NCBI RefSeq assembly: GCF_007004735.1
Contig: NZ_ML660182.1
Location: forward strand, 676,130 to 740,129
Direction of reading: 5' to 3'
Length of the DNA stretch: 64,000 nt
Origin: Salinigranum halophilum
GTDB lineage: Archaea > Halobacteriota > Halobacteria > Halobacteriales > Haloferacaceae
Translations under genes and position numbers: made by a program
Shown here: positions 1 to 64,000 of the stretch, piece by piece
How positions within the stretch are numbered: position 1 is the first letter of the stretch
How the letters are laid out: each line of letters starts with the position of its first letter
Notes under the pieces: model-generated
The model's input: only the letters and a program-made list of their open reading frames with translations
What the model was told of the DNA's origin: nothing
Database searches by the model: none

Positions 1-336
1 GTCGAGCGATACGACGGCCCCTTCGACGTCGTGCTCTTAGACCACGAGGCCGCGCGGTACGCTCCGGCGCTCGCTCGCGTCCGCTCGAAGCTCCGGCCCG
101 GCGGGGTCGTCGTCGCGGACAACGTCGCCTCGGGCCCCGTCGACACCGAGGCGCTCGTCGCGATGTTGGGCGCGGAGTCCGACCCCGAGACACACCGCCG
201 GGAGGCGTCGTGGGACGTCGACACGACGACCGAGGGGGCCGCGGCGTACCTCGGCCTCGTCCGGGCCGACCCCGGCTTCGAGACGACGCTACTCCCGGTC
301 GAAGAAGGGCTCGCCGTGAGCGTCCGCGTCGAGTGA
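1..336 (+). CDS. O-methyltransferase, C-terminal part (5' end outside window)
   Basis: The open frame enters from the left edge and ends at a TGA at 334-336, leaving 111 visible residues. VVLLDHE near the left edge and LRPGGVVVADNV about 25 residues later are strands 4 and 5 of a class I AdoMet-dependent methyltransferase of the caffeoyl-CoA/catechol O-methyltransferase type (Methyltransf_3), in which the Asp pair coordinates a metal. The AdoMet-binding GxGxG region must lie upstream of the window. The substrate cannot be told. The tail ending in VSVRVE is the usual final strand. It is followed after 59 bp by a small membrane protein on the same strand. Confidence 0.75.
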   Translation, partial: VERYDGPFDVVLLDHEAARYAPALARVRSKLRPGGVVVADNVASGPVDTEALVAMLGAESDPETHRREASWDVDTTTEGAAAYLGLVRADPGFETTLLPVEEGLAVSVRVE

Positions 337-395
337 GCGGAGTTGGCGTGCGCCAGCCCAACAGTCTATGTTCCGTCGCTGTCGACAGATACCCG

Positions 396-779
396 ATGTC
401 TGGGTCATCCGCCACCGCACGCACCCGACCGCTGTTGAGCCTCCCGTCGAACCCCGTCGTGTACGTCGCCGTCGTCGGCGCGCTCGTCTCCGCCGGAATC
501 CACCTGCTCCTCGCGCCGCGGGTGATGGGCTTCAGCCAGACGATGGGGATACTCTTCTACCTCAACGGGCTCGGGTTCGTCGGTGGGGTGGCCCTCCTCC
601 TGAGCCGGTACTGGCGGCGCGAACTCTACCTCGTCGCCGCCGGCTACGCGCTCGTGACCGTCGTCGCCTTCTTCGTGATGAGCGGCCGGGTCAACGCGCT
701 GTCCGTCGCCTCGAAGGTCGCCGAAGTCGTCGTCGCCGTCGTCGCGGTCTCCCTCTACACCGCCGACGGCGGCTCCTGA
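396..779 (+). CDS. small haloarchaeal membrane protein, four predicted TM segments
   Basis: 127 residues. The ATG at 396 (MSGSSATARTR) was chosen because the translation upstream in the same frame is Arg-rich shadow sequence. About 24 N-terminal residues are followed by four hydrophobic segments (roughly 25-45, 52-70, 78-95 and 103-120) with short charged turns such as SRYWRREL. No catalytic motif is visible. The GIHLLLAPRVMGFSQTMG stretch resembles a haloarchaeal protein of unknown function, but I cannot name the family. It lies between a methyltransferase and a creatininase-family gene, all on the plus strand, without overlap. Confidence 0.7.
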   Translation: MSGSSATARTRPLLSLPSNPVVYVAVVGALVSAGIHLLLAPRVMGFSQTMGILFYLNGLGFVGGVALLLSRYWRRELYLVAAGYALVTVVAFFVMSGRVNALSVASKVAEVVVAVVAVSLYTADGGS

Positions 780-848
780 GCGTCTCGCTGGCGGCGACCT
801 GAGACCACCGCGCTCCCCCGCGGAGCCGACCCGGCCTCGCTCGGGCCA

Positions 849-860
849 ACTTATACTTAC
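849..860 (+). promoter_or_regulatory. TATA-like box of the creatininase-family gene
   Basis: The sequence ACTTATACTTAC is centred about 28 nt before the ATG at 882, the spacing expected for an archaeal TATA box of a leaderless or nearly leaderless mRNA. No Shine-Dalgarno sequence precedes the ATG. Confidence 0.55.
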
Positions 861-881
861 CCGACGGCAGATATCTACTCG

Positions 882-1655
882 ATGTATCTCGCAGACGAGG
901 CGTGGCCCGACCTCGAGACGTACTTCGACGAGGAGTCTCTGGCCCTCGTCCCGCTCGGCTCGACAGAACAGCACGGCCCCCACCTCCCCGAGGGAACCGA
1001 CCACCTCATCGCCGAGGCGTTCGCCCGCGAGGCCGCCGAGCGCACCGGCTACCTCTGTACGCCGACCATCACCGTCGGTGTCAGCCCTCACCACCGGCAG
1101 TTCGACGGCACCATGTGGGCCGACGCGCCCGTGTTCAGAGACTACGTCGAGTCCATCAGTCGGAACCTGACGTACCACGGAATCGACCGAATCGTCTACG
1201 TCAACGCCCACGGCGGCAACATCGAACACCTCCGAGAGGTTGGCCGTCGCCTTCGCGACTCGCGGACGGCGTACGCGATCGAGTGGATGTGGAACGACTC
1301 AATCCCGGACCTCGTCGAGGAGGTCTTCGCCCAGCCCGGTCCCCACGGCGGCCCGAAGGAGACGTCGCTCATCCAGCACCTCCACCCACACCTCGTCCAC
1401 GACGACCGCCTCGAGGCGGCGCGAGACGGCGGCCTCGTCGACTGGGAGAACCACCCGGGTGCGGTGCAGAACGGCGCACGGACCTTCTACGACGCCATCG
1501 ACAACACCGACAACGGCGTGTTGGGCGACCAGACCGACGCCTCCGCCGAGAAGGGCGAACGGCTGTTCGAGGCCGCCACGGACCAGCTCGTCCAGCTCTG
1601 TGAGTGGCTCGCAACGCGGGAGTTCGCGGCGCTCATGCCGAAAGACCACGTCTGA
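882..1655 (+). CDS. creatininase-family amidohydrolase (ArfB-like candidate)
   Basis: 257 residues, normal for the family. The metal-binding signature GSTEQHGPHLPEGTD gives candidate ligands Glu29, His31 and Asp40; VNAHGGN (about 107-113) and GGPKETS (about 157-163) supply the remaining His and Glu ligands. Creatininase-fold enzymes hydrolyse C-N bonds with a dinuclear metal centre. In archaea one branch (ArfB) deformylates the formamidopyrimidine intermediate of riboflavin and F420 synthesis, which is a plausible role in a haloarchaeon, but sequence alone does not separate ArfB from other members. The protein is soluble and has no signal peptide. The gene stands alone, with its own TATA-like box. 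Confidence 0.85.
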   Translation: MYLADEAWPDLETYFDEESLALVPLGSTEQHGPHLPEGTDHLIAEAFAREAAERTGYLCTPTITVGVSPHHRQFDGTMWADAPVFRDYVESISRNLTYHGIDRIVYVNAHGGNIEHLREVGRRLRDSRTAYAIEWMWNDSIPDLVEEVFAQPGPHGGPKETSLIQHLHPHLVHDDRLEAARDGGLVDWENHPGAVQNGARTFYDAIDNTDNGVLGDQTDASAEKGERLFEAATDQLVQLCEWLATREFAALMPKDHV

Positions 1656-1739
1656 ACACTCGTCGTCGCGTGTGTGGGCGACAGACACAGACTCCGGTCG
1701 TTCGCCACGCTTTTGCCGGCCCACACCTTCTCGCCAGGT

Positions 1740-2138
1740 ATGTTTGGAGGCGGCGGCATGAACCCGCGGAAGATGCAGCAGATGATGAAGCAGATGGGTA
1801 TCGACGTCACCGATATCGACGCCGAGGAGGTCATCATCCGGACCGAAGACGAAGAGCTCGTCTTCTCGGACGCACAGGTCACCCGGATGGACGCCCAGGG
1901 CACCCAGACCTACCAGGTCGTCGGCGAGCCCGAGACGCGCGAGCGCGGGGCGAGCGAGGAGAGCGCGTCCGAAGATACCGACGCCGACACCGACACGGAC
2001 GCGGACGCGAGCGCAGGCATCCCCGACTCGGACGTCGAAATCGTCGCCCAGCGTGCCGGCGTCTCGGCCGACGAGGCCCGCGAGGCGCTCGCCGACGAAG
2101 ACGGCGACCTCGCCGCGGCCATCGCGCGGTTCGAGTGA
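1740..2138 (+). CDS. nac: nascent polypeptide-associated complex (NAC) protein
   Basis: 132 residues. The N-terminal Met-Gly-rich segment [20 protein letters not shown] is followed by the NAC domain ([20 protein letters not shown], about 22-41), an acidic linker of Asp/Thr repeats (about 74-92), and a C-terminal UBA domain (about 97-132, [19 protein letters not shown]). Archaeal NAC is a homodimer that binds ribosomes near the exit tunnel and shields nascent chains. The ATG at 1740 matches the usual archaeal start. The gene ends 9 bp before the trmI start codon, so the two are probably cotranscribed, a pairing that fits a translation-related operon. Confidence 0.95.
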
Positions 2139-2147
2139 GCTGACGAC

Positions 2148-2870
2148 GTGAGACTGCTCTTCGTCCACGACGACCGCGAGTACCTCCTCGCACCCGGCGC
2201 GGAGTTCGGCACCGACCTCGGAGTCATCGAGGTGCCCGAGGACGTCGCACCCGGCGACACCGTCGAGACCCATCTCGGCACCGAGTTCGTCGCCCGCGAA
2301 CCGCGGGGTCCCGACCTCTTCGACCACTTCGAGCGCACGGGCGCGCCGATGATGCCCCGCGACATCGGGCTCGTCATGGGGCACACGGGTGTCTCCCGCG
2401 GCGACCGCGTCCTCGACGCCGGGACCGGCACGGGCGTGCTCGCCGCGTATCTCGGTCGCACCGGTGCCGACGTGGTGAGCTACGAGCGCGACCCAGACTT
2501 CGCCGACGTCGCGCGGGAGAACATGGCGCTCGCGGGTGTCGCGGAGAACGTCGAGGTCCGGACGGGCGACCTCACCGACGACCTCGACACCTTCGAGCGC
2601 GAGTTCGACCTCCTCACGCTCGACACCGAGGACGCGCCGACGGCGGTCGGACGCGCTCCCGACCTCCTCGTCTCGGGCGGCTTCGTCGCCGTCTACTCAC
2701 CCTTCGTCGAGGGGACCCGTGACGCACACCTGGCCGCACGCGAGGCCGGCCTGAGCGAGGTCGAGACGTTCGAGACCATCCAGCGTCGGATGGACTTCGG
2801 CGAGCGTGGCTCTCGTCCCTCGACGGCGGGTGTCGGACACACGGGCTACCTGCTGTTCGGGCGGAACTGA
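2148..2870 (+). CDS. trmI: tRNA (adenine-N1)-methyltransferase TrmI, GTG start
   Basis: 240 residues starting at GTG 2148, 9 bp after nac. An N-terminal beta domain (about 1-60) is followed by RTGAPMMPRDIGLVMGHTGV, the archaeal/bacterial TrmI signature, and the AdoMet motif VLDAGTGTGVLAAYLG (about 86-101). The acidic strand VVSYERDPDFADVA binds the ribose, and LLTLDTEDA (about 156-164) stands at the catalytic-loop position. The family N1-methylates adenine 57/58 of tRNA. The C-terminal VGHTGYLLFGRN is the conserved tail. No oddity is visible. The 137 bp after it hold no gene. Confidence 0.93.
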   Translation: MRLLFVHDDREYLLAPGAEFGTDLGVIEVPEDVAPGDTVETHLGTEFVAREPRGPDLFDHFERTGAPMMPRDIGLVMGHTGVSRGDRVLDAGTGTGVLAAYLGRTGADVVSYERDPDFADVARENMALAGVAENVEVRTGDLTDDLDTFEREFDLLTLDTEDAPTAVGRAPDLLVSGGFVAVYSPFVEGTRDAHLAAREAGLSEVETFETIQRRMDFGERGSRPSTAGVGHTGYLLFGRN

Positions 2871-3007
2871 CCTGGACGGAGGAGCGACCGGGCCCAACGG
2901 CCGTCGACGATTCGCCCCCCACGTCGCCGACATCCTCGCGTCCGCGAGACGGTCCGACGGTCGTTCGCGGCGGACTCACCTCTGCACGGCCGAAGGAGAG
3001 CCACTGC

Positions 3008-3967
3008 TCAGGCGACCTCGGAATCGTCACGTCTCGTCACGTCGACGACCGAGAGGTCGCCGTCTACCGTCAGCGTCAGCTCCTCCCCGTCGAGCGCGAA
3101 CACGAACCGGAGTTCGACCGGGTCGGTCGAGCGGACCTCTGCGCTGTAGTCCCAGCTCCACTCGACGATATCGGCGGTCGGGTCGAGCCCGTGGTCCTTC
3201 ACGAAGGCCAACAGCTCCGGCGTGTACAACAGCGCCGTCACGGCGTCGAACACTCGTCCGTCCGTGCAGTTCGCGCAGCGAAACTCGACGCACACGGCGG
3301 GATGGCGACCGCACCGGTCACAGCGCTCCTCGACAGCGTCGTGGGCCTCACAGACGCGGACGAAACGTTCCACGGCAGCCGAACAGGTCGGACAGACGCC
3401 GCTCGCGACTGCCAGCGCGTCCAGGTGGGTCCACGTTGCCGCCGCTCGAAGGATGTCCATCGCCGTCCGTCCCTGCACGCCCGCCGGCGGCAGCGGCAGT
3501 ACCGCGACGGTCCCGTGGTCGACGTCGCGCTCCGGACGTCGCACGGTCGCCGTCTCGTCGGTTCCGCGACACGCCGGGCACGACACCCGAACCGCGCCGT
3601 GGTAGTAACGCACCTCGAGTGGAACTTCACAGCGAGCGCACGCGAGGTCGACCTCGGCCGGGTCGACCGTCGGACCGCCGGTCAGGGTCCCCGAGCGAAT
3701 CGCCCGGACGACCCAGTCGCCCGGCTGACAGAGCGTGTAGCCGGCGTCGACCTTGTCGACGAAGTGCCCGACCAGTTTGTCGAGGTGATAGTTGAACTTG
3801 CCCCCGTGGCGGACGCCGACGCGGTCCCGGAGCTCCGAGAACGAGAGGGGACGACCCGCATCGCTGAGTGCCCGGAGGATCTGAATCCGCGTCTCGTTAC
3901 TCAGGGCACCGAACGCCTCGGCCGGCGACACGGTCGAAGCGTCTCTTCGCCCATCGCTCGGCCCCAT
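3008..3967 (-). CDS. winged-helix (ArsR-like) regulator with several zinc-knuckle pairs
   Basis: 319 residues from the ATG at 3967. The open frame extends further upstream, but that part is Arg-rich and crosses the TATA box. Residues 12-90 form a wHTH (FGALSNETRIQILRAL, typical of ArsR-type proteins). The rest carries many CxxC pairs: CARC (about 107), CPAC (about 126), CPTC, CDRC and CANC, suggesting two or three zinc ribbons. It resembles haloarchaeal ArsR-N proteins with a C-terminal domain of unknown role; the signal sensed is unknown. It is divergent from the unknown gene at 4183 and convergent with trmI. Confidence 0.85.
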   Translation of the reverse strand: MGPSDGRRDASTVSPAEAFGALSNETRIQILRALSDAGRPLSFSELRDRVGVRHGGKFNYHLDKLVGHFVDKVDAGYTLCQPGDWVVRAIRSGTLTGGPTVDPAEVDLACARCEVPLEVRYYHGAVRVSCPACRGTDETATVRRPERDVDHGTVAVLPLPPAGVQGRTAMDILRAAATWTHLDALAVASGVCPTCSAAVERFVRVCEAHDAVEERCDRCGRHPAVCVEFRCANCTDGRVFDAVTALLYTPELLAFVKDHGLDPTADIVEWSWDYSAEVRSTDPVELRFVFALDGEELTLTVDGDLSVVDVTRRDDSEVA

Positions 3968-3988
3968 CGTGAAAAGATTGGATATATG

Positions 3989-4001
3989 ACAAATTAAATC
4001 C
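3989..4001 (-). promoter_or_regulatory. TATA box for the zinc-knuckle regulator
   Basis: Read on the minus strand, the A/T-rich stretch GATTTAATTT lies 24-33 nt before the ATG at 3967, the right place for a leaderless transcript. A second A/T run (CATATATC, 3981-3988) is closer and is more likely part of the initiation region. Confidence 0.6.
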
Positions 4002-4182
4002 AGCGGTCGACCCGACGGCCGACGCCGGCCACACCGAGCGCACTGACACAGCAAGAGGGGGTCGGACGACGCTCTACACAAGTATTGTTCAGCATACATT
4101 TTAGGATGCGGAGCACCACTAGACTGCTGGTCCGCCCCGTCGACGAGCGTCGACCGGTCGGACCGCACGGGGGACACAGAGC

Positions 4183-4572
4183 ATGACCGATACACCCGAG
4201 CAGCTCGGGATTTGGCGGCGACGCGCTCTCGGTCGCGGCGACCTCGCCTCAGGGGCGGCCCGACTGGGTGAGCGGGCACTGGGGAGTGCAAACGAGCGCG
4301 TCGAGCAGGCGTATCAACGCACGGGTGACCCGGACGTCAAAGGTGCGACCTGGACGCTCACGAGTCGGGTCACACGACGGAACATCACCTGCAACGTGAG
4401 TATCAGAGCCGACGCGTTCGTCGCCGAGCAGGTGGACGGGACGGTCTCGACGACACTGTATCTCACCGCCCGGTCGTTCGAGGTCGGCGACCACGTGTTC
4501 GTCGAGTCGGACCCGCTCACGGGCTGTCCGACGAGCTACGAGGCGGTTCGTGTGCGTTCGGTCCCGGAGTGA
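4183..4572 (+). CDS. hypothetical protein
   Basis: 129 residues starting at the ATG in GAGCATGACC, with no family I recognise. The first half is charged and helical (ERALGSANERVEQAYQRTG). The second half looks like alternating beta strands (WTLTSRVTRRNITCNVSIRA, then TTLYLTARSFEVGDHVFVES) with two cysteines. Amino-acid use is ordinary for this genome, unlike the Arg/Pro-rich antisense translation. An A/T-rich patch around 4090-4104 could be its promoter. It sits between a divergent regulator and a convergent phosphatase. A real gene is likely but not certain. Confidence 0.5.
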   Translation: MTDTPEQLGIWRRRALGRGDLASGAARLGERALGSANERVEQAYQRTGDPDVKGATWTLTSRVTRRNITCNVSIRADAFVAEQVDGTVSTTLYLTARSFEVGDHVFVESDPLTGCPTSYEAVRVRSVPE

Positions 4573-4644
4573 CCGCGTCTGGGGGGACCACTCACCCGGG
4601 ACCGGGTCTCTCGGGGCGTCAGGCACACGAGACCGGACGGGCGA

Positions 4645-6405
4645 CTACCGGACGTACTCGTCGGTCACGTCCCGGAGTTCGACCCGACCGTCCGGCACGC
4701 GGTAGGCGACGACGACCTCCTTCTCGGCCGCGGGGCCGTTCACGGTCTTGTCCACCGCGTAGCCGACGTAGGTACAGTCCTCACGGGTGAACTCCACGAC
4801 CGAGTAGCCCCAGTTGTGGCTGTCGAAGAACTCGATGTGGGGGTTCATCAGCGGAATCAGCCACGAGAGCAGCGGCTCGGTGAGACGTTTGCGCCACCCC
4901 CGGGTGAGGTGTAACGCCTCGGCGACGTTCAGCGAGGTGATGGCGGGCGTCATGAACTCGACGCCCATCCGCTCGCCCTGGGCGACGCCCTCACCGCCGG
5001 TGACTCGTCCGGGGTAGGACGTCTGCTGGTAGGCCGCGATGTAACAGTGCATGTCGCCGGTCAGCGTGACGAAGTTGTCGACGTCGGCGTCGGCGAGTCG
5101 CTCCGTGATGCGCATCCGTTCTCTCGTGTAGCCGTCCCAGCCGCCCTGTACGGGGTACAGCGACAGCGGGCCGGAGCCGAGTCGGAACGGGACCGTCAGC
5201 ACCTCGTCGGCCCAGACGGTCCACCTCGACCCCGACTCGGTGAGCGTCTCCACGAGCCACTCGCGCTGGTCGGTTCCGAGCATCGTCCGCCCTGGGGGTT
5301 CGTACTGGGGGCCGACGTTGTCCGCCGTGGGAATCGCTTCGCGCGGTGGGTCACGAAAGAGTCGCTCGTCGGTCATCGCGAGCGTCACGAGGTCACCGAA
5401 CTCGAAGTCGCGCCAGAGGCGGAAGCGCTCCTGCAACGAGTCGCCGCCGGGGTCGTACTCGACGCGGGCGGGCATGAACTCCCACCAGGCGTGCATCGCG
5501 TCGGCGATCAGTTCGGTCATGAATCGCGGGTCGTCCCCTCGCGGATGGTCGCCGGCGGGCGCGTCCGTCTCGCGGTTCCAGTAGACGTCGTTGACCATCT
5601 CGTGGTCGTCCCAGCCGGCGATGAGCGTGTGTGCCTCCATCGCCTCCTGAAGGAAGCGGTCGCTCCGGTACAGTCGATACAGATAGCGGTAATCGTCGAG
5701 GTTCCAGACACGACCGTTCCCGCTCGGGAGCGACTTCTCCCGACCGGGGTAGTCGTACGACCCCAGCCCCTTGAAGTCACCCGCGCCGGACTCGTAGACG
5801 AAGTCGCCGACGTGGACGAGGAAGTCGACGTCCTCCTCGGCGACGTGATGATAGGCGGGGTAGTAGCCGTTGAGGTAGTTCTGACACGCCAACAGGCCGA
5901 GACGGAGCGACTCCGGGGACGAGTCGGGAGCCGGGAGCGTCCGACATCGGCCGGTGTTCGAGCGGGTTCCACGGTAGACGAACCGGTACCGGTACTCGCT
6001 GTCGGAAGCGAGTCGTCCGTCGAGGTCAACCTTGACCGTGTAGTCGTGTGCGCGGATACGTGCCGTGTCCGTCACGACGCCCTCGTAGCAGACGTCCTCG
6101 AAGGCCTCGTCGTGGGCGACCTGCACCCCCAGTGGCTCCGTGGGGTCGAACGCCCCGGGGTCGATGCGGGTCCAGAGGATGACACCCTCGGGCGTCGGAC
6201 CGCCACTCGCGACGGACTGGGGGAAGACGGCGTCGGCAGTCGACTCCGCCGCCCCGAGGGCGAAGTCGAACCCGGCTTCGGCCGGGGACTCCGGGTCGGT
6301 CGCCACCGCCAGGTCGTGTGAGTCGAGCGCGGAGAGGAGTTCGGCGTGGTCGTCGGGGCCGCGCGCGGGTTCGTCCAGCCCGTCGAGGCCAGCGTCGTCT
6401 GCCAT
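4645..6405 (-). CDS. phoD: PhoD-type alkaline phosphatase/phosphodiesterase without a visible export signal
   Basis: 586 residues. The N-terminal PhoD_N beta domain contains FPQSVASGGPTPEGVILWTR (about 60-80). The metallophosphatase domain carries VHVGDFVYE (about 195), GWDDHEMVNDVYW (about 272) and TLTGDMHCY (about 446), the Fe/Ca-binding motifs of the PhoD family, which hydrolyses phosphate mono- and diesters. The first 55 residues are acidic and have neither a twin-arginine motif nor a hydrophobic stretch, so the protein appears cytoplasmic, unlike the Tat-exported bacterial PhoD. It is convergent with the hypothetical gene before it. Confidence 0.92.
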   Translation of the reverse strand: MADDAGLDGLDEPARGPDDHAELLSALDSHDLAVATDPESPAEAGFDFALGAAESTADAVFPQSVASGGPTPEGVILWTRIDPGAFDPTEPLGVQVAHDEAFEDVCYEGVVTDTARIRAHDYTVKVDLDGRLASDSEYRYRFVYRGTRSNTGRCRTLPAPDSSPESLRLGLLACQNYLNGYYPAYHHVAEEDVDFLVHVGDFVYESGAGDFKGLGSYDYPGREKSLPSGNGRVWNLDDYRYLYRLYRSDRFLQEAMEAHTLIAGWDDHEMVNDVYWNRETDAPAGDHPRGDDPRFMTELIADAMHAWWEFMPARVEYDPGGDSLQERFRLWRDFEFGDLVTLAMTDERLFRDPPREAIPTADNVGPQYEPPGRTMLGTDQREWLVETLTESGSRWTVWADEVLTVPFRLGSGPLSLYPVQGGWDGYTRERMRITERLADADVDNFVTLTGDMHCYIAAYQQTSYPGRVTGGEGVAQGERMGVEFMTPAITSLNVAEALHLTRGWRKRLTEPLLSWLIPLMNPHIEFFDSHNWGYSVVEFTREDCTYVGYAVDKTVNGPAAEKEVVVAYRVPDGRVELRDVTDEYVR

Positions 6406-6533
6406 CGACCCCCGTTTGCGTGGGTGTGACTTGCCGGTTACGGCTTCGGTGGGGTCCGAGGGTCGGGTGGAACTGTGGCCCGGTCGAAGCTTCGGTCGGA
6501 CGGCCGACCGCTACTGACTCACGAACAGTCCGC

Positions 6534-7088
6534 TCAGCGGATTCCCCGGACGATAGAGAACAGTTCGTCGCGGAACCGACCGGGTTCGAGGTGGTCACTT
6601 CCATCACCGTCGAGGACCCGTGTGGGGTACGCGCCGCCGGCGACCAGGTAGTCGCCGCTCTCGTGGGGCCAGGCGGCGACCCAGCCGTCGACGGCGAGGC
6701 TCGTTCGGTCCACCGCACACGAGGCATCGTAGCCCACGAGCGTCGCGTCGCTGTCGTCGACCCGAAACCGCCGCGTCTCGCGCTCTTCGACGCCCTCCAT
6801 CCCGCGCTCTCGCAGGCGGTCGGCGAAACCGGCCTTCGCCCGCGACGTGACCAGTTTGGTCAGCGGCTTCGACGGTTTCGTCGCGGGCTGGAGGCGGAGA
6901 CGGCTGGCGAAGACGAACCGGCGGAACGCCTCGTCACCCCGCTCGCGGAGCTGTTCGTCCTCGTACACGACCGTCGTGGCGGTGACGGTCACCTTGCTCA
7001 CGGAGAAGACGCGCTCGGTGGTGGTCTCCGTCGCGACCCACCCGTCCGGAACGTCGACGTGGGGGGCCGGTGGGTCGTCGTTGCTCAT
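6534..7088 (-). CDS. haloarchaeal protein of unknown function, paralogue of the next gene upstream
   Basis: 184 residues from the ATG at 7088, which overlaps the stop of the upstream gene by 4 bp (ATGA), so the two are translationally coupled. It aligns along its length with that neighbour: both have TVVYED/TLVYED, an FxFA motif in the same place, a region like RLRERGMEGVEERET, then a beta-rich half with a conserved Trp, and both end in FRDEL..(V)RG.R. No known domain or catalytic motif is recognisable, and there is no signal peptide or TM segment. The pair arose by tandem duplication. Confidence 0.75.
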   Translation of the reverse strand: MSNDDPPAPHVDVPDGWVATETTTERVFSVSKVTVTATTVVYEDEQLRERGDEAFRRFVFASRLRLQPATKPSKPLTKLVTSRAKAGFADRLRERGMEGVEERETRRFRVDDSDATLVGYDASCAVDRTSLAVDGWVAAWPHESGDYLVAGGAYPTRVLDGDGSDHLEPGRFRDELFSIVRGIR

Positions 7089-7681
7089 CTCGTCCCCCGG
7101 ACGAGGTCGACGAGTTCGTCTCTGAAGCCGTTGGGGTCGGTCTCGGGCGCACCATCGAGGGTCGCCGCGAGCGACTGCTCCGGGTAACAGCCACCCGCCA
7201 GCCGGAAATCGCCGTCGTGGGTCCAGACGCCGAGGAGCCCCGCGACGGGGACGTCGACCGACGCCTCGTCGGTGCGCAGGCGGTACCGTCCGCGGTAGCG
7301 CGTCAGGGAGACCCGGTCGCCCGTCTCGGTCCGGGTGCGTTCGGTCCGTCCCCGGTCGATGGCCTCGATTCCCCGGTCGCGGAGGTCGTCGACGAAGGCG
7401 TCGCGCGCCTCCGACCGGACCGAGCCGTACACCGACGCGGTTCCCGTCAGCGGCGGCAGCGGCGGCTCGAACTCGAGCGCCGTCGCGAAGAAGAAACGCC
7501 ACGTGTGGTCGACTCCCGTACAGTCCCGAACCCGGGCGCGCAGAGCCGCGTCCTCGTAGACGAGCGTGTGCGCGAGCACCCGCATCGTCGGAAGCTCGAA
7601 TCGGACCTCCTCACGTTCGTCGGTTCGCTCCCACTCCCGCTCGTCGAGTGGCGGGACCGACGGAGCGGGGGGTCGGGGCAT
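7085..7681 (-). CDS. haloarchaeal protein of unknown function, paralogue of the downstream gene
   Basis: 198 residues. The N-terminus is Pro-rich (MPRPPAPSVPPLDERE), followed by a mixed alpha/beta fold: VLAHTLVYEDAALRARV (about 34-50), WRFFFATALEFEPPLPPLTG (about 61-80), RDAFVDDLRDRGIEAI, and a C-terminal GFRDELVDLVRGTR. It is the upstream member of a coupled tandem paralogue pair and begins 1 bp after the stop of the transcription factor S gene, so the three form one transcription unit. The function is unknown; the position behind tfs suggests only co-expression. Confidence 0.75.
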   Translation of the reverse strand: MPRPPAPSVPPLDEREWERTDEREEVRFELPTMRVLAHTLVYEDAALRARVRDCTGVDHTWRFFFATALEFEPPLPPLTGTASVYGSVRSEARDAFVDDLRDRGIEAIDRGRTERTRTETGDRVSLTRYRGRYRLRTDEASVDVPVAGLLGVWTHDGDFRLAGGCYPEQSLAATLDGAPETDPNGFRDELVDLVRGTR

Positions 7682-7682
7682 C

Positions 7683-8009
7683 TCAGTGGTCGTCCTCGCG
7701 CCACTTCTGGCCGCACTCGGTGCAGGTGAAAAAGCGCGTCTCGGACTCGTCCGCCGACCGGATCTGCTTCATCTCGTAGCGAGCGCGGTCGTTGTCGCAG
7801 TCGGGGTTGACGCATTTGACCGTCGTCGTCGGGCCGATTTCGGCGTCGTCGACGTCGGACATGTCGACGGCGCTGCTGTGTTCTTGGCCCTGGGTCGTCT
7901 TCATCGTCGTCTCCTTCGCGCGGTCGCGCAGCTTCTCGTGTCCTTCGGGGCAGACCCACTTGTCTCCGTCCGTCTTCATCATCGAACCGCACTCGTCACA
8001 GAACTCCAT
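7683..8009 (-). CDS. tfs: transcription factor S (TFS, TFIIS/RPB9-like)
   Basis: 108 residues, the usual archaeal TFS size. The N-terminal zinc ribbon has CDEC (4-7) and a truncated second half (CPEGHEK, about 19-25). The C-terminal TFIIS ribbon has CVNPDC, then RSADESETRFFTC and CTECGQKW. The DE pair in SADESET is the acidic tip that enters the RNA polymerase channel and stimulates cleavage of backtracked RNA. The ATG at 8009 follows a TATA-like CTTAAG (minus strand, around 8034-8039) at about 27 nt. It is the first gene of a three-gene unit with the paralogue pair at 6534-7681. Confidence 0.95.
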   Translation of the reverse strand: MEFCDECGSMMKTDGDKWVCPEGHEKLRDRAKETTMKTTQGQEHSSAVDMSDVDDAEIGPTTTVKCVNPDCDNDRARYEMKQIRSADESETRFFTCTECGQKWREDDH

Positions 8010-8051
8010 GATAGGGGAATCAATCGGTTGTCACACTTAAGCCCCGCGGAC

Positions 8052-8276
8052 TCAGGGGGCTCGTTCGAGGGCGGCCGTGAGTTCGGCGTGCAGTTCGTCG
8101 GGGTTCGCGAAGGAGTCGCGTTCCGACTCGGAGATGACGACTCCGAGGTTCGTCTCTCCCGCGTCGGTCTCGACGGTCACGTCCGAGAACGCCGCCGCGG
8201 CGTCGGCCCGCATCACCGGGTAACGAAGCCGCTCGCATCGTGCCTCGACGTCGACGTTCTCGGAAAAGTCGCTCAT
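8052..8276 (-). CDS. DUF5789-like small protein
   Basis: 74 residues with the pattern YPxxRxxAAxxF followed by AGETNLGVVI and FANPDELHAEL, which it shares with the gene at 8388-8651. These are small, acidic, soluble haloarchaeal proteins of unknown function. The two genes lie head to tail on the minus strand, 111 bp apart. No DNA-binding or catalytic motif can be seen. Confidence 0.75.
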   Translation of the reverse strand: MSDFSENVDVEARCERLRYPVMRADAAAAFSDVTVETDAGETNLGVVISESERDSFANPDELHAELTAALERAP

Positions 8277-8387
8277 ACCGGGCAGAGCGCCGCCAGCGAC
8301 TTGGCTGTATGGGCGCTTGACGGTCCGCTCGGGCAGGCTGTCTGGGGCTCGTGGGGGACGACACCACCGCCGAGAGCGGTGACAGCG

Positions 8388-8651
8388 TCAGGCGTCGCCG
8401 TCCGACTGTCCGGGCTCACCCACCGCCTCGATGGGGAGGACGGTCTGCAGTTCGACGAAGAGGTCCTCGGCCGAGGCGAACGTCGGCGTCACCGTCTGTT
8501 CGATGAGCGTCCCGAGGTTCGTCTCGCCGTCGGCCATCAACAGCGTCGACCGCTCGAACGACTCGGCCGCCGTGTCACGGTCGAGGGGGTAGTCGAGGGA
8601 TTCGAACTGCTCGAGGAGCGTGTTCAGTTTGAGTTCGGCTTCCACGTACAT
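8388..8651 (-). CDS. DUF5789-like small protein, paralogue of the gene at 8052-8276
   Basis: 87 residues. The N-terminal helix MYVEAELKLNTLLEQFESLD is followed by YPLDRDTAAESFE, ADGETNLGTLI and FASAEDLFVELQTVL, column for column the same pattern as the downstream paralogue. It has an acidic Ser/Gly/Asp tail. The region before the ATG at 8651 is A/T-rich (8652-8675) and contains a TATA-like GTTAAGTA on the minus strand, somewhat close to the start codon. The role is unknown; a more distant relative lies at 48641-48925. Confidence 0.75.
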   Translation of the reverse strand: MYVEAELKLNTLLEQFESLDYPLDRDTAAESFERSTLLMADGETNLGTLIEQTVTPTFASAEDLFVELQTVLPIEAVGEPGQSDGDA

Positions 8652-8821
8652 TATTAATCGTTATCGTACTTAACGACGACGGTCGTGTCAGTCAAAGACA
8701 AACTCACTTCCGGGATGTCGTGTTCACCCGGCGTGGTCGCCACCGGCGACCCGGCCTCGGCTCCCGCTTCGACGGCGCGACGGGGAGCGCCCGCCGGGCG
8801 GCCGCTCTCAGCTGTACGTGC

Positions 8822-9607
8822 TCACTCGAACTCGGCGTCTCGCTTCTCGACGAACGCCTCCATCCCCTCGCGCTGGTCGTGGCTGCCGAACAGCCCCGAC
8901 CAGGTGCGCCGCTCGAAGTCCAGCGCCGCGTCGCGCGGTGCCTCGTGGAACTTGTTCAGCGCCTCCTTCGCGGCCCGGAGGGCGAACTTCGGCTTCGCGG
9001 CGAGGTCGGCGGCCATCTCCGCGACGTGGTCGTCAAGTTGGTCGTGAGCGACCACCTCGCCGACGAGACCGTGCTCGTAGGCGTCCTGGGCGTCGATTCG
9101 GTCGCCGAAGAAGATGAGCCGCCGCGCGACCTCGTCGCCGACGAGTGCGGGGAGTCGTTGGGTCCCACCCCACCCGGGGATGATGCCCAGGTCGATTTCG
9201 GTCTGTCCGAGGACGGCGCGTTCGCTGGCGACGCGGAGGTCACAGGCCAGTGCCATCTCACAGCCGCCGCCGAAGGCGTAGCCGTTGACGGCCGCGATAG
9301 TCGCCCCCGGGAACCGTTCGAGCGTCCGGCAGATGTCGTGACCCTGTTCGGCGTACGCTTCGGCCTCCTCCGTCGAGAGCGACTGCATGTAGGAGATGTC
9401 CGCGCCCGCGATGAACGCCTTGTCGCCCGCGCCCGTGAGTACGAGGGCGCGGACGTCGGCGTCTTCGGCGGCGGCGAGCGCCTCCTCCAGCGCGTCCATC
9501 GTCGCCGTGTTGAGGGCGTTGAGGCTGTCGGGGCGGTCGACCGTCAGGGTGGCGACGTCGTCGTCGATGTCGAGCGAGACTGTCTCCCAATCCGTGTCCG
9601 TGGCCAT
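8822..9607 (-). CDS. enoyl-CoA hydratase/isomerase family protein
   Basis: 261 residues from the ATG at 9607. Typical crotonase fold: the oxyanion hole is formed by AGADI (about 68-72) and by GGGCEMALACDLRVAS (about 112-127). Glu at EMA (about 116) and Glu at TEIDLGIIPGWGGTQRLP (about 137) are at the positions of the two catalytic glutamates of hydratases, which favours true enoyl-CoA hydratase activity in beta-oxidation or short-chain acid use. The RRTWSGLFGSHDQREGMEAFVEKRD tail is standard. Predicted soluble; monocistronic as far as visible. Confidence 0.92.
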   Translation of the reverse strand: MATDTDWETVSLDIDDDVATLTVDRPDSLNALNTATMDALEEALAAAEDADVRALVLTGAGDKAFIAGADISYMQSLSTEEAEAYAEQGHDICRTLERFPGATIAAVNGYAFGGGCEMALACDLRVASERAVLGQTEIDLGIIPGWGGTQRLPALVGDEVARRLIFFGDRIDAQDAYEHGLVGEVVAHDQLDDHVAEMAADLAAKPKFALRAAKEALNKFHEAPRDAALDFERRTWSGLFGSHDQREGMEAFVEKRDAEFE

Positions 9608-9702
9608 GGGCGGGCCCACGTAGCCATCCCTGATAACGGTTGGCTCCCCGGCCGTCTGTACTCGTCCGACCGGGTGAAAACCCGCTCCGAGGGATTGGTA
9701 GA

Positions 9703-10143
9703 CTACGCCGTCCCTGCGGCTTCCGGCTCCAGCACGCCTAGCTGTTGCATGAGCGTGAGGGTGTCCGTCAGGTGCCACATCTCGACGACGCGGCCGTCTT
9801 CGAGTCGGTCGATGAAGAGCCCCGAGAACTCGACGGTCCTTCCGGTCGGCTCGATGCCGAGGTCGGGCATCTGACCCTCGTGTGTCCCGGTGAACGCCCA
9901 GCGGCCGCAGACGACGTCGGCGGCGGTGAAGACCGGCTCGAACGCGAGTCGGAGGTCCGGGAACGTCTCGCGGGTCTCCTCGACCCACTGCCGATATCCG
10001 TCCGGGCCGTGCAGGTCCCGTCCGTCCTCCATCAGGTGGCCGACGAAGTCCGTCGCGATGTACTCGTCGACCAGCCCGAGGTTCCCCTCGTTCCACATCT
10101 CCGCGACCCCTTCGATGAGTTCGTCGTTGGTCGTTTCGATCAC
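9703..10143 (-). CDS. SnoaL-like ester cyclase (NTF2 fold), probable GTG start
   Basis: About 146 residues if the GTG at 10143 is used. An upstream ATG at 10239 would add 32 Pro/Arg-rich residues that do not look like the family. NDELIEGVAEMWNEGN, FVGHLMEDGRDLHGPDGYRQWV and WAFTGTHEG then FSGLFIDRLEDGRVVEMWH are the hallmarks of the SnoaL/polyketide-cyclase-like ester cyclase family: a small alpha+beta barrel with a central acidic/His pair. The substrate is unknown. It is divergent from the DUF5797 gene. Confidence 0.8.
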   Translation of the reverse strand: MIETTNDELIEGVAEMWNEGNLGLVDEYIATDFVGHLMEDGRDLHGPDGYRQWVEETRETFPDLRLAFEPVFTAADVVCGRWAFTGTHEGQMPDLGIEPTGRTVEFSGLFIDRLEDGRVVEMWHLTDTLTLMQQLGVLEPEAAGTA

Positions 10144-10298
10144 CTGCGTGTCCGCAGATGAACGTACGCCGGCCGGTAGTGTCACTCTGCAGGGTGTTTC
10201 TCGGGAGGGGAGAAGCGGGGGAACCGGTGCCGTGAACATCCTGCGACGCGACGCCAGAACAGAAGGTCCATGTACTCCGCCGCCACAGGATTCGACAG

Positions 10299-10832
10299 AT
10301 GACGCTCTCCGAGGAGGCTACAGAGCGGCTGGCCGACATCGTCCGCCTCCAGCCCACGAAGAACAAGGAGCTGCAGCAACGCTGGGGCCTCGACAGCGGG
10401 AGCGAGGTCCACCAGTACCTCGAGAACGAGCTCAAAGAGTACTACTACCGCGACGACAACAGCCTCATCCGCGCGACGACCGAGGCCGCGGAACTCGTCG
10501 GCGTCGACCCCGGTGTCGAGGCCGACGACGAGGGCGGCGTCCCCTCTGTCATCCGCGTCCCCGAACTCGAAGCACGGGTGTTCGAGGCCGTTGCCGACCC
10601 CGACGAGCGGTCGATGAGCGTCGTGAGCGTGCTGCACACGCTCCGCGAGACGACGACGCTCGACCCCGACGTCGACGCGGTCCGACAGGCGCTCCAGAGC
10701 CTCCGGCGCAAGGGAGTCGTCGAAGTCGAGTACCGCGCGGTCCCGACGTTTCGACGGGCCGTCGAGGCCGACGCCGTCACCGTCGAGGCCGTCGAGACTC
10801 CCTCGAGCGACGAGGGCGCGACGAGCGACTGA
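10299..10832 (+). CDS. DUF5797 family protein (wHTH-like)
   Basis: 177 residues. MTLSEEATERLADIVRLQPTK opens a conserved haloarchaeal protein, followed by EVHQYLENELKEYYYRDDNSLIRAT (about 35-60). The helical core (about 85-145, VSVLHTLRETTTLDPDVDAVRQALQSLRRKGVVEVEYR) looks like a winged helix with a wing strand, consistent with a regulator. The acidic tail is typical. The family is restricted to haloarchaea and its function is unknown. The gene is convergent with the DUF5787 gene, with 12 bp between the ends. Confidence 0.85.
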   Translation: MTLSEEATERLADIVRLQPTKNKELQQRWGLDSGSEVHQYLENELKEYYYRDDNSLIRATTEAAELVGVDPGVEADDEGGVPSVIRVPELEARVFEAVADPDERSMSVVSVLHTLRETTTLDPDVDAVRQALQSLRRKGVVEVEYRAVPTFRRAVEADAVTVEAVETPSSDEGATSD

Positions 10833-10844
10833 CGCGTCTCGCTC

Positions 10845-11828
10845 TCACTCTGACGCTCGCTCCCGCTCCCGTTCTCGCTGTCGAACCCGCTCGCGCCGCC
10901 GTTCGAGAAGCGACCTGAGTCCCTTACCCGGCCCGCCCTCGATGGGCCAGCCACGCGTCCGCCAGCCGGGCGGCTCCGGTTCGAAGGCGTCGCACGACCC
11001 GGCGCACTCGGCCCCGGTCTGACACCGCCCTTTCGCCGCGCAGTACGGGACGAACGCCCGCCCGGATTCGGCGAGTTCGAAGTGTCGGCAGTCCGGCCGC
11101 ATCGTGTCGAGGTACGACCGCCACCCCCGCCCGTACGCCCGCTCGGCGGTGACGGTCCGCCGCGCTTCGTCCGTCGTCGACAGGCTCGACGGATGCCACA
11201 GCACCTCCGCCTCGCCCGCGACGGGGTCGACGGCGAGGACACCCGCCTCGACGGGGAACTCCTCCAAGAGGACGCTCGGAACGGACTCGTCGGTCGCGCG
11301 CGTGGCGACCCACACCTCGTCCAGGAGGCCGCAGTCGACGTCGTATCTGATCTGGGAGGCGAGCGCGCGGGCGGCGCTCGCGTTGAGGTCGGGTTTGTTC
11401 TCGATGGCGACCACCCTCGACACCCAGTCGGGGTACGGCGCGACCCGCCGGAGTTCGATGCGGTTCCCTCGGCGGCGCGTCTCGACGGCGTCGCGGGCGG
11501 CGGCGCGGTGGATTGCCTCGCGGACGTACCGCCACGGATACCCTGGCTGGGGCAGAGCGTCGCGGTACCACGCCCACTCGGCCGGGGCGTGCTGAACGAC
11601 GTGCAGGAGGTCCGAGTCGAGTTCCTCGCGACCCAGTCGGTCACGCGTCGCGAGACCCGCGGGGTCCGCCTCGACGACGAGGGTGTCCCACCGGCGTTTC
11701 CGGGTGCCGACCTGTCGTGCGACCAAGACGGCGTCGGCTCTCGAGCCGTCGGGCGGCCAGGCGCGTTCGGCCCACCGACAGGTGACGAGTTCGAACGTGA
11801 ACTCCGCGTTCACAGCCACGTCGGTCAC
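10845..11828 (-). CDS. DUF5787 family protein (possible PD-(D/E)XK nuclease fold)
   Basis: 327 residues. The N-terminal FELVTCRWAERAWPPDG and RKRRWDTLVVEADP are typical of this haloarchaeal family. VVAIENKPDLN (about 142-152) supplies an E-x-K and the nearby RWDTLVVE an acidic strand, an arrangement seen in PD-(D/E)XK nuclease folds, but that assignment is an inference. Near the C-terminus, four cysteines (CAAKGRCQTGAECAGSC, about 268-284) could bind zinc or iron. A basic ERRRERVRQRERERE tail follows. It lies 3 bp downstream of the Nudix gene and is probably cotranscribed with it. Confidence 0.8.
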   Translation of the reverse strand: MTDVAVNAEFTFELVTCRWAERAWPPDGSRADAVLVARQVGTRKRRWDTLVVEADPAGLATRDRLGREELDSDLLHVVQHAPAEWAWYRDALPQPGYPWRYVREAIHRAAARDAVETRRRGNRIELRRVAPYPDWVSRVVAIENKPDLNASAARALASQIRYDVDCGLLDEVWVATRATDESVPSVLLEEFPVEAGVLAVDPVAGEAEVLWHPSSLSTTDEARRTVTAERAYGRGWRSYLDTMRPDCRHFELAESGRAFVPYCAAKGRCQTGAECAGSCDAFEPEPPGWRTRGWPIEGGPGKGLRSLLERRRERVRQRERERERASE

Positions 11829-11831
11829 GCG

Positions 11832-12287
11832 CTACGCCAGGTAGGTGCGGCCCTCCTCGGTCTTCTCGGCCAGTTCGTCGAGATACTCGTGGGCGCGCTT
11901 GAATATCTCGCGCGGGCCGTCCTGGGTGATGGTGTTGATGGCCTGCTCGTAGTCGCGCCACTGCAGGTCACGGTGTTCGCGGGAGAGTTCGGCGCTGGCC
12001 TCGAACGACCGCGCGATGAACAGGTGGACCGTCTTGTGGATGGTCGTCCCGTTCGCCTCGAACACGTAGCTGTAATCCTCACGGAAGCCGTCGACGAGGC
12101 GGAAATCCTCGACGCCGGCCTCCTCTTTCACTTCTCTGATCGCTGTCTGCTGGAGCTCCTCGTCGCCTTCGACCCCGCCTTTGGGGAACTCCCAGTCCCC
12201 CGGTCGGCTCTTCAGGAGCAAGTACTCCCGGTGGCCACGGGTGTCGCGGAAGAGGATCGCTCCAGCGCTGACCGCTTCCACTGCCAT
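11832..12287 (-). CDS. Nudix hydrolase, Ap4A hydrolase type
   Basis: 151 residues from the ATG at 12287 (MAVEAVSAGAILF); an ATG seven codons upstream is less likely. The Nudix box GGVEGDEELQQTAIREVKEE (plus AGV) fits GX5EX7REUXEEXGU exactly, at about residues 38-60. The preceding EYLLLKSRPGDWEFPKG and the later HKTVHLFIARS match bis(5'-nucleosyl)-tetraphosphatase-like members, which hydrolyse dinucleoside polyphosphates and clear stress nucleotides. It is followed closely by the DUF5787 gene. Confidence 0.9.
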   Translation of the reverse strand: MAVEAVSAGAILFRDTRGHREYLLLKSRPGDWEFPKGGVEGDEELQQTAIREVKEEAGVEDFRLVDGFREDYSYVFEANGTTIHKTVHLFIARSFEASAELSREHRDLQWRDYEQAINTITQDGPREIFKRAHEYLDELAEKTEEGRTYLA

Positions 12288-12381
12288 TAGCTCAGATAAC
12301 CATGCCAACGTTTAAGAGGGTGTCGGAGGCCGGTGCCGTCGAATCAGACGGGTCAGTGCCCCACAACACCGCTCAGCCCCC

Positions 12382-12391
12382 GAGTTTTATC
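12382..12391 (+). promoter_or_regulatory. TATA-like box of the mscS gene
   Basis: GAGTTTTATC is centred about 32 nt before the ATG at 12419. This supports that ATG over the in-frame codons further upstream, and implies a leaderless or very short-leader mRNA. Confidence 0.6.
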
Positions 12392-12418
12392 ACCCTCCGT
12401 GAAGTCGTGTCACTGGAT

Positions 12419-13324
12419 ATGCATCCACTGTTCGTACTCCTTCAGCAGGGAATCCCGACGAGTCTCGGCGAAGCGGTGGCCCGATACGGGGACGCACTGG
12501 TCTCGTTCGCCGTGACGGTCGCCATCTTCGTCGTCTCGTTCGTCATCATCTACTACGTCGCCCGGTCGGTGCTGGTCCGGGTGACGAAACGTGCCCTCGG
12601 TGCGCGCGACTTCTCGCCCGCCGTCATCAGCCTCGGGTCGAGTCTCGCCGGCGGGGTCGCCCTCGCCGGTGCGTTCGCCCTCGCCGCGACAGTCGCCGGG
12701 TTCGGCGTCATCTTGGCGGCCTTCGCCACGCTGGCCGGCGCGCTCGCGCTCGCCGTCGGCTTCGCCGCCCAGGACCTCATCGCGAACTTCGTCGCCGGCA
12801 TCTTCATCCTCAAGGACAAGCCGTTCGAGGTCGGCGACTACGTCGAGTGGAGCGGCAACAGCGGCATCGTCCGCGACATCCAGCTCCGCGTGACGAAGCT
12901 CGACACGTTCGACAACGAGCAGGTGACGGTCCCGAACAGCGACCTCGCGAACAGCGCGGTGACCAACCCCGTCGCGAACGACACGCGCCGGGTGACCTTC
13001 GACTTCGGCATCGACTACGAGGCGAACATCGACGAGGCGCGGGCGATTATCCTCGGAGAGGCGGTCGACATCGAGGGCGTCCTGACCGACCCCGAACCCA
13101 CGGCACCGGTGACCGGGCTCGGGGACTCCGCGGTCGTGCTCAACGCACGCGTGTGGGTCAACCCGGCGGAGACGGGTGCCGGTCCGGTCAAGTTCGAACT
13201 CGTCGAGCGCGTCAAGGAACGCTTCGACGAGGAGGACATCGGCATGCCGTACCCGCACCGCCAGATTGTGGGGTCGCTCGACGTCAACTCCGTCGAGCCC
13301 GTGGCGGCACCGTCGGACGACTGA
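12419..13324 (+). CDS. small-conductance mechanosensitive channel, MscS family
   Basis: 301 residues. Three TM helices are predicted at about 27-50, 70-92 and 93-120. The third is the Ala/Gly-rich pore helix (LAAFATLAGALALAVGFAAQDLIANFVAG). The beta domain follows with DKPFEVGDYVEWSGNSGIVRD and VTVPNSDLANSAVTNP, diagnostic of MscS, then the alpha/beta C-terminal domain ending in GMPYPHRQIVGS. The channel opens on membrane tension and releases solutes on hypo-osmotic shock, an obvious need for a halophile. The start was chosen from TATA spacing. Confidence 0.93.
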   Translation: MHPLFVLLQQGIPTSLGEAVARYGDALVSFAVTVAIFVVSFVIIYYVARSVLVRVTKRALGARDFSPAVISLGSSLAGGVALAGAFALAATVAGFGVILAAFATLAGALALAVGFAAQDLIANFVAGIFILKDKPFEVGDYVEWSGNSGIVRDIQLRVTKLDTFDNEQVTVPNSDLANSAVTNPVANDTRRVTFDFGIDYEANIDEARAIILGEAVDIEGVLTDPEPTAPVTGLGDSAVVLNARVWVNPAETGAGPVKFELVERVKERFDEEDIGMPYPHRQIVGSLDVNSVEPVAAPSDD

Positions 13325-13437
13325 CCGACCCCGCCGCCTCATCTGCTCGCCGCCGGGTCGGTCGCCGGCCGCTGGCGCCGACGTGCGGAGCCGCGTTCAG
13401 ATGCCCTTTTGAACCCGGCGAACAGAGAAGGTGAGTA

Positions 13438-13770
13438 ATGACCTTCGTCACGAAACTCTCACTCGAGAGCGGTGACCGTGCCGTCCTCGAAGAGACCGTC
13501 ACCGAGATCAAGGAGTTCTTAGCGCGCAAGGGCGCGGAGTGTCGCGGCCCGTTCAACGACCCGCCCGAACGGCTCTCGGTGCCGCAGTATCGAAACCTCA
13601 CCCCGGGGGACCGCTTCTCCGCGTGGAACTACTCGGTGTACGCGCGGCGGCTGGAGATACACGGCAACGACCACATCGCCCGCCAGATCGGCCACCGCGA
13701 CTTCCCCCAGAGCCTCCACGTCGAAATCGAGGTCGAACAGCGGAAACCCGCCGGCCACCGTCGTTCCTGA
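13438..13770 (+). CDS. uS10-like protein (second S10 paralogue)
   Basis: 110 residues. TFVTKLSLESGDRAVLEETVTEI is the first strand-helix of an S10 fold; KGAECRGPFNDPPERLSVPQYR and the closing IEVEQRKPA fit the uS10/mL48 family. The genuine ribosomal S10 gene normally sits with EF-1A and the str operon, and no such genes are here, so this is probably the haloarchaeal S10-like paralogue of uncertain role. An SD-like AAGGTGAG lies just before the ATG at 13438, and a TATA-like CCTTTTGAA is at about 13403-13411. Confidence 0.8.
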   Translation: MTFVTKLSLESGDRAVLEETVTEIKEFLARKGAECRGPFNDPPERLSVPQYRNLTPGDRFSAWNYSVYARRLEIHGNDHIARQIGHRDFPQSLHVEIEVEQRKPAGHRRS

Positions 13771-13805
13771 CTCCGACGAGAGCGACCCGTCCTCGCGAGA
13801 CCGCC

Positions 13806-14066
13806 TCAGTCGGCGTCGACGACCGAGAGCAGCTCCGCCTCGCCTTCGTGCGACGTCGTCTCGAACGAGACGACCTTGAGCCGCACCTGTCTGTCGAGGA
13901 GCGACGGGTCGCCGCCGCGGATGGAGAGCTTCGAGTCGCCGATGCGGACGACGACGCCCGACTCCGTGAGTCCCGTGACGTAGGCGGCGAACTCCTCGCC
14001 CGGTTCGAACGCCGGCGTGGACGTCCGGAACGTGACCGCCGACCGAATCGTGTCGAGGAAGCTCAT
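13806..14066 (-). CDS. small beta-rich protein coupled to the NhaC antiporter
   Basis: 86 residues from the ATG at 14066, overlapping the stop of the antiporter gene by 4 bp. It begins MSFLDTIRSAVTFRTSTPAF and continues with beta strands (EEFAAYVTGLTESGVVVRIGDSKLSI, about 26-51) resembling a KOW/TRAM-type small barrel. Similar short proteins occur in haloarchaea without a known role. The tight coupling suggests either a partner of the transporter or simply shared transcription. Convergent with the uS10-like gene. Confidence 0.7.
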   Translation of the reverse strand: MSFLDTIRSAVTFRTSTPAFEPGEEFAAYVTGLTESGVVVRIGDSKLSIRGGDPSLLDRQVRLKVVSFETTSHEGEAELLSVVDAD

Positions 14067-15586
14067 ACGCGGCTCACCTCGTCGGAGCGGCGGTCGCTGA
14101 CGTACTCCCTCCCGTAGCCGGTCCACGCGGCGAGGAGGAACACGCCGACGAGGAACCAGCCGTGGAAGACGAAGGGCCACACCGACGCGGGGTTCACGAG
14201 CATCGACGCCGTGAACCACTCGTACTCCGCGGGGAGTCCCTGCATGGCGGTGAACCCCGCGAGCACACCGCCGCCCCACGGGAAGATGTACCCGAGTGCA
14301 GAGGTGTTTGCGTCGAGGATGTTCGCGCGCCGGTAGCCGTTGATGTTGAACTTCTTCCCGAGTCGAGCGACGTACGGCGCGATGGCGATCTCCGCGGCGG
14401 TGTTGATGGTGATCGCGGCGTTGACCGTCGCCGTCCCGAGCACCATCGTCGTCTCGGCCCGCCGCACCGAGGTCGCTACGCGGTCGAGTAAGAACGACTG
14501 GACCGCCTCGAAGCCGCCGCCGCGCTGCATCACCTCGGCTCCGGCCACGATGAGGAGGACGAGGACGATGAGCGGGAAGAACCCCGCCGCACCCGAGTAC
14601 AGCGAGCCGCCGACGCCCGACTCCGCGGTGGGGACGAGCGTGACGACGCTCCCGAGGACGGGCAGGGCGTCGACCGACTGTGCGAGCCCCGCCGACTCGG
14701 GGGCCCTGAACACGAGCATCCCCGCCGCCGGCGCCAACCCGAGCCCGAGGTTGAGGACGACGCTGACGATGAGGCCCCACGAGACGGCCTCGACGATGTG
14801 TCGCCCGTTGATTGCGGTCCCGATGACGACACCGATGGAGAGGAGATGGGTGAGACCGAGCGGGCGGGCCGCCTCGGTGATTCCTGCCGCGCCCTGAAGC
14901 GGCGTCCCGGCCATCGTCGCCCCGGCGACGAGGTAGGCGACGAACGCGAGGACGGCGGCCACGATGGCGTACTTGAAGCGCGAGGCGACCACGCCGCCGA
15001 TGTCGGCGTCCTGCGTGACCGCCGAGACGATGGTGGTGTCGGAGACGGGCGCGAGGTTGTCGCCGAACACCGCACCCGAGAGGATGGCCCCGAAGAGGAG
15101 CACCGGGGACGCCCCGAGGAGGACGCCCGCCGGGAAGACCAGCGCGGTGAACGCGATGGCCGTCCCGTACCCCGTGCCGATGCCGGTCGCGAGCAGCGCC
15201 GCGAGGAGGAAGGTGACCGCGGGGAACAGCGCCGCACCGACGTCGAGGACCGAGGCCGCCCAGACGAGGCCGTCGACGAAGCCGCCGGTCTGGATGGTGT
15301 TCGCGAACATCCCCGCCCAGAGCCAGGCGACGATGGCCGTCGCAGCCACCCGTTTGGTCATCCCCTCGAACACCACGTCGGCGTACTGCTTCCAGTCGCC
15401 GCGAACGAGAAGCAAGCCGGCGATGAGGCCGACGAGCATCCCCACGACGAGTCCGGTGGTGTCGCCGATTCCTAAGAGGCCGCTCTGGACGACCGCCCAG
15501 ACGACGAAGAACGCCACGGGCACCGCGCTCGCCGCGGGGCCGCCGCGAAACGTCAAGCGTGTCTCTGCTTCGGTTTCGTGACTCAT
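14063..15586 (-). CDS. nhaC: Na+/H+ antiporter, NhaC family
   Basis: 507 residues with about 11-12 hydrophobic helices. GDNLAPVSDTTIVSA (about 172-186) is the NhaC signature, with the Asp residues expected in the cation path; AIVAWLWAGMFANTIQTGG and TGIGTGYGTAIAFTALVFPAG are other conserved helices. The likely role is sodium extrusion or pH homeostasis; some family members instead exchange organic acids or lactate/malate. A TATA-like GATTTTAC on the minus strand (about 15616-15623) lies some 30 nt before the ATG at 15586. It is followed by an overlapping 86-residue gene. Confidence 0.9.
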   Translation of the reverse strand: MSHETEAETRLTFRGGPAASAVPVAFFVVWAVVQSGLLGIGDTTGLVVGMLVGLIAGLLLVRGDWKQYADVVFEGMTKRVAATAIVAWLWAGMFANTIQTGGFVDGLVWAASVLDVGAALFPAVTFLLAALLATGIGTGYGTAIAFTALVFPAGVLLGASPVLLFGAILSGAVFGDNLAPVSDTTIVSAVTQDADIGGVVASRFKYAIVAAVLAFVAYLVAGATMAGTPLQGAAGITEAARPLGLTHLLSIGVVIGTAINGRHIVEAVSWGLIVSVVLNLGLGLAPAAGMLVFRAPESAGLAQSVDALPVLGSVVTLVPTAESGVGGSLYSGAAGFFPLIVLVLLIVAGAEVMQRGGGFEAVQSFLLDRVATSVRRAETTMVLGTATVNAAITINTAAEIAIAPYVARLGKKFNINGYRRANILDANTSALGYIFPWGGGVLAGFTAMQGLPAEYEWFTASMLVNPASVWPFVFHGWFLVGVFLLAAWTGYGREYVSDRRSDEVSRV

Positions 15587-15716
15587 CTACACGCACTGTG
15601 ACGAGGTGACCCGTAAAATCGTACGGATTGCCGCACCAGTGGCTCGTGTTGACGTATCATGCTCGTGTCGAGGCAGCAGGCCGACCGTCGACTCACCGCG
15701 CCGTCGGCGGAGGTGG

Positions 15717-16319
15717 CTACGCGTCGGTCTCGGCGTCGTCGGAGTCGTCGGCTTCACTGTCGCCGGAGTCGCCGTCTCCGGTCACACTCTCTGGTTCGTC
15801 CGCCTCTGTGTCGACTGCCCGCCCGGCGGCGTCGACCCACCGCCGTCCCCGGCCCGGCGCGACCGATGCGGCCTCGGCGACGGCGACGGGGTCGGCCGCG
15901 GCGAGGTCGGCGAGTGTTTCGTATCCGGCCGCCTGCAACCGCTCGGCGTACGTCGAGCCCAACCCGCCGAGCCGACGGAGTTCGCTCGCGGCGCGGTCGA
16001 CCGCCCCCGCGGGTCGAACCTCGACGCTCCCTGTCTCGGTCGACGCTGTCGGCGTCGTCGACCCGATAGACAGGTCGTCGCTGTGTGGGTCGGGAGGTGT
16101 GTCGGGGACGGTCGTCGGTGACACGGCCGCGGCCTCACCGGTCGTCGGCGGCGTGGCCACCGGTTCGAGGTCGTCGGGGACGACGTACCGCACCTGATGG
16201 GTCGGGACGAACCCAACGACCTTCTTCCGTTTCTTGTCCGTGGTGAGCAACACACCCGACTCGATGGCCCTGAAGTTCTTGCAGGAGAACTCCGTCCCGT
16301 CAGTGAGGACGACTCGCAT
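15717..16319 (-). CDS. helix-hairpin-helix protein of unknown function
   Basis: 200 residues from the ATG at 16319 (MRVVLTDGTEFSC). The first 55 residues are a compact beta domain (FSCKNFRAIESGVLLTTDKKRK, then VVGFVPTHQVRYVVP), like haloarchaeal small SH3-type domains. A Pro/Thr-rich linker (about 57-105) follows, and then a helix-hairpin-helix segment (LGGLGSTYAERLQAAGYETL, about 119-139) of the kind that binds DNA backbone. The tail is a run of Asp/Ser/Glu. The fusion suggests a nucleic-acid-associated protein; the exact role is unknown. Confidence 0.75.
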   Translation of the reverse strand: MRVVLTDGTEFSCKNFRAIESGVLLTTDKKRKKVVGFVPTHQVRYVVPDDLEPVATPPTTGEAAAVSPTTVPDTPPDPHSDDLSIGSTTPTASTETGSVEVRPAGAVDRAASELRRLGGLGSTYAERLQAAGYETLADLAAADPVAVAEAASVAPGRGRRWVDAAGRAVDTEADEPESVTGDGDSGDSEADDSDDAETDA

Positions 16320-16403
16320 GCCCTCTCCACGTCGGCGGGGCACAAGAAGTCACCCTCGACCCCCGCCGGAACCGCTTAGACAGGGGGGTGTCTTCTCCCG
16401 GGT

Positions 16404-17675
16404 ATGAGCCACACCGACGACCTTCGCGCCCTCCGTCGCGACCTCCACCGCCACCCCGAACCCGCCTGGCGCGAGTTCTACACCACCGCCCGCATCGTCG
16501 ACGAACTCGAGACCCGCCCCCTCGACGCCCTCTACGTCGGGCCCGAGGTACTCGGCGAGGAGCGAAACGCCGTCCCCGACGACGAGGAACTGGCGTCGTG
16601 GATGGACCGCGCCCGCGAGGCCGGAGCCCGCGCGGACGTCCTCGACCGACTCGCCGGCGGCTACACCGGCGCGCTGGCCGTCCTCGAACGCGGGGAAGGG
16701 CCCACCGTCGGCCTTCGCGTCGACATCGACGCCCTCCCCATCCTGGAGTCAGAGGGGGACGACCATCTCCCTGCCCGGGAGGGCTTCCGCTCGGAGAACG
16801 AGGGCTTCATGCACGCCTGCGGGCACGACGCGCACGCGACCATCGGCATCGGCGTCATCGATTCGATACTGGCGAGCGAGTTCCAGGGGACGCTCAAAGT
16901 GGTGTTCCAGCCCGCAGAGGAGGTCATCGGCGGCGGCGAACCCGTCGTCGCGGGTGGCCACCTCGACGACGTCGACTACCTCCTCGCCGTCCACGTCGGC
17001 CTCGACCACCCCACCGGCGAGGTGGTCGCCGGTATCGACGGCTTCCTGGCCGTCAATCACCTCTCGGTCTCGTTCACCGGCGAGTCGTCGCACGCCGGTG
17101 CCCGTCCCGAACAGGGGCGCAACGCCAACCTGGCGCTCGCGACGGCGGTGCAGAACCTCCACGCCATCCCCCGCCACGCCGACGGCGCAACCCGGGTGAA
17201 CGCGGGCGTCATCGAGGGCGGGACGGCGTCGAACATCATCGCGGAGGAGAGTTCGATGGAAGTCGAGGTGCGCGGGGAGACGACCGAACTGATGGAGTAC
17301 ATGGTCGAGCACGCGGAGCGCATCGTCCGCGCCGCAGGCGAGATGCACGCCTGTGACGTCGCGACCGACACCGTCGCCCGCGCCCCGTCGGCGACGAGCG
17401 ACCCCGACCTCGCGAACGTCGTCGGCGCGGTCGCTGCGTCGGTTCCCGGCGTCGAGTCGGTCCTCCCGTCCGACGCGCTGGGGGGGAGCGAGGACGCGAC
17501 CTACCTCATGCAACACGTCCAGGCACAGGGTGGCAAGGCCGCCTACGTCGGCATCGGCACCGACCACCCGACGGGCCACCACACCCCCCGCTTCGACGTC
17601 GACGAGGAGTCGATTCGAATCGGCATCGAGACGCTCGCGGGTGCAATCGAACGCCTCGCCGCCGAACGACCCTGA
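16404..17675 (+). CDS. M20-family amidohydrolase (aminoacylase/AbgB type)
   Basis: 423 residues. The N-terminal LRALRRDLHRHPEPAWREF is diagnostic of M20D amidohydrolases. Metal ligands: Cys/His in MHACGHDAHA (about 136-145), the Glu pair in FQPAEEV (about 172-178) and a His near the C-terminus (TGHHTPRFDVDE). The lid (dimerisation) domain spans about 215-330 and contains SSHAGARPEQGRNA. The enzymes deacylate N-acyl amino acids or related amides with zinc or manganese; the substrate is not predictable. The ends of this gene and the geranylgeranyl reductase gene are 6 bp apart, convergent. Confidence 0.9.
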   Translation: MSHTDDLRALRRDLHRHPEPAWREFYTTARIVDELETRPLDALYVGPEVLGEERNAVPDDEELASWMDRAREAGARADVLDRLAGGYTGALAVLERGEGPTVGLRVDIDALPILESEGDDHLPAREGFRSENEGFMHACGHDAHATIGIGVIDSILASEFQGTLKVVFQPAEEVIGGGEPVVAGGHLDDVDYLLAVHVGLDHPTGEVVAGIDGFLAVNHLSVSFTGESSHAGARPEQGRNANLALATAVQNLHAIPRHADGATRVNAGVIEGGTASNIIAEESSMEVEVRGETTELMEYMVEHAERIVRAAGEMHACDVATDTVARAPSATSDPDLANVVGAVAASVPGVESVLPSDALGGSEDATYLMQHVQAQGGKAAYVGIGTDHPTGHHTPRFDVDEESIRIGIETLAGAIERLAAERP

Positions 17676-17681
17676 CCGCGG

Positions 17682-19049
17682 TCAGTACTTCGCGTCCGCG
17701 CCGGTCGTCTCGTAGACCCGCTCCATGATGTCGTCGCGGGTCGCCTGCCAGCCGCCGAGTGCCCCCGGGCGCGAGGGATAGCGCTTGTAGTGTGCCAAGA
17801 GTTCGTCGGCGACGCGCTTGGTCTCGAAGAAGTTCCAGATCTGTCGCCAGTGGCCGTAGCTCTGCTTGAGCGTCTGTGCGACGAGGAGCGGCGACATCGA
17901 GGTCGACCCATCGTACAGCGCCTCGGCGATCTTCTCACCCGGGAGCGACGCGAGCAGGCCCATGAGGCTGTCGACGTCGACCGCCGTCGAGAGGATGTTG
18001 TAGACGTCGAGCGCGGCGTAGCGCGCGCCGAAGTGGTCCATCACGCGTTCGTTGTAGCGCCAGAGGGTCTCCTCCGAGACGTCACCCTCGCTCACGGCCT
18101 CGATAATCTGCTCGGCGGCGTACTGCCCGGAGTAGGCAGCGCCAGCGATTCCCCCGCCCGTCGTCGGGTTGACGAGGCCGGCGGCGTCACCGGCGGCGAC
18201 GAACCCCGGTGCCGTCGCCGAGTCGTACGGCCGCCGCGTGGGGAGTGCCGCGCCGAGTTTGTCCGTCACCCGAGCGTTCGCGAACTCCGGGCGCTTCCGG
18301 AGGTCCCGCCGGAGGTCCTCGACGAGCTTCATCGGCTGCTCGTTCATCTGGAACCCCAGGCCGACGTTGATCTCCGTCCCCGTGCGCGGGAAGTACCAGA
18401 GGTAGCCCGCCGCGCGCTCTGTCGGCTTGAACACCAACGCGTCCTGCCACGGGACCTCCTGTTCGACCTCGACGATTTCGCGGTACGCCGACGAGAACTG
18501 CGAGTACGAGACGTTGGTGTCGAAGGTGGCGGCCGAGAAGTCGACCTTGTCCTGTAACAGCGACAGCGAGCCCGCGCCGTCGAGCGTCACGTCGGCCTCG
18601 TACGTCACCACGTCCCCCTCGTGTTTGGCGCGGACACCGCTCACCCGTCCGTCCTCCTGGACGACGTCCTGGACGACGGTGTCGTAGTGGAACTCCGCAC
18701 CCGCCCGCGACGCCCCGTCGATGATGCGGCGGCCGTACTCCCAGCGGTCGATGACGGCGAGTTCGCCGGGGACCGGAATCTCGAGGACGGTGTCCTCTTG
18801 GGGAATCTCGAAGCGACCGTGGTCGACGCCCGTGTTGGTGAACGCCGGTTCGAGCTGTGACTTGGGGATGGCGTCGGGGAAGTTGTCCGCCCCCTTCAGC
18901 GCGTCACCGCAGGCGATGTGACCGGCTTCCTCCTCGTCCTTGCGCTCGACGACGACGACGTCGAGACCCTCGCTGGCCGCCGTCGCCGCGGCGTAGCAAC
19001 CGGCGGTGCCCGCGCCCACGACGACGAGGTCGTACTCGTGCGTAGTCAT
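17682..19049 (-). CDS. geranylgeranyl reductase family flavoprotein
   Basis: 455 residues. The FAD-binding Rossmann motif VVVGAGTAGCYAAATAASEG (about 9-28) is followed by CGDALKG (about 47-53), characteristic of digeranylgeranylglycerophospholipid reductases, and GFVAAGDAAGLVNPTTGGGI (about 287-306), the second FAD signature. The family saturates the geranylgeranyl chains of archaeal membrane lipids or of quinones and chlorophyll precursors. In a haloarchaeon the lipid role is the most likely, but paralogues acting on menaquinone or carotenoid side chains exist. Soluble or peripheral membrane. Confidence 0.9.
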   Translation of the reverse strand: MTTHEYDLVVVGAGTAGCYAAATAASEGLDVVVVERKDEEEAGHIACGDALKGADNFPDAIPKSQLEPAFTNTGVDHGRFEIPQEDTVLEIPVPGELAVIDRWEYGRRIIDGASRAGAEFHYDTVVQDVVQEDGRVSGVRAKHEGDVVTYEADVTLDGAGSLSLLQDKVDFSAATFDTNVSYSQFSSAYREIVEVEQEVPWQDALVFKPTERAAGYLWYFPRTGTEINVGLGFQMNEQPMKLVEDLRRDLRKRPEFANARVTDKLGAALPTRRPYDSATAPGFVAAGDAAGLVNPTTGGGIAGAAYSGQYAAEQIIEAVSEGDVSEETLWRYNERVMDHFGARYAALDVYNILSTAVDVDSLMGLLASLPGEKIAEALYDGSTSMSPLLVAQTLKQSYGHWRQIWNFFETKRVADELLAHYKRYPSRPGALGGWQATRDDIMERVYETTGADAKY

Positions 19050-19122
19050 TGGTAACTCTTCCCGAGTCTGCGGTGAAAACTCTTCGTTCCGTCTCCGTCG
19101 TGGGGCCGCCAGACCGTGTGAG

Positions 19123-20310
19123 TCACCGGCGGCTGACGAGGGCGACGAGGAGGCTACTCACGAGCAGACAGCCGACGAGCCCCGAGAACGCCAGGGTGAA
19201 GTCGTACGCGTCGGCCGTCGCGCCGACGACCGTCGGGCCGAGCGCGCCCAGGCCGATGTAGACGGTCCGCATCGCGCCGAGGTCTCCCCCCATACTGTCG
19301 GTCGGAAACGAGTCCATGAGGTGCGCCTGCATCACCGGCGGGAAGGCCATCAGCCCCAGGGCGAACACCACGACAGCCGCGAGGACGACAGCCGGCGACG
19401 TCGCGACCACCAGCACGACCAGCGTCGCGGCGGCGGCCAGGAGGACGGTCGCCGCGAGCAGGCTCCGGGACACCGCGTCGCCCACCGCGCCGGCGGTCGG
19501 TTTCGCGACCGCGCCGACGACGAACAGCGCGGCGAAGCCGGTGTTGGCGAGCGACGGGGAGAACCCCTTCGAGACCTGGAGATAGGTCGGGAGGAACCCC
19601 ACCATCGACTGCCAGGTGAACGCGTACAGCGAGTACGAGACGAGTAGCCACCGCAGGCGCGGCTCGCCGAGGAGGCGTCGACCCGTGTCGGCGACCGCCA
19701 TATCGACCCGGCCGACGACGTACGGCTCGTGGTTCCAGCGGTGGAGTGCGACCGCGACCGCCACGATCACGACGACGACCGGCAAGAACGCCGCACGCCA
19801 CGTCGCGACCGCGAGGACGAGCGTCGCCAGCCCGGCCGCGACCACGCCGCCGAGGTCGCCCGACGCCGTGTGCAGTCCGAACGCCTGTCCCCGTCGTGTG
19901 ACGAAGAGGTCCGAGACCAGGCCACGGGCGGGCGTCGGGTACAGGCCCGCACCGAGGCCGACGACCGCGGCCCCGACGAGGAACGCGAGGTAGGTCGGGG
20001 CCGTCGCGAGCGTTCCGAAGCCGACACAGAGCAGCCCGAGGCCGCCGACGAGGAGCGTCTTCCGCGACAGCCGATCCGAGAGCCGCCCGCTCGGGTACTG
20101 CAACAGCGCGTACAGTCCCCAGAGGACAGAGATGGCGGCGCCGGCGCGCGTGCTGGAGAGGCCGAGGTCGGTACTGATCGCCGGGAGGAGCGGGGAGATG
20201 ACGAGCCGCCCGCTCTGGATGAGTCCCCAGCCAACCGACACTGCGAGCAACAGCCGACCGCTGTAGCCGGTCACGAGGCGTTCCTCGTCGGCTCCCGTCG
20301 AGTCGGTCAC
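19123..20310 (-). CDS. MFS transporter, 12 TM
   Basis: 395 residues with two six-helix halves. SGRLSDRLSRKTLLVGGLG (about 75-93) is the MFS cytoplasmic loop 2-3 motif, and GLGAGLYPTPARGLVSDLF (about 118-136) is typical of helix 5. Helix 7-8 contains KPTAGAVGDAVSRSLL, the second copy of the loop motif. The substrate is unknown. The gene sits 58 bp downstream of the BMP-type ABC importer genes on the same strand and may belong to that unit, perhaps as an efflux or companion transporter. No regulatory element is seen. Confidence 0.88.
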   Translation of the reverse strand: MTDSTGADEERLVTGYSGRLLLAVSVGWGLIQSGRLVISPLLPAISTDLGLSSTRAGAAISVLWGLYALLQYPSGRLSDRLSRKTLLVGGLGLLCVGFGTLATAPTYLAFLVGAAVVGLGAGLYPTPARGLVSDLFVTRRGQAFGLHTASGDLGGVVAAGLATLVLAVATWRAAFLPVVVVIVAVAVALHRWNHEPYVVGRVDMAVADTGRRLLGEPRLRWLLVSYSLYAFTWQSMVGFLPTYLQVSKGFSPSLANTGFAALFVVGAVAKPTAGAVGDAVSRSLLAATVLLAAAATLVVLVVATSPAVVLAAVVVFALGLMAFPPVMQAHLMDSFPTDSMGGDLGAMRTVYIGLGALGPTVVGATADAYDFTLAFSGLVGCLLVSSLLVALVSRR

Positions 20311-20368
20311 CTGTCGCCTCCGGTGTGGGTCGAACGCGGCCGGGCGCGCCGTGGGGTGTCTGGCACCC

Positions 20369-21442
20369 TCACCGGCTGTCGTCGCCGGATTCGTAATGTT
20401 CGCCGGCGGCTTCGGGAATCCGGGTCCGACCGACCAGCGCGAGCACCACGATGACCATCACGAACGGGATGACCCGCACCAACTGGTTCGGGATGCCGAT
20501 GTTCTGCAGTTGGAGCGCCGTCTGCATCGCGTCCAATCCGGCGAACAGCAGGGTGGAGAGGAAGGCCCCGATGGGATTGTAGTTGCCGAACAGGTAGGCG
20601 ACGATGGCGATGAACCCTTTCCCGTTGACCATCGTCGGACCGTTGCCGGTGAACTGCCCGAGGTCCAACGAGAGCGAGGCACCGCCCATCCCGGCCAGGA
20701 GGCCCGACAGAAGTACCGCGGCGTAGCGGACCCGCGAGACGCTCACACCCGCAGTGTCGAGCGCCTTCGGGTTCTCGCCGGAGGCGCGGACCCACCGCCC
20801 GAAGCGAGTCCGGTTGAGGACGTACCACGAGACGCCCACGGCCAGGAACATCAGGTACACCGTCGGCGAGGCGTCGAACAGCGCGCGGAACGGCCCGAGC
20901 GCCGACAGCTCCGAGAGGACGGGCACCGTGACGGTGCCGGGCGTCGTGACGCTCGGGGAGTTCGGCCGACCGTAGATGACCTGCGAGGCGAACGGGGCGA
21001 GGCCGAGCGCGATGAGCCACACCGCGAGGCCGGCGATAATCTGGTCGGCGCGGAACTCGATGACGACGACGGCGAAGAGCGCCGACAGGAGGACCGAGGC
21101 GACGACGCCGCCCGCGAACCCGACCCAGACGCCGCCCGTGACCTCGGCGACGTAGATGGCGGCGAACGCCGAGATGATGAGCAGGCCCTCCAGTCCGATG
21201 TTGATGACGCCGGACTTCTCGGAGAAGATGCCACCGAGTGCGGCCAGTGCGATGGGCACCGAGAGCCGGAGTGCCGAGGAGAGCGTCCCCTCCCGGGCGA
21301 GGATGTCGACGATCGTCCCCGCGATGGAGTCGGGAGCGACGAGGCCGGCGGCGAACACGACGGCGAGCGCGCCGAGCGTCCCGACGGTGGCGACCCCCCG
21401 TGCGGACAGGTCGCCACGTCCCGACGCCGTCGACTCACTCAT
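20369..21442 (-). CDS. BMP-type ABC importer permease 2 (nucleoside class)
   Basis: 357 residues from the ATG at 21442, overlapping the preceding permease gene by 8 bp. About nine TM helices. FSEKSGVINIGLEGLLIISAF (about 72-92) is the BPD_transp_2 signature shared with ribose and nucleoside permeases, and ASGENPKALDTAGVSVSRVRY is the cytoplasmic loop that docks on the ATPase. It is the last gene of the importer block in the order binding protein, ATPase, permease 1, permease 2. In characterised bacterial systems of this architecture (Nup/Yuf) the substrates are nucleosides. Confidence 0.9.
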   Translation of the reverse strand: MSESTASGRGDLSARGVATVGTLGALAVVFAAGLVAPDSIAGTIVDILAREGTLSSALRLSVPIALAALGGIFSEKSGVINIGLEGLLIISAFAAIYVAEVTGGVWVGFAGGVVASVLLSALFAVVVIEFRADQIIAGLAVWLIALGLAPFASQVIYGRPNSPSVTTPGTVTVPVLSELSALGPFRALFDASPTVYLMFLAVGVSWYVLNRTRFGRWVRASGENPKALDTAGVSVSRVRYAAVLLSGLLAGMGGASLSLDLGQFTGNGPTMVNGKGFIAIVAYLFGNYNPIGAFLSTLLFAGLDAMQTALQLQNIGIPNQLVRVIPFVMVIVVLALVGRTRIPEAAGEHYESGDDSR

Positions 21443-22679
21443 CGCCGTCACCTCCCCCGACCCCGCCGTCGGTCGCAACCGGCTTCGAGCCGCGCTTGCC
21501 GGCCGACCCGACGCGCTTGCCGATGAGTCGGAAGAACTCCGGCATCGCCACGAAGAGGATGATGAGCCCGCGGAGCACGCCCACCAGCTGTGGCGGCACG
21601 TCAGTCGCGAACTGGACGACCGTCGTCCCGCTCTTCAGCACGCCGAACAGCAGCGCGGCGAAGCCGACGCCGAGCGGGTTGTTCCCGGCGAGGATGGAGA
21701 CGGTGATGCCGTCGAACCCGTACGCCGGCACGCCCGTCTGGAACTTCCCGAGTATCATCAACACGTACATCGCCCCGCCGATGCCGCCGAGTGCGCCCGA
21801 GAGCATCATGCTCGCGACGATGGTCTTCTTCGAGTCGACGCCGCCGTACTCGGCGGCCTCCGGCTGGAGCCCCGACGTCCGGACGTCGTAGCCGAACGTC
21901 GTCCGCTCGATGAGGTACGCGAGCGCGCCGAGGGCGACGACGCCGAAGAGCAGCGCGAGGAGGGAGAAGTCGGTCGACGAGTCGAACAGGACGGCGGGGA
22001 AGGTCGCGAAGTCGGGGAGGGGCACGGTCTGGTTCGCCTGGCTGTTGGGGTCTTTGAACACGTCGGAGACGAGATACAGCGTCACCCCGGTCGCGATGAG
22101 GTTGAGCATGATGGTCGTGATGACCTCGTTCGCGTCGGCGTACGCCTTCAACACGCCCGGAATCGCGCCGTAGAGCGCGCCGAACGTCGCGCCGACGGCC
22201 AGCCCGAGCGGGATGAGTGCCACGGTGCCGACGACGCCCGAGACGAGCGACGACGCCCACAGCACGCCCAGCCCGGTCGCGAGCGCGCCGACGACGAGCT
22301 GTCCCTGCGTCCCGATGTTGAAGATGCCCGCACGGAACGCGATGGCGACCGACAGCCCCGTGAAGATGAGGACCGTCGTCTCCCGGAGCGTCACGGCGAG
22401 CTGACTGTTGAGCGGCGACCACCCCGCGTCGAGCGGGTCACCGAGCGCACCGAGGAACAGTCGGTCGTACACCGTGATGGGATCGTAGCAGAACCCGACG
22501 CCGAAGTAGTACGCCGCATCGGCGGGTGCGCAGGTCGTCATCCGGCCCGAGACGAGGATGATGACGGTCCCGACGAACATCGCGAGGACGAGCGAGGCGA
22601 GCGAGATGAGCGCTCGCTCCGCCGTGGATGCGCCCACGAGACGGTCCAGCGCGTCGAGCGCGCGGTCGCGTGCGCTCAC
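21435..22679 (-). CDS. BMP-type ABC importer permease 1 (nucleoside class)
   Basis: 414 residues. About eight to ten TM helices; AFRAGIFNIGTQGQLVVGAL (about 114-133) is the BPD_transp_2 signature; YDVRTSGLQPEAAEYGG is the ATPase-docking loop. The extended periplasmic segment after TM1 (about 45-85, with CAPADAAYYFGVGFCYD) contains two cysteines and is longer than usual. The start codon overlaps the ATPase gene stop by 4 bp (ATGA), so translation is coupled. The C-terminus is Gly/Asp-rich. The protein pairs with the second permease to form the membrane channel. Confidence 0.9.
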   Translation of the reverse strand: MSARDRALDALDRLVGASTAERALISLASLVLAMFVGTVIILVSGRMTTCAPADAAYYFGVGFCYDPITVYDRLFLGALGDPLDAGWSPLNSQLAVTLRETTVLIFTGLSVAIAFRAGIFNIGTQGQLVVGALATGLGVLWASSLVSGVVGTVALIPLGLAVGATFGALYGAIPGVLKAYADANEVITTIMLNLIATGVTLYLVSDVFKDPNSQANQTVPLPDFATFPAVLFDSSTDFSLLALLFGVVALGALAYLIERTTFGYDVRTSGLQPEAAEYGGVDSKKTIVASMMLSGALGGIGGAMYVLMILGKFQTGVPAYGFDGITVSILAGNNPLGVGFAALLFGVLKSGTTVVQFATDVPPQLVGVLRGLIILFVAMPEFFRLIGKRVGSAGKRGSKPVATDGGVGGGDGDE

Positions 22680-24259
22680 TGGCCATCACCGTCCGTGCGG
22701 ACGCCCGCACCCGCCTCGGGTGCGTTTGAGGAGTCGTCCCAGTCGTCGGGGTACTCCCCACCCATCAGCAGGCCGATCTGTTCTTCGGTGACGGTCTCGG
22801 GGTCGACCGTGTCCATGAACTGCCCGTCGTGCATCACGGCGAGGCGGTCCGAGAGCCCCTGGACCTCCTCGAGTTTCGAGGAGATGAGCAACACGGCGAC
22901 GCCCTCGTCGCGGAGGTCGAGCAGTCGTTCGTGGATGAACTCGATAGAGCCGACGTCGACCCCTCGCGTCGGGTGGGCGGCGACGACGAGCTTCGGGTCG
23001 CGCTCGAACTCCCGACCGACGATGAACTTCTGCTGGTTCCCACCCGACAGCGACTCGGCGGTCGCGTCGGCGTTCGGCGGACGGACGTCGTACTCACCGA
23101 TGACCGACTCGGCGTGTCCCCGCGCGGTGGCCCAGTCGAGCCGTCCCGACCGCGCGAAGGGCGCGCGGTGCTGACTCCCAAGCATCCCGTTCCCGACGAG
23201 GTCGAAGTCCATGACGAGCCCGCGCTCCTGGCGGTCCTCGGGGATGTACGCCATGCCGCGGTCGATACGCTCGCGGCGCGACCGGCCGGTGACGTCCGTC
23301 CCGTCGAAGGAGATGCGCCCCGCGGTCGGTTCGCGCAGGCCGGTGATGGCCTCGATGAGCTCGGACTGCCCGTTGCCGTCGACGCCCGCAATGCCGAACA
23401 CCTCTCCGCCGTTGACCGCAAAGGAGACGTCGTCGACGGCACGCACCCCGCGTTCGTCGTCGACGACGAGCCCTTCGACGCCGAGGGTGCGCTCGCCGGT
23501 CGAGGCGGGTCGCTTCTCGACCTCCAGTAAGACCTCCCGTCCGACCATCAGCTCTGCGAGTTCCTCCCGCGTGGTCTCGTCGCCCGCGACGGTCCCGACG
23601 TTCTTCCCGTCTCGCAGGACGGTGACCTCGTCCGCGGCGTGCATCGCCTCGCTCAGCTTGTGGCTGATGAAGATGATCGTCTTGCCCTGCGCAGTGAGCT
23701 CCTCGAAGACGGTGAACAGCTCCTCGACCTCCTGGGGGGTGAGGACGGCCGTCGGCTCGTCGAGGATGAGAGTGTCCGCGCCGCGGTAGAGCGCTTTCAG
23801 AATCTCGACGCGCTGTTGGACGCCGACGGAGACGTCCTCGATGCGCGCGTCGGGGTCGACGTCGAAGCCGAACCGTTCGGAGAGTTCGACGACCTCACGG
23901 CGGGCCTGCTCGCGGTCGACGGCGAGCCCGCCCCACTTCCGCGGCTCGTTGCCGAGCGTGATGTTCTCGGCGATGGTCATCGGGTCGACCAGCATGAAGT
24001 GCTGGTGAATCATCCCGACGCCGGCGTCGATGGCGTCGCGCGGCGAGTCGAAGTCGCGCTCCTCGCCGTTCAGGACGACGCGGCCCTCCGTCGGCTGGTA
24101 GAGCCCGTAAAGTACGTTCATCAGCGTCGTCTTCCCGGCCCCGTTCTCGCCGAGAAGGGCGTGGACGGAGCCCTGTTCGACCCGGAGGGTGACGTCGTCG
24201 TTGGCGACCACGCCGGGGAAGCGTTTCGTGATGCCGTCGAGATGGACGGCCGTAGTCAT
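22676..24259 (-). CDS. BMP-type ABC importer ATPase with two nucleotide-binding domains
   Basis: 527 residues from the ATG at 24259 (MTTAVHLDGITKRF). First ABC domain: Walker A GENGAGKTT (about 37-45), Walker B LILDEPT (about 163). Second ABC domain: GVDGNGQSEL replaces a normal Walker A (no Lys), and LSGGNQQKF is the signature of the second half. This double-ABC layout with a degenerate second P-loop is that of RbsA/YufO-type sugar and nucleoside importers. Coupled by 4 bp to permease 1; 116 bp after the binding-protein gene. Confidence 0.92.
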   Translation of the reverse strand: MTTAVHLDGITKRFPGVVANDDVTLRVEQGSVHALLGENGAGKTTLMNVLYGLYQPTEGRVVLNGEERDFDSPRDAIDAGVGMIHQHFMLVDPMTIAENITLGNEPRKWGGLAVDREQARREVVELSERFGFDVDPDARIEDVSVGVQQRVEILKALYRGADTLILDEPTAVLTPQEVEELFTVFEELTAQGKTIIFISHKLSEAMHAADEVTVLRDGKNVGTVAGDETTREELAELMVGREVLLEVEKRPASTGERTLGVEGLVVDDERGVRAVDDVSFAVNGGEVFGIAGVDGNGQSELIEAITGLREPTAGRISFDGTDVTGRSRRERIDRGMAYIPEDRQERGLVMDFDLVGNGMLGSQHRAPFARSGRLDWATARGHAESVIGEYDVRPPNADATAESLSGGNQQKFIVGREFERDPKLVVAAHPTRGVDVGSIEFIHERLLDLRDEGVAVLLISSKLEEVQGLSDRLAVMHDGQFMDTVDPETVTEEQIGLLMGGEYPDDWDDSSNAPEAGAGVRTDGDGQ

Positions 24260-24375
24260 TGGCTCTTTCGTCGGACAGGAATCGTTTAAACCCGAGGATT
24301 CGCGCCGAGACCTCTCAGTCACCTTGGAAAAACGGAGGGTGTCGCGTGGGTGGCGGGCGTCGCGGGTGCGAACGG

Positions 24376-25545
24376 TCAGGCGTTACTGGGGTCGGTCGGC
24401 ACCGAGACGTCGCCGGCGATGATGGACTCGCGCGAGGCGGCGACGCTGTCTTTGATCTCCTGGGGAATCTCGCTCTCGAGCTGCGACCCGTAGACGGCGG
24501 CGACGCCGTTCGCCTCGAGCCCGAGGGTGACGACGTCGCCGCCCTGGAACTCGTCGTCGACGATGGAGCTGATGGAGTCGTAGACGGCGGTGTCGACGCG
24601 CTTGACCATGCTCGCGAGGATGACGTCCGCGAACGAACTCTTTGTCACCGACTGGTCGCGGTCGACACCGATGGCGAACCGGCCCTGCTCCTGGGCGGCC
24701 TGGAAGACGCCCGTCCCGGTGTTCCCGGAGGCGTGGTAGACGATGTCCGCGCCGGAGTTGTACATCGCCAGTGCGGCCTCCTTCCCCGCGGCGGGGTCGT
24801 TGAAGCTCCCCGTGTAGTTCGTGAGGACCTCGACGTCGGCGTTGGCGGCCTTCACGCCCGCGGTGAAGCCGGCCTCGAATTTCCGGATGAGGTCGGATTC
24901 GACGCCGCCGACGAAGCCGACGGTCGTGGCGTCGCTCGCCGTCGACCCGGCGCCCGCGGAGAAGTCCTGCGTCGTGAGGAGGCTCGCCATCTGTCCGACG
25001 AGGTACGACCCCTCGTGCTCGGCGAACACGTAGTTGGCGACGTTGTCGGCCTCGACGACGGAGTCGACGAGCATGAAGTTCTGGTCGGGGAAGTCGCTGG
25101 CCGTCTGGCTCAGCGCGTCGGTCTGGAGGAAGCCGATACAGCAGACGAGTTCGTACGTCGGGTCCGTCGACTGGGCGAACTGCTGCTGGAAGGTGCTGAA
25201 CTGTGCGACCTCGTCCGGCTGGGCCTCGCCGATCTGGACGCCGAACTCGTCGCGCGCCTGGAACGCGCCCTGCTGGGCCTGGTCGTTGAACGAGCCGTCA
25301 CCCAGCCCGCCAGTCGCGTACACCATCCCGACGTTCGTCGGGTCGTCCATCGCAGTCGACTCGGACGCGGACTCGGTCGCTTCGGTCTCGCCGCCGTCGC
25401 CGCTATCGCCGCCGGATGACGTCTCCGTCGCGGTGCTCTCCGAGCCGCCCGACGGGCCGCCGCCCGCACAGCCGGCCAGGCCGGCGAGACCCGCCACACC
25501 GGTTCCCTTGATGAACGTCCGCCTATCTATGTCTTCGAATCTCAT
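24376..25545 (-). CDS. BMP-family substrate-binding lipoprotein (Tat-exported)
   Basis: 389 residues from the ATG at 25545. The twin-arginine motif DRRTFIKG is followed by a hydrophobic stretch and lipobox LAGC at about 25-28, so the protein is exported folded and lipid-anchored. A Gly/Ser/Thr/Glu-rich linker (about 30-62) precedes the PnrA/Med/BMP domain: NVGMVYATGGLGDGSFND (about 69-86), YHASGNTGTGVFQAA (about 275-289). BMP proteins bind purine nucleosides or related ligands. This is the first gene of the importer operon. No clear operator was seen upstream. Confidence 0.93.
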   Translation of the reverse strand: MRFEDIDRRTFIKGTGVAGLAGLAGCAGGGPSGGSESTATETSSGGDSGDGGETEATESASESTAMDDPTNVGMVYATGGLGDGSFNDQAQQGAFQARDEFGVQIGEAQPDEVAQFSTFQQQFAQSTDPTYELVCCIGFLQTDALSQTASDFPDQNFMLVDSVVEADNVANYVFAEHEGSYLVGQMASLLTTQDFSAGAGSTASDATTVGFVGGVESDLIRKFEAGFTAGVKAANADVEVLTNYTGSFNDPAAGKEAALAMYNSGADIVYHASGNTGTGVFQAAQEQGRFAIGVDRDQSVTKSSFADVILASMVKRVDTAVYDSISSIVDDEFQGGDVVTLGLEANGVAAVYGSQLESEIPQEIKDSVAASRESIIAGDVSVPTDPSNA

Positions 25546-25613
25546 GCGAGAAACGAGGTGTCGTGTCGCCAATAAAGCCGTCGTTTAGCTGATTACGCCG
25601 CGGCTCGACGGGG

Positions 25614-26978
25614 TCAGCTGTCGGCGACGGCGTCTTCGACCGCCGCCCGCGCCATCTCGACCAGCGCGTCGACGTCGTCACTCTCGGCGTAGATTCTGAC
25701 GTACGGTTCGGTTCCGGACGGACGGACGAGGAGCCAGGAGGCGTCGGGGAACTCCAGTCGGACGCCGTGTTCGGTGTCCACCGCGCTCTCGGGGAACGTC
25801 TCCGGGAGCGACGCCTCCAGGGTGGCCATCACCGCGCGCTTCGACCCGTCCGGGCAGGGGACCGAGAGCTTCCGGTACGGGCGTTCGGTGATGGGGTCGC
25901 GGAGGCCGTCGAGGCCCGTGTCAGCGCCGGCGACGAGACGCGCGAGGACCGCCGCCGAACAGACCCCGTCTATCCAGCCGCCGAACGAGGGGTGGATGTG
26001 TTTCCACGGTTCGGCGGCGAAGACGACGTCGCCGCCGTCGTTTCGCACCGCGGCGATCCCCTCGTGCAGCGCCCCGAGACGGACGCGTTCGACGCGGCCG
26101 CCCAGAGCGGTCACCCGCTCGTCGATGCGGCCCGAGGCGTTCGGGGTCGTCACGACGACGGGGTCCGCCGCCGAACTCGCGCCGACGTATGCCGACGCGT
26201 ACATCGCGAGGACGGTGTCCTCGTGGACGACCCCCCCATCGCTGTCGACGACCACCAGCCGGTCGGCGTCGCCGTCGTGAGCGAGGCCGAGGTCGAAGTC
26301 GCCGTCGGAGACGAACGCGCGGAGGTCTGTGAGCGACCCCGGCGTCGGCTTCGACTCCCGCCCCGGGAAGTGGCCGTCGACGTTGTCGTTGAGGCCGACG
26401 ACGTGCGCCCCGAGTTCCCGGAGCACCTCCGGTGTCGCCAGCGCGCCGACGCCGTTGCCACAGTCGACGGCCACCGAGAGGCCGTCGAGGTCGGCACCGA
26501 GTTCCCGCGCGTACGAGACGACCGCCCGGCGGTACCGAGAGAGCGGTGTCACCGCCTCCGTCGTCCCCCAGCGGTCCCACGGGACCGGTGGGGCATCGTC
26601 GTCGACCCGCCGCTCGACCGCCTGCTCTTGGCCCCGGTCGTACTCGACCCCGTCGACGAACAGCTTCAGGCCGTTGTCCGCGGGCGGGTTGTGACTCGCG
26701 GTGAGCATCACGCCGCGCCGGCCGCGTGAGGCGAACGCCAGCGCCGGTGTCGGGAGCACGCCCCCACGGCGAACCGTCGCGCCCGCCGAGAGTAGCCCCG
26801 CCTCGACGGCCGACGCGAGCGCCTCGCCCGTCGTCCGTCCGTCACGGCCGACCACGAACTCGGCGTCCTCGGCCTCGCCTGCGACGAGGCCCGCAGCGCG
26901 CCCGACGGCGAGCGCCAACTCGGGCGTCACTCGTTCTGTCGTGTCACCGCGGATGCCCGCGGTACCGAACAGCTCCAT
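25614..26978 (-). CDS. phosphohexomutase (phosphoglucosamine/phosphomannomutase family)
   Basis: 454 residues. Domain 1 has the phosphoserine loop TASHNPPADNG (about 92-102), with Ser94 the likely phosphorylated residue. LAHDGDADRLVVVD (about 231-244) is the metal-binding loop. FAAEPWKHIHP (about 322) replaces the usual sugar-binding GEESGH loop with an Glu-Pro-Trp variant. RPSGTEPYVRIYAES (about 419-433) is the phosphate-binding loop. The altered sugar loop resembles archaeal GlmM-like enzymes; whether it acts on glucosamine, mannose or glucose phosphate is open. Divergent from acylphosphatase. Confidence 0.9.
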   Translation of the reverse strand: MELFGTAGIRGDTTERVTPELALAVGRAAGLVAGEAEDAEFVVGRDGRTTGEALASAVEAGLLSAGATVRRGGVLPTPALAFASRGRRGVMLTASHNPPADNGLKLFVDGVEYDRGQEQAVERRVDDDAPPVPWDRWGTTEAVTPLSRYRRAVVSYARELGADLDGLSVAVDCGNGVGALATPEVLRELGAHVVGLNDNVDGHFPGRESKPTPGSLTDLRAFVSDGDFDLGLAHDGDADRLVVVDSDGGVVHEDTVLAMYASAYVGASSAADPVVVTTPNASGRIDERVTALGGRVERVRLGALHEGIAAVRNDGGDVVFAAEPWKHIHPSFGGWIDGVCSAAVLARLVAGADTGLDGLRDPITERPYRKLSVPCPDGSKRAVMATLEASLPETFPESAVDTEHGVRLEFPDASWLLVRPSGTEPYVRIYAESDDVDALVEMARAAVEDAVADS

Positions 26979-27115
26979 ATCCGCCCCACACGGGGGACCG
27001 TCCTTATACTGTCGGTCATCGGTCGTGACGGTCGGCGCGTGCGACCCCTCAGACCGCTCCCCTCGTGGCGACCGTGTGCACGTGATTTTTTACTCCTCGA
27101 GGACTCACGCACTCT

Positions 27116-27412
27116 ATGAGTGAACACGACGGAGCCGAGCGTCGGGTCCACGCACACGTGTACGTCTCTGGGCGTGTCCAGGGCGTCGCCTACCGGGCCA
27201 ACACTCGCGAGACCGTCCGCGAGTACGACATCGAAGGCTGGGTTCGGAACCTCGACGACGGCCGGGTCGAGGCCGTCTTCGAGGGGCCGCGCTCGGACGT
27301 CGAGGAGATGGTCGAGTGGTGCGAGACGGGAAGTCCGGCGGCGTCGGTCGAGAACGTCTCGGTCGACTACTCCGAGCCGAAGGGCGCGTCGGGCTTCCGC
27401 GTCCGCTGGTGA
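27116..27412 (+). CDS. acyP: acylphosphatase
   Basis: 98 residues, the usual size. VYVSGRVQGVAYRANTRETV (about 14-33) holds the catalytic Arg of GRVQGVxYR, and GWVRNLDDGRVEAVFEGP holds the catalytic Asn. The enzyme hydrolyses acyl phosphates such as carbamoyl or acetyl phosphate. The strand ASGFRVRW closes the ferredoxin-like fold. A TATA-like GTGATTTTTTAC (27082-27093) lies about 27 nt before the ATG at 27116, so the mRNA is probably leaderless. Confidence 0.95.
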   Translation: MSEHDGAERRVHAHVYVSGRVQGVAYRANTRETVREYDIEGWVRNLDDGRVEAVFEGPRSDVEEMVEWCETGSPAASVENVSVDYSEPKGASGFRVRW

Positions 27413-27439
27413 GCGGTCGAACGCGGCCGTGAGCGCGGC

Positions 27440-28138
27440 TCAGTAGGTCGTCTCGATGTACGTGTCGACCTCGTCGACCAGGGCCGCCGAGTAGGTCAGA
27501 AAGCCCGCGAACTGTCGTTCTCCGCGCTCTTCGGCGACGAGCGCGCACTTGTCCGCGTCGCGACCGTCGCCGTCGTAGACGACGAACCACGAGCGCTCTA
27601 TCTCAGCCGCCGGGTCGAGGTGGACCGTCGCCTCGCCCATGTCCGGCGGCGAGCCCCCGGGGACGGCGTACGTGTGGACGTCGAGCGCCGTCGCCAACTG
27701 CGCGTAGACCGCCGCCTGTTCGGCGAGCGCACTGACGCGCTGGAACCCAGCGCGAAGCCGGCCGCGTCCAACCCGCCACGCTCGGTCTTCGATCTCTCGA
27801 GTCGTCGCGAACATCCCGGTCAGGTCGTAGGAGACGAACGTCGTCCGGTCGAGCGTCGACAGCGCGTTCGTCAGCGCCTCGGTCGTCTCCGCGAACGACG
27901 CGTCGTCGCCGAGCGGGACGACGCTGACGACGTCGTTCCCGTCTCGGACCAGCGCCGACGGCCGGTCGGCTCCGTCTTCGACGTCGACGCTGACGCCCTG
28001 GGGGCCGAAGGTCCGCCGTACGGCACTCACGACGTCGCGCGAGGGCGGCGAGACGAGGGTCACCCGTCGCTCGTGCCGCTCGACACGGTCGATGATGGCC
28101 CCGAGTGACATGAGGGCGGCTACGTCGATAGAGGTCAT
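27440..28138 (-). CDS. DICT sensory domain protein
   Basis: 232 residues. The pattern FVSYDLTGMFATTREIEDRAW (about 99-119), QAAVYAQLATALDVHTYAVPGG (about 141-162) and SWFVVYDGDGRDADKCALVAEE then GFLTYSAALVDEVDTYI is that of the DICT domain, found next to signalling output domains in bacteria and archaea. An N-terminal helix (SIDVAALMSLGAIIDRVE) precedes it, with no output domain, so the protein is a stand-alone sensor or adaptor. It has no TM segment. The ligand is unknown. The next minus-strand gene upstream, with a CxxC zinc motif, is 29 bp away and could be cotranscribed. Confidence 0.75.
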   Translation of the reverse strand: MTSIDVAALMSLGAIIDRVERHERRVTLVSPPSRDVVSAVRRTFGPQGVSVDVEDGADRPSALVRDGNDVVSVVPLGDDASFAETTEALTNALSTLDRTTFVSYDLTGMFATTREIEDRAWRVGRGRLRAGFQRVSALAEQAAVYAQLATALDVHTYAVPGGSPPDMGEATVHLDPAAEIERSWFVVYDGDGRDADKCALVAEERGERQFAGFLTYSAALVDEVDTYIETTY

Positions 28139-28167
28139 AAATGTTCGCTCGGAGCAGTCGAAAAAAT

Positions 28168-28626
28168 CTACGCGTGGTCCGGCTGCCGGGCCTCGTGACC
28201 GTCGGTGACACCGAGTTCGTCGAGCGCGAAGACGACCACACGCGCCTGGACCGCCGCTTGCGGTTCGGCCTCGGGGTCGTCGAGGACCTCGCGACTCCGT
28301 TCCAGCGCGCTCGCTTCGAGCGCCGTCTGGTCGGGTTCGTCGCGCGTCGCGTTCAACAGCGCCTCGAAGTCCTCGCGCAGCGACATCGACGCGTGAGCGA
28401 CGTTACACCGCGAGAGGGGGAGCATCCCCATGTCGAGGACGAGTTCTCGCACGAGCTCCCAGTCGCTCTCACAGAAGTGGATAGAGACCTCGCCGACGAT
28501 GTCACGCCACGCGATGGGGCCGGAGTTCCGCATCAGCGTCACCGTCCGCGGCGGCAGGTCGAGCCGTGCGACGGTCTCGTCGGCACCGCAGAGACAGCAC
28601 GGCTGCTCCGTCTGGCCAGTGTACAT
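28168..28626 (-). CDS. hypothetical protein with N-terminal CCLC zinc-type motif
   Basis: 152 residues. PCCLCGADETV (about 9-19) and a later CESDW (about 52) could make a C2-C-type zinc site. The remainder is helical and acidic (REDFEALLNATRDEP, ASALERSREVLDDPEAEPQAAVQ). I do not recognise the family. It precedes the DICT-domain gene by 29 bp on the same strand. Its probable promoter (TTTTATATAG on the minus strand near 28800-28809) is about 170 nt upstream of the ATG, which implies a leader of roughly 150 nt. Confidence 0.65.
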   Translation of the reverse strand: MYTGQTEQPCCLCGADETVARLDLPPRTVTLMRNSGPIAWRDIVGEVSIHFCESDWELVRELVLDMGMLPLSRCNVAHASMSLREDFEALLNATRDEPDQTALEASALERSREVLDDPEAEPQAAVQARVVVFALDELGVTDGHEARQPDHA

Positions 28627-28797
28627 GCTCGCTCTGAGGAGTCGACGGATTAGTGACTTTCGCGAGAAGAGGGCGATGGTGGCAGGGTGTGTCGCCCCCG
28701 TACTTATTCGGGACTACGGTGGCGCGACGAAATGGCTGGTACTGAGACACACATGGCAGGGTGGGATGTCGTTCGCGCCAACTGATACTGAGGGTGT

Positions 28798-28810
28798 GCT
28801 ATATAAAAGT
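28798..28810. promoter_or_regulatory. strong TATA-like element, near-symmetrical
   Basis: GCTATATAAAAGT is one of the clearest TATA elements in the window. On the minus strand it reads CTTTTATATAGC and could drive the CCLC protein and DICT genes. On the plus strand it could start a transcript through the adjacent inverted repeat at 28814-28865. The A/T-rich block at 28799-28880 stands out against 67% G+C surroundings. Confidence 0.5.
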
Positions 28811-28813
28811 CTT

Positions 28814-28865
28814 CTGTCCGATATGTATGTACTGTATATATCCTACATACTGTTATATCGGGCAG
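28814..28865. repeat. imperfect inverted repeat in an A/T-rich spacer
   Basis: The left arm 28814-28831 (CTGTCCGATATGTATGTA) and the right arm 28844-28865, whose complement begins CTGCCCGATATAACAGTATG, share CTGnCCGATAT and GTATGTA with a 4-nt insertion in the right arm; the loop is 12 nt. It lies between the 3' end of the DUF429 gene (28894) and the TATA element. It could be a terminator, a hairpin of a small RNA, or a protein-binding site. Confidence 0.55.
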
Positions 28866-28893
28866 CGATATCCCGAAATCGTTGCTGAACCGT

Positions 28894-29607
28894 TCATTTC
28901 GAAGGGGCGCGAATCTCCATCGGAAGCCCCTCGATATCGCGCGGAACCTCGTCCTCGGGCACGTCCGGGACACGGCCCAGCGGCAGCGACGCCGCGAGCG
29001 CGAGGACGGCCGCGTCGAGGACGTCGTCGCGGCCGACCGTGTTCCGGAGGTACGCGTCGAGACACGTCTCGTACCACGCGTCGACGTCGGGCAGCCGCGG
29101 CCGCAGTCGCGCGAGACGCTCCGCACGCCCTGCTTCGGTCGACTTCGACTCCGAGACCGGACCGTCGCCGAGCGCGGCGAAGCAGAGTTCGGGGTGCGCC
29201 TCGGCCACCGTGTCTCTCGCCTCGGGTGACGCGCGGAGCGTCGCGTCGACCGCGCGGATCTTCGGGACGAGGTGCCACGCCTGGATGGAGAGGCCGTAGC
29301 CCGTGTGCTCGCGGTTCATCGCCGAGGCCGTCTCGTGGTCTGCCGCGTTCAACACGGCCCGACACGGCGCGAAGAACACCGTCGAGGCGCGCGACCCCAG
29401 TCGTTCACGGGCGGCCTCGTCACATCGGCGACGACCCGTCTCGGGCAGACCGATGGGCATGTCGACTAGAATCCGCGCGGCGTCCGGGTGCGAATCGAGG
29501 ACGTCCTCGAACGCCGTGTGGTGGCCGTGAGTCAGTCCCTCGTCGGGGGCGTATCCGACCGCGAACCACCCGCCTGCACAGCCGTCGACGCCGACGTATC
29601 TGGACAC
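28894..29607 (-). CDS. DUF429 family protein, GTG start
   Basis: 237 residues beginning at GTG 29607 (MSRYVGVDGCAGGWF). VGVDGCAGGW is the RNase H-like Asp motif of DUF429; VDMPIGLPE (about 48-56) and the later AEAHPELCFAAL with KSTEAGRAERL are family signatures, and GRDDVLDAAVLALAA (about 192-206) provides a further conserved Asp. Members are predicted RNase H-fold nucleases or ATPases, but none is well characterised. It is divergent from the btpA-like gene across 110 bp that contain a doubled 11-bp sequence (GTTCGCTCGCC). Confidence 0.88.
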   Translation of the reverse strand: MSRYVGVDGCAGGWFAVGYAPDEGLTHGHHTAFEDVLDSHPDAARILVDMPIGLPETGRRRCDEAARERLGSRASTVFFAPCRAVLNAADHETASAMNREHTGYGLSIQAWHLVPKIRAVDATLRASPEARDTVAEAHPELCFAALGDGPVSESKSTEAGRAERLARLRPRLPDVDAWYETCLDAYLRNTVGRDDVLDAAVLALAASLPLGRVPDVPEDEVPRDIEGLPMEIRAPSK

Positions 29608-29717
29608 GTCCGGAGGGGCGGCCCGCGGAGAAAAGAGGCTTCCTCTGCCCGTTCGCTCGCCGTTCGCTCGCCTTCGCAGACCGAACGGGCTTTGCTGCTC
29701 GCTCGAGACGCTCGGCT

Positions 29718-30515
29718 ATGTTCCCCTTCGACCCGCCGCTGGTCGTCGGTATGGTCCACCTCCAGCCGCTGCCCGGTTCACCCGAGTACGACGCCGCCGG
29801 AGGTCGTGAGCGGATTGCCGCGCGTGCGGTGTCGGACGCCCGAGCGCTCGTCGCCGGCGGCTGTGACGCCGTCATGGTCGAGAACTTCGGGGACGTCCCG
29901 TTCTACCCCGACTCGGTCCCGCCGCACGTCGTCGCGTCGATGACGCACGTGGTGGGTCGCGTCCGGGAGGCCGTCGACTGCCCCGTCGGCGTGAACGTCC
30001 TCCGGAACGACGCGGAGGCCGCCCTCTCGGTGGCGAGTGCGACCGGCGCGTCGTTCGTACGCGTCAACGTGCACGCGGGCGCTCGCGTGACCGACCAGGG
30101 CCTCGTCGAGGGACGCGCCCACGAGACGGTTCGGCTCCGCTCGCGTCTCGACTGCGACGTCGCGTTCTTCGCCGACGTCGCGGTCAAACACTCGGCCCCC
30201 CTGGGCGAGCGTCGGTCGCTCGACGAGTCCGTCGACGACGTGGTGACGCGCGGCCTCGCGGACGCCGTCGTCGTCTCCGGGCGCGGGACGGGACACGCGG
30301 TCGACGACGAGCGACTCGCCCGCGCTGCGGCGGCGTGTGAACGCCACGGCACGCCGCTGTTCGTCGGCAGCGGTGTCACGGCCGACACGGTGGCCGCGTG
30401 CGTCGAACGCGCCGACGGCGTCATCGTCGGCACCGCGCTCAAGGTCGACGGCGAGACGACCAACCCGGTCGACGAAGCGCGGGTCCGCGCCGTCGTCGAC
30501 GCCGCCCGCACGTAG
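29718..30515 (+). CDS. BtpA/SgcQ family TIM-barrel protein
   Basis: 265 residues from the ATG at 29718. VVGMVHLQPLPGSPEYD (about 8-24) is the BtpA opening motif; VMVENFGDVPFYPD (about 52-65), VGVNVLRNDAEAALSVA (about 92-108) and VVSGRGTGHAVD follow, and VIVGTALKVDGET lies near the C-terminus, as in FMN/phosphate-binding barrels. BtpA is linked to photosystem I assembly in cyanobacteria and SgcQ to sugar operons; the archaeal function is unknown. The open frame continues about 960 bp upstream of the chosen start, but that stretch is antisense to the DUF429 gene. Confidence 0.9.
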   Translation: MFPFDPPLVVGMVHLQPLPGSPEYDAAGGRERIAARAVSDARALVAGGCDAVMVENFGDVPFYPDSVPPHVVASMTHVVGRVREAVDCPVGVNVLRNDAEAALSVASATGASFVRVNVHAGARVTDQGLVEGRAHETVRLRSRLDCDVAFFADVAVKHSAPLGERRSLDESVDDVVTRGLADAVVVSGRGTGHAVDDERLARAAAACERHGTPLFVGSGVTADTVAACVERADGVIVGTALKVDGETTNPVDEARVRAVVDAART

Positions 30516-30563
30516 ACGGCGCAGCACACGTCGACGCCGTCGAGCGTCGCACCGGCCGCCGAC

Positions 30564-31964
30564 CTACTCTTCGTCGGCCTCGTCTCCGGCCGTCGGTTCG
30601 TCGGGCTCGGCCCCCGCTCTGGCGGTGTCAGTCCCGTCGTCGGCCTCCGCCGCGGATTCGTCCTCGACGGGAATCTCTATCTCGACCGGCTCGACGGACT
30701 CGGTCTCGTCGCGAGCGACGTCGGTCCCGCCGCGGAGACCATCGACGACGTCCGCCGCGTCGGGCACCTCGCCGTCGACGGGAATCTGGAGTGCCTCCTC
30801 GACCTGTTCGAGGTGCTCGTCGTTCACCCGGCCGGCCGGCCCGAGTTCGGCTTCGACGAGTTGGGTCGCCTGCCGGAGCGCGCCCACGCTCGAGAGATGG
30901 CCCGCCCCAACGGTCGCCTTCATCGCTCGCGCGGCGCCGCCGCGGAGGACCGTCGGACCGACCTGCGCGACGGTCCCCTCGCCGACGGAGACGATCCAGC
31001 CGGGGACCGCGAAGCGGTACTGCTGGAGCCGCGGGCGGAACTCGTCGGGGTCCGCCTCGAACTCGTGACGGACGAGCGTCAGGAGGTTGTCGGCGACGAC
31101 GCGCGCCTCGCGGAGGGCGGCCGAGGCGGACGCGGGGACGGCTTCGCCGTCGGCGTCGACCACGCGGGCCGCGTCGCCGACGACGAACGTCCGCGCGTCG
31201 AGTCGCAGGTCGCTCCGCACCCCCGGCCGGTCGCCACCGAGCGCTTCCGGGCCGCGGATGCCGCCCGTCCACACGAGCGTCGAGTACGGAATCGGCCCTC
31301 TGTCGGTCTCGACGGCGTCGGCGGTCGCCCGCTCGACGGTCGTTCCGGTCCGGACGTCGACGCCTCGGGCCTCGAGTTCGTCGCGAACGGCGCGCTGGAA
31401 GTTCTCGGGGAACGACGGCGCGACGGACTCGAACTGTTCGAGCAGGACGACGTCGACGTCTGCGGCCTCCTCGTCGGCCAGGGCCGCGAGTTCGCCGGCG
31501 ACCTGCACGCCGGAGAGCCCCGCACCGCCGACGACGGCCGTACCGCCCTGTGCACACGTGTCGAGGAACGACTCGCGGACGGCGCGGGCGTCTTCGACCC
31601 GCTTGAGAGGGGTCGCGTGGGCTTCGAGTCCCGGGAGGTCGTAGAACGCGGTCTCAGCGCCGAGACAGACCGCGCAGTAGTCGTAGTCGAGGTCGCCGTC
31701 GGAGAGGTGAACGGTCCGGTTCTCCCTGTCGACGGACTCGACGCGGGCAGTCCGAACGTCGGCCCGCTCGAAGAGGTCTTCGAGCGGCACCTGGATGACG
31801 TCTTCGAGGTCCGGGTAGCGGACCAGGCGGTGGAGTTCGTGCTGGACCAGATGCGTGGGACGTTCGTCGACGACGACGAGTTCGACGTCTGCGGGGAGTC
31901 CGGCGTCGAGGCGACGCGCGACGGTCACGCCTGCGTAGCCTGCGCCGAGGACGGCGATGCGCAT
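30564..31964 (-). CDS. type II NADH dehydrogenase-like FAD oxidoreductase
   Basis: 466 residues. The N-terminal FAD motif RIAVLGAGYAGVTVARRLD and the second Rossmann motif AVVGGAGLSGVQVAGELAAL (about 142-161) flank an NDH-2-type core; YSTLVWTGGI and FVVGDAARVVD (about 262-272) are the NAD(P)/FAD disulphide-reductase-like signatures. GRVNDEHLEQVEEAL begins a helical C-terminal part, followed by about 60 acidic, Pro/Thr-rich residues that look disordered. The likely role is membrane-peripheral NADH:quinone oxidoreduction. No TM helix is obvious. Confidence 0.88.
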   Translation of the reverse strand: MRIAVLGAGYAGVTVARRLDAGLPADVELVVVDERPTHLVQHELHRLVRYPDLEDVIQVPLEDLFERADVRTARVESVDRENRTVHLSDGDLDYDYCAVCLGAETAFYDLPGLEAHATPLKRVEDARAVRESFLDTCAQGGTAVVGGAGLSGVQVAGELAALADEEAADVDVVLLEQFESVAPSFPENFQRAVRDELEARGVDVRTGTTVERATADAVETDRGPIPYSTLVWTGGIRGPEALGGDRPGVRSDLRLDARTFVVGDAARVVDADGEAVPASASAALREARVVADNLLTLVRHEFEADPDEFRPRLQQYRFAVPGWIVSVGEGTVAQVGPTVLRGGAARAMKATVGAGHLSSVGALRQATQLVEAELGPAGRVNDEHLEQVEEALQIPVDGEVPDAADVVDGLRGGTDVARDETESVEPVEIEIPVEDESAAEADDGTDTARAGAEPDEPTAGDEADEE

Positions 31965-32046
31965 GTACCACTACAGGGACGCGAGGGCAAAGAGCGTTTC
32001 ACGATGTGAGTGGGGTTCGACCACGTGTCGTGTCGACTCGCCGGCT

Positions 32047-32057
32047 GGATTTATTCG
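32047..32057 (+). promoter_or_regulatory. TATA-like box deciding the DUF5518 start
   Basis: GGATTTATTCG is centred about 27 nt before GTG 32079. A start at this GTG fits leaderless transcription, whereas codons further upstream in frame would precede the predicted transcription start. Confidence 0.55.
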
Positions 32058-32078
32058 ACTCGGCCGAGACGAACAGGC

Positions 32079-32519
32079 GTGACCCGAACTGGTTCCCTCC
32101 ACGACCGACTGGGTGACAGGTGGACGTACGCCCTGTTGGGCGGCGTCCCGTCCATCCCGTTCACGACCCTCGCGTACTGGCAGTCCGGCTCCGAGATGTC
32201 GCTCTGGCCGGTGTTCTTCGGTGGCCTCCTCGCTGGGTATCTCGCACAGCGGCGGACGGGACAGTGCAGCGGCGTCGGCCTCCGCGCCGGACTGGTCGGG
32301 GGACTCGCTATCGGCTGGATACTCGCCGACGGCCTCGCCGCGGCGTCGGCGCTCTCGGGGCCGACGTGGTTCGTGGTGACCGCCCTCGTCATCACGGTGG
32401 TGGTTCTGGGCGTGCTCGGCATCGGGCTGGCCGCACTCGCTGGGGCGGTCGGCGGTCGAGTCGGCGGCTGGCTGGCCGGGCGGGTCGACGACCGACGACC
32501 GACGACGGCCGGTCGCTGA
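32079..32519 (+). CDS. DUF5518-like four-TM membrane protein, GTG start
   Basis: 146 residues from GTG 32079. Four hydrophobic segments (about 20-38, 48-66, 70-90 and 97-122), with WPVFFGGLLAGYLAQRRTGQ and GVGLRAGLVGGLAIGWILADG matching the Gly-rich haloarchaeal DUF5518 pattern (GGxxAGYL then an RxGxxxG turn). The function is unknown. The last helix is very Gly/Ala/Val-rich and runs into GRVGGWLAGRVDD. It ends 14 bp before the tandem duplication that begins at 32534 and is convergent with mvaD. Confidence 0.75.
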   Translation: MTRTGSLHDRLGDRWTYALLGGVPSIPFTTLAYWQSGSEMSLWPVFFGGLLAGYLAQRRTGQCSGVGLRAGLVGGLAIGWILADGLAAASALSGPTWFVVTALVITVVVLGVLGIGLAALAGAVGGRVGGWLAGRVDDRRPTTAGR

Positions 32520-32533
32520 CCGACACCGCTTCG

Positions 32534-32655
32534 GCGACCCGTCGCCCGTGGTCAGAACAACGACTGAGACTCCTCCAGCACGCGCGCCGGCCCTGCGACC
32601 CGTCGCCCGTGGTCAGAACAACGACCGAGACTCCTCCAGCACGCGCGCCGGGCCG
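32534..32655. repeat. 61-bp tandem duplication over the 3' end of mvaD
   Basis: Two head-to-tail 61-bp copies, 32534-32594 and 32595-32655, differ at three positions (one within the first 57). The right copy contains the last 13-14 codons of mvaD, its stop codon (32613-32615) and 18 bp beyond; the left copy repeats this outside the gene. Because 61 is not a multiple of three and the stop codon is retained, the protein is not extended. Confidence 0.9.
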
Positions 32656-33584
32656 CCCACCTCCCACACGTCGGTGTCGACACCACACTCTGACACCGCC
32701 GCTTCGACCTCATCGACGTACGCCTCGGTGGTGTTGACGTACACCGACGCGCCCGTGTCCGTCGAGAAGTAGACGGGGACGCCCTCGTCTCGAAGCTCGC
32801 GTACGGCGTTGAAGATGGCGATGGTACGCGGCTGCCAGTAGACCCACCCTGCCGGGCCGGTCATGGTCGTCGCCGCCAGCGAGAGCGAGTCGTGTTCGGC
32901 GAGTTCGAAGACGCGGTCGAAGTCTCCCTCCCGCAGCCCGTCGCGCATCTCGGCGATCTGGCCGTGGATGTGCGCCATCCGGGCCTGGAACATGTGCGAG
33001 TCGGCCGCCTCCTCGTGGGCCTGTTCGGTCTCCTTGTACGCGGGGACGAGCCCCGTGACGATGCGAAGCTCGGATTCGAGGTCACTCTCGATGCGCTCGG
33101 AGCGGCAGTCGTCGTCGTTGAGGCCCGTGTAGAGCTGGGAGAACGCGCCCGTGACGGCGCGGGCCGCAGAGGACGACCCGCGGCGGGCGACGGCCGAGAC
33201 CTCGGGGCGCGTCATCTCCAGCCCGGCGGCCTCACACGCGGCCATCGCCAGCGCGGCGAAGCCGGACGAAGAGGAGCCGAAGCCGACGTTCGAGGGGAAG
33301 GAGTTCTCCGACTCGACGCGGGCCCGGTGGTCGAACGCGGCGAGGTCGCGGACGTGGTCGACGACGTGCTCGATGCGCTCTGCGCCCCGTCCGTCGACAG
33401 CCTCGCCGTCGATGCGGTAGACGTCCGCGTCCAGTTCGGGGTCGAACTCGACGGTGGTCCGCGTGTGCGACGGGGCGGTACAGACGCTGATGCTGTCGTG
33501 ATACGGTAAGCGGAGGTCGGGGTCGCGCATCCCGTGGTACTTCACGAGCCCTTGGATTGGGTGGGCCTTCGCGGTGGCTTTCAT
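32613..33584 (-). CDS. mvaD: phosphomevalonate decarboxylase (diphosphomevalonate decarboxylase family)
   Basis: 323 residues from the ATG at 33584 (MKATAKAHPIQGLVKYHG); an ATG two codons upstream (33590) is also possible. GHMP-kinase fold: SFPSNVGFGSSSSGFAALAM is the nucleotide loop (about 94-113), RRGSSSAARAVTGAF (about 134-148) carries conserved serines, and FSTDTGASVYVN (about 273-284) has the catalytic Asp. In haloarchaea this enzyme decarboxylates phosphomevalonate to isopentenyl phosphate in the archaeal mevalonate pathway (known from Haloferax); that activity is inferred here. Its last codons are duplicated downstream. Confidence 0.92.
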   Translation of the reverse strand: MKATAKAHPIQGLVKYHGMRDPDLRLPYHDSISVCTAPSHTRTTVEFDPELDADVYRIDGEAVDGRGAERIEHVVDHVRDLAAFDHRARVESENSFPSNVGFGSSSSGFAALAMAACEAAGLEMTRPEVSAVARRGSSSAARAVTGAFSQLYTGLNDDDCRSERIESDLESELRIVTGLVPAYKETEQAHEEAADSHMFQARMAHIHGQIAEMRDGLREGDFDRVFELAEHDSLSLAATTMTGPAGWVYWQPRTIAIFNAVRELRDEGVPVYFSTDTGASVYVNTTEAYVDEVEAAVSECGVDTDVWEVGGPARVLEESRSLF

Positions 33585-33689
33585 CGTCATACACGAGGCC
33601 CCGCGTGACTCGGGGTTAAACGTCCCGAAACTGTCGGTCGGTGCGGCGGCTCGCCGAAGCGGAGGCGTCAGTCACAGAGAGAAGTCGGC

Positions 33690-33824
33690 TCAGTCGTCGG
33701 CGGGCGACGGCGTCTCACTCGCCTCGGTCGATTCTCGACCTCGCTGCCAGACGTTGGTGACGGAGTCTCCCTCCGGCGGTGTGTGGCTGATCTCCTTCAT
33801 CCGTGGTGTGTCACTCGATGTCAT
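33690..33824 (-). CDS. small acidic haloarchaeal protein, 44 residues
   Basis: The frame runs from the ATG at 33824 to a TGA at 33690-33692. The core MKEISHTPPEGDSVTNVWQRG resembles short haloarchaeal proteins beginning MKEISHTPPE, so translation may start at the internal ATG (33800). The tail is Ser/Glu/Pro/Asp-rich. There is no TM segment and no Cys. The upstream side is an A/T-rich divergent promoter region shared with the SRPBCC gene. The function is unknown. It is independent of mvaD, whose start is about 100 bp downstream. Confidence 0.65.
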   Translation of the reverse strand: MTSSDTPRMKEISHTPPEGDSVTNVWQRGRESTEASETPSPADD

Positions 33825-33887
33825 TGAACGTGTGAGGAAGGGACGTGTATTAACCCTTTCCCGAGTGATGTATTAGGTGTACGTGTC

Positions 33888-34340
33888 ATGCCTAGGAATA
33901 TATATTCGCACGCGCTCGGCGTCGAGCGGCGAGACGGGACGCGACAGTTCGCGGTCTCGCGCGTCGTCGACGCCCCGGCGGAGCGTGTGTGGGACGTCCT
34001 TACGGATACGACGCGGTGGGACGAGTGGGGGCCGAGCGTCGCCGCCGTCGACTGTCCGACACGGTACGTCCACGAGGGAGTGACCGGACGGGTCCGCATC
34101 TCTCGTACGGGCCTCTGGGTCCCGTTCGAGATAGACTCGTACGTGGACGGCGGGGAGACGAAGCGGTGGACGTGGCGTGTCGCTCGTGTCCCGGCGACGG
34201 GCCACCGGGTCGACGCGCTCGGCGAGCAGTGCCGCGTGACGTTCGAGGTCCCGCTCGTCGCCGCCGGCTACGTCCCGGTGTGTCGGCGGGCGCTCGACCG
34301 TCTCGCGCGCCTCGTCGAGAGCCGCGGGCCGGACGTGTGA
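33888..34340 (+). CDS. SRPBCC (START/Bet v1) family protein
   Basis: 150 residues from the ATG at 33888. FAVSRVVDAPAERVWDVLTD (about 21-40) and TTRWDEWGPSVAAVD are the classic opening of polyketide-cyclase/dehydrase-like SRPBCC proteins; GVTGRVRISRTGLWVPFEID and KRWTWRVARVPATGH form the later strands, and VCRRALDRLARLVES is the long C-terminal helix. These hydrophobic-cavity proteins bind lipids or polyketides; the ligand is unknown. It is convergent with the flavin reductase (6 bp between ends). Confidence 0.85.
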   Translation: MPRNIYSHALGVERRDGTRQFAVSRVVDAPAERVWDVLTDTTRWDEWGPSVAAVDCPTRYVHEGVTGRVRISRTGLWVPFEIDSYVDGGETKRWTWRVARVPATGHRVDALGEQCRVTFEVPLVAAGYVPVCRRALDRLARLVESRGPDV

Positions 34341-34346
34341 GTGCCG

Positions 34347-34931
34347 TCAGGGCGGGCGTTCGAGGTGGTATCGGTCCCGCGTCGAGGCGTAGTACCCGCC
34401 GGCGAGGCGGCCGACCGCGTCGAGTTTCGTCACGTCGAGTTTGTGCCCCTCGACGAGGAGGTCGTCGTCGACGTGGGCGTGGACGACCTCGCCGAACAGC
34501 AGCGTCGACCCGCCCATCTCCATCGACTCCGCCAGCGTGCACTCGAGGGCGACGTGGGCCTCCTCGACGCGGGGCGCGTCGACGGCGGTGGCTTCGACGG
34601 CTGTCACGCCCGCGCGCTCGAACTCGCTCTCGCCGGCGTCGAGCGACGCCGCCGTCTCGTTCATCGCCTCCACGAGGTCGCCCGTGACGACGTTGACGAC
34701 GAAGGCTTCGCTCTCGAGCACGTTCTCGGGCGTGTCTTTCCGCTCGCGACCGACACCGACGGGTGCGACCATCAACACCGGCGGGTTGATGGCGGCGACG
34801 TTGAAGAAGCTGAAGGGCGCGAGGTTCTCCCCGCGCGACCCACGCGAGGAGACCCACGCGATGGGGCGGGGAACGACCGCCGCCGACAGCAGTCGGTACG
34901 GCGAACCGAACTCGTCGGGACGTCCCTCCAT
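34347..34931 (-). CDS. flavin reductase family protein (FMN-binding split barrel)
   Basis: 194 residues. SAAVVPRPIAWVSSRGSRGE (about 16-35) and NLAPFSFFNVAAINPPVLM (about 36-54) are the FMN-binding signature; FVVNVVTGDLVEAMN and LGEVVHAHVDDDL-type strands follow. Members reduce FMN with NAD(P)H, or serve other redox roles as FMN-bound proteins. The ATG at 34931 shares one base with the stop codon of a 29-codon upstream reading frame (TGATG), so the two may be translationally coupled. Confidence 0.9.
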   Translation of the reverse strand: MEGRPDEFGSPYRLLSAAVVPRPIAWVSSRGSRGENLAPFSFFNVAAINPPVLMVAPVGVGRERKDTPENVLESEAFVVNVVTGDLVEAMNETAASLDAGESEFERAGVTAVEATAVDAPRVEEAHVALECTLAESMEMGGSTLLFGEVVHAHVDDDLLVEGHKLDVTKLDAVGRLAGGYYASTRDRYHLERPP

Positions 34932-35020
34932 CAGTTCACCTCGCGCTCCGGAGAGTCGTCTGCTCGGTACTCGCTCGGCGTCGCATCGAACGGGTGGTCC
35001 GTCGGGGATGTCTCGGTCAT
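34931..35020 (-). CDS. 29-residue peptide coupled to the flavin reductase
   Basis: The frame from the ATG at 35020 to the TGA at 34931-34933 encodes a very acidic peptide (MTETSPTDHPFDATPSEYR, then ADDSPEREVN). Its stop overlaps the flavin reductase ATG by one base, the usual sign of translational coupling in haloarchaea. The composition (acidic, no Arg/Pro shadow pattern) suggests a real small protein. Its function is unknown. Confidence 0.5.
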   Translation of the reverse strand: MTETSPTDHPFDATPSEYRADDSPEREVN

Positions 35021-35055
35021 GTGTGGTCGTATGGAAAGGGGGGTCAAAACAGTGC

Positions 35056-35502
35056 TTACAGGCCGACTCCGACGGCGAGCGGCCACGGGAGTTGGCTCAC
35101 GACGAGAAAGCCGAGTGCGGTCCCGAGGAGCGCGACGTTCTTCAGGAACTGCGTCATCTCGGTCATCTGCTCCTCGTCGGGAGCGGCCCAGAAATCGTGC
35201 ATCGTGGGTGTCGCGACGAGCAGGAAGAGCGCAATCGCACCGGCGGCGAGCACCGGGAACACGCCGAGGAGGATGCCCAGTCCGCCGAACAGGAGCAGCC
35301 CGCCGGAGAACGGCACGGCGAGGCCGGGGAGCGGCACCCCCTTCGCCCCGGCGTACCCGGACATCGTCTCGGCGTTCAGGAAGTGGTTCACGCCCGTGAA
35401 GGCCATGACCGCCCCGAACAGGACGCGCGCCAGGAGGAACACGACCGCCGCGCCGGTCGACCCGAACAGCGCGTCAGCCTGCAGGACGACGTCGGCGTTC
35501 AT
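35056..35502 (-). CDS. DoxX family membrane protein
   Basis: 148 residues from the ATG at 35502. Four TM segments: FLLARVLFGAVMAFTGVNHF (about 23-42), LLLFGGLGILLGVFPVL, AAGAIALFLLVATPTMHDFW and FLKNVALLGTALGFLVVSQL. The RxxFGxxMxxxGxxHF pattern is diagnostic of DoxX. The name derives from the thiosulfate:quinone oxidoreductase subunit, but most single-gene members have no established function. It lies about 35 bp upstream of the small coupled peptide and flavin reductase on the same strand, suggesting a redox-related transcription unit. Confidence 0.85.
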   Translation of the reverse strand: MNADVVLQADALFGSTGAAVVFLLARVLFGAVMAFTGVNHFLNAETMSGYAGAKGVPLPGLAVPFSGGLLLFGGLGILLGVFPVLAAGAIALFLLVATPTMHDFWAAPDEEQMTEMTQFLKNVALLGTALGFLVVSQLPWPLAVGVGL

Positions 35503-35660
35503 ACACGAAACACCTCGAAGGTGGACGGAACGTACATTGCACCCGTCGCTACGCACCCACCCGATATATCAGTTCCCGGACATCAGTGTCACCGGGTAGC
35601 GTCCGACGTCACCGGGTGACACGGATGCCACCCGAGGGGCCGACCGGAGCTCCGTGCGGG

Positions 35661-36662
35661 CTACGAGTTGTCCTCGACGAGTTCGCGCGCGTCTTCGGCC
35701 TTCGTCTCCGCGATGTCCGCGAGGTCGGCCGCGAGCGGTCGGAGCGCGACACCCGCCTCGGTGAGGTCGTTGGCGAACGTCCGGAGGTCTGTCGCGAGCG
35801 CGTCGAACGCGTCGGCGGCAGCCTGGCCGTCTTCACGCGCTCGACGCTCGCGCTCGGCGCGGTCGAACCGCTCGGCGTCGTTGAGGTCGACGATGGCCGG
35901 TCTGAACCGGTCGAAGAAATCGGCGAGCGAGCCGAAGCCGTCGACCTCCGCGCCGAACTGGGCGACCTTGGCCTCGTAGTCGCCGGCGGGGATGGCGGGC
36001 ACGACCGAGACACGCTCGGCGTCGGTCTCCGATTCGATGCTGTCGAACCCCGCCTCGGCGTCCTGTCGCTCGTCCCGTAGGTCGGCAGTCGCGCCTTCGA
36101 CTTCCGTCTCCCGCTGACTCTCGACGGCGTCGCGCGCGCGCGCTGCTTCACCGTAGGCCGCGATGAGGCGAGGCTGCGTGTCGAGACAGAGTCTGAGGAA
36201 GCGACGGGCGGTCTCGACGGCCTCGAGGCGCGGTTCCTGCCGACTGCTCACCAGCCGTCGGGCGTCTTCGATGTCGTCGTCCGCGTCCGACAGGTCGGTG
36301 AGGACGGCCGTTCGTGAGAAGTTCTCGGTCGCCGCCGAGACGTCGACGAGCGAGTCGCCCGCGTTCCCCACGTAGGTCGAGACGGCCTGCGAGAGTTCGG
36401 AGATGGCCCGGTCGAGTGCCTGTGCGGCGCGCTCTTCGCGTTCGCTCAACTCCGGCGTCTCCGTCTCGGTCGCCGTGGGCGTCTCCGTCGGTTCCGCCGT
36501 CTCGGTCGGGGACGCCGTGGGCGTCTCCGTCGGTGACGGCGAGGACGTCGCCGTCGGCGTCCGGGTCGCGGTTCCGGTCGGCGTCGACGTGTCGGTGGAG
36601 GGCTGTTGGCCACACCCGGCGAGCAGTGCCGCCGCCGCGGCGAGAACGGAGCGTCGGTCCAT
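35661..36662 (-). CDS. Tat lipoprotein with Thr/Pro linker and helical C-terminal domain
   Basis: 333 residues from the ATG at 36662. MDRRSVLAAAAALLAGCGQ is a twin-arginine lipoprotein signal with lipobox LAGC (Cys17). Residues 18-75 are a Thr/Pro/Glu repeat linker of the kind that is heavily O-glycosylated outside the cell. Residues 80-333 are almost entirely alpha-helical with heptad-like Leu/Ala spacing, predicted coiled coil (for example RAAQALDRAISELSQAVSTY). I recognise no family. It is probably a surface-anchored helical bundle of unknown binding role. Confidence 0.8.
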   Translation of the reverse strand: MDRRSVLAAAAALLAGCGQQPSTDTSTPTGTATRTPTATSSPSPTETPTASPTETAEPTETPTATETETPELSEREERAAQALDRAISELSQAVSTYVGNAGDSLVDVSAATENFSRTAVLTDLSDADDDIEDARRLVSSRQEPRLEAVETARRFLRLCLDTQPRLIAAYGEAARARDAVESQRETEVEGATADLRDERQDAEAGFDSIESETDAERVSVVPAIPAGDYEAKVAQFGAEVDGFGSLADFFDRFRPAIVDLNDAERFDRAERERRAREDGQAAADAFDALATDLRTFANDLTEAGVALRPLAADLADIAETKAEDARELVEDNS

Positions 36663-36686
36663 ACCGTCCCATCCTGTCGGGGCAGG

Positions 36687-36697
36687 AATAAGTATAC
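36687..36697 (-). promoter_or_regulatory. TATA-like box of the Tat lipoprotein gene
   Basis: Read on the minus strand, GTATACTTAT is located 26-35 nt before the ATG at 36662, the correct spacing for a leaderless transcript. It confirms this ATG over the longer in-frame extension. Confidence 0.6.
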
Positions 36698-36854
36698 CGC
36701 TGCATATCTCTCCCGTCTGTCGATTAGCCGCGTGTACGGACAGCCTCGACTGGCGGGCCCGTCGCCGACGTCCACCCAGAGCAGGGAGTACCCGACGCGT
36801 CACGCTTCAGTGCTCGCGTATTCGTCTCTGAATTTACGTGCACGGCGAACACAA

Positions 36855-36866
36855 AAATGATATACC
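36855..36866 (+). promoter_or_regulatory. TATA-like box, SD and direct repeat before the wHTH gene
   Basis: AAATGATATACC lies about 44 nt before the ATG at 36905, so this mRNA has a short leader, and GGAGGGG (36889-36895) is a Shine-Dalgarno-like site about 9 nt from the ATG. The 8-mer GTCAAGAA occurs twice, at 36872-36879 and 36898-36905, flanking the predicted transcription start; it could be an autoregulatory operator. Confidence 0.45.
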
Positions 36867-36904
36867 GGCTTGTCAAGAACTGATGCACGGAGGGGACGTC
36901 AAGA

Positions 36905-37558
36905 ATGACCGACACATGGGATGCCGCCGGATTCGTGGCCAGCTCTCGCTATCGTCTCGCCGTCTGTGAGTACCTCTCGGACGACGGACCGGGGCTCCCG
37001 TCGGAGATCTCCTCACACACCGACCTCGCACAGCCACACGTCTCTCGGGCACTCTCGGAACTCCGCGAACGAGAGGTCGTCGAGCTCCTCGTCCCCGAAT
37101 CACAGCAGAAGGGCCGGCTCTACGACCTCACGGACGCGGGACGGGTCGCCCTCAACCGGCTAGCACACGGTCGCAACGCGGTCGACGTCGAGGTCGTCGG
37201 GCGTGACGACTTCCCGCACGACGACCTCGTCGAGTTCCTCGAGTCGGGGTACTCGTCGGTCGTACAGGCCGTCGCCGCGTACGACGGTGACGCCGCGAGT
37301 GTCCACTTCTTCGAGGACGAACCGGCCGACCACCAGGCGTCACCGGTCGTCCGGCTCTGGACGACGACCGGCCCGGACGGTGAGCTGACCTCGGGCGCGA
37401 CGGGGAAACACGAGTTCACCGTCTACGGCCTCGAAAACGTCACCCTCGTCGACCTCGCGCTCGACGAGCACTCCCGTCTCGGCATCTCGCTCGACGACGA
37501 CGCCGACGTGTCCGTGCGGAGTTTCGTCGACGCGATCGAAGGCTGCCTGCAGAACTGA
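36905..37558 (+). CDS. winged-helix regulator with C-terminal ligand-type domain
   Basis: 217 residues. The wHTH (about 8-75) reads ASSRYRLAVCEYLSDDGP, SEISSHTDLAQPHVSRALSE and KGRLYDLTDAGRVALNRL, a MarR/ArsR-like fold with recognition helix QPHVSRALSEL. Residues about 85-217 are a mixed domain (DDLVEFLESGYSSVVQAV, EFTVYGLENVTLVDLALDEH) unlike known effector domains that I can name. It is convergent with nothing near and is followed by 211 bp without a gene before the VOC gene. Repeated GTCAAGAA at its start may be its own target. Confidence 0.85.
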   Translation: MTDTWDAAGFVASSRYRLAVCEYLSDDGPGLPSEISSHTDLAQPHVSRALSELREREVVELLVPESQQKGRLYDLTDAGRVALNRLAHGRNAVDVEVVGRDDFPHDDLVEFLESGYSSVVQAVAAYDGDAASVHFFEDEPADHQASPVVRLWTTTGPDGELTSGATGKHEFTVYGLENVTLVDLALDEHSRLGISLDDDADVSVRSFVDAIEGCLQN

Positions 37559-37769
37559 GCGCCCTCCACGTACCTCACCACGTGACGCTACGTGACGCCA
37601 CCGACGCACAGAACCTGATGGTGCCCGTCACGAAGACGATGACGAGTTCCGGCAGTCCCCGCACCCCGCCGGTCCGCGTCGCGACGGCGAACAGCCCGGT
37701 AACCCCGACGTCACCGGCTGACATCGACGTCGCCGAGAGTACATTACCACAGGGTCCGTACCGTACACC

Positions 37770-38375
37770 GTGTCAGAGCACGACGTCTCCACCGACCGAC
37801 CCGACAGTCTCATGCACGCTGCCGGGTGGGACCACGTCACCCTCGTCGGGAGCAACGCCGAGGACACCATCGCCTTCTACCGCGACGTTCTCGGGCTTCG
37901 ACTCGTGATTCGCCAGCCGAATCTCGACCGTGCCGAGGTCGAACACCTCTTCTTCGACGCTGGTGACGGTCGCCTCGTCACGTTCTTCGTCGACGAGTCG
38001 CGCGAGTCGGCCGAGCGTCAGGACCCGGGTGTCGGTGCCGTCCACCACCTCGCGTTCCGCATCGAAGCCGCCGACCTCCCCGAGATTCGCGACAGACTGC
38101 ACGAGGCCGGCCACGGCGTGAGCGAGTACGACCGCGGCGCGTTCCACTCGCTGTACACGCACGACCACAACGGCCTCGTCATCGAACTCGCGGCCGACAA
38201 GTACGAGATTCCCGACGACAGGCGTGCCGAGATTCTCGCCCGTGCACACGCCGCTCGTGTCGACGACGGGGCCGACTACATCGGCTCCGAACACCTCGAA
38301 ACCGCGCTCGCGGAACTGGGGCTTCCGGTGAAGCCGAACGCGCTTCCTGACGCGGCGACGGGCCGCGACTTCTGA
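37770..38375 (+). CDS. VOC-fold (glyoxalase/dioxygenase-like) protein, GTG start
   Basis: 201 residues from GTG 37770; ATG 37812 (MHAAGWDHVTLVG) is an alternative that would begin closer to the domain. GWDHVTLVGSNAEDTIAFYRD (about 19-39) and a second half with VHHLAFRIEAADL (about 91) and a metal-like EL in GLVIELAADKYEI complete one VOC unit; the His, His and Glu would be the metal ligands of a glyoxalase or extradiol dioxygenase. The substrate is unknown. A TATA-like ACATTACC at about 37740-37747 fits the GTG start. Confidence 0.82.
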   Translation: MSEHDVSTDRPDSLMHAAGWDHVTLVGSNAEDTIAFYRDVLGLRLVIRQPNLDRAEVEHLFFDAGDGRLVTFFVDESRESAERQDPGVGAVHHLAFRIEAADLPEIRDRLHEAGHGVSEYDRGAFHSLYTHDHNGLVIELAADKYEIPDDRRAEILARAHAARVDDGADYIGSEHLETALAELGLPVKPNALPDAATGRDF

Positions 38376-38489
38376 AGCTTCGACTCGCGGGAGAACTACC
38401 GGTGCTGTAGGGTTTTGAATCCCGATCGATTCCCGATTCGACTCCTTCGCGGTCCAGTTTTCACTGCTCGTTATCGTTCGCAGGACAAG

Positions 38490-38564
38490 TGGGCGCTGCA
38501 GGATTTGAACCCGCGACAACTTGGTCCGAAGCCAAGCACTCTGTCCAAACTGAGCTAAGCGCCC
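38490..38564 (-). tRNA. tRNA-Arg(UCG)
   Basis: On the minus strand the 75-nt sequence folds as a standard cloverleaf. The acceptor stem GGGCGCT/AGCGCCC pairs 7 bp with discriminator A; the D arm has AGCTCAG..GAG; the anticodon stem CTTGG/CCAAG flanks loop CTTCGGA, giving anticodon UCG (decodes CGA); the T arm is GCGGG-TTCAAAT-CCTGC. There is no intron and CCA is not encoded. A TATA-like AAGTTTAAC on the minus strand at about 38591-38600 is about 31 nt upstream of the first base. Confidence 0.95.
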
Positions 38565-38590
38565 GTACCCGAACGTAGCGAGATACGCCG

Positions 38591-38600
38591 TGTTAAACTT
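38591..38600 (-). promoter_or_regulatory. TATA-like box of the tRNA-Arg gene
   Basis: The minus-strand sequence AAGTTTAACA is centred about 31 nt upstream of the mature 5' end at 38564, typical for archaeal tRNA promoters, where a few leader bases are removed by RNase P. Confidence 0.65.
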
Positions 38601-38820
38601 CGTGGTTTCACACACAGTGTGCGGGTCGTTGACTGGATTGACGGTCGGCCGACGAGATGAGCGACCACCCCCACGGGCCGCTCACCCGGTCACGGACCCA
38701 CGCGGGCGACGCGCGACACCGTCCCGATGCACACCGGGAGAAATCCCGGCACGACGTGACGGTGACTAGTAAGGGAATCAAAAAGAATATTACCGGCACA
38801 CTGTATCTTCTTACCACCTC
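38601..38820. other. intergenic region between tRNA-Arg and the RAD55-like gene
   Basis: I see no gene here. The part nearest the ATPase holds an A/T-rich patch, AAAAAGAATATTACC (38780-38794), a probable TATA box whose transcription start would fall near 38815. CACACAGTGTG (about 38611-38622) is a small palindrome. Both strands carry short open frames that look like compositional noise. Confidence 0.5.
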
Positions 38821-38901
38821 ATGACTCCCGGAGAGTCGACCCGTCACACGAGCGTCTCTCTACCCACGGGACTGACTGCCCGGGAGGTTCCCCATGTATG
38901 A
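38821..38901 (+). CDS. possible 26-codon leader peptide overlapping the RAD55-like gene start
   Basis: An ATG at 38821, just after the predicted transcription start (about 38815), opens a 26-codon frame (MTPGESTRHTSVSLPTG...) that ends in TGA at 38899-38901, overlapping the RAD55-like ATG by 8 bases. The peptide is Ser/Thr-rich. It could regulate translation of the ATPase, or be chance. Confidence 0.25.
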   Translation: MTPGESTRHTSVSLPTGLTAREVPHV

Positions 38902-39499
38902 CCTCTCGCCTGCGCTCGACGCCACGGTCCAACCTGGAACGAACATCCTCCTGGCAGGGCCGCCGCTGACCGGCAAGCGTTCGCTCGGTTTCGACGTCGT
39001 CGCTGGCGGACTCGAGGCAGGCGAGGGTGCCGTCGTCGTCAGCACGAAGGACAGCGCCCAGCGCGTGCTGAACGAGTTCGAGTCCCGCTTCGAGATTGAG
39101 GGCAAGCCCCTCACCGTCATCGACTGCGTCACCCGCCAACAGGGCATCAGCGACGTCACGGAGAACGACCACGTCAAGTACGCCTCCTCGCCCGTCGACA
39201 TGACCGGCATCGGCATCAAGTTTTCCGAGGTCTTAGAGGAGTACTACCAGACGCGCGAGATCAAACAGAACCGTGTCATGCTCCACTCGCTGTCGACGCT
39301 GTTGATGTACTCGGACCTCCAGACCGTGTTCCGGTTCCTCCATGTCTTCACTGGGCGGGTCCAGAGTATCGACGGTCTCGGGCTGTTCTCCATCGACTCG
39401 ACGGCGCACGACGACCAGACGATGAACACGCTCAAACAGCTGTTCGACGGAATCGTCACCACGCACGAGGAGGGCGAACCGACGGTTCGCCTCCCGTGA
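38894..39499 (+). CDS. RAD55/KaiC-like P-loop ATPase
   Basis: 201 residues. ILLAGPPLTGKRSLGFDVVAG (about 18-38) is a RecA-superfamily Walker A motif; GEGAVVVSTKDSAQRVLNEF (about 44-63) and VIDCVTRQQGISDVTEND follow the haloarchaeal RAD55-type pattern. The Walker B-like strand GLGLFSIDSTAHDDQTMNTL (about 158-177) carries Asp. The protein lacks the DNA-binding N-terminal domain of RadA, so it is probably a signalling or regulatory ATPase. GGAGGT at 38885-38890 is a clear Shine-Dalgarno about 4-5 nt before the ATG; such sites are rare in the window. Confidence 0.85.
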   Translation: MYDLSPALDATVQPGTNILLAGPPLTGKRSLGFDVVAGGLEAGEGAVVVSTKDSAQRVLNEFESRFEIEGKPLTVIDCVTRQQGISDVTENDHVKYASSPVDMTGIGIKFSEVLEEYYQTREIKQNRVMLHSLSTLLMYSDLQTVFRFLHVFTGRVQSIDGLGLFSIDSTAHDDQTMNTLKQLFDGIVTTHEEGEPTVRLP

Positions 39500-39570
39500 A
39501 CTGAGCCTCTCGGGACAGACCGCCGCCAGCCGGCCGGCCGTTTTTAACCACGGCTGCTCTCTGTCCGTCC

Positions 39571-39993
39571 ATGCCAGTCACCAGCGACGACGGTCTGCGA
39601 CGCCTCCTCGACCTGACGCCCATCGCCGTCATCGGCTGCTCGAGCACACCAAGCAAGGCCGCACACCGGATTCCGAAGTACCTCCAGCAGCACGGATACC
39701 GAATCGTCCCCGTGAACCCGACGACCGACGAGATTCTCGGCGAACCCACATACGACCGCCTCGCGGATATTCCCGTCGACGTCGAACTCGTCAACGTGTT
39801 CCGGCCGAGTCCGGAGGTGAGCGGCATCGTCGACCAGGTCCTCGAGCGAGCCGACGACCGCGGCGACGTCGACGCCGTCTGGCTCCAACTCGGTATCCGT
39901 GACGACGAGGCGGCCGCACGCGCCGAGGACGCCGGCGTCGACGTGGTACAGGACAAGTGTCTCAAGGTCGAACACGGCCGACTGCTCGGCTGA
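39571..39993 (+). CDS. CoA-binding protein (YccU-like)
   Basis: 140 residues. IAVIGCSSTPSKAAHRIPKYL (about 18-38) is the CoA-binding Rossmann motif and YRIVPVNPTTDEILG follows; VDAVWLQLGIRDDEAAARAEDAG (about 103-125) and VVQDKCLKVEH end the domain. These single-domain proteins are related to the CoA-binding part of succinyl-CoA synthetase and have no catalytic domain. A short T-rich TTTTTAACC lies at about 39540, 25-31 nt upstream, as a TATA-like element. Confidence 0.92.
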   Translation: MPVTSDDGLRRLLDLTPIAVIGCSSTPSKAAHRIPKYLQQHGYRIVPVNPTTDEILGEPTYDRLADIPVDVELVNVFRPSPEVSGIVDQVLERADDRGDVDAVWLQLGIRDDEAAARAEDAGVDVVQDKCLKVEHGRLLG

Positions 39994-40006
39994 GTCGTCG
40001 ACGCGT

Positions 40007-40390
40007 CTACTCGCGCGTCGCGCCGGCCGACGTCGAGTCGTCGGCGTCCTCGGCGTGTTCGTCCGTCCCCGCCGTGTCGCCTCCCGCGGCCGTGTCGTCG
40101 CTCCCCTCGGCAGCCGATGCCGTGTCGGCCGTCGCCGCGCTCTCGGCTTCGGAGATGTGCGCCTCCGCGACCAGTGCGTCGACGTCGATGCCCTCGTGTT
40201 CGGCGAGCGCCGCGAGGATGGCGCGCTGTTCGGCCACCTCGTTCTCGAGCCGGTCGACTCGCTCGTGGGTCTCCGTGACCGTCTCGCGCATCTCCGCGAC
40301 CTGCGTGCGGAGTTCGTTGATCCGTTTGTACAGCTCTTCGCCCATCTCCGCGACTTTCTGGAGCTTCTTCGCGGTTCCGCCGATTCCCAT
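40007..40390 (-). CDS. DUF5798 family coiled-coil protein
   Basis: 127 residues from the ATG at 40390 (MGIGGTAKKLQKVAEMGEEL). The first 80 residues form a coiled coil (ELRTQVAEMRETVTETHERV, then DRLENEVAEQRAILAALAE), followed by an Ala/Asp/Thr/Glu disordered tail. The opening GxGxTAKKLQKVA is diagnostic of the haloarchaeal DUF5798 family. The coiled coil suggests oligomerisation; the role is unknown. The gene is convergent with the CoA-binding protein (14 bp apart) and lies 53 bp downstream of the ABC cassette on the same strand. Confidence 0.88.
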   Translation of the reverse strand: MGIGGTAKKLQKVAEMGEELYKRINELRTQVAEMRETVTETHERVDRLENEVAEQRAILAALAEHEGIDVDALVAEAHISEAESAATADTASAAEGSDDTAAGGDTAGTDEHAEDADDSTSAGATRE

Positions 40391-40443
40391 ACCCCTGCGT
40401 GTGACCGCCGCCCTTGTGTGCGTTCCGCTTGTATCCGCCCACC

Positions 40444-41502
40444 TCACGACAGCGTCGCGGGGTCGACCCGTCGCGTCACCCACCGTAGGCCGAGGTACGC
40501 GCCAGCGCCAGCGACGGCGACGGCACCGACGGCGGCGGCGCTCGTCGGGTCGGCGCTGTCGATGGCGAGTCGCGCGGCGACGTTGGCCGGGTTCACCGGG
40601 AGGACCGTCGACCCGCCGAAGACGAGCAAAACGGCGACGGAGTACAGCAGTTGGGCGGTCCGACGGTCGGGCGAGACGATGGCGAGCGCCAGCGCGACCG
40701 AGACCACCAACAGGGCGAGCGACGCGACGAACGCGACCAGCAGCGCGGGGTGGGAGACGCTCGTGCCGTTCAGCCGGAGGAGGCCGACCCAGAGCGCGGC
40801 CTGCGTGGGCGCGAGCCCCGCCGCGGCCAGCAACTTCCCGTCGACGATGTCACCGAACGAGACGGGGGCCACCCTGAGCAGTTCGAGCGTGCCGCGGTCG
40901 CGTTCCTCGGTGAGCGAGTCGACGGCGAGTGACCCGCTGATGAACACCGGGAGGAACAACAGGAGCGGAACGAGGACGGTGTAGGTGAAGCCGAAGTACG
41001 GGCTCGACGTCCCCTGTCGCGGGAGATCGAGTGGGACCCGCTCGAGCGAACTCGCTCGTTCTGTGCGCTCTGTGCGCTCGAACGCCTGGAGCACCTCCCG
41101 GACCTGGACCACCGTGACGGTCGTCTCGATGTTCGAGTCGGGGACCGTCGCCCGGACGAACGTCCGGCCGTCGCGTCGCTGGGCCACGAGGACGGCCTCG
41201 ACGTCACCATCCTGGAAGGCGGCGAGCGCCGCCTCCCTCGTCTCGTACGGCACCGGCCGCACGCCGGGCTGGTCGTTCATGACGCCGAGGAGTTCGCGCG
41301 CTTCCTCCTCGGAGCCGCTGAGAGCGACGTCGACCTGATACCCCTGGACGCTACCGGGGTCGTACAGCGAGACGAGCCCGACGACGAGGAACGAAGAGAA
41401 CGCGGCGATGAACACCTGGATGAGCAGCGCGAGGACGATGGTCTTCTCCGCCTTCAGCACCTGCAGTTCCCGTCGGGCGATGGTGAGCGAGCCGTCAGCC
41501 AA
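40444..41502 (-). CDS. ABC-2 type permease of a three-gene exporter cassette
   Basis: 352 residues. TM1 (about 20-45) is followed by an extracytoplasmic segment of about 130 residues, and then five TM helices from about 178. SLAVDSLTEERDRGTLELLRVAPV (about 190-213) is the typical ABC-2 motif (LxxEKExGTLEQLL) of NatB/YhaP-type exporters. LVFGGSTVLPVNPANVAARLA precedes the last helix. The gene overlaps the PrsW-fusion permease by 8 bp, so the two permeases and the upstream ATPase are coupled. The substrate is unknown; NatAB-type systems export Na+ or peptides. Confidence 0.88.
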   Translation of the reverse strand: MADGSLTIARRELQVLKAEKTIVLALLIQVFIAAFSSFLVVGLVSLYDPGSVQGYQVDVALSGSEEEARELLGVMNDQPGVRPVPYETREAALAAFQDGDVEAVLVAQRRDGRTFVRATVPDSNIETTVTVVQVREVLQAFERTERTERASSLERVPLDLPRQGTSSPYFGFTYTVLVPLLLFLPVFISGSLAVDSLTEERDRGTLELLRVAPVSFGDIVDGKLLAAAGLAPTQAALWVGLLRLNGTSVSHPALLVAFVASLALLVVSVALALAIVSPDRRTAQLLYSVAVLLVFGGSTVLPVNPANVAARLAIDSADPTSAAAVGAVAVAGAGAYLGLRWVTRRVDPATLS

Positions 41503-43285
41503 GGAGCGTCACCACCGTGAGGTTGTAGGCCGTGTGAACGAGAATCGCGGCTCCGAGCCCGACGAGATACCACCGGAACCCCTTCCGAGCGCCGAGCGCC
41601 GACAGCGACGCCGTCACGACGTGGAGGACGAGCGGCGCGGCGAGCAGCGCGAGCGCGACGGGGAGCGCCTCCACGCCGACGGTCCCGGCGGGGGCGAACG
41701 CCGCCCGGCCGACCGCGAGGTCGGGGAGGCCGACGAGTTGGATGACCGCCGTCGCCTTCTCGCCGGCGAAGAACCCCACGCCGGAGGCCGCCCCGACGGC
41801 GAGTGTGGCCGGGAGCGAGGACGCGAACCGGCCCTTCTCGAAGCCGGCCAGCACGTGGAGGCTCTTCGCGACCTCTTCGACGAGCGCGACCACCACGAGG
41901 ATGACCGGAATCGAGACGGCGATGGGGAGTGCGAAGAGAACGGCGATGCCGAGCAGTTCGGCGACGAAGACGAACGGGATGGAGAACGCGGAGACGAGCG
42001 CCACCGAACCGTTCCCCGAGAGCCGTGCGTCGAGCGCGTCGAGGAACTTCAGCGGGACCGACCGCTGTGTGAACATGTCCTCCTCCCGGTAGACGCCGAT
42101 ACCGAGGAGGAAGAGGAGTACCGAAGAGAGGTAGATGGGGCCTGTCGAGAACAGGTACGCCGACGGGTCGACCGCGGCCCCCTGGAGGTCGCGGACCACG
42201 AGCGACAGCGGCGAGATGAGCGCGATGGGCGTGACGTTCGTAAAGATGGCCGGGACGAACGCGTAGGAGGTGAGGAACACCGAGACGGAGACGGTGACGA
42301 AGGTGAGTTCCTTGAACGACCGGGCGAACATCGCGCCGACGAACGTCGCCGCCAGGAACAAGAGCGCCAGCGGGACGACGGCGGCGACAGCGACGACCCC
42401 GCCGCCGACGAGGAGTGCGATACCCGCGGTCACCGCGACCATCGCGGTCAGGTACGGAAGCGTCTTCCCGGCGACGATGTCGCTCGGGGCGACGGGCGCG
42501 ACGAGGAGGAGTTCGCCCCGCCGGTTCACCCGCTCGTTGAGGACGGTCGAACCGTACGCCTGGATGACGAAGTTCATCGGCACCAAGAATGCGAACGCGA
42601 GGACGAGCGACCCGAACGGGAAGGGTGGGTCGATGTCCGCCGGCGACCCGGTCGAGTCCTGTGCGAAGACGCTGGCACCGATTCCAGGGATGGAGAGCGG
42701 CCCCTCCTGGGTGCCGACCGGGTCTCCGTCACCGGAACCCTCGGGGGAGACACTGCCGCCGTCTCCCGTCGCGCCGGACCCACCAGCACCCGTCGTGTCG
42801 CCGCGGTTCTCGGTCGTCGGCGTCGCGACGACCGCTTCGTCGCGTGCCGCGTAGGTGAGCGAGACCACGACGGGGAACGCCGCCGACTGGTTCGGTTCCG
42901 CGCGCATCGCCCGAACGTTGTGTCGTTCGACGCTCGCGCGGAACGCGGCCAGCGCGGCCTCACCCTTCGGGGTCTCGCGACTGACGACGCGCCCGTCGAC
43001 GACGAGCAGGTCGAGGTCACCCGCGACGAAGGCGGCTTCGCTGGCCGGCCGGGTCGCGAGCGACGTACTCGCGGCGACGGGGTCGTGATACGGGCTCGAC
43101 GCGTCGACGCCGACACGGTAGAGGTCGCGGTCGAGGGCGACGCCCTGGGTGAGGACGCCGGCCCCGAGGACGCTCCCGACGACGACGAACGCCACGAGTC
43201 CCATGATGACAGTCCGCCTGTCGACGACGGCGGCCGACCGACTCACCTCCCAGCGCGCGATGCGCGCGACGGCGCGCGGTCTCAC
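41495..43285 (-). CDS. ABC-2 permease fused to a PrsW-type intramembrane protease
   Basis: 596 residues, much larger than a normal ABC-2 subunit. Residues 1-390 look like an ABC-2 permease: TM1 at about 28-48, a long extracytoplasmic loop (about 50-215, Gly/Ser-rich near 165-185), then NFVIQAYGSTVLNERVNRRGELLLVAPVAP (about 238-267) and several TMs. Residues about 400-596 are a PrsW-like domain: EEVAK (470-474), FFAGE (505-509), His555 and HTAYN (584-588), the motifs of this glutamic-type membrane protease family. An exporter subunit with a built-in protease suggests that it processes what it exports or a signal. Overlaps its neighbours by 4 and 8 bp. Confidence 0.82.
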   Translation of the reverse strand: MRPRAVARIARWEVSRSAAVVDRRTVIMGLVAFVVVGSVLGAGVLTQGVALDRDLYRVGVDASSPYHDPVAASTSLATRPASEAAFVAGDLDLLVVDGRVVSRETPKGEAALAAFRASVERHNVRAMRAEPNQSAAFPVVVSLTYAARDEAVVATPTTENRGDTTGAGGSGATGDGGSVSPEGSGDGDPVGTQEGPLSIPGIGASVFAQDSTGSPADIDPPFPFGSLVLAFAFLVPMNFVIQAYGSTVLNERVNRRGELLLVAPVAPSDIVAGKTLPYLTAMVAVTAGIALLVGGGVVAVAAVVPLALLFLAATFVGAMFARSFKELTFVTVSVSVFLTSYAFVPAIFTNVTPIALISPLSLVVRDLQGAAVDPSAYLFSTGPIYLSSVLLFLLGIGVYREEDMFTQRSVPLKFLDALDARLSGNGSVALVSAFSIPFVFVAELLGIAVLFALPIAVSIPVILVVVALVEEVAKSLHVLAGFEKGRFASSLPATLAVGAASGVGFFAGEKATAVIQLVGLPDLAVGRAAFAPAGTVGVEALPVALALLAAPLVLHVVTASLSALGARKGFRWYLVGLGAAILVHTAYNLTVVTLLG

Positions 43286-44181
43286 CGAGTCGCCTCCGCG
43301 CGGGGGTCGGACGCCAGTTCGCGGCCCGCGATGTCGAGAAAGAGGGCTTCGAGGCTCGGTTCCTCCGTTCGGATGTCGACCACGCTGCCGCCTGCGCTTG
43401 CGGCCGCCTCACGAACCGAGTCGACGGCGGTCATGTCCTCGACGACCGTCACGTGGTCGTCGCCGGCGGGGTCGCTCTCGGGGAGCGGGACGGTCGTGAA
43501 CACGTGGTACGTCGTCGAACCGTGTTCGGCGCGGATGTCCGCGACGGTGCCGCGGGCGACGATTTGCCCGCGGTTCATGATGACGACGCGGTCACAGACG
43601 CTCTCGACGTGGTAGAGGTTGTGCGCCGAGAACACGACGGTCTTGCCTCGGTCGGCGAGTTCGCGCGTGAACTCCAGGACGTAGTTGGTCGTGAGCGGGT
43701 CGAGTCCGGAGGCGGGTTCGTCGTAGATGAGCAGGTCCGGGTCGTTGACGAGCGACCGCGCGATGGCGACCTTCCGTTTCATCCCCTTCGACATGTCACC
43801 CAGTCGGCGCTCGCGGTGTTCGAGTTCGAGGCGGTCGAGCGTCTCCTCGGTTCGCTCGCGGGCCACCTCGCGCGGCACGTCGTAGAGGTCGGCGAAGAAG
43901 CGGAGATACGACCGCGGCGTCATGTCCTCGTACAGCGGCGACTCCTCCGGGAGGAAACCGAGCGAACGGCGCATCTCGGCGTCGCCGGCATCGTGGTCGC
44001 CGACGCTCGCTGTGCCTCCCGACGGCTCGACGAGGCCGGCGAGCATCTTCAGCGTCGTCGTCTTCCCCGCGCCGTTGGGGCCGACGATGCCGAATATCTC
44101 CCCCCGCTCGACCGCGAAGTCGCTCCCGACGACGGCCGGAAAGTCCCCGTAGGTCTTGCGGAGGCCGCTGACGCGTATCAT
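43282..44181 (-). CDS. ABC transporter ATPase of the exporter cassette (NatA/CcmA-type)
   Basis: 299 residues. Walker A GPNGAGKTT (about 34-42), Q-loop region SLGFLPEESPLYEDMTP (about 83), signature LGDMSKGMKRKVAIARSL (about 132-149; 'SKGMK' in place of LSGGQ), Walker B LLIYDEPASGLDP (about 154), H-loop VVFSAHNLYHVES. The C-terminal 90 residues form an accessory domain found in NatA-like ATPases. Coupled by 4 bp to the PrsW-fusion permease. The cassette promoter is described separately. Confidence 0.93.
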   Translation of the reverse strand: MIRVSGLRKTYGDFPAVVGSDFAVERGEIFGIVGPNGAGKTTTLKMLAGLVEPSGGTASVGDHDAGDAEMRRSLGFLPEESPLYEDMTPRSYLRFFADLYDVPREVARERTEETLDRLELEHRERRLGDMSKGMKRKVAIARSLVNDPDLLIYDEPASGLDPLTTNYVLEFTRELADRGKTVVFSAHNLYHVESVCDRVVIMNRGQIVARGTVADIRAEHGSTTYHVFTTVPLPESDPAGDDHVTVVEDMTAVDSVREAAASAGGSVVDIRTEEPSLEALFLDIAGRELASDPRAEATR

Positions 44182-44203
44182 ACGCGTGGCAGCGACCCCA
44201 CGC

Positions 44204-44214
44204 TGTTTAATCTC
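44204..44214 (-). promoter_or_regulatory. TATA-like box of the ABC exporter cassette
   Basis: On the minus strand AGATTAAAC sits 24-33 nt before the ATG at 44181, as expected for a leaderless transcript of the ATPase and both permeases. The palindrome at 44225-44238 lies immediately upstream, overlapping the BRE position. Confidence 0.6.
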
Positions 44215-44224
44215 ACCCGCCGAC

Positions 44225-44238
44225 TCTCACGCGTGAGA
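44225..44238. promoter_or_regulatory. perfect 14-bp palindrome TCTCACGCGTGAGA upstream of the ABC cassette
   Basis: TCTCACGCGTGAGA is a perfect palindrome with its nearest edge about 10 bp upstream of the TATA element of the ABC exporter cassette and 70 bp upstream of the small protein gene at 44308. It is a good candidate for a repressor or activator binding site controlling one or both divergent units. Confidence 0.5.
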
Positions 44239-44307
44239 ACGGACTGGCGCGGCGCGGTCCGTCCGACCGGCGATACACACAAGACGGTGGACAGTGGATT
44301 GACAGAT

Positions 44308-44463
44308 ATGGGTGAACTCACCGTCATCAGAGCCGACGGTACCTGGCATCGCACGGACATCCTCGGGTGTTCGTACGCCGACGTCGCCGTGGTCGACGAG
44401 GAACGGACTGTCGACCGCGACGGGCTGTCGGAACTCGACCGCTGTGAGACGTGTACGTGGTAG
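44308..44463 (+). CDS. small haloarchaeal protein, 51 residues, CETC motif
   Basis: ATG at 44308 to TAG at 44461-44463. The peptide starts MGELTVIRADGTWHRTDILG and ends in CETCTW. Two more features, GCSYADVAV and an acidic VDEERTVDRDGL, look like a compact beta protein with a possible metal site. The residue mix is normal for the genome, not shadow-like. It is divergent from the ABC exporter cassette and convergent with the aldolase gene, 45 bp away. Function unknown. Confidence 0.65.
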   Translation: MGELTVIRADGTWHRTDILGCSYADVAVVDEERTVDRDGLSELDRCETCTW

Positions 44464-44508
44464 ACGAGGCCGCGAGAAGACACCGCGAAGGCGTCGGTCG
44501 GCGCTGAC

Positions 44509-45501
44509 CTACGCGAACTTGGTCCGACCGGCGCTGCCGGCGATCTCGGCGAGGTCGCCGTAGACGTCGGCGATGCGTTCGCGGACGTCGCGGCCGCCGA
44601 CGCGGGGGTCGAAGACGTCCTTGTTCGGCGACCAGTCGACCGCGTTGTAGAAGCCGTCGCGGTCGTCCTCGACACCGTCGGGTGGGACGATGTTCGTCGG
44701 GTCCTCGCGGTAGAGGTCGAACAGCGTCCGCGTGTACTCGTACTGATACCGCGTGTCCTTGTTCACCTTGCAGATGCCGTACTGGAGCATCTGCTGGAGC
44801 TGTTCGGGGAGGATACCCGACGAGCCGTGTAGGACGAGCGGCGTGTCGAGGCCGTGGTCGCGGAGTTCCTGGCGGATGTCCTGGGCGATGTCCGGGCGGA
44901 GTTCGAGGTTCTTGCCCTTCGCGACGCCGTGTTGGGTCCCGACGGAGATGGCGAGGAGGTCACAGCCCGTCCGGTCGACGAACTCGACCGCCTCCTCGGG
45001 GTCGGTGTAGAACGCCTCCTCGGAGACGATCTCGTCCTCGACACCCTTGATACGCCCCAGTTCGGCCTCGACGAGAATGTCGCGGCCGGCGTCTTCGATC
45101 ATCTCGACCACCTGCTTGGACTCGGCGACGTTCTCCTCGAACGGGTGGTGTGACGCGTCGATCATGATCGAGGAGGGGATGTCGAGTTCGATCTGTTTCT
45201 CGATGAACTCCATGTCCGTCTGGTGGTCCATGTTGAGGAAGACGCCGATGTCGTACTGTTCGGCGATGACCTCGATGTAGTTCCCCATCGCCTTCAGGCC
45301 CGCGACGGGGTCGCCGTTCCCAGCGAACGTGCAGGCACCCCCGCTGAGCTGGAGCAGCAGGTCGGAGTTCACCTGCGAGGCACCCTCCATGAGCCCCATC
45401 ATGACGTTCGGTTCGGCGACGTTGCTCGCGACGAGCCCGAACCCCTCGTCGAGCGCGTCGTCGTATACGGTGTCGAGTTCGTCCCCACTGTAGAATGGCA
45501 T
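44509..45501 (-). CDS. fba: class II fructose-1,6-bisphosphate aldolase
   Basis: 330 residues from the ATG at 45501 ([20 protein letters not shown]); the ATG at 45525 would precede the transcription start predicted from TATTAATT-like sequence at 45538-45546. [15 protein letters not shown] (about 100) provides the catalytic Asp, [34 protein letters not shown] and LVLHGSSG carry the zinc-binding His and Glu residues. Class II aldolases split fructose 1,6-bisphosphate with zinc; with FBPase nearby the role is probably gluconeogenic. It lies about 100 bp from the hydroxyacyl-CoA dehydrogenase gene on the same strand. Confidence 0.93.
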
Positions 45502-45537
45502 CGTGGTGTTCCTCGCTTTTCCCATGAGATGACAGCG

Positions 45538-45547
45538 TTATAATTCA
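45538..45547 (-). promoter_or_regulatory. TATA-like box of the aldolase gene
   Basis: On the minus strand GAATTATAAC is centred about 41 nt before the ATG at 45501 and only 17 nt before the ATG at 45525. With transcription about 25 nt downstream of the box, only the 45501 start lies within the mRNA. Confidence 0.55.
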
Positions 45548-45602
45548 TGCGGGCGACACTCGCGGCGGGTCGCTGCGCGGCAGAACGGGGGCCGACGGGA
45601 CG

Positions 45603-46463
45603 CTACTCGTAGTCGTAGAAGCCGCTGCCGGTTTTCTTTCCTAACTCCCCTGCCTCGACCTTCCGCTTCAGGAGGTACGCCGGCTTGTAGCGGTCTCCGA
45701 GTTCGTCGTAGAGTGTCTCGGAGGCGTGCAGACAGACGTCGAGGCCGATGTGGTCCGCCAGCGTGAGCGGCCCCATCGGGACGTTGGTTCCGAGAGTCAT
45801 CCCCCGGTCGATATCCTCCTTCGAGGCGACCCCTTCGTCGAACGCGCGGATGCCCTCGTTGAGCCACGGCATCAGGATGCGGTTGGTGACGAAGCCGGGC
45901 TTGTCGTCGGACTCCCACGTCTCCTTCTCGAGGGACTCGGCGAAGCCGTGAGCGAGGTCGACCGCCGCCTCGGACGTGAGTTCGCCGCGGACCACTTCGA
46001 CGCCCTTCATCACCGGCACGGGGTTCATGAAGTGGAGGCCGACGACGTGCTCGGGGCGCTCTGTCGCCGCCGCGATGGAGGTGATCGAGAGCGTGGAGGT
46101 GTTCGTCGCGAGCACGACGTCCTCGTCGACGAGGTCGGCGAGGTCGGCGAAGATGTCCTTCTTCACGTCCATGTTCTCGACCGCCGCCTCGACGACGAGG
46201 TCCGCGGCGGCGAGGTCGTCGAACGCCGTCGTCCCGGTGATGCGGTCGCGTGCGGCGTCGGCCTCTGCCTGTGTGAGCTGTTCTTTCTTGACGAGTCGCG
46301 AGAGCGAACTGTCGATGCTGTCGAAGCCGCGCTCGACGAACTCGCTCTCGATATCCCGCATGACGACGTCGTAGCCGGCCGTGGCGGCGACCTGTGCGAT
46401 GCCGTTCCCCATTGTTCCCGCGCCGACGATACCGACCGTCTGGACGTCTTCGAGCGTTCGCAT
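45603..46463 (-). CDS. 3-hydroxyacyl-CoA dehydrogenase
   Basis: 286 residues from the ATG at 46463 (MRTLEDVQTVGIVGAGTMG). NAD-binding GIVGAGTMGNGIAQVAATAG (about 11-30); DVVLATNTSTLSIT (about 105-118) with the conserved Ser; GLHFMNPVPVMKGVEVV (about 131-147) with the catalytic His, and DKPGFVTNRILMPWLNEG. The enzyme oxidises L-3-hydroxyacyl-CoA (for example 3-hydroxybutyryl-CoA) in beta-oxidation. It lies between aldolase and FBPase genes but on the opposite strand to FBPase. Confidence 0.93.
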   Translation of the reverse strand: MRTLEDVQTVGIVGAGTMGNGIAQVAATAGYDVVMRDIESEFVERGFDSIDSSLSRLVKKEQLTQAEADAARDRITGTTAFDDLAAADLVVEAAVENMDVKKDIFADLADLVDEDVVLATNTSTLSITSIAAATERPEHVVGLHFMNPVPVMKGVEVVRGELTSEAAVDLAHGFAESLEKETWESDDKPGFVTNRILMPWLNEGIRAFDEGVASKEDIDRGMTLGTNVPMGPLTLADHIGLDVCLHASETLYDELGDRYKPAYLLKRKVEAGELGKKTGSGFYDYE

Positions 46464-46824
46464 ATCTCTCACCAGACCCGGGGGTGTTGTAAGGCTGGCG
46501 TCGGGGGCAGCCGATGCTCACAGAAACGGGCCGTGGGCTCGGCCGCGTCCGGCGGCGGACGTGAGCCACACAGCGGACGGGACGAGCAGGCGGAGACGGA
46601 CGGTTCGCCGCCCGACCGCGTCCGTCGCCTGTCGGTCCCAGCCGTCTTCACCGTCGGTCTGCCGACCCTCGACACGTCCCCGTGGCGTGTTCTGGCCCCG
46701 AGCGGTCCCACAGAACTATATGTGCTGTTGTCACAGTGACAAGCCATGTACACAGCGGCTGGACTGACCGACGGCCCCGAGACACACACCGACACGCGAA
46801 CGGCTCGTGGGGGGGTGAACTGAG
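46464..46824. other. intergenic region between divergent dehydrogenase and FBPase genes
   Basis: 361 bp with no gene I can support. An A/T-rich patch (AACTATATGTGCTG, 46714-46727) is a TATA-like element about 100 nt upstream of fbp, and GTTGTCACAGTGACAAGC (46727-46744) contains a perfect palindrome, TTGTCACAGTGACAA with a central A, just downstream of it, at the position of an operator near the transcription start. The rest is G+C-rich with short open frames on both strands. Confidence 0.55.
46728..46742. promoter_or_regulatory. palindrome TTGTCACAGTGACAA just after the fbp TATA-like box
   Basis: TTGTCAC-A-GTGACAA is a perfect 7-bp inverted repeat with a one-base centre, beginning two bases after the TATA-like ACTATATGTG. 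Its location near the transcription start suggests a repressor site controlling fbp (the sugar-dependent gene of the region). Confidence 0.5.
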
Positions 46825-47703
46825 ATGGACGGCAAGACGCGCGCCATCGTCGAGGAGATATTCGAGACCGTCGCCGAGGCGTCCCCCGAAATCCGCGCCG
46901 GCCTGCCGAGTCGGCGGCTGAAGAGCGGGTCGGAGAACCCGAGCGGCGAGAAACAGATGGCCGCGGACGTGTTCGCCGACGACCTGCTTCAGTCCCGCCT
47001 CGGGGCGCTCGACAGCGTCGGCGAGTACGCCAGCGAGGAGCGTGAGACCGTCGACGACGTCGGCGAGGGCCTCTCCGTGACGGTAGACCCGCTCGACGGG
47101 TCGTCGAACCTCAAGCCCAACAACACGATGGGGACGGTGGTGGGTATCTACGACGAACCGCTTCCGGCCACGGGTGATGACCTCGTCGGCGCGGCGTACG
47201 TGCTCTTCGGCCCCGTCGCGACGATGATGTGCGCCGTCGACGGGCAGGTCGACGAGTACCTCGTCGACAACGGCGTCCGCAACCTCGTCACCGAGGACGT
47301 CCAGCTGCCAGCAGAGCCCTCCGTCTACGGGTTCGGTGGGCGCGTCCCCGAGTGGTTCGACGACTTCACGGCCTTCGCGCGGGAGGTCGAACAGGACGCG
47401 TCGATGAAGCTCCGGTACGGCGGGGCGATGATCGGCGACGTCAACCAGGTCCTGACCTACGGCGGCATCTTCTCGTACCCCGCGTTCACGAACGCGCCCG
47501 AAGGAAAGCTCCGGCTCCAGTACGAGGGCTACCCCGTCGCGTACATCGTCGAGACGGCCGGCGGGGCCTCTTCGGACGGTGAGAAGTCCATCCTCGAGGT
47601 CGTGAAGACCGACGACATCCACGCACGGGTGCCGGTCCACGTCGGTAACCACGAACTCATCGAACGACTCGAGGCGACGCTGGACGAGTCGGTCCCGTCG
47701 TAA
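46825..47703 (+). CDS. fbp: fructose-1,6-bisphosphatase, class I
   Basis: 292 residues. [19 protein letters not shown] (about 38-56), the metal site [20 protein letters not shown] (about 90-109, with DPLDGSSN), and [19 protein letters not shown] (about 196-214) are the class I FBPase signatures, although the 'sugar-phosphatase' part is shorter than in bacterial enzymes (292 versus about 330). It dephosphorylates fructose 1,6-bisphosphate in gluconeogenesis, together with the aldolase gene nearby. It is divergent from the hydroxyacyl-CoA dehydrogenase, across a 360-bp region with a TATA-like CTATATGTGC (46717-46726). Confidence 0.93.
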
Positions 47704-47710
47704 ACGGCGT

Positions 47711-48556
47711 CTATCGGGGCGGTGCCGACCACGCCTCACCGGAGTCCGCCGGGTCGTACCCCACCACCTCGCGGGCGTGGTCGAGGTCGAACCACCGCCG
47801 CTCGTTGTCGCTGACGCCGTAGAAGACGTCGAACCGCCCGTCGAACCCGAGACAGCAGTCGAACAGCGCCGCGCAGTCGCGTCGAGACTGCCACAGTGCC
47901 TTCATCCGCGCGACCTGCTCGTCGTACGCGCCGCTGTCGCGGTCCCATCGCCCCTCGTGGACCCCGCGTTCGGCGTCGCCGTACGGGTGGTCGTACCGCG
48001 GCGCGCGGACGCTGCAGATGCGCACGGCGACGAACCGGAGGTCGCCCCGCTCGGTGTACTCCCGACCGCACACCTCACCTGCGGCCTTCGAGGTGCCGTA
48101 CGGCGAGTCTGGGCGGAACGAGGCGGTGTGGTCGACGACGAGGTCGGTGCCGTGGTAGATGTCGGGGGCGAGTTCCTGTTCGTAGCCGCCGACGACGTGG
48201 TTCGAGGAGGCGAAGACGACCAGGTCGACCCCGGCCTCGACGGCCGCGTCGAGGACGGTCCGCGTCCCGACGACGTTGTTCTCCAGTACCTCCGCCCAGG
48301 AACCGTCCGTGCGTGGGTAGCCCGCGAGATGCACGACGGCCTCGTGACCTGTCATCGCCGCGTGGACCGCGTCCGCGTCGGTGACGTCGCCGGTGATGGC
48401 CTCACGGTCGGCGTGCGGATGTGAGCCCGCCCCGTCCCACGTCGTCTCCTCGCCGACGGTCCGCCGGTCGAACAGCGTGAACTCGTGTCGGTCGCCGAGG
48501 TGGGCGGTGAGAGCCGTACCGACGGTCCCGTGAGCGCCGGTGAGGAGGACGCGCAT
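47711..48556 (-). CDS. NAD-dependent epimerase/dehydratase family (extended SDR)
   Basis: 281 residues from the ATG at 48556. RVLLTGAHGTVGTALTAHLG is the Rossmann opening; HLAGYPRTDGSW (about 74-85), FASSNHVVGGYEQ and the catalytic Tyr/Lys in SPYGTSKAAGE (about 151-161) are extended-SDR features. It resembles uronate dehydrogenases and the haloarchaeal NAD-dependent glucose-6-phosphate dehydrogenase (Azf), so a sugar or sugar-phosphate substrate is plausible, but an epimerase cannot be excluded. Convergent with fbp (8 bp between ends). Confidence 0.85.
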   Translation of the reverse strand: MRVLLTGAHGTVGTALTAHLGDRHEFTLFDRRTVGEETTWDGAGSHPHADREAITGDVTDADAVHAAMTGHEAVVHLAGYPRTDGSWAEVLENNVVGTRTVLDAAVEAGVDLVVFASSNHVVGGYEQELAPDIYHGTDLVVDHTASFRPDSPYGTSKAAGEVCGREYTERGDLRFVAVRICSVRAPRYDHPYGDAERGVHEGRWDRDSGAYDEQVARMKALWQSRRDCAALFDCCLGFDGRFDVFYGVSDNERRWFDLDHAREVVGYDPADSGEAWSAPPR

Positions 48557-48610
48557 GGGTCGTGGCTCACCGCGCGCCGACAAAAGGGTAGTCCTGCGGA
48601 ATTCCACACG

Positions 48611-48620
48611 TTTAATAATA
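48611..48620 (+). promoter_or_regulatory. TATA box of the DUF5789/adkA unit
   Basis: TTTAATAATA is centred about 26 nt before the ATG at 48641, consistent with leaderless transcription of the DUF5789-like gene and adkA, which overlap by one base. Confidence 0.7.
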
Positions 48621-48640
48621 CGTATTTGCGACTGACAACT

Positions 48641-48925
48641 ATGCGCCTCGCCGAGACCCGGAACGCGTTCGCCCGACAACTGACGTTCCCCACCGACCGA
48701 GAGACGGTCCTCGCGGAGGTCGGTGACCAGCCCCTCGAAGCGCCCTACGGTGACCCTGAGACCATCCGGACGGTGCTCGAGCGGACGGACGAAGCGTCGT
48801 TCAACAGCGCGGACGAACTGTTCGACACGGTGCTGGCGAACGTCGGCGACCAGTACATCGGGCGGAAGCACTACGACGACCGGGGGGCCCAGGGCGGCAT
48901 CGAGACCGAGGAGGTGCACTTCTGA
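48641..48925 (+). CDS. DUF5789-like small protein upstream of adkA
   Basis: 94 residues. FPTDRETVLAEVGDQPLEAP (about 16-35) is followed by YGDPETIRTVLE, FNSADELFDTVLANVGDQYIGR and KHYDDRG, the fuller version of the DUF5789 pattern (…SADELFDTVL…YIGRKxYDDRG). It is more distant from the two paralogues at 8.0-8.7 kb, which lack the C-terminal YIGR/YDDRG part. Its stop overlaps the adkA ATG by one base (TGATG), so it is coupled to adenylate kinase. Function unknown. Confidence 0.8.
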   Translation: MRLAETRNAFARQLTFPTDRETVLAEVGDQPLEAPYGDPETIRTVLERTDEASFNSADELFDTVLANVGDQYIGRKHYDDRGAQGGIETEEVHF

Positions 48926-49509
48926 TGGCCCTGACCGTCGTCTCGGGCGTCCCCGGCGTGGGGAGTTCTCGGGTGACGGAGGCCGCCGTCGCGTCGCTCG
49001 ACGAGCGGTTCGAACTCCTGAACTCGGGCGACGTGATGCTCGAGGAGGCGCTCGGGAGTGGCCGGAACGTCGAGGGCCGCGACGACCTCTCGGACCTCGC
49101 CCCGACGGAACTCCGTCGGCTCCAGCGACGGATGGGTGAGTACGTCGCCGCCATCGCCGCCGACCCCGACACGCACGTCGTCCTCAACACGCACCTCGTG
49201 GTCAGCACGTCCGCCGGGTTCGTCCCGGGGCTTCCACCCGAGGTCCTGCGAGACCTCGACCCCGACGCGTTCGTGCTCGTCGAGGCCAGCCCGGACCTCA
49301 TCCGAGAGCGTCGCGCCGACAGCGACTACCGCTCGTATCGGGTGAGCGACCGGCTCGGTATCGAGTTCCAGCAGTCGATGAGCCGGACGGCAGCCCTCAG
49401 CTACTCGACCGCCGTCGGGGCTCCGGTCGCGCTCGTCGAGAACACCGACGACGTCGAGTCCGCTGCCGTCCAGTTGGCCCACGAGATTCAGCGCGCGGCG
49501 AGCCGCTGA
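48925..49509 (+). CDS. adkA: archaeal adenylate kinase (AdkA)
   Basis: 194 residues, the usual archaeal size and order of motifs: LNSGDVMLEEALGSGRN (about 33-49), VVLNTHLVVSTSAGFVPGLP (about 87-106, substrate lid), VLVEASPDLIRERRADSDYR (about 115-134) and a helical C-terminus. The P-loop reads SGVPGVGSSRV (about 7-17); the Lys expected in GxPGxGK(S/T) is Ser. This is odd for an NMP kinase and may be a real haloarchaeal variant or an inactive form. Function otherwise: AMP + ATP to 2 ADP. Coupled to the preceding DUF5789-like gene. Confidence 0.9.
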   Translation: MALTVVSGVPGVGSSRVTEAAVASLDERFELLNSGDVMLEEALGSGRNVEGRDDLSDLAPTELRRLQRRMGEYVAAIAADPDTHVVLNTHLVVSTSAGFVPGLPPEVLRDLDPDAFVLVEASPDLIRERRADSDYRSYRVSDRLGIEFQQSMSRTAALSYSTAVGAPVALVENTDDVESAAVQLAHEIQRAASR

Positions 49510-49595
49510 GCTGTCGGGCCCACCACGACCGGATTCTCCGCTCTCCCGGCGCCAGGACGTCGACAGAGCGCCGTCCCGAGCGTGCTAACGAACCC

Positions 49596-49673
49596 ACCAC
49601 GAGACCACTCCACACACACCACCACGAGACCACCCCACACACACCACCACGAGACCACTCCACACACACCACC
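49596..49673. repeat. three 25-bp tandem repeats downstream of adkA
   Basis: Units begin at 49601, 49626 and 49651 with GAGACCACTCCACACACACC and end ACCAC; the middle unit has one C for T. The block lies in the adkA-pccB interval and is not part of a reading frame that looks coding. It may be a minisatellite from slippage or a set of protein-binding sites. Confidence 0.85.
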
Positions 49674-49675
49674 GT

Positions 49676-49697
49676 CCCTTTTTGCTCGAGCTTTTTC
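49676..49697 (+). terminator. T-rich terminator after adkA
   Basis: CCCTTTTTGCTCGAGCTTTTTC contains two T5 runs on the plus strand, the usual archaeal intrinsic terminator type, 170-190 bp after the adkA stop codon. The second run is also the left base of the large hairpin at 49691-49741. Confidence 0.5.
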
Positions 49698-49741
49698 TGG
49701 CGCGAGTGGTCGCTGCAGGCGACCCTCGCGCCCCGAAAAAG
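49691..49741 (+). promoter_or_regulatory. large hairpin A in the pccB leader
   Basis: The outer stem CTTTTTC (49691-49697) pairs with GAAAAAG (49735-49741), and the inner stem GGCGCGAG..GGTCGC (49699-49713) pairs with GCGACC..CTCGCGCC (49719-49732), leaving a T bulge and a short TGCAG-type loop. This is a nearly perfect 20-bp-plus stem. Its right arm is shared with hairpin B, so the two cannot form together. Confidence 0.6.
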
Positions 49742-49764
49742 GTCGGGGGGCAAGACCTTTTTCG
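49734..49764 (+). promoter_or_regulatory. hairpin B in the pccB leader, exclusive with hairpin A
   Basis: CGAAAAAGGTC (49734-49744) is a perfect 11-bp inverted repeat of GACCTTTTTCG (49754-49764) with a 9-nt G-rich loop. It ends 22 nt before the pccB ATG at 49786, and its T5 run would act as a terminator. Sharing 49735-49741 with hairpin A gives an arrangement like an attenuator or riboswitch. Confidence 0.6.
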
Positions 49765-49785
49765 CTCCCCGATGCAGGGTCCGTC

Positions 49786-51525
49786 ATGAGAGTCCGAATC
49801 GGGCAGGGCGCGACGGCGGACGAGGCCCACGCCATCGCCGCGGCGCTCGCGGAGCATCTCGGCGACCCCGTCGAGGTCGTCGTCGGAGACGAGGGAGTGG
49901 TTGCCAGCGCCGACCCGCCCGAGCGGGAGTACCCGCTGGAGGACGACCTCGGCCCCACCGACCGGGAACGACGCCTCCGCGAGGAGCTGGCAGACATCTA
50001 CGAGGGCGGCCCCGAGAAGTACCGCGAGCGCCTGAGCGAACAGGGCAAACTGTTCGTCCGTGACCGTCTGGACCTCTGGTTCGGCGACCTCGCCTTCGAG
50101 GACGGTCGGTTCGCCAACTTCGATTCGTGGCACCCAAACGCCCCCGACGTCGACGAGGCCGACCCGGACACCCGCCTCCCCGCCGACGGCCTCATCACCG
50201 GGGCAGCCGAGTTCGAGGGGCGAGACGTCCACTTCATGGCCAACGACTTCACCGTGAAGGCGGGGTCGATGGCCCGCCGCGGCGTCGAGAAGTTCCTCCG
50301 GATGCAACAGCGCGCGCTCAAGAGCGGGAAGCCGGTCCTGTACCTGATGGACTCCTCCGGGGGGCGCATCGACGAACAGACGGGGTTCTTCGCGAACAGA
50401 GAGGGCATCGGCAAGTACTACTACAACCACTCGATGCTCTCGGGGCGCGTGCCCCAGATCTGCGTGCTCTACGGGCCGTGTATCGCCGGGGCGGCCTACA
50501 CGCCCGTGTTCGCCGACTTCACGGTCATGGTCGAGGGGATGTCGGCGATGGCTATCGCCTCGCCGCGGATGGTCGAGATGGTGACCGGAGAAGAGATTTC
50601 GATGGACGACCTCGGCGGGCCAGCAGTCCACGCTCGCCACTCGGGGAGTGCGGACCTCGTCGCCCACGACGAGGAACACGCCCGGGAGCTCGTGGCTCAG
50701 CTCGTCACGTATCTGCCGGACCACGCCGGCGAGAAGCCGCCGACGTCGGCACCGAGGCCGCCGACCTACCCCACCGAGGGCATCGACGAACTCATCCCCG
50801 AGTCGCCGAACAGGCCCTACGACGTCCACGACCTCCTCGACCGGGTAGTCGACGCCGAGTCGGTCCTCGAACTCCGTCCCGACTACGGCTCGGAAATCGT
50901 CACGGCGTTCGCGCGCATCGACGGACGGCCCGTCGGCGTGGTCGCCAACCAGCCGACCCAGCGGTCGGGGGCAATCTTCCCGGACTCCGCCCGCAAGGCT
51001 GCGGAGTTCATCTGGACCTGCGACGCCTACGAGATTCCCCTCCTCTACCTCTGTGACACGCCGGGGTTCATGGCGGGGTCGGCCGTCGAGAAGGAGGGAA
51101 TCCTCGAACAGGGCAAGAAGTTCATCTACGCCACCTCGTCGGCGACCGTTCCGAAACAGACGGTCGTAGTGCGGAAGGCGTACGGCGCGGGCATCTACGC
51201 GATGGGTGGCCCGGCGTACGACCCCGAGAGTGTCATCGGACTCCCCTCTGGCGAGGTGGGTATCATGGGGCCCGAGGCGGCCATCAACGCCGTCTACCGG
51301 AACAAACTCGACGCCATCGAGGACGACGAGGAGCGCGCGGCACGCGAAGCCGAGTTGCGGGCGGAGTACCGCCGCGACATCGCCGTCCACCGGATGGCGA
51401 GCGAGGTGGTCGTCGACGACGTGGTCCCCCCGTCGGACCTCCGCGCGGAACTCGCCGCGCGCTTTGCCTTCTACGAGGACGTCGAGAAGTCGCTCCCGGA
51501 CAAGAAACACGGGACGGTCCTCTGA
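49786..51525 (+). CDS. pccB: acyl-CoA carboxylase beta subunit (propionyl-CoA carboxylase type)
   Basis: 579 residues. An N-terminal extension of about 60 residues (RIGQGATADEAHAIAAALAE...) is followed by the two-lobed carboxyltransferase: QGKLFVRDRLDLWFGD (about 86), MDSSGGRIDEQTGFF (about 188-202), GRVPQICVLYGPCIAGAAYTP (about 221-241), then VVANQPTQRSGAIFPDSARK (about 386-405), LYLCDTPGFMAGSAVEKEG and YGAGIYAMGGPAYDP. It transfers carboxyl from biotin to an acyl-CoA. The biotin carrier and alpha subunit are not in the window, so the substrate (propionyl- or acetyl-CoA) is open. The hairpin-rich leader before it may control expression. Confidence 0.92.
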   Translation: MRVRIGQGATADEAHAIAAALAEHLGDPVEVVVGDEGVVASADPPEREYPLEDDLGPTDRERRLREELADIYEGGPEKYRERLSEQGKLFVRDRLDLWFGDLAFEDGRFANFDSWHPNAPDVDEADPDTRLPADGLITGAAEFEGRDVHFMANDFTVKAGSMARRGVEKFLRMQQRALKSGKPVLYLMDSSGGRIDEQTGFFANREGIGKYYYNHSMLSGRVPQICVLYGPCIAGAAYTPVFADFTVMVEGMSAMAIASPRMVEMVTGEEISMDDLGGPAVHARHSGSADLVAHDEEHARELVAQLVTYLPDHAGEKPPTSAPRPPTYPTEGIDELIPESPNRPYDVHDLLDRVVDAESVLELRPDYGSEIVTAFARIDGRPVGVVANQPTQRSGAIFPDSARKAAEFIWTCDAYEIPLLYLCDTPGFMAGSAVEKEGILEQGKKFIYATSSATVPKQTVVVRKAYGAGIYAMGGPAYDPESVIGLPSGEVGIMGPEAAINAVYRNKLDAIEDDEERAAREAELRAEYRRDIAVHRMASEVVVDDVVPPSDLRAELAARFAFYEDVEKSLPDKKHGTVL

Positions 51526-51540
51526 TACCGGCCGTTCTCT

Positions 51541-51563
51541 CCGATTAATGGCATCGTAATCGG
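51541..51563. terminator. inverted repeat after pccB
   Basis: CCGATTA (51541-51547) and TAATCGG (51557-51563) form a 7-bp stem with a 9-nt loop, 16 bp after the pccB stop codon. It is a candidate terminator or processing hairpin. A second short repeat, TCCGAC...GTCGGA, occurs at about 51610-51630. Confidence 0.4.
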
Positions 51564-51643
51564 CGTTTAGCGTCCGGTTTCGATACCGTAAGTACCTGCT
51601 ACTGAAGTATCCGACACGCGTCGGGTCGGATAGACACCCCACG

Positions 51644-52006
51644 ATGTCGCGCACCCAGTTCCCCTCGGCGGACGCTCAAACGCAGTCAGAAACGGAGCGT
51701 TCGCGACTCAGGTCACCCGACACGTGGCTCTGGGCGTTCGTCGTCGTGGCACTGGTCCTCGACGTCGCGTTGACCTACTACGGACTCACCGTCGGTCTCC
51801 ACGAGAGCAATCCGGTCGCCCGAACCCTGTTCTCGATGTACGGCGTCGTCGAGTCGATGCTGTTGTTGAAAGGCGCCGTCATCGCGGTTGCGCTCGTCGC
51901 GTACGCCTGGCTTCCCGAACGGTACCGTCCCATCGTTCCGCTCGGCGTCGCGACTCCGTGGTTCGTCGCTGGCCTCATCAACGCGGGCCTCATCCTGCAG
52001 GTCTAG
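51644..52006 (+). CDS. DUF5658-like membrane protein
   Basis: 120 residues. The N-terminal 25 residues are polar (Ser/Thr/Gln). Three or four TM segments follow: TWLWAFVVVALVLDVALTYYGL (about 27-48), SMLLLKGAVIAVALVAYAW, and VATPWFVAGLINAGLILQV. LDVALTYYGLTVGLHESNPV is the DUF5658 pattern (Asp, then E-x-NP). The family function is unknown. Its stop (52004-52006) and the stop of the convergent maoC gene (52003-52005) overlap on the same four bases CTAG. Confidence 0.85.
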   Translation: MSRTQFPSADAQTQSETERSRLRSPDTWLWAFVVVALVLDVALTYYGLTVGLHESNPVARTLFSMYGVVESMLLLKGAVIAVALVAYAWLPERYRPIVPLGVATPWFVAGLINAGLILQV

Positions 52007-52461
52007 TCGCCGTCGGCCGCTCGCTTCAGCGAGAGGACCGTCCTGTCGAACGAACAGACGACCTCGTCGGACTGGTTGAACACCTCGACGTGCATGGTCA
52101 CGACGCCGCGCTCGCCGTCCGAGGTCTCCCGTTTCGTCTTCACCGTCGACACCGCCCGGAGCGTGTCGCCGTGGAACACCGGCTTCGGGTGTGAGACGTC
52201 GTCGTACGAGAGGTTCGCGACGATGGTTCCGTCCGTGGTTTCGGGAATCGTGAGACCGACCCCCAGGCTCATGGTGTAGAGGCCGTTGACGAGCCGTTCG
52301 CCGAACTGCGTCTCGGCCGCGAACTCGGCGTCGAGGTGAAGCGGCTGCTGGTTCATGGTCATGTCGCAGAACCGCTGGTTGTCCGCCTCGGAGACGGTTC
52401 GGCGCTTCTCGTGGTCGATGCGGTCGCCTTCGGAGAACTCCTCGTAGTAGCGGCCGACCAT
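52003..52461 (-). CDS. MaoC-like hydratase (hot-dog fold)
   Basis: 152 residues from the ATG at 52461. RYYEEFSEGDRIDHEKRRTV opens the MaoC domain; DNQRFCDMTMNQQPLHLDAE (about 27-46) holds the Asp-His hydratase pair; GLYTMSLGVGLTIPETTDG and VFHGDTLRAVSTVKTKRETS follow. MaoC proteins hydrate enoyl-CoA esters. In haloarchaea a MaoC-type mesaconyl-CoA hydratase and related genes occur with CitE-like lyases, as here (the CitE gene starts 87 bp away, divergent). The exact substrate is inferred only. Confidence 0.9.
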   Translation of the reverse strand: MVGRYYEEFSEGDRIDHEKRRTVSEADNQRFCDMTMNQQPLHLDAEFAAETQFGERLVNGLYTMSLGVGLTIPETTDGTIVANLSYDDVSHPKPVFHGDTLRAVSTVKTKRETSDGERGVVTMHVEVFNQSDEVVCSFDRTVLSLKRAADGD

Positions 52462-52547
52462 GGCCCGTCCACGCGCGAGGGGGACAAAAGCGCCCCGGCG
52501 GCCACGGCGAGGCCTACGCTTATTGTGACGTTCGCCCATCCACCCGT

Positions 52548-53420
52548 ATGTCCCGCCGAAGCGTCCTCTTTGCACCCGGCGACCGACCCGAACTCCTCCG
52601 GAAAGCCCCGCGCACGGAAGCCGACACCGTCGTCTTCGACCTCGAAGACGCCGTCGCACCGTCGCGGAGAGCCGAAGCCCGGACGGCAGTCCGCGAGGTG
52701 CTCTCTGACCCCGCGTTCGCCCCCGACTGTGAGGTGACCGTCCGCCTCGGCGAACTGACGGCGGACCTGGACGTACTCTTCGAGGACGGCGGCGACGGAG
52801 ACGGCGCTGTCAGCCGCCTCGATGCGCTCGTCGTCCCGAAAGTCGAGTCGGCCGCGGACGTGCGTCGAGTCGCGGACGCCGTTGCCGCTCGCGGGGCGTC
52901 CCTCCCACTCCTCGCACTGGTCGAGACCGCCGAGGGGGTGTTGAACGCTCCCGAAATCGCCCGCGTCGACCACGTCGACGCGCTCGTGTTCGGCGCGGAG
53001 GACTTCGCCGCCTCGGTGGGAGCGACGCGCACACTGGAGGGTGGTGAGGTCTCGTACGCCCGCCAGCGCGTCCTCGTCGCCGCTCGCGCCGCTGACGTCG
53101 ACGCGATCGACACCCTCCACACCGACTACGAGGACGACGAGGGACTCCGCGCCGATACGGCGACGACGGTCCAGTTGGGGTACGACGGGAAGCTCGCGAT
53201 TCACCCCGCACAGGTCGCGGTCATCAACGAGGCACTCACCCCGTCCGAGGCGCGAATCGAGTGGGCGCGGCGTGTGCTGACGGCGAAGGAGCGAGCAGAT
53301 GCCGAGGGACGCGGCGTGTTCAGTGTCGACGGCGAGATGATCGATGCACCCCTCGTCGCGCAGGCGGAGCGGGCGCTTGAGCGGGCGCGCGCGGCGGGAG
53401 TCGAAGGAAGCGGTGAGTGA
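52548..53420 (+). CDS. CitE-like lyase (HpcH/HpaI; malyl-CoA or methylmalyl-CoA lyase candidate)
   Basis: 290 residues. RSVLFAPGDRPELLRKAP (about 4-21), VVFDLEDAVAPSRRAEAR (about 28-45, Glu/Asp metal site), VVPKVESAADVRRVADA (about 97-113), LVETAEGVLNAPEIARVDHV (about 126-145), VFGAEDFAASVGA (about 151-163) and KLAIHPAQVAVINEAL (about 216-231). These are the signatures of magnesium-dependent CoA-ester lyases related to CitE. With MaoC next to it, β-methylmalyl-CoA or malyl-CoA cleavage is the most plausible reaction. Confidence 0.9.
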   Translation: MSRRSVLFAPGDRPELLRKAPRTEADTVVFDLEDAVAPSRRAEARTAVREVLSDPAFAPDCEVTVRLGELTADLDVLFEDGGDGDGAVSRLDALVVPKVESAADVRRVADAVAARGASLPLLALVETAEGVLNAPEIARVDHVDALVFGAEDFAASVGATRTLEGGEVSYARQRVLVAARAADVDAIDTLHTDYEDDEGLRADTATTVQLGYDGKLAIHPAQVAVINEALTPSEARIEWARRVLTAKERADAEGRGVFSVDGEMIDAPLVAQAERALERARAAGVEGSGE

Positions 53421-53528
53421 CGGAACCGCCAGACAGGAGCGCGCGGCCGTACACTTGAATCCCCTCTAGGGTTACTGTATGGTATATACTCCGTCACACT
53501 TATTCTCGCGCCCGGTGGTCGTTCCACT

Positions 53529-54785
53529 ATGTCGGACGAGGCGAACCCGTTCGAGAGTCTGCAGGAACAGATTGACGACGCCGCGGCCTTCCTTGACGTG
53601 CCCGGAGATGTGGTGACACGGCTCAAATCGCCCGAGCGCGTCCTCGAGGTCACACTCACCGTCGAGATGGACGACGGACGCCTCGAAGGTTTCCAGGCCT
53701 TCCGCTCGCAGTTCAACGGCGACCGCGGCCCGTACAAAGGCGGCATCCGCTATCACCCGAACGTCTCCCGCGACGAGGTGAAGGCGCTCTCGGGGTGGAT
53801 GGTGTACAAGTGCGCCGTCGTCGACATCCCTTACGGAGGCGGCAAGGGCGGGATTGTCATCGACCCCCGCGAGTACTCCGAGTCCGAACTGGAACGGGTG
53901 ACGAGGGCGTTCGCCAAGGAGCTTCGCCCGTTCATCGGACCGGACCGAGACATCCCTGCACCCGACGTCAACACCGGACAGCGGGAGATGAACTGGATCA
54001 AAGACACCTACGAGAAGCTCGAGAACACCACGGCACCGGGTGTCATCACGGGCAAGTCGCTCGACAACGGCGGGAGCGAGGGTCGTGTCGAGGCGACCGG
54101 CCGGTCGGTGATGCTCGCCGCGCGCGAGGCGTTCGCCTACCTCGATAGGGACCTCTCGGGTGCGACCGTCGCGGTCCAGGGGTACGGGAACGCTGGCTCC
54201 GTCGCCGCGAAACTCCTCGAAGACCAGGGCGCGAGCGTCGTCGCCGTCTCGGACTCCTCGGGTGCCGTGTTCCATCCGGAGGGGTTGGACGCCCGCGCGG
54301 TCAAGGAGTTCAAGCGTGAGACGGGTGCTGTCACCGGCTACGCGGACGCGGAGGAGGAGCTCTCGAACGAGGAACTGCTCACGATGGACGTCGACCTCCT
54401 CGTCCCCGCGGCGCTCGAGAACGCCATCGACGCCGAGATCGCCTCACACCTCGAGGCCGACGTCGTCGTCGAGGCCGCGAACGGCCCGATCACGCCCGAG
54501 GCGGACGACATCTTGGCCAGCAAGGACGTGATGGTGGTCCCGGACATCCTCGCAAACGCCGGCGGCGTCACCGTGAGCTACTTCGAGTGGGTCCAGAACC
54601 GACAGCGGTTCGCCTGGACCGAAGCGCGCGTCAACGACGAACTCGAACGGGTCATCGTCGACGCCTTCGACCGCCTCGTCGACGCCTTCGAGGAGAAGGA
54701 GCTTCCGAACTTCCGGACGGCCGCCTACGTGGTCGCGATCCAGCGGGTCGCCGACGCGTTCGGCGGTGCCGGAAGTTGGCCGTAA
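53529..54785 (+). CDS. gdhA: glutamate dehydrogenase
   Basis: 418 residues. [20 protein letters not shown] (about 66-85) contains the substrate-binding Lys; [19 protein letters not shown] (about 98-116) holds the catalytic Lys; the NAD(P) domain has [20 protein letters not shown] (about 216-235) and [17 protein letters not shown]. The acidic residue of VVAVSDSSG at the end of the second strand favours NAD over NADP, but I cannot be sure. It interconverts glutamate and 2-oxoglutarate plus ammonia. An A/T-rich patch (TATGGTATATAC, 53476-53487) about 45-50 nt upstream may be its promoter. Confidence 0.95.
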
Positions 54786-54943
54786 CTCGACGAGACCAAC
54801 CGGCCGCGCCCCTCCGAACCGCCGTCCCGTCTCTGCCCTGTTGTCCGCCGGGGGTCGGTACTGACGCCGACCCCCTCTGGCTGGTGTCGCACTCACCGAC
54901 GCACCCGTCGAAGCGGTGATGCGGTCGACGTCGTCGGTCGGAC

Positions 54944-56434
54944 TCAGTCCGGCGTCCCGCCGTACCCGAACTCACCGTAGTTCTGGTCGCCGTACTCGTC
55001 GTCTGCCGATGGGGTCGGGGTGGGAGTCGGAGTGGCTGTGGGCGTCGCCGTCGGTGTGGGGGTGGGTGTCGCCGTCGGTTCTGGGGTCGGTGTGGGGGTG
55101 GGTGTCGCCGTCGGTTCTGGGGTCGGTGTGGGGGTGGGCGTCGCCGTCGGTTCTGGGGTCGGTGTGGGGGTGGGTGTCGCCGTCGGTGTCGGGGTTGGCG
55201 TCGTCGTGGCCGAGAACTCGACCCAGTTGAGATTGAAACTGCCACCCGTGGTCTCTATCCGGAGGACCTGTTCCCCTTCGGCGGCGATTTCGACGCCGGA
55301 CAGCGTGATCGTCGTCCAGTTGTACCAGTCGCCGGTGTTCGGGACGTCCAGTGACCCGAGCGTCTCGCCAGCGAGTGTCACTCCGACCCGGCGGGCGTCC
55401 TCTGGCGTGGCGATACGGAACCGGACGTCGTACGTACCGGGGCTGACGTCGACCGTGTATTCGAGCCACTCACCGTCGCGGACCCACCCGATGCTGTATC
55501 CCTCGTCGTCGTCCTTGGACTGTTCGATGTCGACGGCTTCGGCACGGTACTCACCGCCGAGGTTGTCGACGGTCGTGTCGCTGTAAGCGACGCCCTCACC
55601 GCCCTCGTCGAAGTTCTCCGCCTCGATTCGACCGGGGATGGAACGCACGGTCCCGTAGTAGGGGCGCTGTTCAGTCGGCTCGGGCGTGGGTGTGGGCGTC
55701 GCCGTCGGTTCCGGGGTCGGTGTCGCTGTCGGCGTTGGCGTTGGTGTGGGCGTCGCCGTCGGTTCCGGAGTTGGTGTCGCTGTCGGCGTGGGCGTCGCCG
55801 TCGGTTCCGGGGTCGGTGTGGGAGTTGCCGCATCGGCTCCCTGCACGGTCAGCTCGTACCACCCGATGTCTTTGTTACTGTAGACGCGCACGTAGTACGG
55901 CCCCGTCGTCGGAACGGGGTCGAGTTCGATGTTCACCGACTGGCCGTTCCTGATCTTCGCCGAACCGATCCGGTTCCCGTCGGTGTCGTACAGTTCGAAC
56001 CGGGAGTTCCCCTTGTTCGAAGACGCCTCCAGCGTCAGCCGGAGTGCATCTCCCTCGTCGAGTTCGACCGCGTACCAGTCGTCGTCTCGACGGGTGAGCG
56101 TCCCCCAGACGGTCGTTCCGAGGCTGACGACGTCGGCGTTGGCCTCGGTGTCGTTCGGCTCCGACTCCTCTTGCACTTGGGTCGCTGCTGCCACCGACCC
56201 GAGGAGGACACCGGGGACGGGGAGCTGCTGACGGGTTAGCTGCGACCCCCCGTACCCGAAACTCACCGAACCCGCGCTCGGGTCGGGAAGTGTCGACGTC
56301 GAAGATTCGGTCGTACATCCGGCGAACGAGCCGAGAACCGCCGTCGTTCCGGCCGCTTTCAGGAACGTCCGACGATTCAACCGCCGGCTATGACGGTCTG
56401 ACTCGGCGTCTGTTCGTGACTGTTCGCGTGCCAT
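54944..56434 (-). CDS. Tat lipoprotein with PPC-like and CBM6-like domains and Pro-Thr linkers
   Basis: 496 residues. RRTFLKAAGTTAVLGSFAGC (about 24-43) is a Tat lipoprotein signal; SVSFGYGGSQ follows. Residues about 90-200 look like a pre-peptidase C-terminal (PPC) domain (ESEPNDTEANADVV, DDDWYAVELDEGDALRLTL). A Pro/Thr/Glu linker (about 202-255) precedes a CBM6-like carbohydrate-binding domain (about 260-408; GRIEAENFDEGGEGVAYSD and a typical GDWYNWTTITLSGV). A second linker with four 12-residue repeats (about 411-480) ends in YGDQNYGEFGYGGTPD. Probably a surface-bound, O-glycosylated polysaccharide-binding protein. Confidence 0.85.
   Translation of the reverse strand: MAREQSRTDAESDRHSRRLNRRTFLKAAGTTAVLGSFAGCTTESSTSTLPDPSAGSVSFGYGGSQLTRQQLPVPGVLLGSVAAATQVQEESEPNDTEANADVVSLGTTVWGTLTRRDDDWYAVELDEGDALRLTLEASSNKGNSRFELYDTDGNRIGSAKIRNGQSVNIELDPVPTTGPYYVRVYSNKDIGWYELTVQGADAATPTPTPEPTATPTPTATPTPEPTATPTPTPTPTATPTPEPTATPTPTPEPTEQRPYYGTVRSIPGRIEAENFDEGGEGVAYSDTTVDNLGGEYRAEAVDIEQSKDDDEGYSIGWVRDGEWLEYTVDVSPGTYDVRFRIATPEDARRVGVTLAGETLGSLDVPNTGDWYNWTTITLSGVEIAAEGEQVLRIETTGGSFNLNWVEFSATTTPTPTPTATPTPTPTPEPTATPTPTPTPEPTATPTPTPTPEPTATPTPTPTATPTATPTPTPTPSADDEYGDQNYGEFGYGGTPD
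55060..55215. repeat. 36-bp tandem repeats encoding a Pro-Thr linker
   Basis: A 36-bp unit recurs with starts near 55068, 55104, 55140 and 55176, essentially identical except at single bases, encoding the 12-residue PTPTPTPEPTAT pattern of the second linker of the CBM6-like lipoprotein. The array lies inside the gene. Confidence 0.85.
55680..55835. repeat. shorter Pro-Thr-Glu repeats in the first linker of the same gene
   Basis: Less regular units, spaced mainly at about 48 bp, containing GTCGCCGTCGGTTCCGG. They encode PTPTATPTPEPT-like sequence. Divergence between units suggests an older or slower array than that at 55060-55215. Confidence 0.7.
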
Positions 56435-56666
56435 TATCTGGATATCCGGAAGGTCAGATAAAAGCTAGCCGCCCAAAATTTCGATATTGATATCGATATA
56501 CTGTAATCTGAATTCTACTACAACTCACTTTGGAGGATTCTGACGCTATTCTGTGAATACTTATTTTGATTTTATTAAAGTAGAGATTAGAAGTGGCCGC
56601 CAGCTCGTGCCACGCTGTCGACGCCCTCCGAGGGATTCAAGCATCTGCCCCGTTCGGGATACACTG
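56435..56666. other. A/T-rich intergenic region between the CBM6-like lipoprotein and pyrB
   Basis: This 232-bp divergent region is strikingly A/T-rich. It contains the TATA-like GCTTTTATCTG (minus strand, about 56456-56465), 27 nt before the lipoprotein ATG, and a plus-strand TTTTATTAAAG (56570-56580), about 87-97 nt before pyrB. Palindromes CGATATTGATATCG (56482-56495) and TATCTG...CAGATA (56436-56461) sit between. pyrB probably has a 60-70 nt leader. Confidence 0.55.
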
Positions 56667-57590
56667 ATGCGCCACGACCACCTCATCTCCGCCGCGCAGT
56701 TGTCCCGGGACGACATCGAGGCGGTGTTGGACCGCGCCGCCGAGATCGATGCCGACCCGGCGGCCGTCCGCGAACGCCACGCCGGAACGGTGCTCGCACT
56801 CTGTTTCTTCGAGCCGAGCACGCGGACGAAGATGAGCTTCGACACGGCCATGAAGCGGCTCGGCGGGGAGACCATCGACATGGGTTCCGTCGAGTCCTCG
56901 TCGGTCAAGAAGGGCGAGACGCTCGCAGACACCGCCCGCGTCATCGAGGGCTACGCCGACGCCATCGTCCTCCGGCACCCCTCGGAGGGCTCGGCGAAGA
57001 TGGCGTCGGAGTTCGTCGACGTCCCACTCGTCAACGCGGGCGACGGCGCGGGCCAGCACCCGTCGCAGACGCTTCTGGACCTCTACACCATCCGCGAGAA
57101 CGCCGGCCTCGACGACATCACCGTCGGTATCATGGGTGACCTCAAGTACGGGCGGACGGTCCACTCGCTCTCGATGGCACTGACGAACTTCGACGTGCGC
57201 CAGCACTTCGTCTCGCCCGAGTCCCTGCGCCTCCCCCGGAGCGTCCGATACGACCTCCACGAGGCCGGGGCACAGGTCCGCGAGCACGAGGAACTCGCCG
57301 GCATCCTCCCCGAACTCGACGTTCTCTACGTCACCCGTATCCAGCGCGAGCGGTTCCCCGACGAGCGCGAATACCGTGAAGTCGCTGGCGAGTACCAGAT
57401 CGACCCCGACATCTTGGCGGAGGCGAAGGAGTCGCTGACGGTGATGCACCCCCTGCCGAGAGTCGACGAGATCGACCCCGCCGTCGACGAGACCCCACAC
57501 GCACAGTACTTCGAACAGGCACACAACGGCGTCCCCGTCCGGATGGCGCTGCTCGACACGCTCCTCAGCCAGGGAGGTCGCGACCGATGA
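56667..57590 (+). CDS. pyrB: aspartate carbamoyltransferase catalytic subunit
   Basis: 307 residues from the ATG at 56667. [21 protein letters not shown] (about 44-64) holds the STRT carbamoyl-phosphate site; [18 protein letters not shown] (about 127-144) and [16 protein letters not shown] (about 155-170), [10 protein letters not shown] and [11 protein letters not shown] (about 257-267) complete the family. It forms N-carbamoyl-aspartate in pyrimidine synthesis. The pyrI gene overlaps it by 4 bp (ATGA), so the two subunits are coupled. Confidence 0.97.
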
Positions 57591-58048
57591 GCGAACACGA
57601 ACTCCGCGTCTCGAAGATCCGCAACGGCACCGTCATCGACCACGTCGCCGCCGGACAGGCGCTGAACGTGCTCACCATCCTCGGTATCGACGGCACCAGC
57701 GGTGAGTCGGTCTCCGTGGGCATGAACGTTCCATCGGGGCGGCTCGGCCGCAAGGACATCGTGAAGGTCGAAGACCGCGAACTCAGCCCCTCGGAGGTCG
57801 ACGTCCTCTCACTCATCGCGCCCGAGGCGACCATCAACATCGTCCGCGACTACGAGGTGGTCGAGAAGAACCGCGTCGAGCGCCCCGAGCGGGTCGTCGG
57901 CGTCCTCTCGTGTCCGAACCACAACTGCATCACGAACGGGAACGAACCCGTCGCCTCGAAGTTCACCGTCGTCTCCGACGGGCTCCGGTGTGAATACTGC
58001 GGGACGTTCATCCACGAGTCGTTCGCCGAGCACATCGACGGCTCCTGA
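57587..58048 (+). CDS. pyrI: aspartate carbamoyltransferase regulatory subunit
   Basis: 153 residues. The nucleotide-binding half ([22 protein letters not shown], about 5-26) is followed by the zinc domain: CPNHNC (about 106-111) and CEYC (about 135-138) supply four cysteines. PyrI binds CTP and ATP allosterically and holds the catalytic trimers together. Its N-terminus matches other archaeal PyrI proteins. The gene is followed by 128 bp without a gene before the tiny membrane protein. Confidence 0.96.
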
Positions 58049-58176
58049 ACGGTGCGGTCTGTCACCGTCCACGGCTCGCGGTGGTCCGCGTCGACGACAG
58101 TCACGGCTGAACGAACGCCACGCCCGCCGCTGCCATCGCCGAAACCACTTTGTAACCCCTGCATCAACGTACATAC

Positions 58177-58278
58177 ATGTCCGGAAAAGCAAAGCTGGTC
58201 CTCGTGGTGGCACTCGTCGCAGCCGTCTACCTGATGGTCTCCTCGGGCGGTGAGGCCGTCGAAGTGTCCGAGGAGTGA
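58177..58278 (+). CDS. 33-residue membrane peptide
   Basis: ATG at 58177 to TGA at 58276-58278. MSGKAKLVLVVALVAAVYLM is a short basic start and one TM helix; the tail VSSGGEAVEVSEE is acidic. Tiny proteins of this form recur in haloarchaea. It has its own spacing from pyrI and precedes the TIM-barrel-like gene by 63 bp. Role unknown. Confidence 0.6.
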   Translation: MSGKAKLVLVVALVAAVYLMVSSGGEAVEVSEE

Positions 58279-58341
58279 CGCCACCTCCAGTCGCACAGCG
58301 CGAACGAAAACCGTTACCCGCCGCGGCCCCTTCTTCGACCC

Positions 58342-59235
58342 ATGTACGGCGTCGTCACGCGGAACGCGGAGGAGGTCGAGTGGAGCGATTTCGACCGCGG
58401 CTTCTACGAGGTCAAGGACGTCACGGGCCGAGCGGCCGCGCCGCTCCCGAACGCGGTGAACATGGTCTCTTGTTTCGGCGACAACGCCGCCGCCGACGAG
58501 AACCCGGACCTCGTCCCCGTCGACGACGAGGGCAACCTCGCAACACGGGACATGACCTACTTCGACTGGGCGTACGTCTGCCCGACGAACGAGCGCTACC
58601 GAGAGGGGTTGCTCGAGATCGTCGACGACTGCGTCGCCGAGAACGACGACGTCCGACTCGACGACGTCGGCTTCCCCCGCGCGGAGTTCTGTCACTGCGA
58701 GCGGTGTGAGCGACTCTTCGCCGAGTGGACGGAGCGACGCGACGCCGAACGGTCGAGCGGGCCGGGCCCGCGAGACAGCGACCGCGACGACTGGTTCGAC
58801 TGGCGCGCCGCGGTCATCACCGACTTCGTCGCCGAGGCCGCGTCGCGGATTCCGGGGCGAACCTACCTGACGCTCTACCCCGACCCCTACCCGGGACATC
58901 TGTACGAGCGCGCCGGCCTCGACCTCGACGCGCTGGCCGAGCACGTCGACGAGTTCGTCGTCCCCCTCTACGACACCCACTACGGGACGACCTACTGGCT
59001 GGAGACCATCGCAAAGGGGTTCGAGACGCGCCTCGCGGACCTCCCGGTCGACCTCTCCATCGAACTGTACGCCGTGAACGTCGACCTCGACGACCTCATC
59101 CACGCGATGGAGGTCGCCGAAGCCTACGCGAAGGACGTGCTGTTCGGCTACGACGCGAGCAACGCGGCCGCGGCGCTCCGACGGATGCGTGCGGACGCCG
59201 AGGAGGGCCGGACGTTCACACCCGACGACTCGTAG
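58342..59235 (+). CDS. TIM-barrel-like haloarchaeal protein with CHCERC motif
   Basis: 297 residues; I recognise no named family. The early YFDWAYVCPTNERYREGLLEI (about 73-93) and DDVGFPRAEFCHCERCERLF (about 111-130) look like barrel strands with the acid/aromatic pattern of glycoside-hydrolase-like proteins; CHCERC (about 121-126) could bind a metal. YLTLYPDPYPGHLYERAG and FVVPLYDTHYGTTYWLETIA, then LSIELYAVNVDLDDLIHAM and VLFGYDAS, continue the strand series. The role may be sugar-related but this is inference. No signal peptide. Confidence 0.75.
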   Translation: MYGVVTRNAEEVEWSDFDRGFYEVKDVTGRAAAPLPNAVNMVSCFGDNAAADENPDLVPVDDEGNLATRDMTYFDWAYVCPTNERYREGLLEIVDDCVAENDDVRLDDVGFPRAEFCHCERCERLFAEWTERRDAERSSGPGPRDSDRDDWFDWRAAVITDFVAEAASRIPGRTYLTLYPDPYPGHLYERAGLDLDALAEHVDEFVVPLYDTHYGTTYWLETIAKGFETRLADLPVDLSIELYAVNVDLDDLIHAMEVAEAYAKDVLFGYDASNAAAALRRMRADAEEGRTFTPDDS

Positions 59236-59279
59236 CGACTGTCACGACCCGGGTCAGAGCCGACTCGCGACGGGTCGTC

Positions 59280-59390
59280 TCACAGGCCCGAGAGGAACCA
59301 GATGACCGCGATGCCGAGGAGCGTCATGACGATGGCGAAGGCGAACAGACCGATCATCAGCCGTTTCTGTCCCGCAGTTGCTTCTGCCAT
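59280..59390 (-). CDS. 36-residue membrane peptide
   Basis: ATG at 59390 to TGA at 59280-59282. MAEATAGQKRLMIGLFAFAI has a basic lead and one long hydrophobic helix (through IAVIWFLSGL). It is a typical haloarchaeal single-TM mini-protein, divergent from nothing and convergent with the TIM-barrel-like gene, and lies 40 bp before the ribokinase stop region on the same strand as ribokinase. Role unknown. Confidence 0.6.
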   Translation of the reverse strand: MAEATAGQKRLMIGLFAFAIVMTLLGIAVIWFLSGL

Positions 59391-59430
59391 ACGAATCCCT
59401 GGGAGCCGACAGGCTTAGGCGCACCGCCTC

Positions 59431-60360
59431 TCACAGGCGCGCGTCGACCGTCTCGGCGTCGGGAACAGCCGGCTGGACGCCTTCTGACTCGGTGGACAGC
59501 GCCGCGGCTGTCACCGCGCGTTCGACCGCGGTCCGGAAGGCCTCGCCTGTCGCCAGAGTCGCCGCGAGGTAGCCCGTGAAGACGTCGCCCGCACCGGTGG
59601 TGTCGACGGGGTCGACCGCGGGCGGGGCAACCTCGAACGACTCGGGGCCGGCGACGCTGACGAGGTCGGAGCCGTGCGTGACGACGAGCGTCCCCTCGAA
59701 GTCCGCGAGTTCGGCTTCGAGGTGGTGGAACTCGGTCGCGTTCGGGACGACGACGTCGACCGCGTCGTGACCGACGAGTGGTTCGGCCCCCGCCGCAGGT
59801 GCGGGGTCGACGACGACGGTCGGCGCGTCGGGGTCGGCTGCGAGTCGGTCGAGGAGCCAGACGGCCGTCTCACACGGAATCTCGTTCTGGAGGAGGAGGG
59901 CCGACGCATCGCGAACCGTGTCGAGTCGGGGTTCGACGTACTGGCGATCGACGGCGTCGTTCGCGCCGGCGAGGATGGTGATGCGGTTCTCCGCGGCCTC
60001 GTCGACGACGATGTACGCCGACCCCGTCGGGCCGTCGACGCGGGCGACGTCGGAGACGTCGACGCCGTGTCCACCGACGCCGCTGCAGACCCCGTACTCG
60101 GACTCGTCGTCGCCGACGCAGCCGAGGAACGCCGTGCCGGCACCCGCGTGTGCGGCCGCGACAGCCTGATTCGCGCCCTTTCCACCCAGAGACACCTCGG
60201 TCAGCCGGTCGACGAATTCGTTCGGGACGGACTCGACGGCCGTCGTCTCCCCCGGTGCCGGCAGCCAGTCGTACTGTCGTTCGAGCGTCGCGACCGCGTC
60301 GTCGGAGAGGTAGCCGACGTGGTCGACGTTGACGCTCCCGAGACTCACCACCTCGTGCAT
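59431..60360 (-). CDS. rbsK: ribokinase (PfkB family)
   Basis: 309 residues. EVSLGGKGANQAVAAAHAGA (about 55-74) is the PfkB signature 1; FLGCVGDDESEYG and VDGPTGSAYIVVDEAAENRI are ribokinase-like; VDPVDTTGAGDVFTGYLAAT (about 253-272) is signature 2 with catalytic Asp. The fold and the GGKGANQA block favour ribokinase over other sugar kinases. Next to a divergent nucleoside hydrolase, it would phosphorylate ribose released from nucleosides. Soluble. Confidence 0.9.
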   Translation of the reverse strand: MHEVVSLGSVNVDHVGYLSDDAVATLERQYDWLPAPGETTAVESVPNEFVDRLTEVSLGGKGANQAVAAAHAGAGTAFLGCVGDDESEYGVCSGVGGHGVDVSDVARVDGPTGSAYIVVDEAAENRITILAGANDAVDRQYVEPRLDTVRDASALLLQNEIPCETAVWLLDRLAADPDAPTVVVDPAPAAGAEPLVGHDAVDVVVPNATEFHHLEAELADFEGTLVVTHGSDLVSVAGPESFEVAPPAVDPVDTTGAGDVFTGYLAATLATGEAFRTAVERAVTAAALSTESEGVQPAVPDAETVDARL

Positions 60361-60490
60361 GGCAGGTCTCAGGTACCTCGAATAAAAGCCAGTTGGGATA
60401 CCACGCCAGACGTGTCAGCGCCGTGAATTTCGACCGGTCGGCTCCGGAACGCTTCGCAGGCGCTTTCACCACTCACTCGTGAGAGGGCGT

Positions 60491-61444
60491 ATGACCCGAC
60501 GAGTAATCGTCGACACGGACACCGCGGGCGACGACACGCAGGCGCTCGTGCTGTCGCTCCTGTCGGAGCGGGTGACGGTCGACGCCGTGACCGTCGTCGC
60601 GGGCAACGTGGAGTTCGAGTACGAGGTCGAGAACGCCAAGTACACGCTCGACCTCCTCGGTCGGTCGGACGTCCCCGTCTACGAGGGAGCTCGCTCGCCG
60701 CTCCTCAAAGCGTGGGAGCACGCCGACCAGGTCCACGGCGAGGGCGGCCTCGGCGGCGACCTCTTCCCCGACACGGGCATCGACTCCGCCGATGGCCACG
60801 CGGTCGACGCCATCGTCAAGCGCGCCCGCGCCGCGCCGGGGGAGATTTCGCTCCTCTGTATCGGTCCGCTCACGAACGTCGCGCTCGCCCTCGCGCGCGA
60901 ACCCGACCTGCCCGACCTCCTCGACGAGGTCGTCGTCATGGGCGGGGCTGTCGGCACACTCGGCAACGACACGCCCGCCGCCGAGTACAACTTCTGGGTC
61001 GACCCCGACGCGGCCAAGCGGGTCGTCCGCGACCTCGACGTGACGCTCGTCGACTGGGGACTCACCCTCAGAGACGGCTTCTTCGGTCCCGCCGACTTCG
61101 AGCGGGTCGCCGCGCTCGACACGCCGACGAGCGAGTTCTTCGAGACCATCACCGAGCGTCACCGGACGTTCTCGAGAGAACAGAACGGCACCGACGGCGT
61201 CACTCTCCCCGACTCGCTGGCGGCAGCCTGTCTACTCGCCCCCGAGCTCGTCGACCGCGAGGCGCGCTACCACGTCGACGTGGACGAGCGCGAGGGGCTG
61301 ACGCGTGGGTACAGCCTCGTCGACGTAAACGGCGTGCTGGACGAGGAGCCGAACGCGACGGTCGTCGAATCCGTCGACGCCGACCGGTTCACCGAGATGG
61401 TCCACGCGACGCTCGCCGGCGACGCGCCCGAATCGGTGCTGTGA
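60491..61444 (+). CDS. nucleoside hydrolase
   Basis: 317 residues from the ATG at 60491 (MTRRVIVDTDTAGDDTQAL). DTDTAGDD (7-14) is the N-terminal DTDxGxDD-type calcium-binding cluster; GPLTNVALALAREPDLPDLL (about 125-144), VMGGAVGTLGND and AEYNFWVDPDAAKRVVRDL (about 164-182) are the other conserved blocks. The enzyme hydrolyses the N-glycosidic bond of ribonucleosides. The ribokinase gene starts 130 bp away on the other strand. Confidence 0.93.
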   Translation: MTRRVIVDTDTAGDDTQALVLSLLSERVTVDAVTVVAGNVEFEYEVENAKYTLDLLGRSDVPVYEGARSPLLKAWEHADQVHGEGGLGGDLFPDTGIDSADGHAVDAIVKRARAAPGEISLLCIGPLTNVALALAREPDLPDLLDEVVVMGGAVGTLGNDTPAAEYNFWVDPDAAKRVVRDLDVTLVDWGLTLRDGFFGPADFERVAALDTPTSEFFETITERHRTFSREQNGTDGVTLPDSLAAACLLAPELVDREARYHVDVDEREGLTRGYSLVDVNGVLDEEPNATVVESVDADRFTEMVHATLAGDAPESVL

Positions 61445-61597
61445 CTCCGGCGGCGACCGACCTCGCAACCGCGACACGCGACTCGACTCGACGGTCGGCC
61501 CGCACGCGGCACTCGAACGCAGCGTTCTCCCGCACGGTGAGGGGCCTGCCACGCGGTGACGGGGAGATACCCGTCGCCGCCAGCCCGTGCGACGCAC

Positions 61598-62329
61598 TCA
61601 GTCGAGCGTGACGTCCTCGGCGGGTTCCGACTGCTCGAACCGTGGCGTCGGCCCGTCGGTCGGGGCGGCCCAGGCGACCGCGTTGGCTAACACCCGACGG
61701 ATCTCGTCTTGGTAGTAGATGGGATACGTCTCGTGGCCGGGACGGAAGTAGAAGACGCGCCCGCTCCCGCGGGTGTAACAGCAGCCGCTTCGGAACACCT
61801 CGCCGCCTTCGAACCAGGAGGTGAAGACGAGTTCGTCGGGCGCGGGCACGTCGAACCGCTCGCCGTACATCTCCGCGCGAGGGACGACGAACGACTCGTC
61901 GAGGCCGGCGGCGATGGGGTGGCCCGGTTCGATGGTCCAGAGCCGCTCGCGCTCGCCTGCTTCGCGCCACTTCAACGCGCAGGAGGTCCCCATCAGCCGT
62001 TTGAACGGCTTCGAGTAGTGACCCGAGTGGAGGACGAGCAGGCCCATCCCGTCTCGGACTCGCTCGCAGACGCGTTCGACGACGTCGTCGCGCACCTCGT
62101 CGTGCGCGCGGTGTCCCCACCACGTGAGGACGTCGGTCGATTCGAGGACGTCGGGAGTGAGGCCGTGGTCGGGTTCGTCGAGTGTCGCCGTTCGCGTCTC
62201 GAACCCGCGCTCGGCGAGGCCGTCGGCGATGGCGGTGTGGATGCCGTCGGGGTACACCGCGCGCACCGCGTCGGCGTCACGTTCGTGTCGGTACTCGTTC
62301 CAGACGGTGACCCGTGTCTCGTGTGTCAT
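61598..62329 (-). CDS. ThuA-like protein (trehalose utilisation family)
   Basis: 243 residues. [23 protein letters not shown] (about 8-30) and [12 protein letters not shown] (about 68-79) with [19 protein letters not shown] (about 95-113) are ThuA-type motifs with the class I glutamine-amidotransferase-like fold, including a conserved His near [20 protein letters not shown] follows. ThuA-type proteins take part in sugar, often keto-sugar, metabolism with no settled reaction. Its neighbours are nucleoside-hydrolase and a membrane protein; convergent with the former. Confidence 0.88.
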
Positions 62330-62426
62330 CGTGATACAGTCGCGTCGTCCCCGGGCGTGATGAACGTGTTGAGTGCGGTGGCCCGCACGGCGAACGGTTC
62401 AAACCCGTCCGGTCCAACTCCCGTGC

Positions 62427-62792
62427 GTGTTCGACCCCGAACCGGTCCGCCACCCGGACGACGAACCCGAGCGCGACGAGGCCGGGCCGTGGCTCGCGAT
62501 TCTCGCGGGCTGTGCGGCCGTGTGGGTCGCCCTCGCGCTCGTCGACTGGCGACTCCTCTCGGAGGGGACGTTCCTGTGGGCGACGGCGAAGAGCCTCTAC
62601 ACGCTCGTCCTCGCGCCACTCGCGGCCGCGGCGCTGCTGCAGGACACGCGCGCACTCGGCGTCGACGGCATCGAGGTCGGCCCGCTCAAGTGGGCGTACG
62701 CGGCCGTCGCGCTGTTCTTCCCGCCCGTCGGTGGCCTGTACCTGTTCCACCGGCGCGCCATCTGCGACCGGGCGACGGCGTCCGTCGACTGA
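62427..62792 (+). CDS. small membrane protein, GTG start
   Basis: About 121 residues from GTG 62427 (the first residues read VFDPEPVRHPDDEPERDEAGP); an earlier ATG at 62373 adds 18 Arg-rich residues. Three to four TM segments: WLAILAGCAAVWVALALVDW (about 23-42), SLYTLVLAPLAAAALLQD and WAYAAVALFFPPVGGLYLFH. The polar N-terminus would be cytoplasmic. I recognise no family. Confidence 0.65.
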   Translation: MFDPEPVRHPDDEPERDEAGPWLAILAGCAAVWVALALVDWRLLSEGTFLWATAKSLYTLVLAPLAAAALLQDTRALGVDGIEVGPLKWAYAAVALFFPPVGGLYLFHRRAICDRATASVD

Positions 62793-62849
62793 GCGACCGC
62801 ACGACAGAGAAACAGTCCCGATAAGACGACGGAGCCCCGAGCGACGGGT

Positions 62850-63359
62850 ATGTCCGAACGAACGACGTCGGTGACTCGCCGACGGGCTCTCCGTGTCGGC
62901 GCACTGGCGTGTGTAGTGGGTGTCGCTGGCTGTTCCTCCGGCGGCGACGAGAGCGGCGGCGGGAGCGACGGCGAGCGCGAGGCGAGCAGCGATGACGACG
63001 GGAGCGGCGGCTCGGCCGACTACGCCGACTGGCTCGCGGACGCTCCCAACTACGACGGCTCGGCCGTCGACCGAACCGGCCAGGGCTCGGTGACGGTCAC
63101 CGTCGGCGCGGGGAACGGGCTGCTCTTCGACCCGGTCGCCGTCGAGGTGTCGCCCGGAACCACCGTCGTCTGGGAGTGGACCGGCCGCGGCGGGCAGCAC
63201 AACGTCGTCGAGGCGGACGGGGCGTTCGAGTCCGAACTCGCCTCCGCGCAGGGGACCACCTACGAGCGGACGTTCGACGAGCCGGGTGCCGTGCGGTACT
63301 ACTGCCTCCCTCACCAGGCGGTCGGGATGAAGGGCGTCGTTGACGTCGTCGAGGACTGA
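62850..63359 (+). CDS. halocyanin-type blue copper protein (Tat lipoprotein)
   Basis: 169 residues. RRRALRVGALACVVGVAGCSS is a twin-arginine lipoprotein signal with lipobox VAGC (about 25-28); a Gly/Ser/Glu/Asp-rich linker (about 30-55) follows. The plastocyanin domain (about 60-169) has the four copper ligands: His in RGGQHNVV (about 116), Cys in YYCLPH (about 151), His in the same motif and Met in GMKG. Halocyanins are membrane-anchored electron carriers at the outer cell surface. Confidence 0.95.
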   Translation: MSERTTSVTRRRALRVGALACVVGVAGCSSGGDESGGGSDGEREASSDDDGSGGSADYADWLADAPNYDGSAVDRTGQGSVTVTVGAGNGLLFDPVAVEVSPGTTVVWEWTGRGGQHNVVEADGAFESELASAQGTTYERTFDEPGAVRYYCLPHQAVGMKGVVDVVED

Positions 63360-63361
63360 CC

Positions 63362-64000
63362 TCAGCCGTCGGCGTCGAGACCAGAGAACGCCTCGCCGGC
63401 CAGGCCAGGACCCGCGGGGACCGTCATCCCGCCGTCGACGACCGGCGCGGGGTCGGCCGCGAGGTCGCGGGAGAGGAAGTCGCCAGTCGCGAGACCGCAC
63501 GCCGGCGGGTCGCCGAGCGCGGCGGCGACGTGGAGCGCGCCCGTCCGGGCGACGACGGCGTCGATGGTCGTGGTCACGACGCTGCCGAGGCCCGCCTCGC
63601 GCGCCTGCTCGGCGACCGCGAGGGCTTGGTCGACCCCGCCGAGCGCCATCGGCTTCAGCACGAGTACGTCCGCCGCCGCTCGGGCGAGTATCTCGTCGAC
63701 GGTGCTGGTGGCGAGCGTCTCGTCGACGGCGACGCGGAACGGACATCGCTCACGGAACGACGCGTGGCCCGCGACGTCTGCGGCGTCGAGCGGCTGTTCG
63801 ACGTACTCGAGGTCGACCCCACGCTCGGCGACACGCTCGACGAACCGCGTCGCCTCGTCTGTCGTCCACGCCCCGTTGGCGTCGACGCGCAGGGCCACCT
63901 CGGCGGCGGCCTCCCGTGCGGCGACGACGCGCTCGACGTCCCGCTCGACGAGGCCGACTCCGACCTTCAGCTTCACGCAGTCGTAGCCCGACGCCACGGC
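63362..64000 (-). CDS. menC: o-succinylbenzoate synthase (menC), 3' part; 5' end outside window
   Basis: About 212 residues are visible; the gene continues off the right edge. YDCVKLKVGVGLVERDVERV holds the first enolase-superfamily Lys; RVDANGAWTTDEATRF and YVEQPLDA (Glu), RVAVDETLAT (Asp/Glu) and VLKPMALGGVDQAL (Lys) are the metal and acid/base residues. The family dehydrates SHCHC to o-succinylbenzoate in menaquinone synthesis; an N-acylamino acid racemase or muconate enzyme with the same scaffold is less likely. It lies just 2 bp after the halocyanin stop, convergent. Confidence 0.85.
   Translation of the reverse strand, partial: AVASGYDCVKLKVGVGLVERDVERVVAAREAAAEVALRVDANGAWTTDEATRFVERVAERGVDLEYVEQPLDAADVAGHASFRERCPFRVAVDETLATSTVDEILARAAADVLVLKPMALGGVDQALAVAEQAREAGLGSVVTTTIDAVVARTGALHVAAALGDPPACGLATGDFLSRDLAADPAPVVDGGMTVPAGPGLAGEAFSGLDADG

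Follow-up and report, generated by a model that had tools for sequence, protein, structure and literature searches.

An ABC-2 permease fused to a PrsW-type intramembrane protease in a conserved three-gene cassette of Halobacteriota

In this analysis, we have followed up one gene of the window, as we call the whole 64,000-nucleotide stretch of the Salinigranum halophilum genome under study, and find that its 596-residue product is a single chain that joins an ABC-2 permease half to a PrsW-type intramembrane protease half. Such a fusion had been proposed in a sequence-only reading of the stretch, and it is now supported by Pfam matches of orthologs, a profile-profile comparison, the predicted fold and the invariance of the active site. 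We expect, with a probability of roughly one half, that the protein takes part in a heterodimeric ABC-2 exporter with a catalytically competent PrsW-type protease built into one half, which would cleave what the exporter moves or extracts, the substrate being encoded elsewhere in the genome.

Table 1. Positions in the window of the fusion gene, its two halves and its two partner genes, with the evidence for each assignment
Feature	Coordinates	Strand	Evidence
ABC-2 permease / PrsW-type intramembrane protease fusion	41495..43285	-	ORF; 140 aligned homologs; AlphaFold2 model, mean pLDDT 78
ABC-2 permease half of the fusion, residues ~1-410	42056..43285	-	ABCA1/ABCA4/NosY fold; perm2 profile match; Pfam ABC2_membrane_3
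PrsW-type protease half of the fusion, residues 425-596	41498..42013	-	profile match; PF13367 in orthologs; APH-1-like fold; invariance
Second ABC-2 permease (perm2), 352 aa	40444..41502	-	PF12698, E 5.7e-20
Exporter ABC ATPase, 299 aa	43282..44181	-	PF00005, E 9.8e-29

The fusion gene starts with GTG and overlaps the gene for the second permease (perm2) by 8 bp and that for the ATPase by 4 bp; its boundaries, its length and both overlaps agree with the sequence-only reading, which had given no strand. The ATPase also matches the drrA-like model TIGR01188 of NCBIfam at E 1e-70, under that model's cut-off. An ORF on the opposite strand (41408-43615, plus) has a charged, low-complexity translation with no family resemblance on inspection, and we regard it as a by-product of high-GC coding sequence. 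Immediately downstream of perm2 lies a DUF5798 coiled-coil gene (40007-40483, minus), in which the Pfam match begins at residue 32, so that the true start is probably inside the listed ORF.

The N-terminal half has the six-helix fold of an ABC-2 permease and is accompanied by a partner permease and an ATPase. In the model, a cytoplasmic elbow helix (residues 3-20) is followed by transmembrane (TM) helices at 23-45, 224-254, 267-292, 297-320, 324-347 and 374-398, with a large extracytoplasmic domain (residues 46-223, including a disordered insert at 136-220) between TM1 and TM2. Structural matches of this half lie at Z 15-18, with Z 17.8 to ABCA1/ABCA4 and Z 16 to NosY, and a profile built from it matches the perm2 family at E 3.2e-8. 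The window protein reaches Pfam ABC2_membrane_3 below threshold, over residues 226-363 (E 0.0043, 16.6 bits, cut-off 31.6), and a match to the same family at E<=0.01 is seen in 27 of 44 family members.

With both ends of this half predicted to be cytoplasmic, the C-terminal half would enter the membrane from inside. Basic residues concentrate in the predicted cytoplasmic loops 399-424, 484-490 and 567-572 and are scarce in 518-540, and the model places the motif residues of the protease near the middle of their helices. In this predicted topology the protease site lies mid-membrane and probably opens towards the extracytoplasmic side.

The three genes form a coupled unit, as had been proposed from their overlaps, and this is borne out by the order in which they are kept across loci and by the joint absence of perm2 and the fusion. 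A scan of named genomes yielded 80 haloarchaeal loci, in 77 of which ATPase, fusion and perm2 follow one another on one strand, with perm2 downstream of the fusion, whereas 18 of 20 other loci combine a divergent ATPase gene with adjacent fusion and perm2 genes (ATPase orientation compared between loci L031-L110 with L190 and loci L170-L206). Of 16 further genomes, whose copies are more distant, nearly all show the divergent arrangement as well. G332, the one genome sister to the haloarchaea, is arranged as they are, and we therefore place the flip of the ATPase gene, from divergent to co-directional, at the haloarchaeal stem. Perm2 was lacking in every one of the 25 genomes tested that have no fusion, and it was found in each of the six tested that carry it (E <= 5.3e-106).

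Genome searches for the fusion covered the phylum Halobacteriota. At E<=0.001, matches were found in 216 of 292 species of the haloarchaeal class, or about 212 when a few weak ones are set aside, and in 206 of 393 Halobacteriota species genomes, where nearly all were strong and many lay outside the haloarchaea. About 70% of the sampled haloarchaeal species thus carry the fusion, as do many methanogens and other Halobacteriota; the sequence-only reading had haloarchaea in mind, and the true range is far wider. Methyl-coenzyme M reductase scored above its curated cut-off in 20 of 37 closely examined non-haloarchaeal genomes, which marks these as methanogens or their close kin, while one large non-haloarchaeal family (f21) is without that enzyme. 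Nearly all of these genomes hold the fusion as a single uninterrupted frame, some 520-640 residues long. In the fusion tree, the haloarchaea form one group adjoining the copy of G332, a placement that fits mainly vertical inheritance as read from these sequences.

Several copies stand apart as individual cases. The G332 copy (G332:C5, L190) is split over two frames, either because the gene is broken or through an error in the assembly, the genome being incomplete. Halorussus salinisoli carries the fusion twice in one species (L045, L050). A search of plasmids found the cassette only in Haladaptatus, where the 540-kb plasmid NZ_CP085330.1 of Haladaptatus salinisoli (L241) bears the whole of it, so extrachromosomal carriage is possible.

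The sequence-only reading had also suggested looking for a small ORF near each copy, and here the genomes did not follow: neither a small ORF nor any other gene was found to travel with the cassette from genome to genome, and the remaining neighbours are lineage-specific. Of the two functions which that reading had suggested, maturation of an exported peptide and cleavage of a membrane regulator, either may apply. With no conserved neighbouring substrate gene, the substrate is presumably, and in our view probably, encoded elsewhere. The candidate nearest at hand, a 51-aa ORF at 44308-44463 (plus) that diverges from the ATPase gene, accompanies just 2 of the 80 haloarchaeal cassettes and was rejected as the substrate. 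Its product contains three cysteines (GCSY...CETCTW) and looks like a small soluble protein, possibly metal-binding; it is 76% identical to a counterpart in Salinigranum salinum (L102) and 51% identical to one in Halogeometricum limi (L041), and is absent from the remaining haloarchaeal loci compared. The overlapping ORF 44230-44508 (minus) is probably its shadow. Archaeosortase A (TIGR04125), considered as a functional partner, was uninformative, since each of the 48 genomes has it whether or not the cassette is present. One genome of the same genus (G292) has 26 matches to the CPBP/Rce1 family, the window's genome 9. From the wide occurrence of the cassette, its role would seem to be a general one and not of the immunity type.

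We propose that the product of the single ATPase gene would act as a dimer, with perm2 supplying one transmembrane half of an ABCA/NosY-like exporter and the fusion protein the other, and with the PrsW-type protease as a C-terminal extension of the latter half. A substrate that bears a peptide or is embedded in the membrane would be moved or extracted at the expense of ATP and cut at the neighbouring mid-membrane protease site, and export or extraction and cleavage would thus take place in one complex. We infer the assembly of the complex, the direction of export, the proteolysis itself and the class of substrate. More tentatively, and with the odds somewhat against it, the cassette may represent an ancient, phylum-wide class of Halobacteriota ABC exporters in which one permease half is an intramembrane protease and the ATP-driven extraction of peptides or helices from the membrane and their cleavage form one reaction, that is, an energy-coupled intramembrane protease.

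The ABC-2 half may export or may only sense. The main rival to the exporter-protease we propose is one of regulated proteolysis. Here the ABC part would sense or carry a ligand, such as an antimicrobial peptide, and by cycling between conformations would activate the PrsW domain to cut a membrane-bound regulator, by analogy with Bacillus subtilis PrsW, whose site-1 cleavage of the anti-sigma factor RsiW is tied to antimicrobial-peptide resistance (PMC4602095). That no exported-peptide gene is linked to the cassette speaks in favour of such signalling; on the other hand, no regulator gene is kept beside it across genomes either, and it occurs in lineages with very different regulators. We consider signalling of this kind a possibility to be kept in mind, if a doubtful one.

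Both readings so far take the C-terminal domain to be proteolytic, and it is the conservation of the predicted active site that bears on this. In the alignment of 140 homologs, some of them very divergent, 20 of the 596 positions are invariant (100%), and these include all six predicted active-site residues, E470, E471, K474, E509, H555 and H584. The hypergeometric probability of this outcome is 6e-10, a rough guide in that positions are treated as independent and as having equal chances of being invariant. Within this alignment, the active site of the protease half is under strong constraint, and the PrsW-type domain appears catalytically competent and presumably cleaves a substrate. The structural comparison could nevertheless be read otherwise. 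The predicted structure of this half (mean pLDDT 89) has its top three structural matches at Z 10-11. Two of them are APH-1 chains of gamma-secretase and the third is a human BOS complex chain, with Z 11.0 over 162 residues for the APH-1 fold, and the domain might then play a non-proteolytic part in the exporter, as an APH-1-like scaffold or as a module that holds the substrate, APH-1 being a non-catalytic subunit of gamma-secretase. If the domain were purely a scaffold, one would expect some active-site residues to have been lost, whereas all six are retained even in the very divergent homologs, and we find this explanation unlikely. The PrsW/CPBP superfamily is moreover recognised to include APH-1 (PMC4602095). 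Among helical bundles a Z of 11 is a moderate value, so that the APH-1-like fold of the model supports the PrsW identity without proving it. Foldseek gave neither model a match in the PDB at E<=0.001; the CAAX protease Rce1 was absent among the chains it listed, which excludes nothing, and a PDB sequence search with the window protein and PDB profile searches returned nothing relevant.

As to which intramembrane protease family is represented, the motifs EEVAK (470-474), FFAGE (505-509), H555 and HTAYN (584-588) sit at the residues where they were first noticed, and they provide motif 1 (E470, E471, K474), motif 2 (F505/E509), motif 3 (H555) and motif 4 (H584/N588) of the protease half. Since the window protein alone gave no match to PF13367 (PrsW) in a single-sequence Pfam search, and none at all in NCBIfam, this half was tested through its relatives. 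Orthologs reach PF13367 (cut-off 23.5 bits) on the C-terminal stretch, for example with 33.2 bits in G004 and, in two genomes of the window's own genus, 30.5 (G294) and 27.0 (G292). Compared with a stand-alone PrsW profile built from 30 haloarchaeal PF13367 proteins, the C-half profile scores a probability of 96% (E 2.6e-9), with EE..K, F...E, the motif-3 histidine and H..YN aligned between the two, against 7.7% (E 0.0045) for CPBP proteases and 0.1-0.5% for perm2 or the N-terminal half of the fusion. A search with the C-terminal half alone also retrieves genes for stand-alone PrsW, at E values from about 1e-9 to 5e-4, while no free-standing copy of the fusion's own PrsW subtype was seen, the strong matches all lying in fused-length frames or in the broken G332 copy.

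PrsW proteases are characterised by an EExxK motif and by an extra conserved histidine that CAAX proteases lack (PMC4602095). In the fusion, E470, E471 and K474 lie in the middle of TM helix 455-483, and the invariant H555 lies in helix 541-568, which precedes the last core helix. Two features depart from the published descriptions. Motif 4, described as HxxxD on the last core helix (eLife 2015, PMC4602095), is HxxxN in the fusion family, with H584 invariant and N at position 588 in 94% of members and D in some; haloarchaeal stand-alone PrsW proteins that pass PF13367 also show HxxYN. About eight TM helices are typical of most PrsW representatives (PMC3482391), whereas the model of the C-terminal half has a four-helix core with one or two short helices.

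A CPBP/CAAX-type (Rce1-like) domain, which would make this protein a member of the known ABC-2/CPBP fusion family NF041647, shares the same general design, and perm2, rather than the fusion, matches NF041647 weakly, at 36 bits where the cut-off is 435. The fusion itself has no match to that model at E<=1 and falls outside a family defined by the 435-bit cut-off and a CPBP domain, and with the PrsW traits and profile probabilities given above, we hold a CPBP assignment to be very improbable. Finally, that the last 200 residues are merely extra ABC-2 helices with motifs arisen by chance, a reading favoured by the failure of the window protein alone to match PF13367, is already contradicted by the ortholog matches, the profile comparison and the invariance and deserves almost no credence. 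The two outcomes that the sequence-only reading had named as refuting it, a C-terminus resembling ABC-2 helices alone and a family of single-domain origin lacking the PrsW motifs, were thus both looked for, and the results went against them.

Intramembrane proteases are generally regarded as independent of ATP. A protease placed inside one half of an ABC exporter, with its active site kept across Halobacteriota, suggests that ATP may drive the delivery of substrate to an intramembrane active site, and the system is testable in Haloferax, a genus with species that carry the fusion. Annotation is also corrected: the one named record examined, the Haladaptatus ortholog WP_227356692.1 at NCBI, is called 'ABC transporter permease subunit', and a membrane protease has probably been missed in many archaeal genomes.

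In the literature searched, which did not extend to subscription papers, we found no description of an ABC-PrsW fusion. The parts seen of two reviews of haloarchaeal proteases list the stand-alone PrsW HVO_0408 and no ABC fusion (PMC9263693, PMC4343526), and PrsW domains joined to toxins and to other domains have been described (PMC3482391). Provisionally, then, the ABC-2/PrsW fusion is undescribed, while ABC-2/CPBP fusions are already a named NCBI family. That family, NF041647 (ABC permease/CPBP protease), likewise combines an ABC-2 permease and a C-terminal intramembrane protease in a single chain in an ABC exporter setting, and both protease halves belong to the wider CPBP/PrsW/APH-1 superfamily, but that of the fusion is of the PrsW type, with EExxK and the extra histidine. 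With PrsW itself (PF13367; the B. subtilis site-1 protease and the haloarchaeal stand-alone proteins), the fusion shares EExxK, FxxxE, the motif-3 histidine and HxxYN/D in the same order, whereas its domain sits behind an ABC-2 permease, spans about 170 residues, has HxxxN instead of HxxxD and shows motif 2 as FFxGEK. APH-1 resembles the C-terminal half in fold but is non-catalytic in eukaryotes and has no ABC part. NosFY, ABCA1/ABCA4 and DrrAB share with the cassette a six-helix permease, an extracytoplasmic domain between TM1 and TM2 and a DrrA-like ATPase, whereas the cassette has an obligate pair of unlike permeases, one of which carries a protease.
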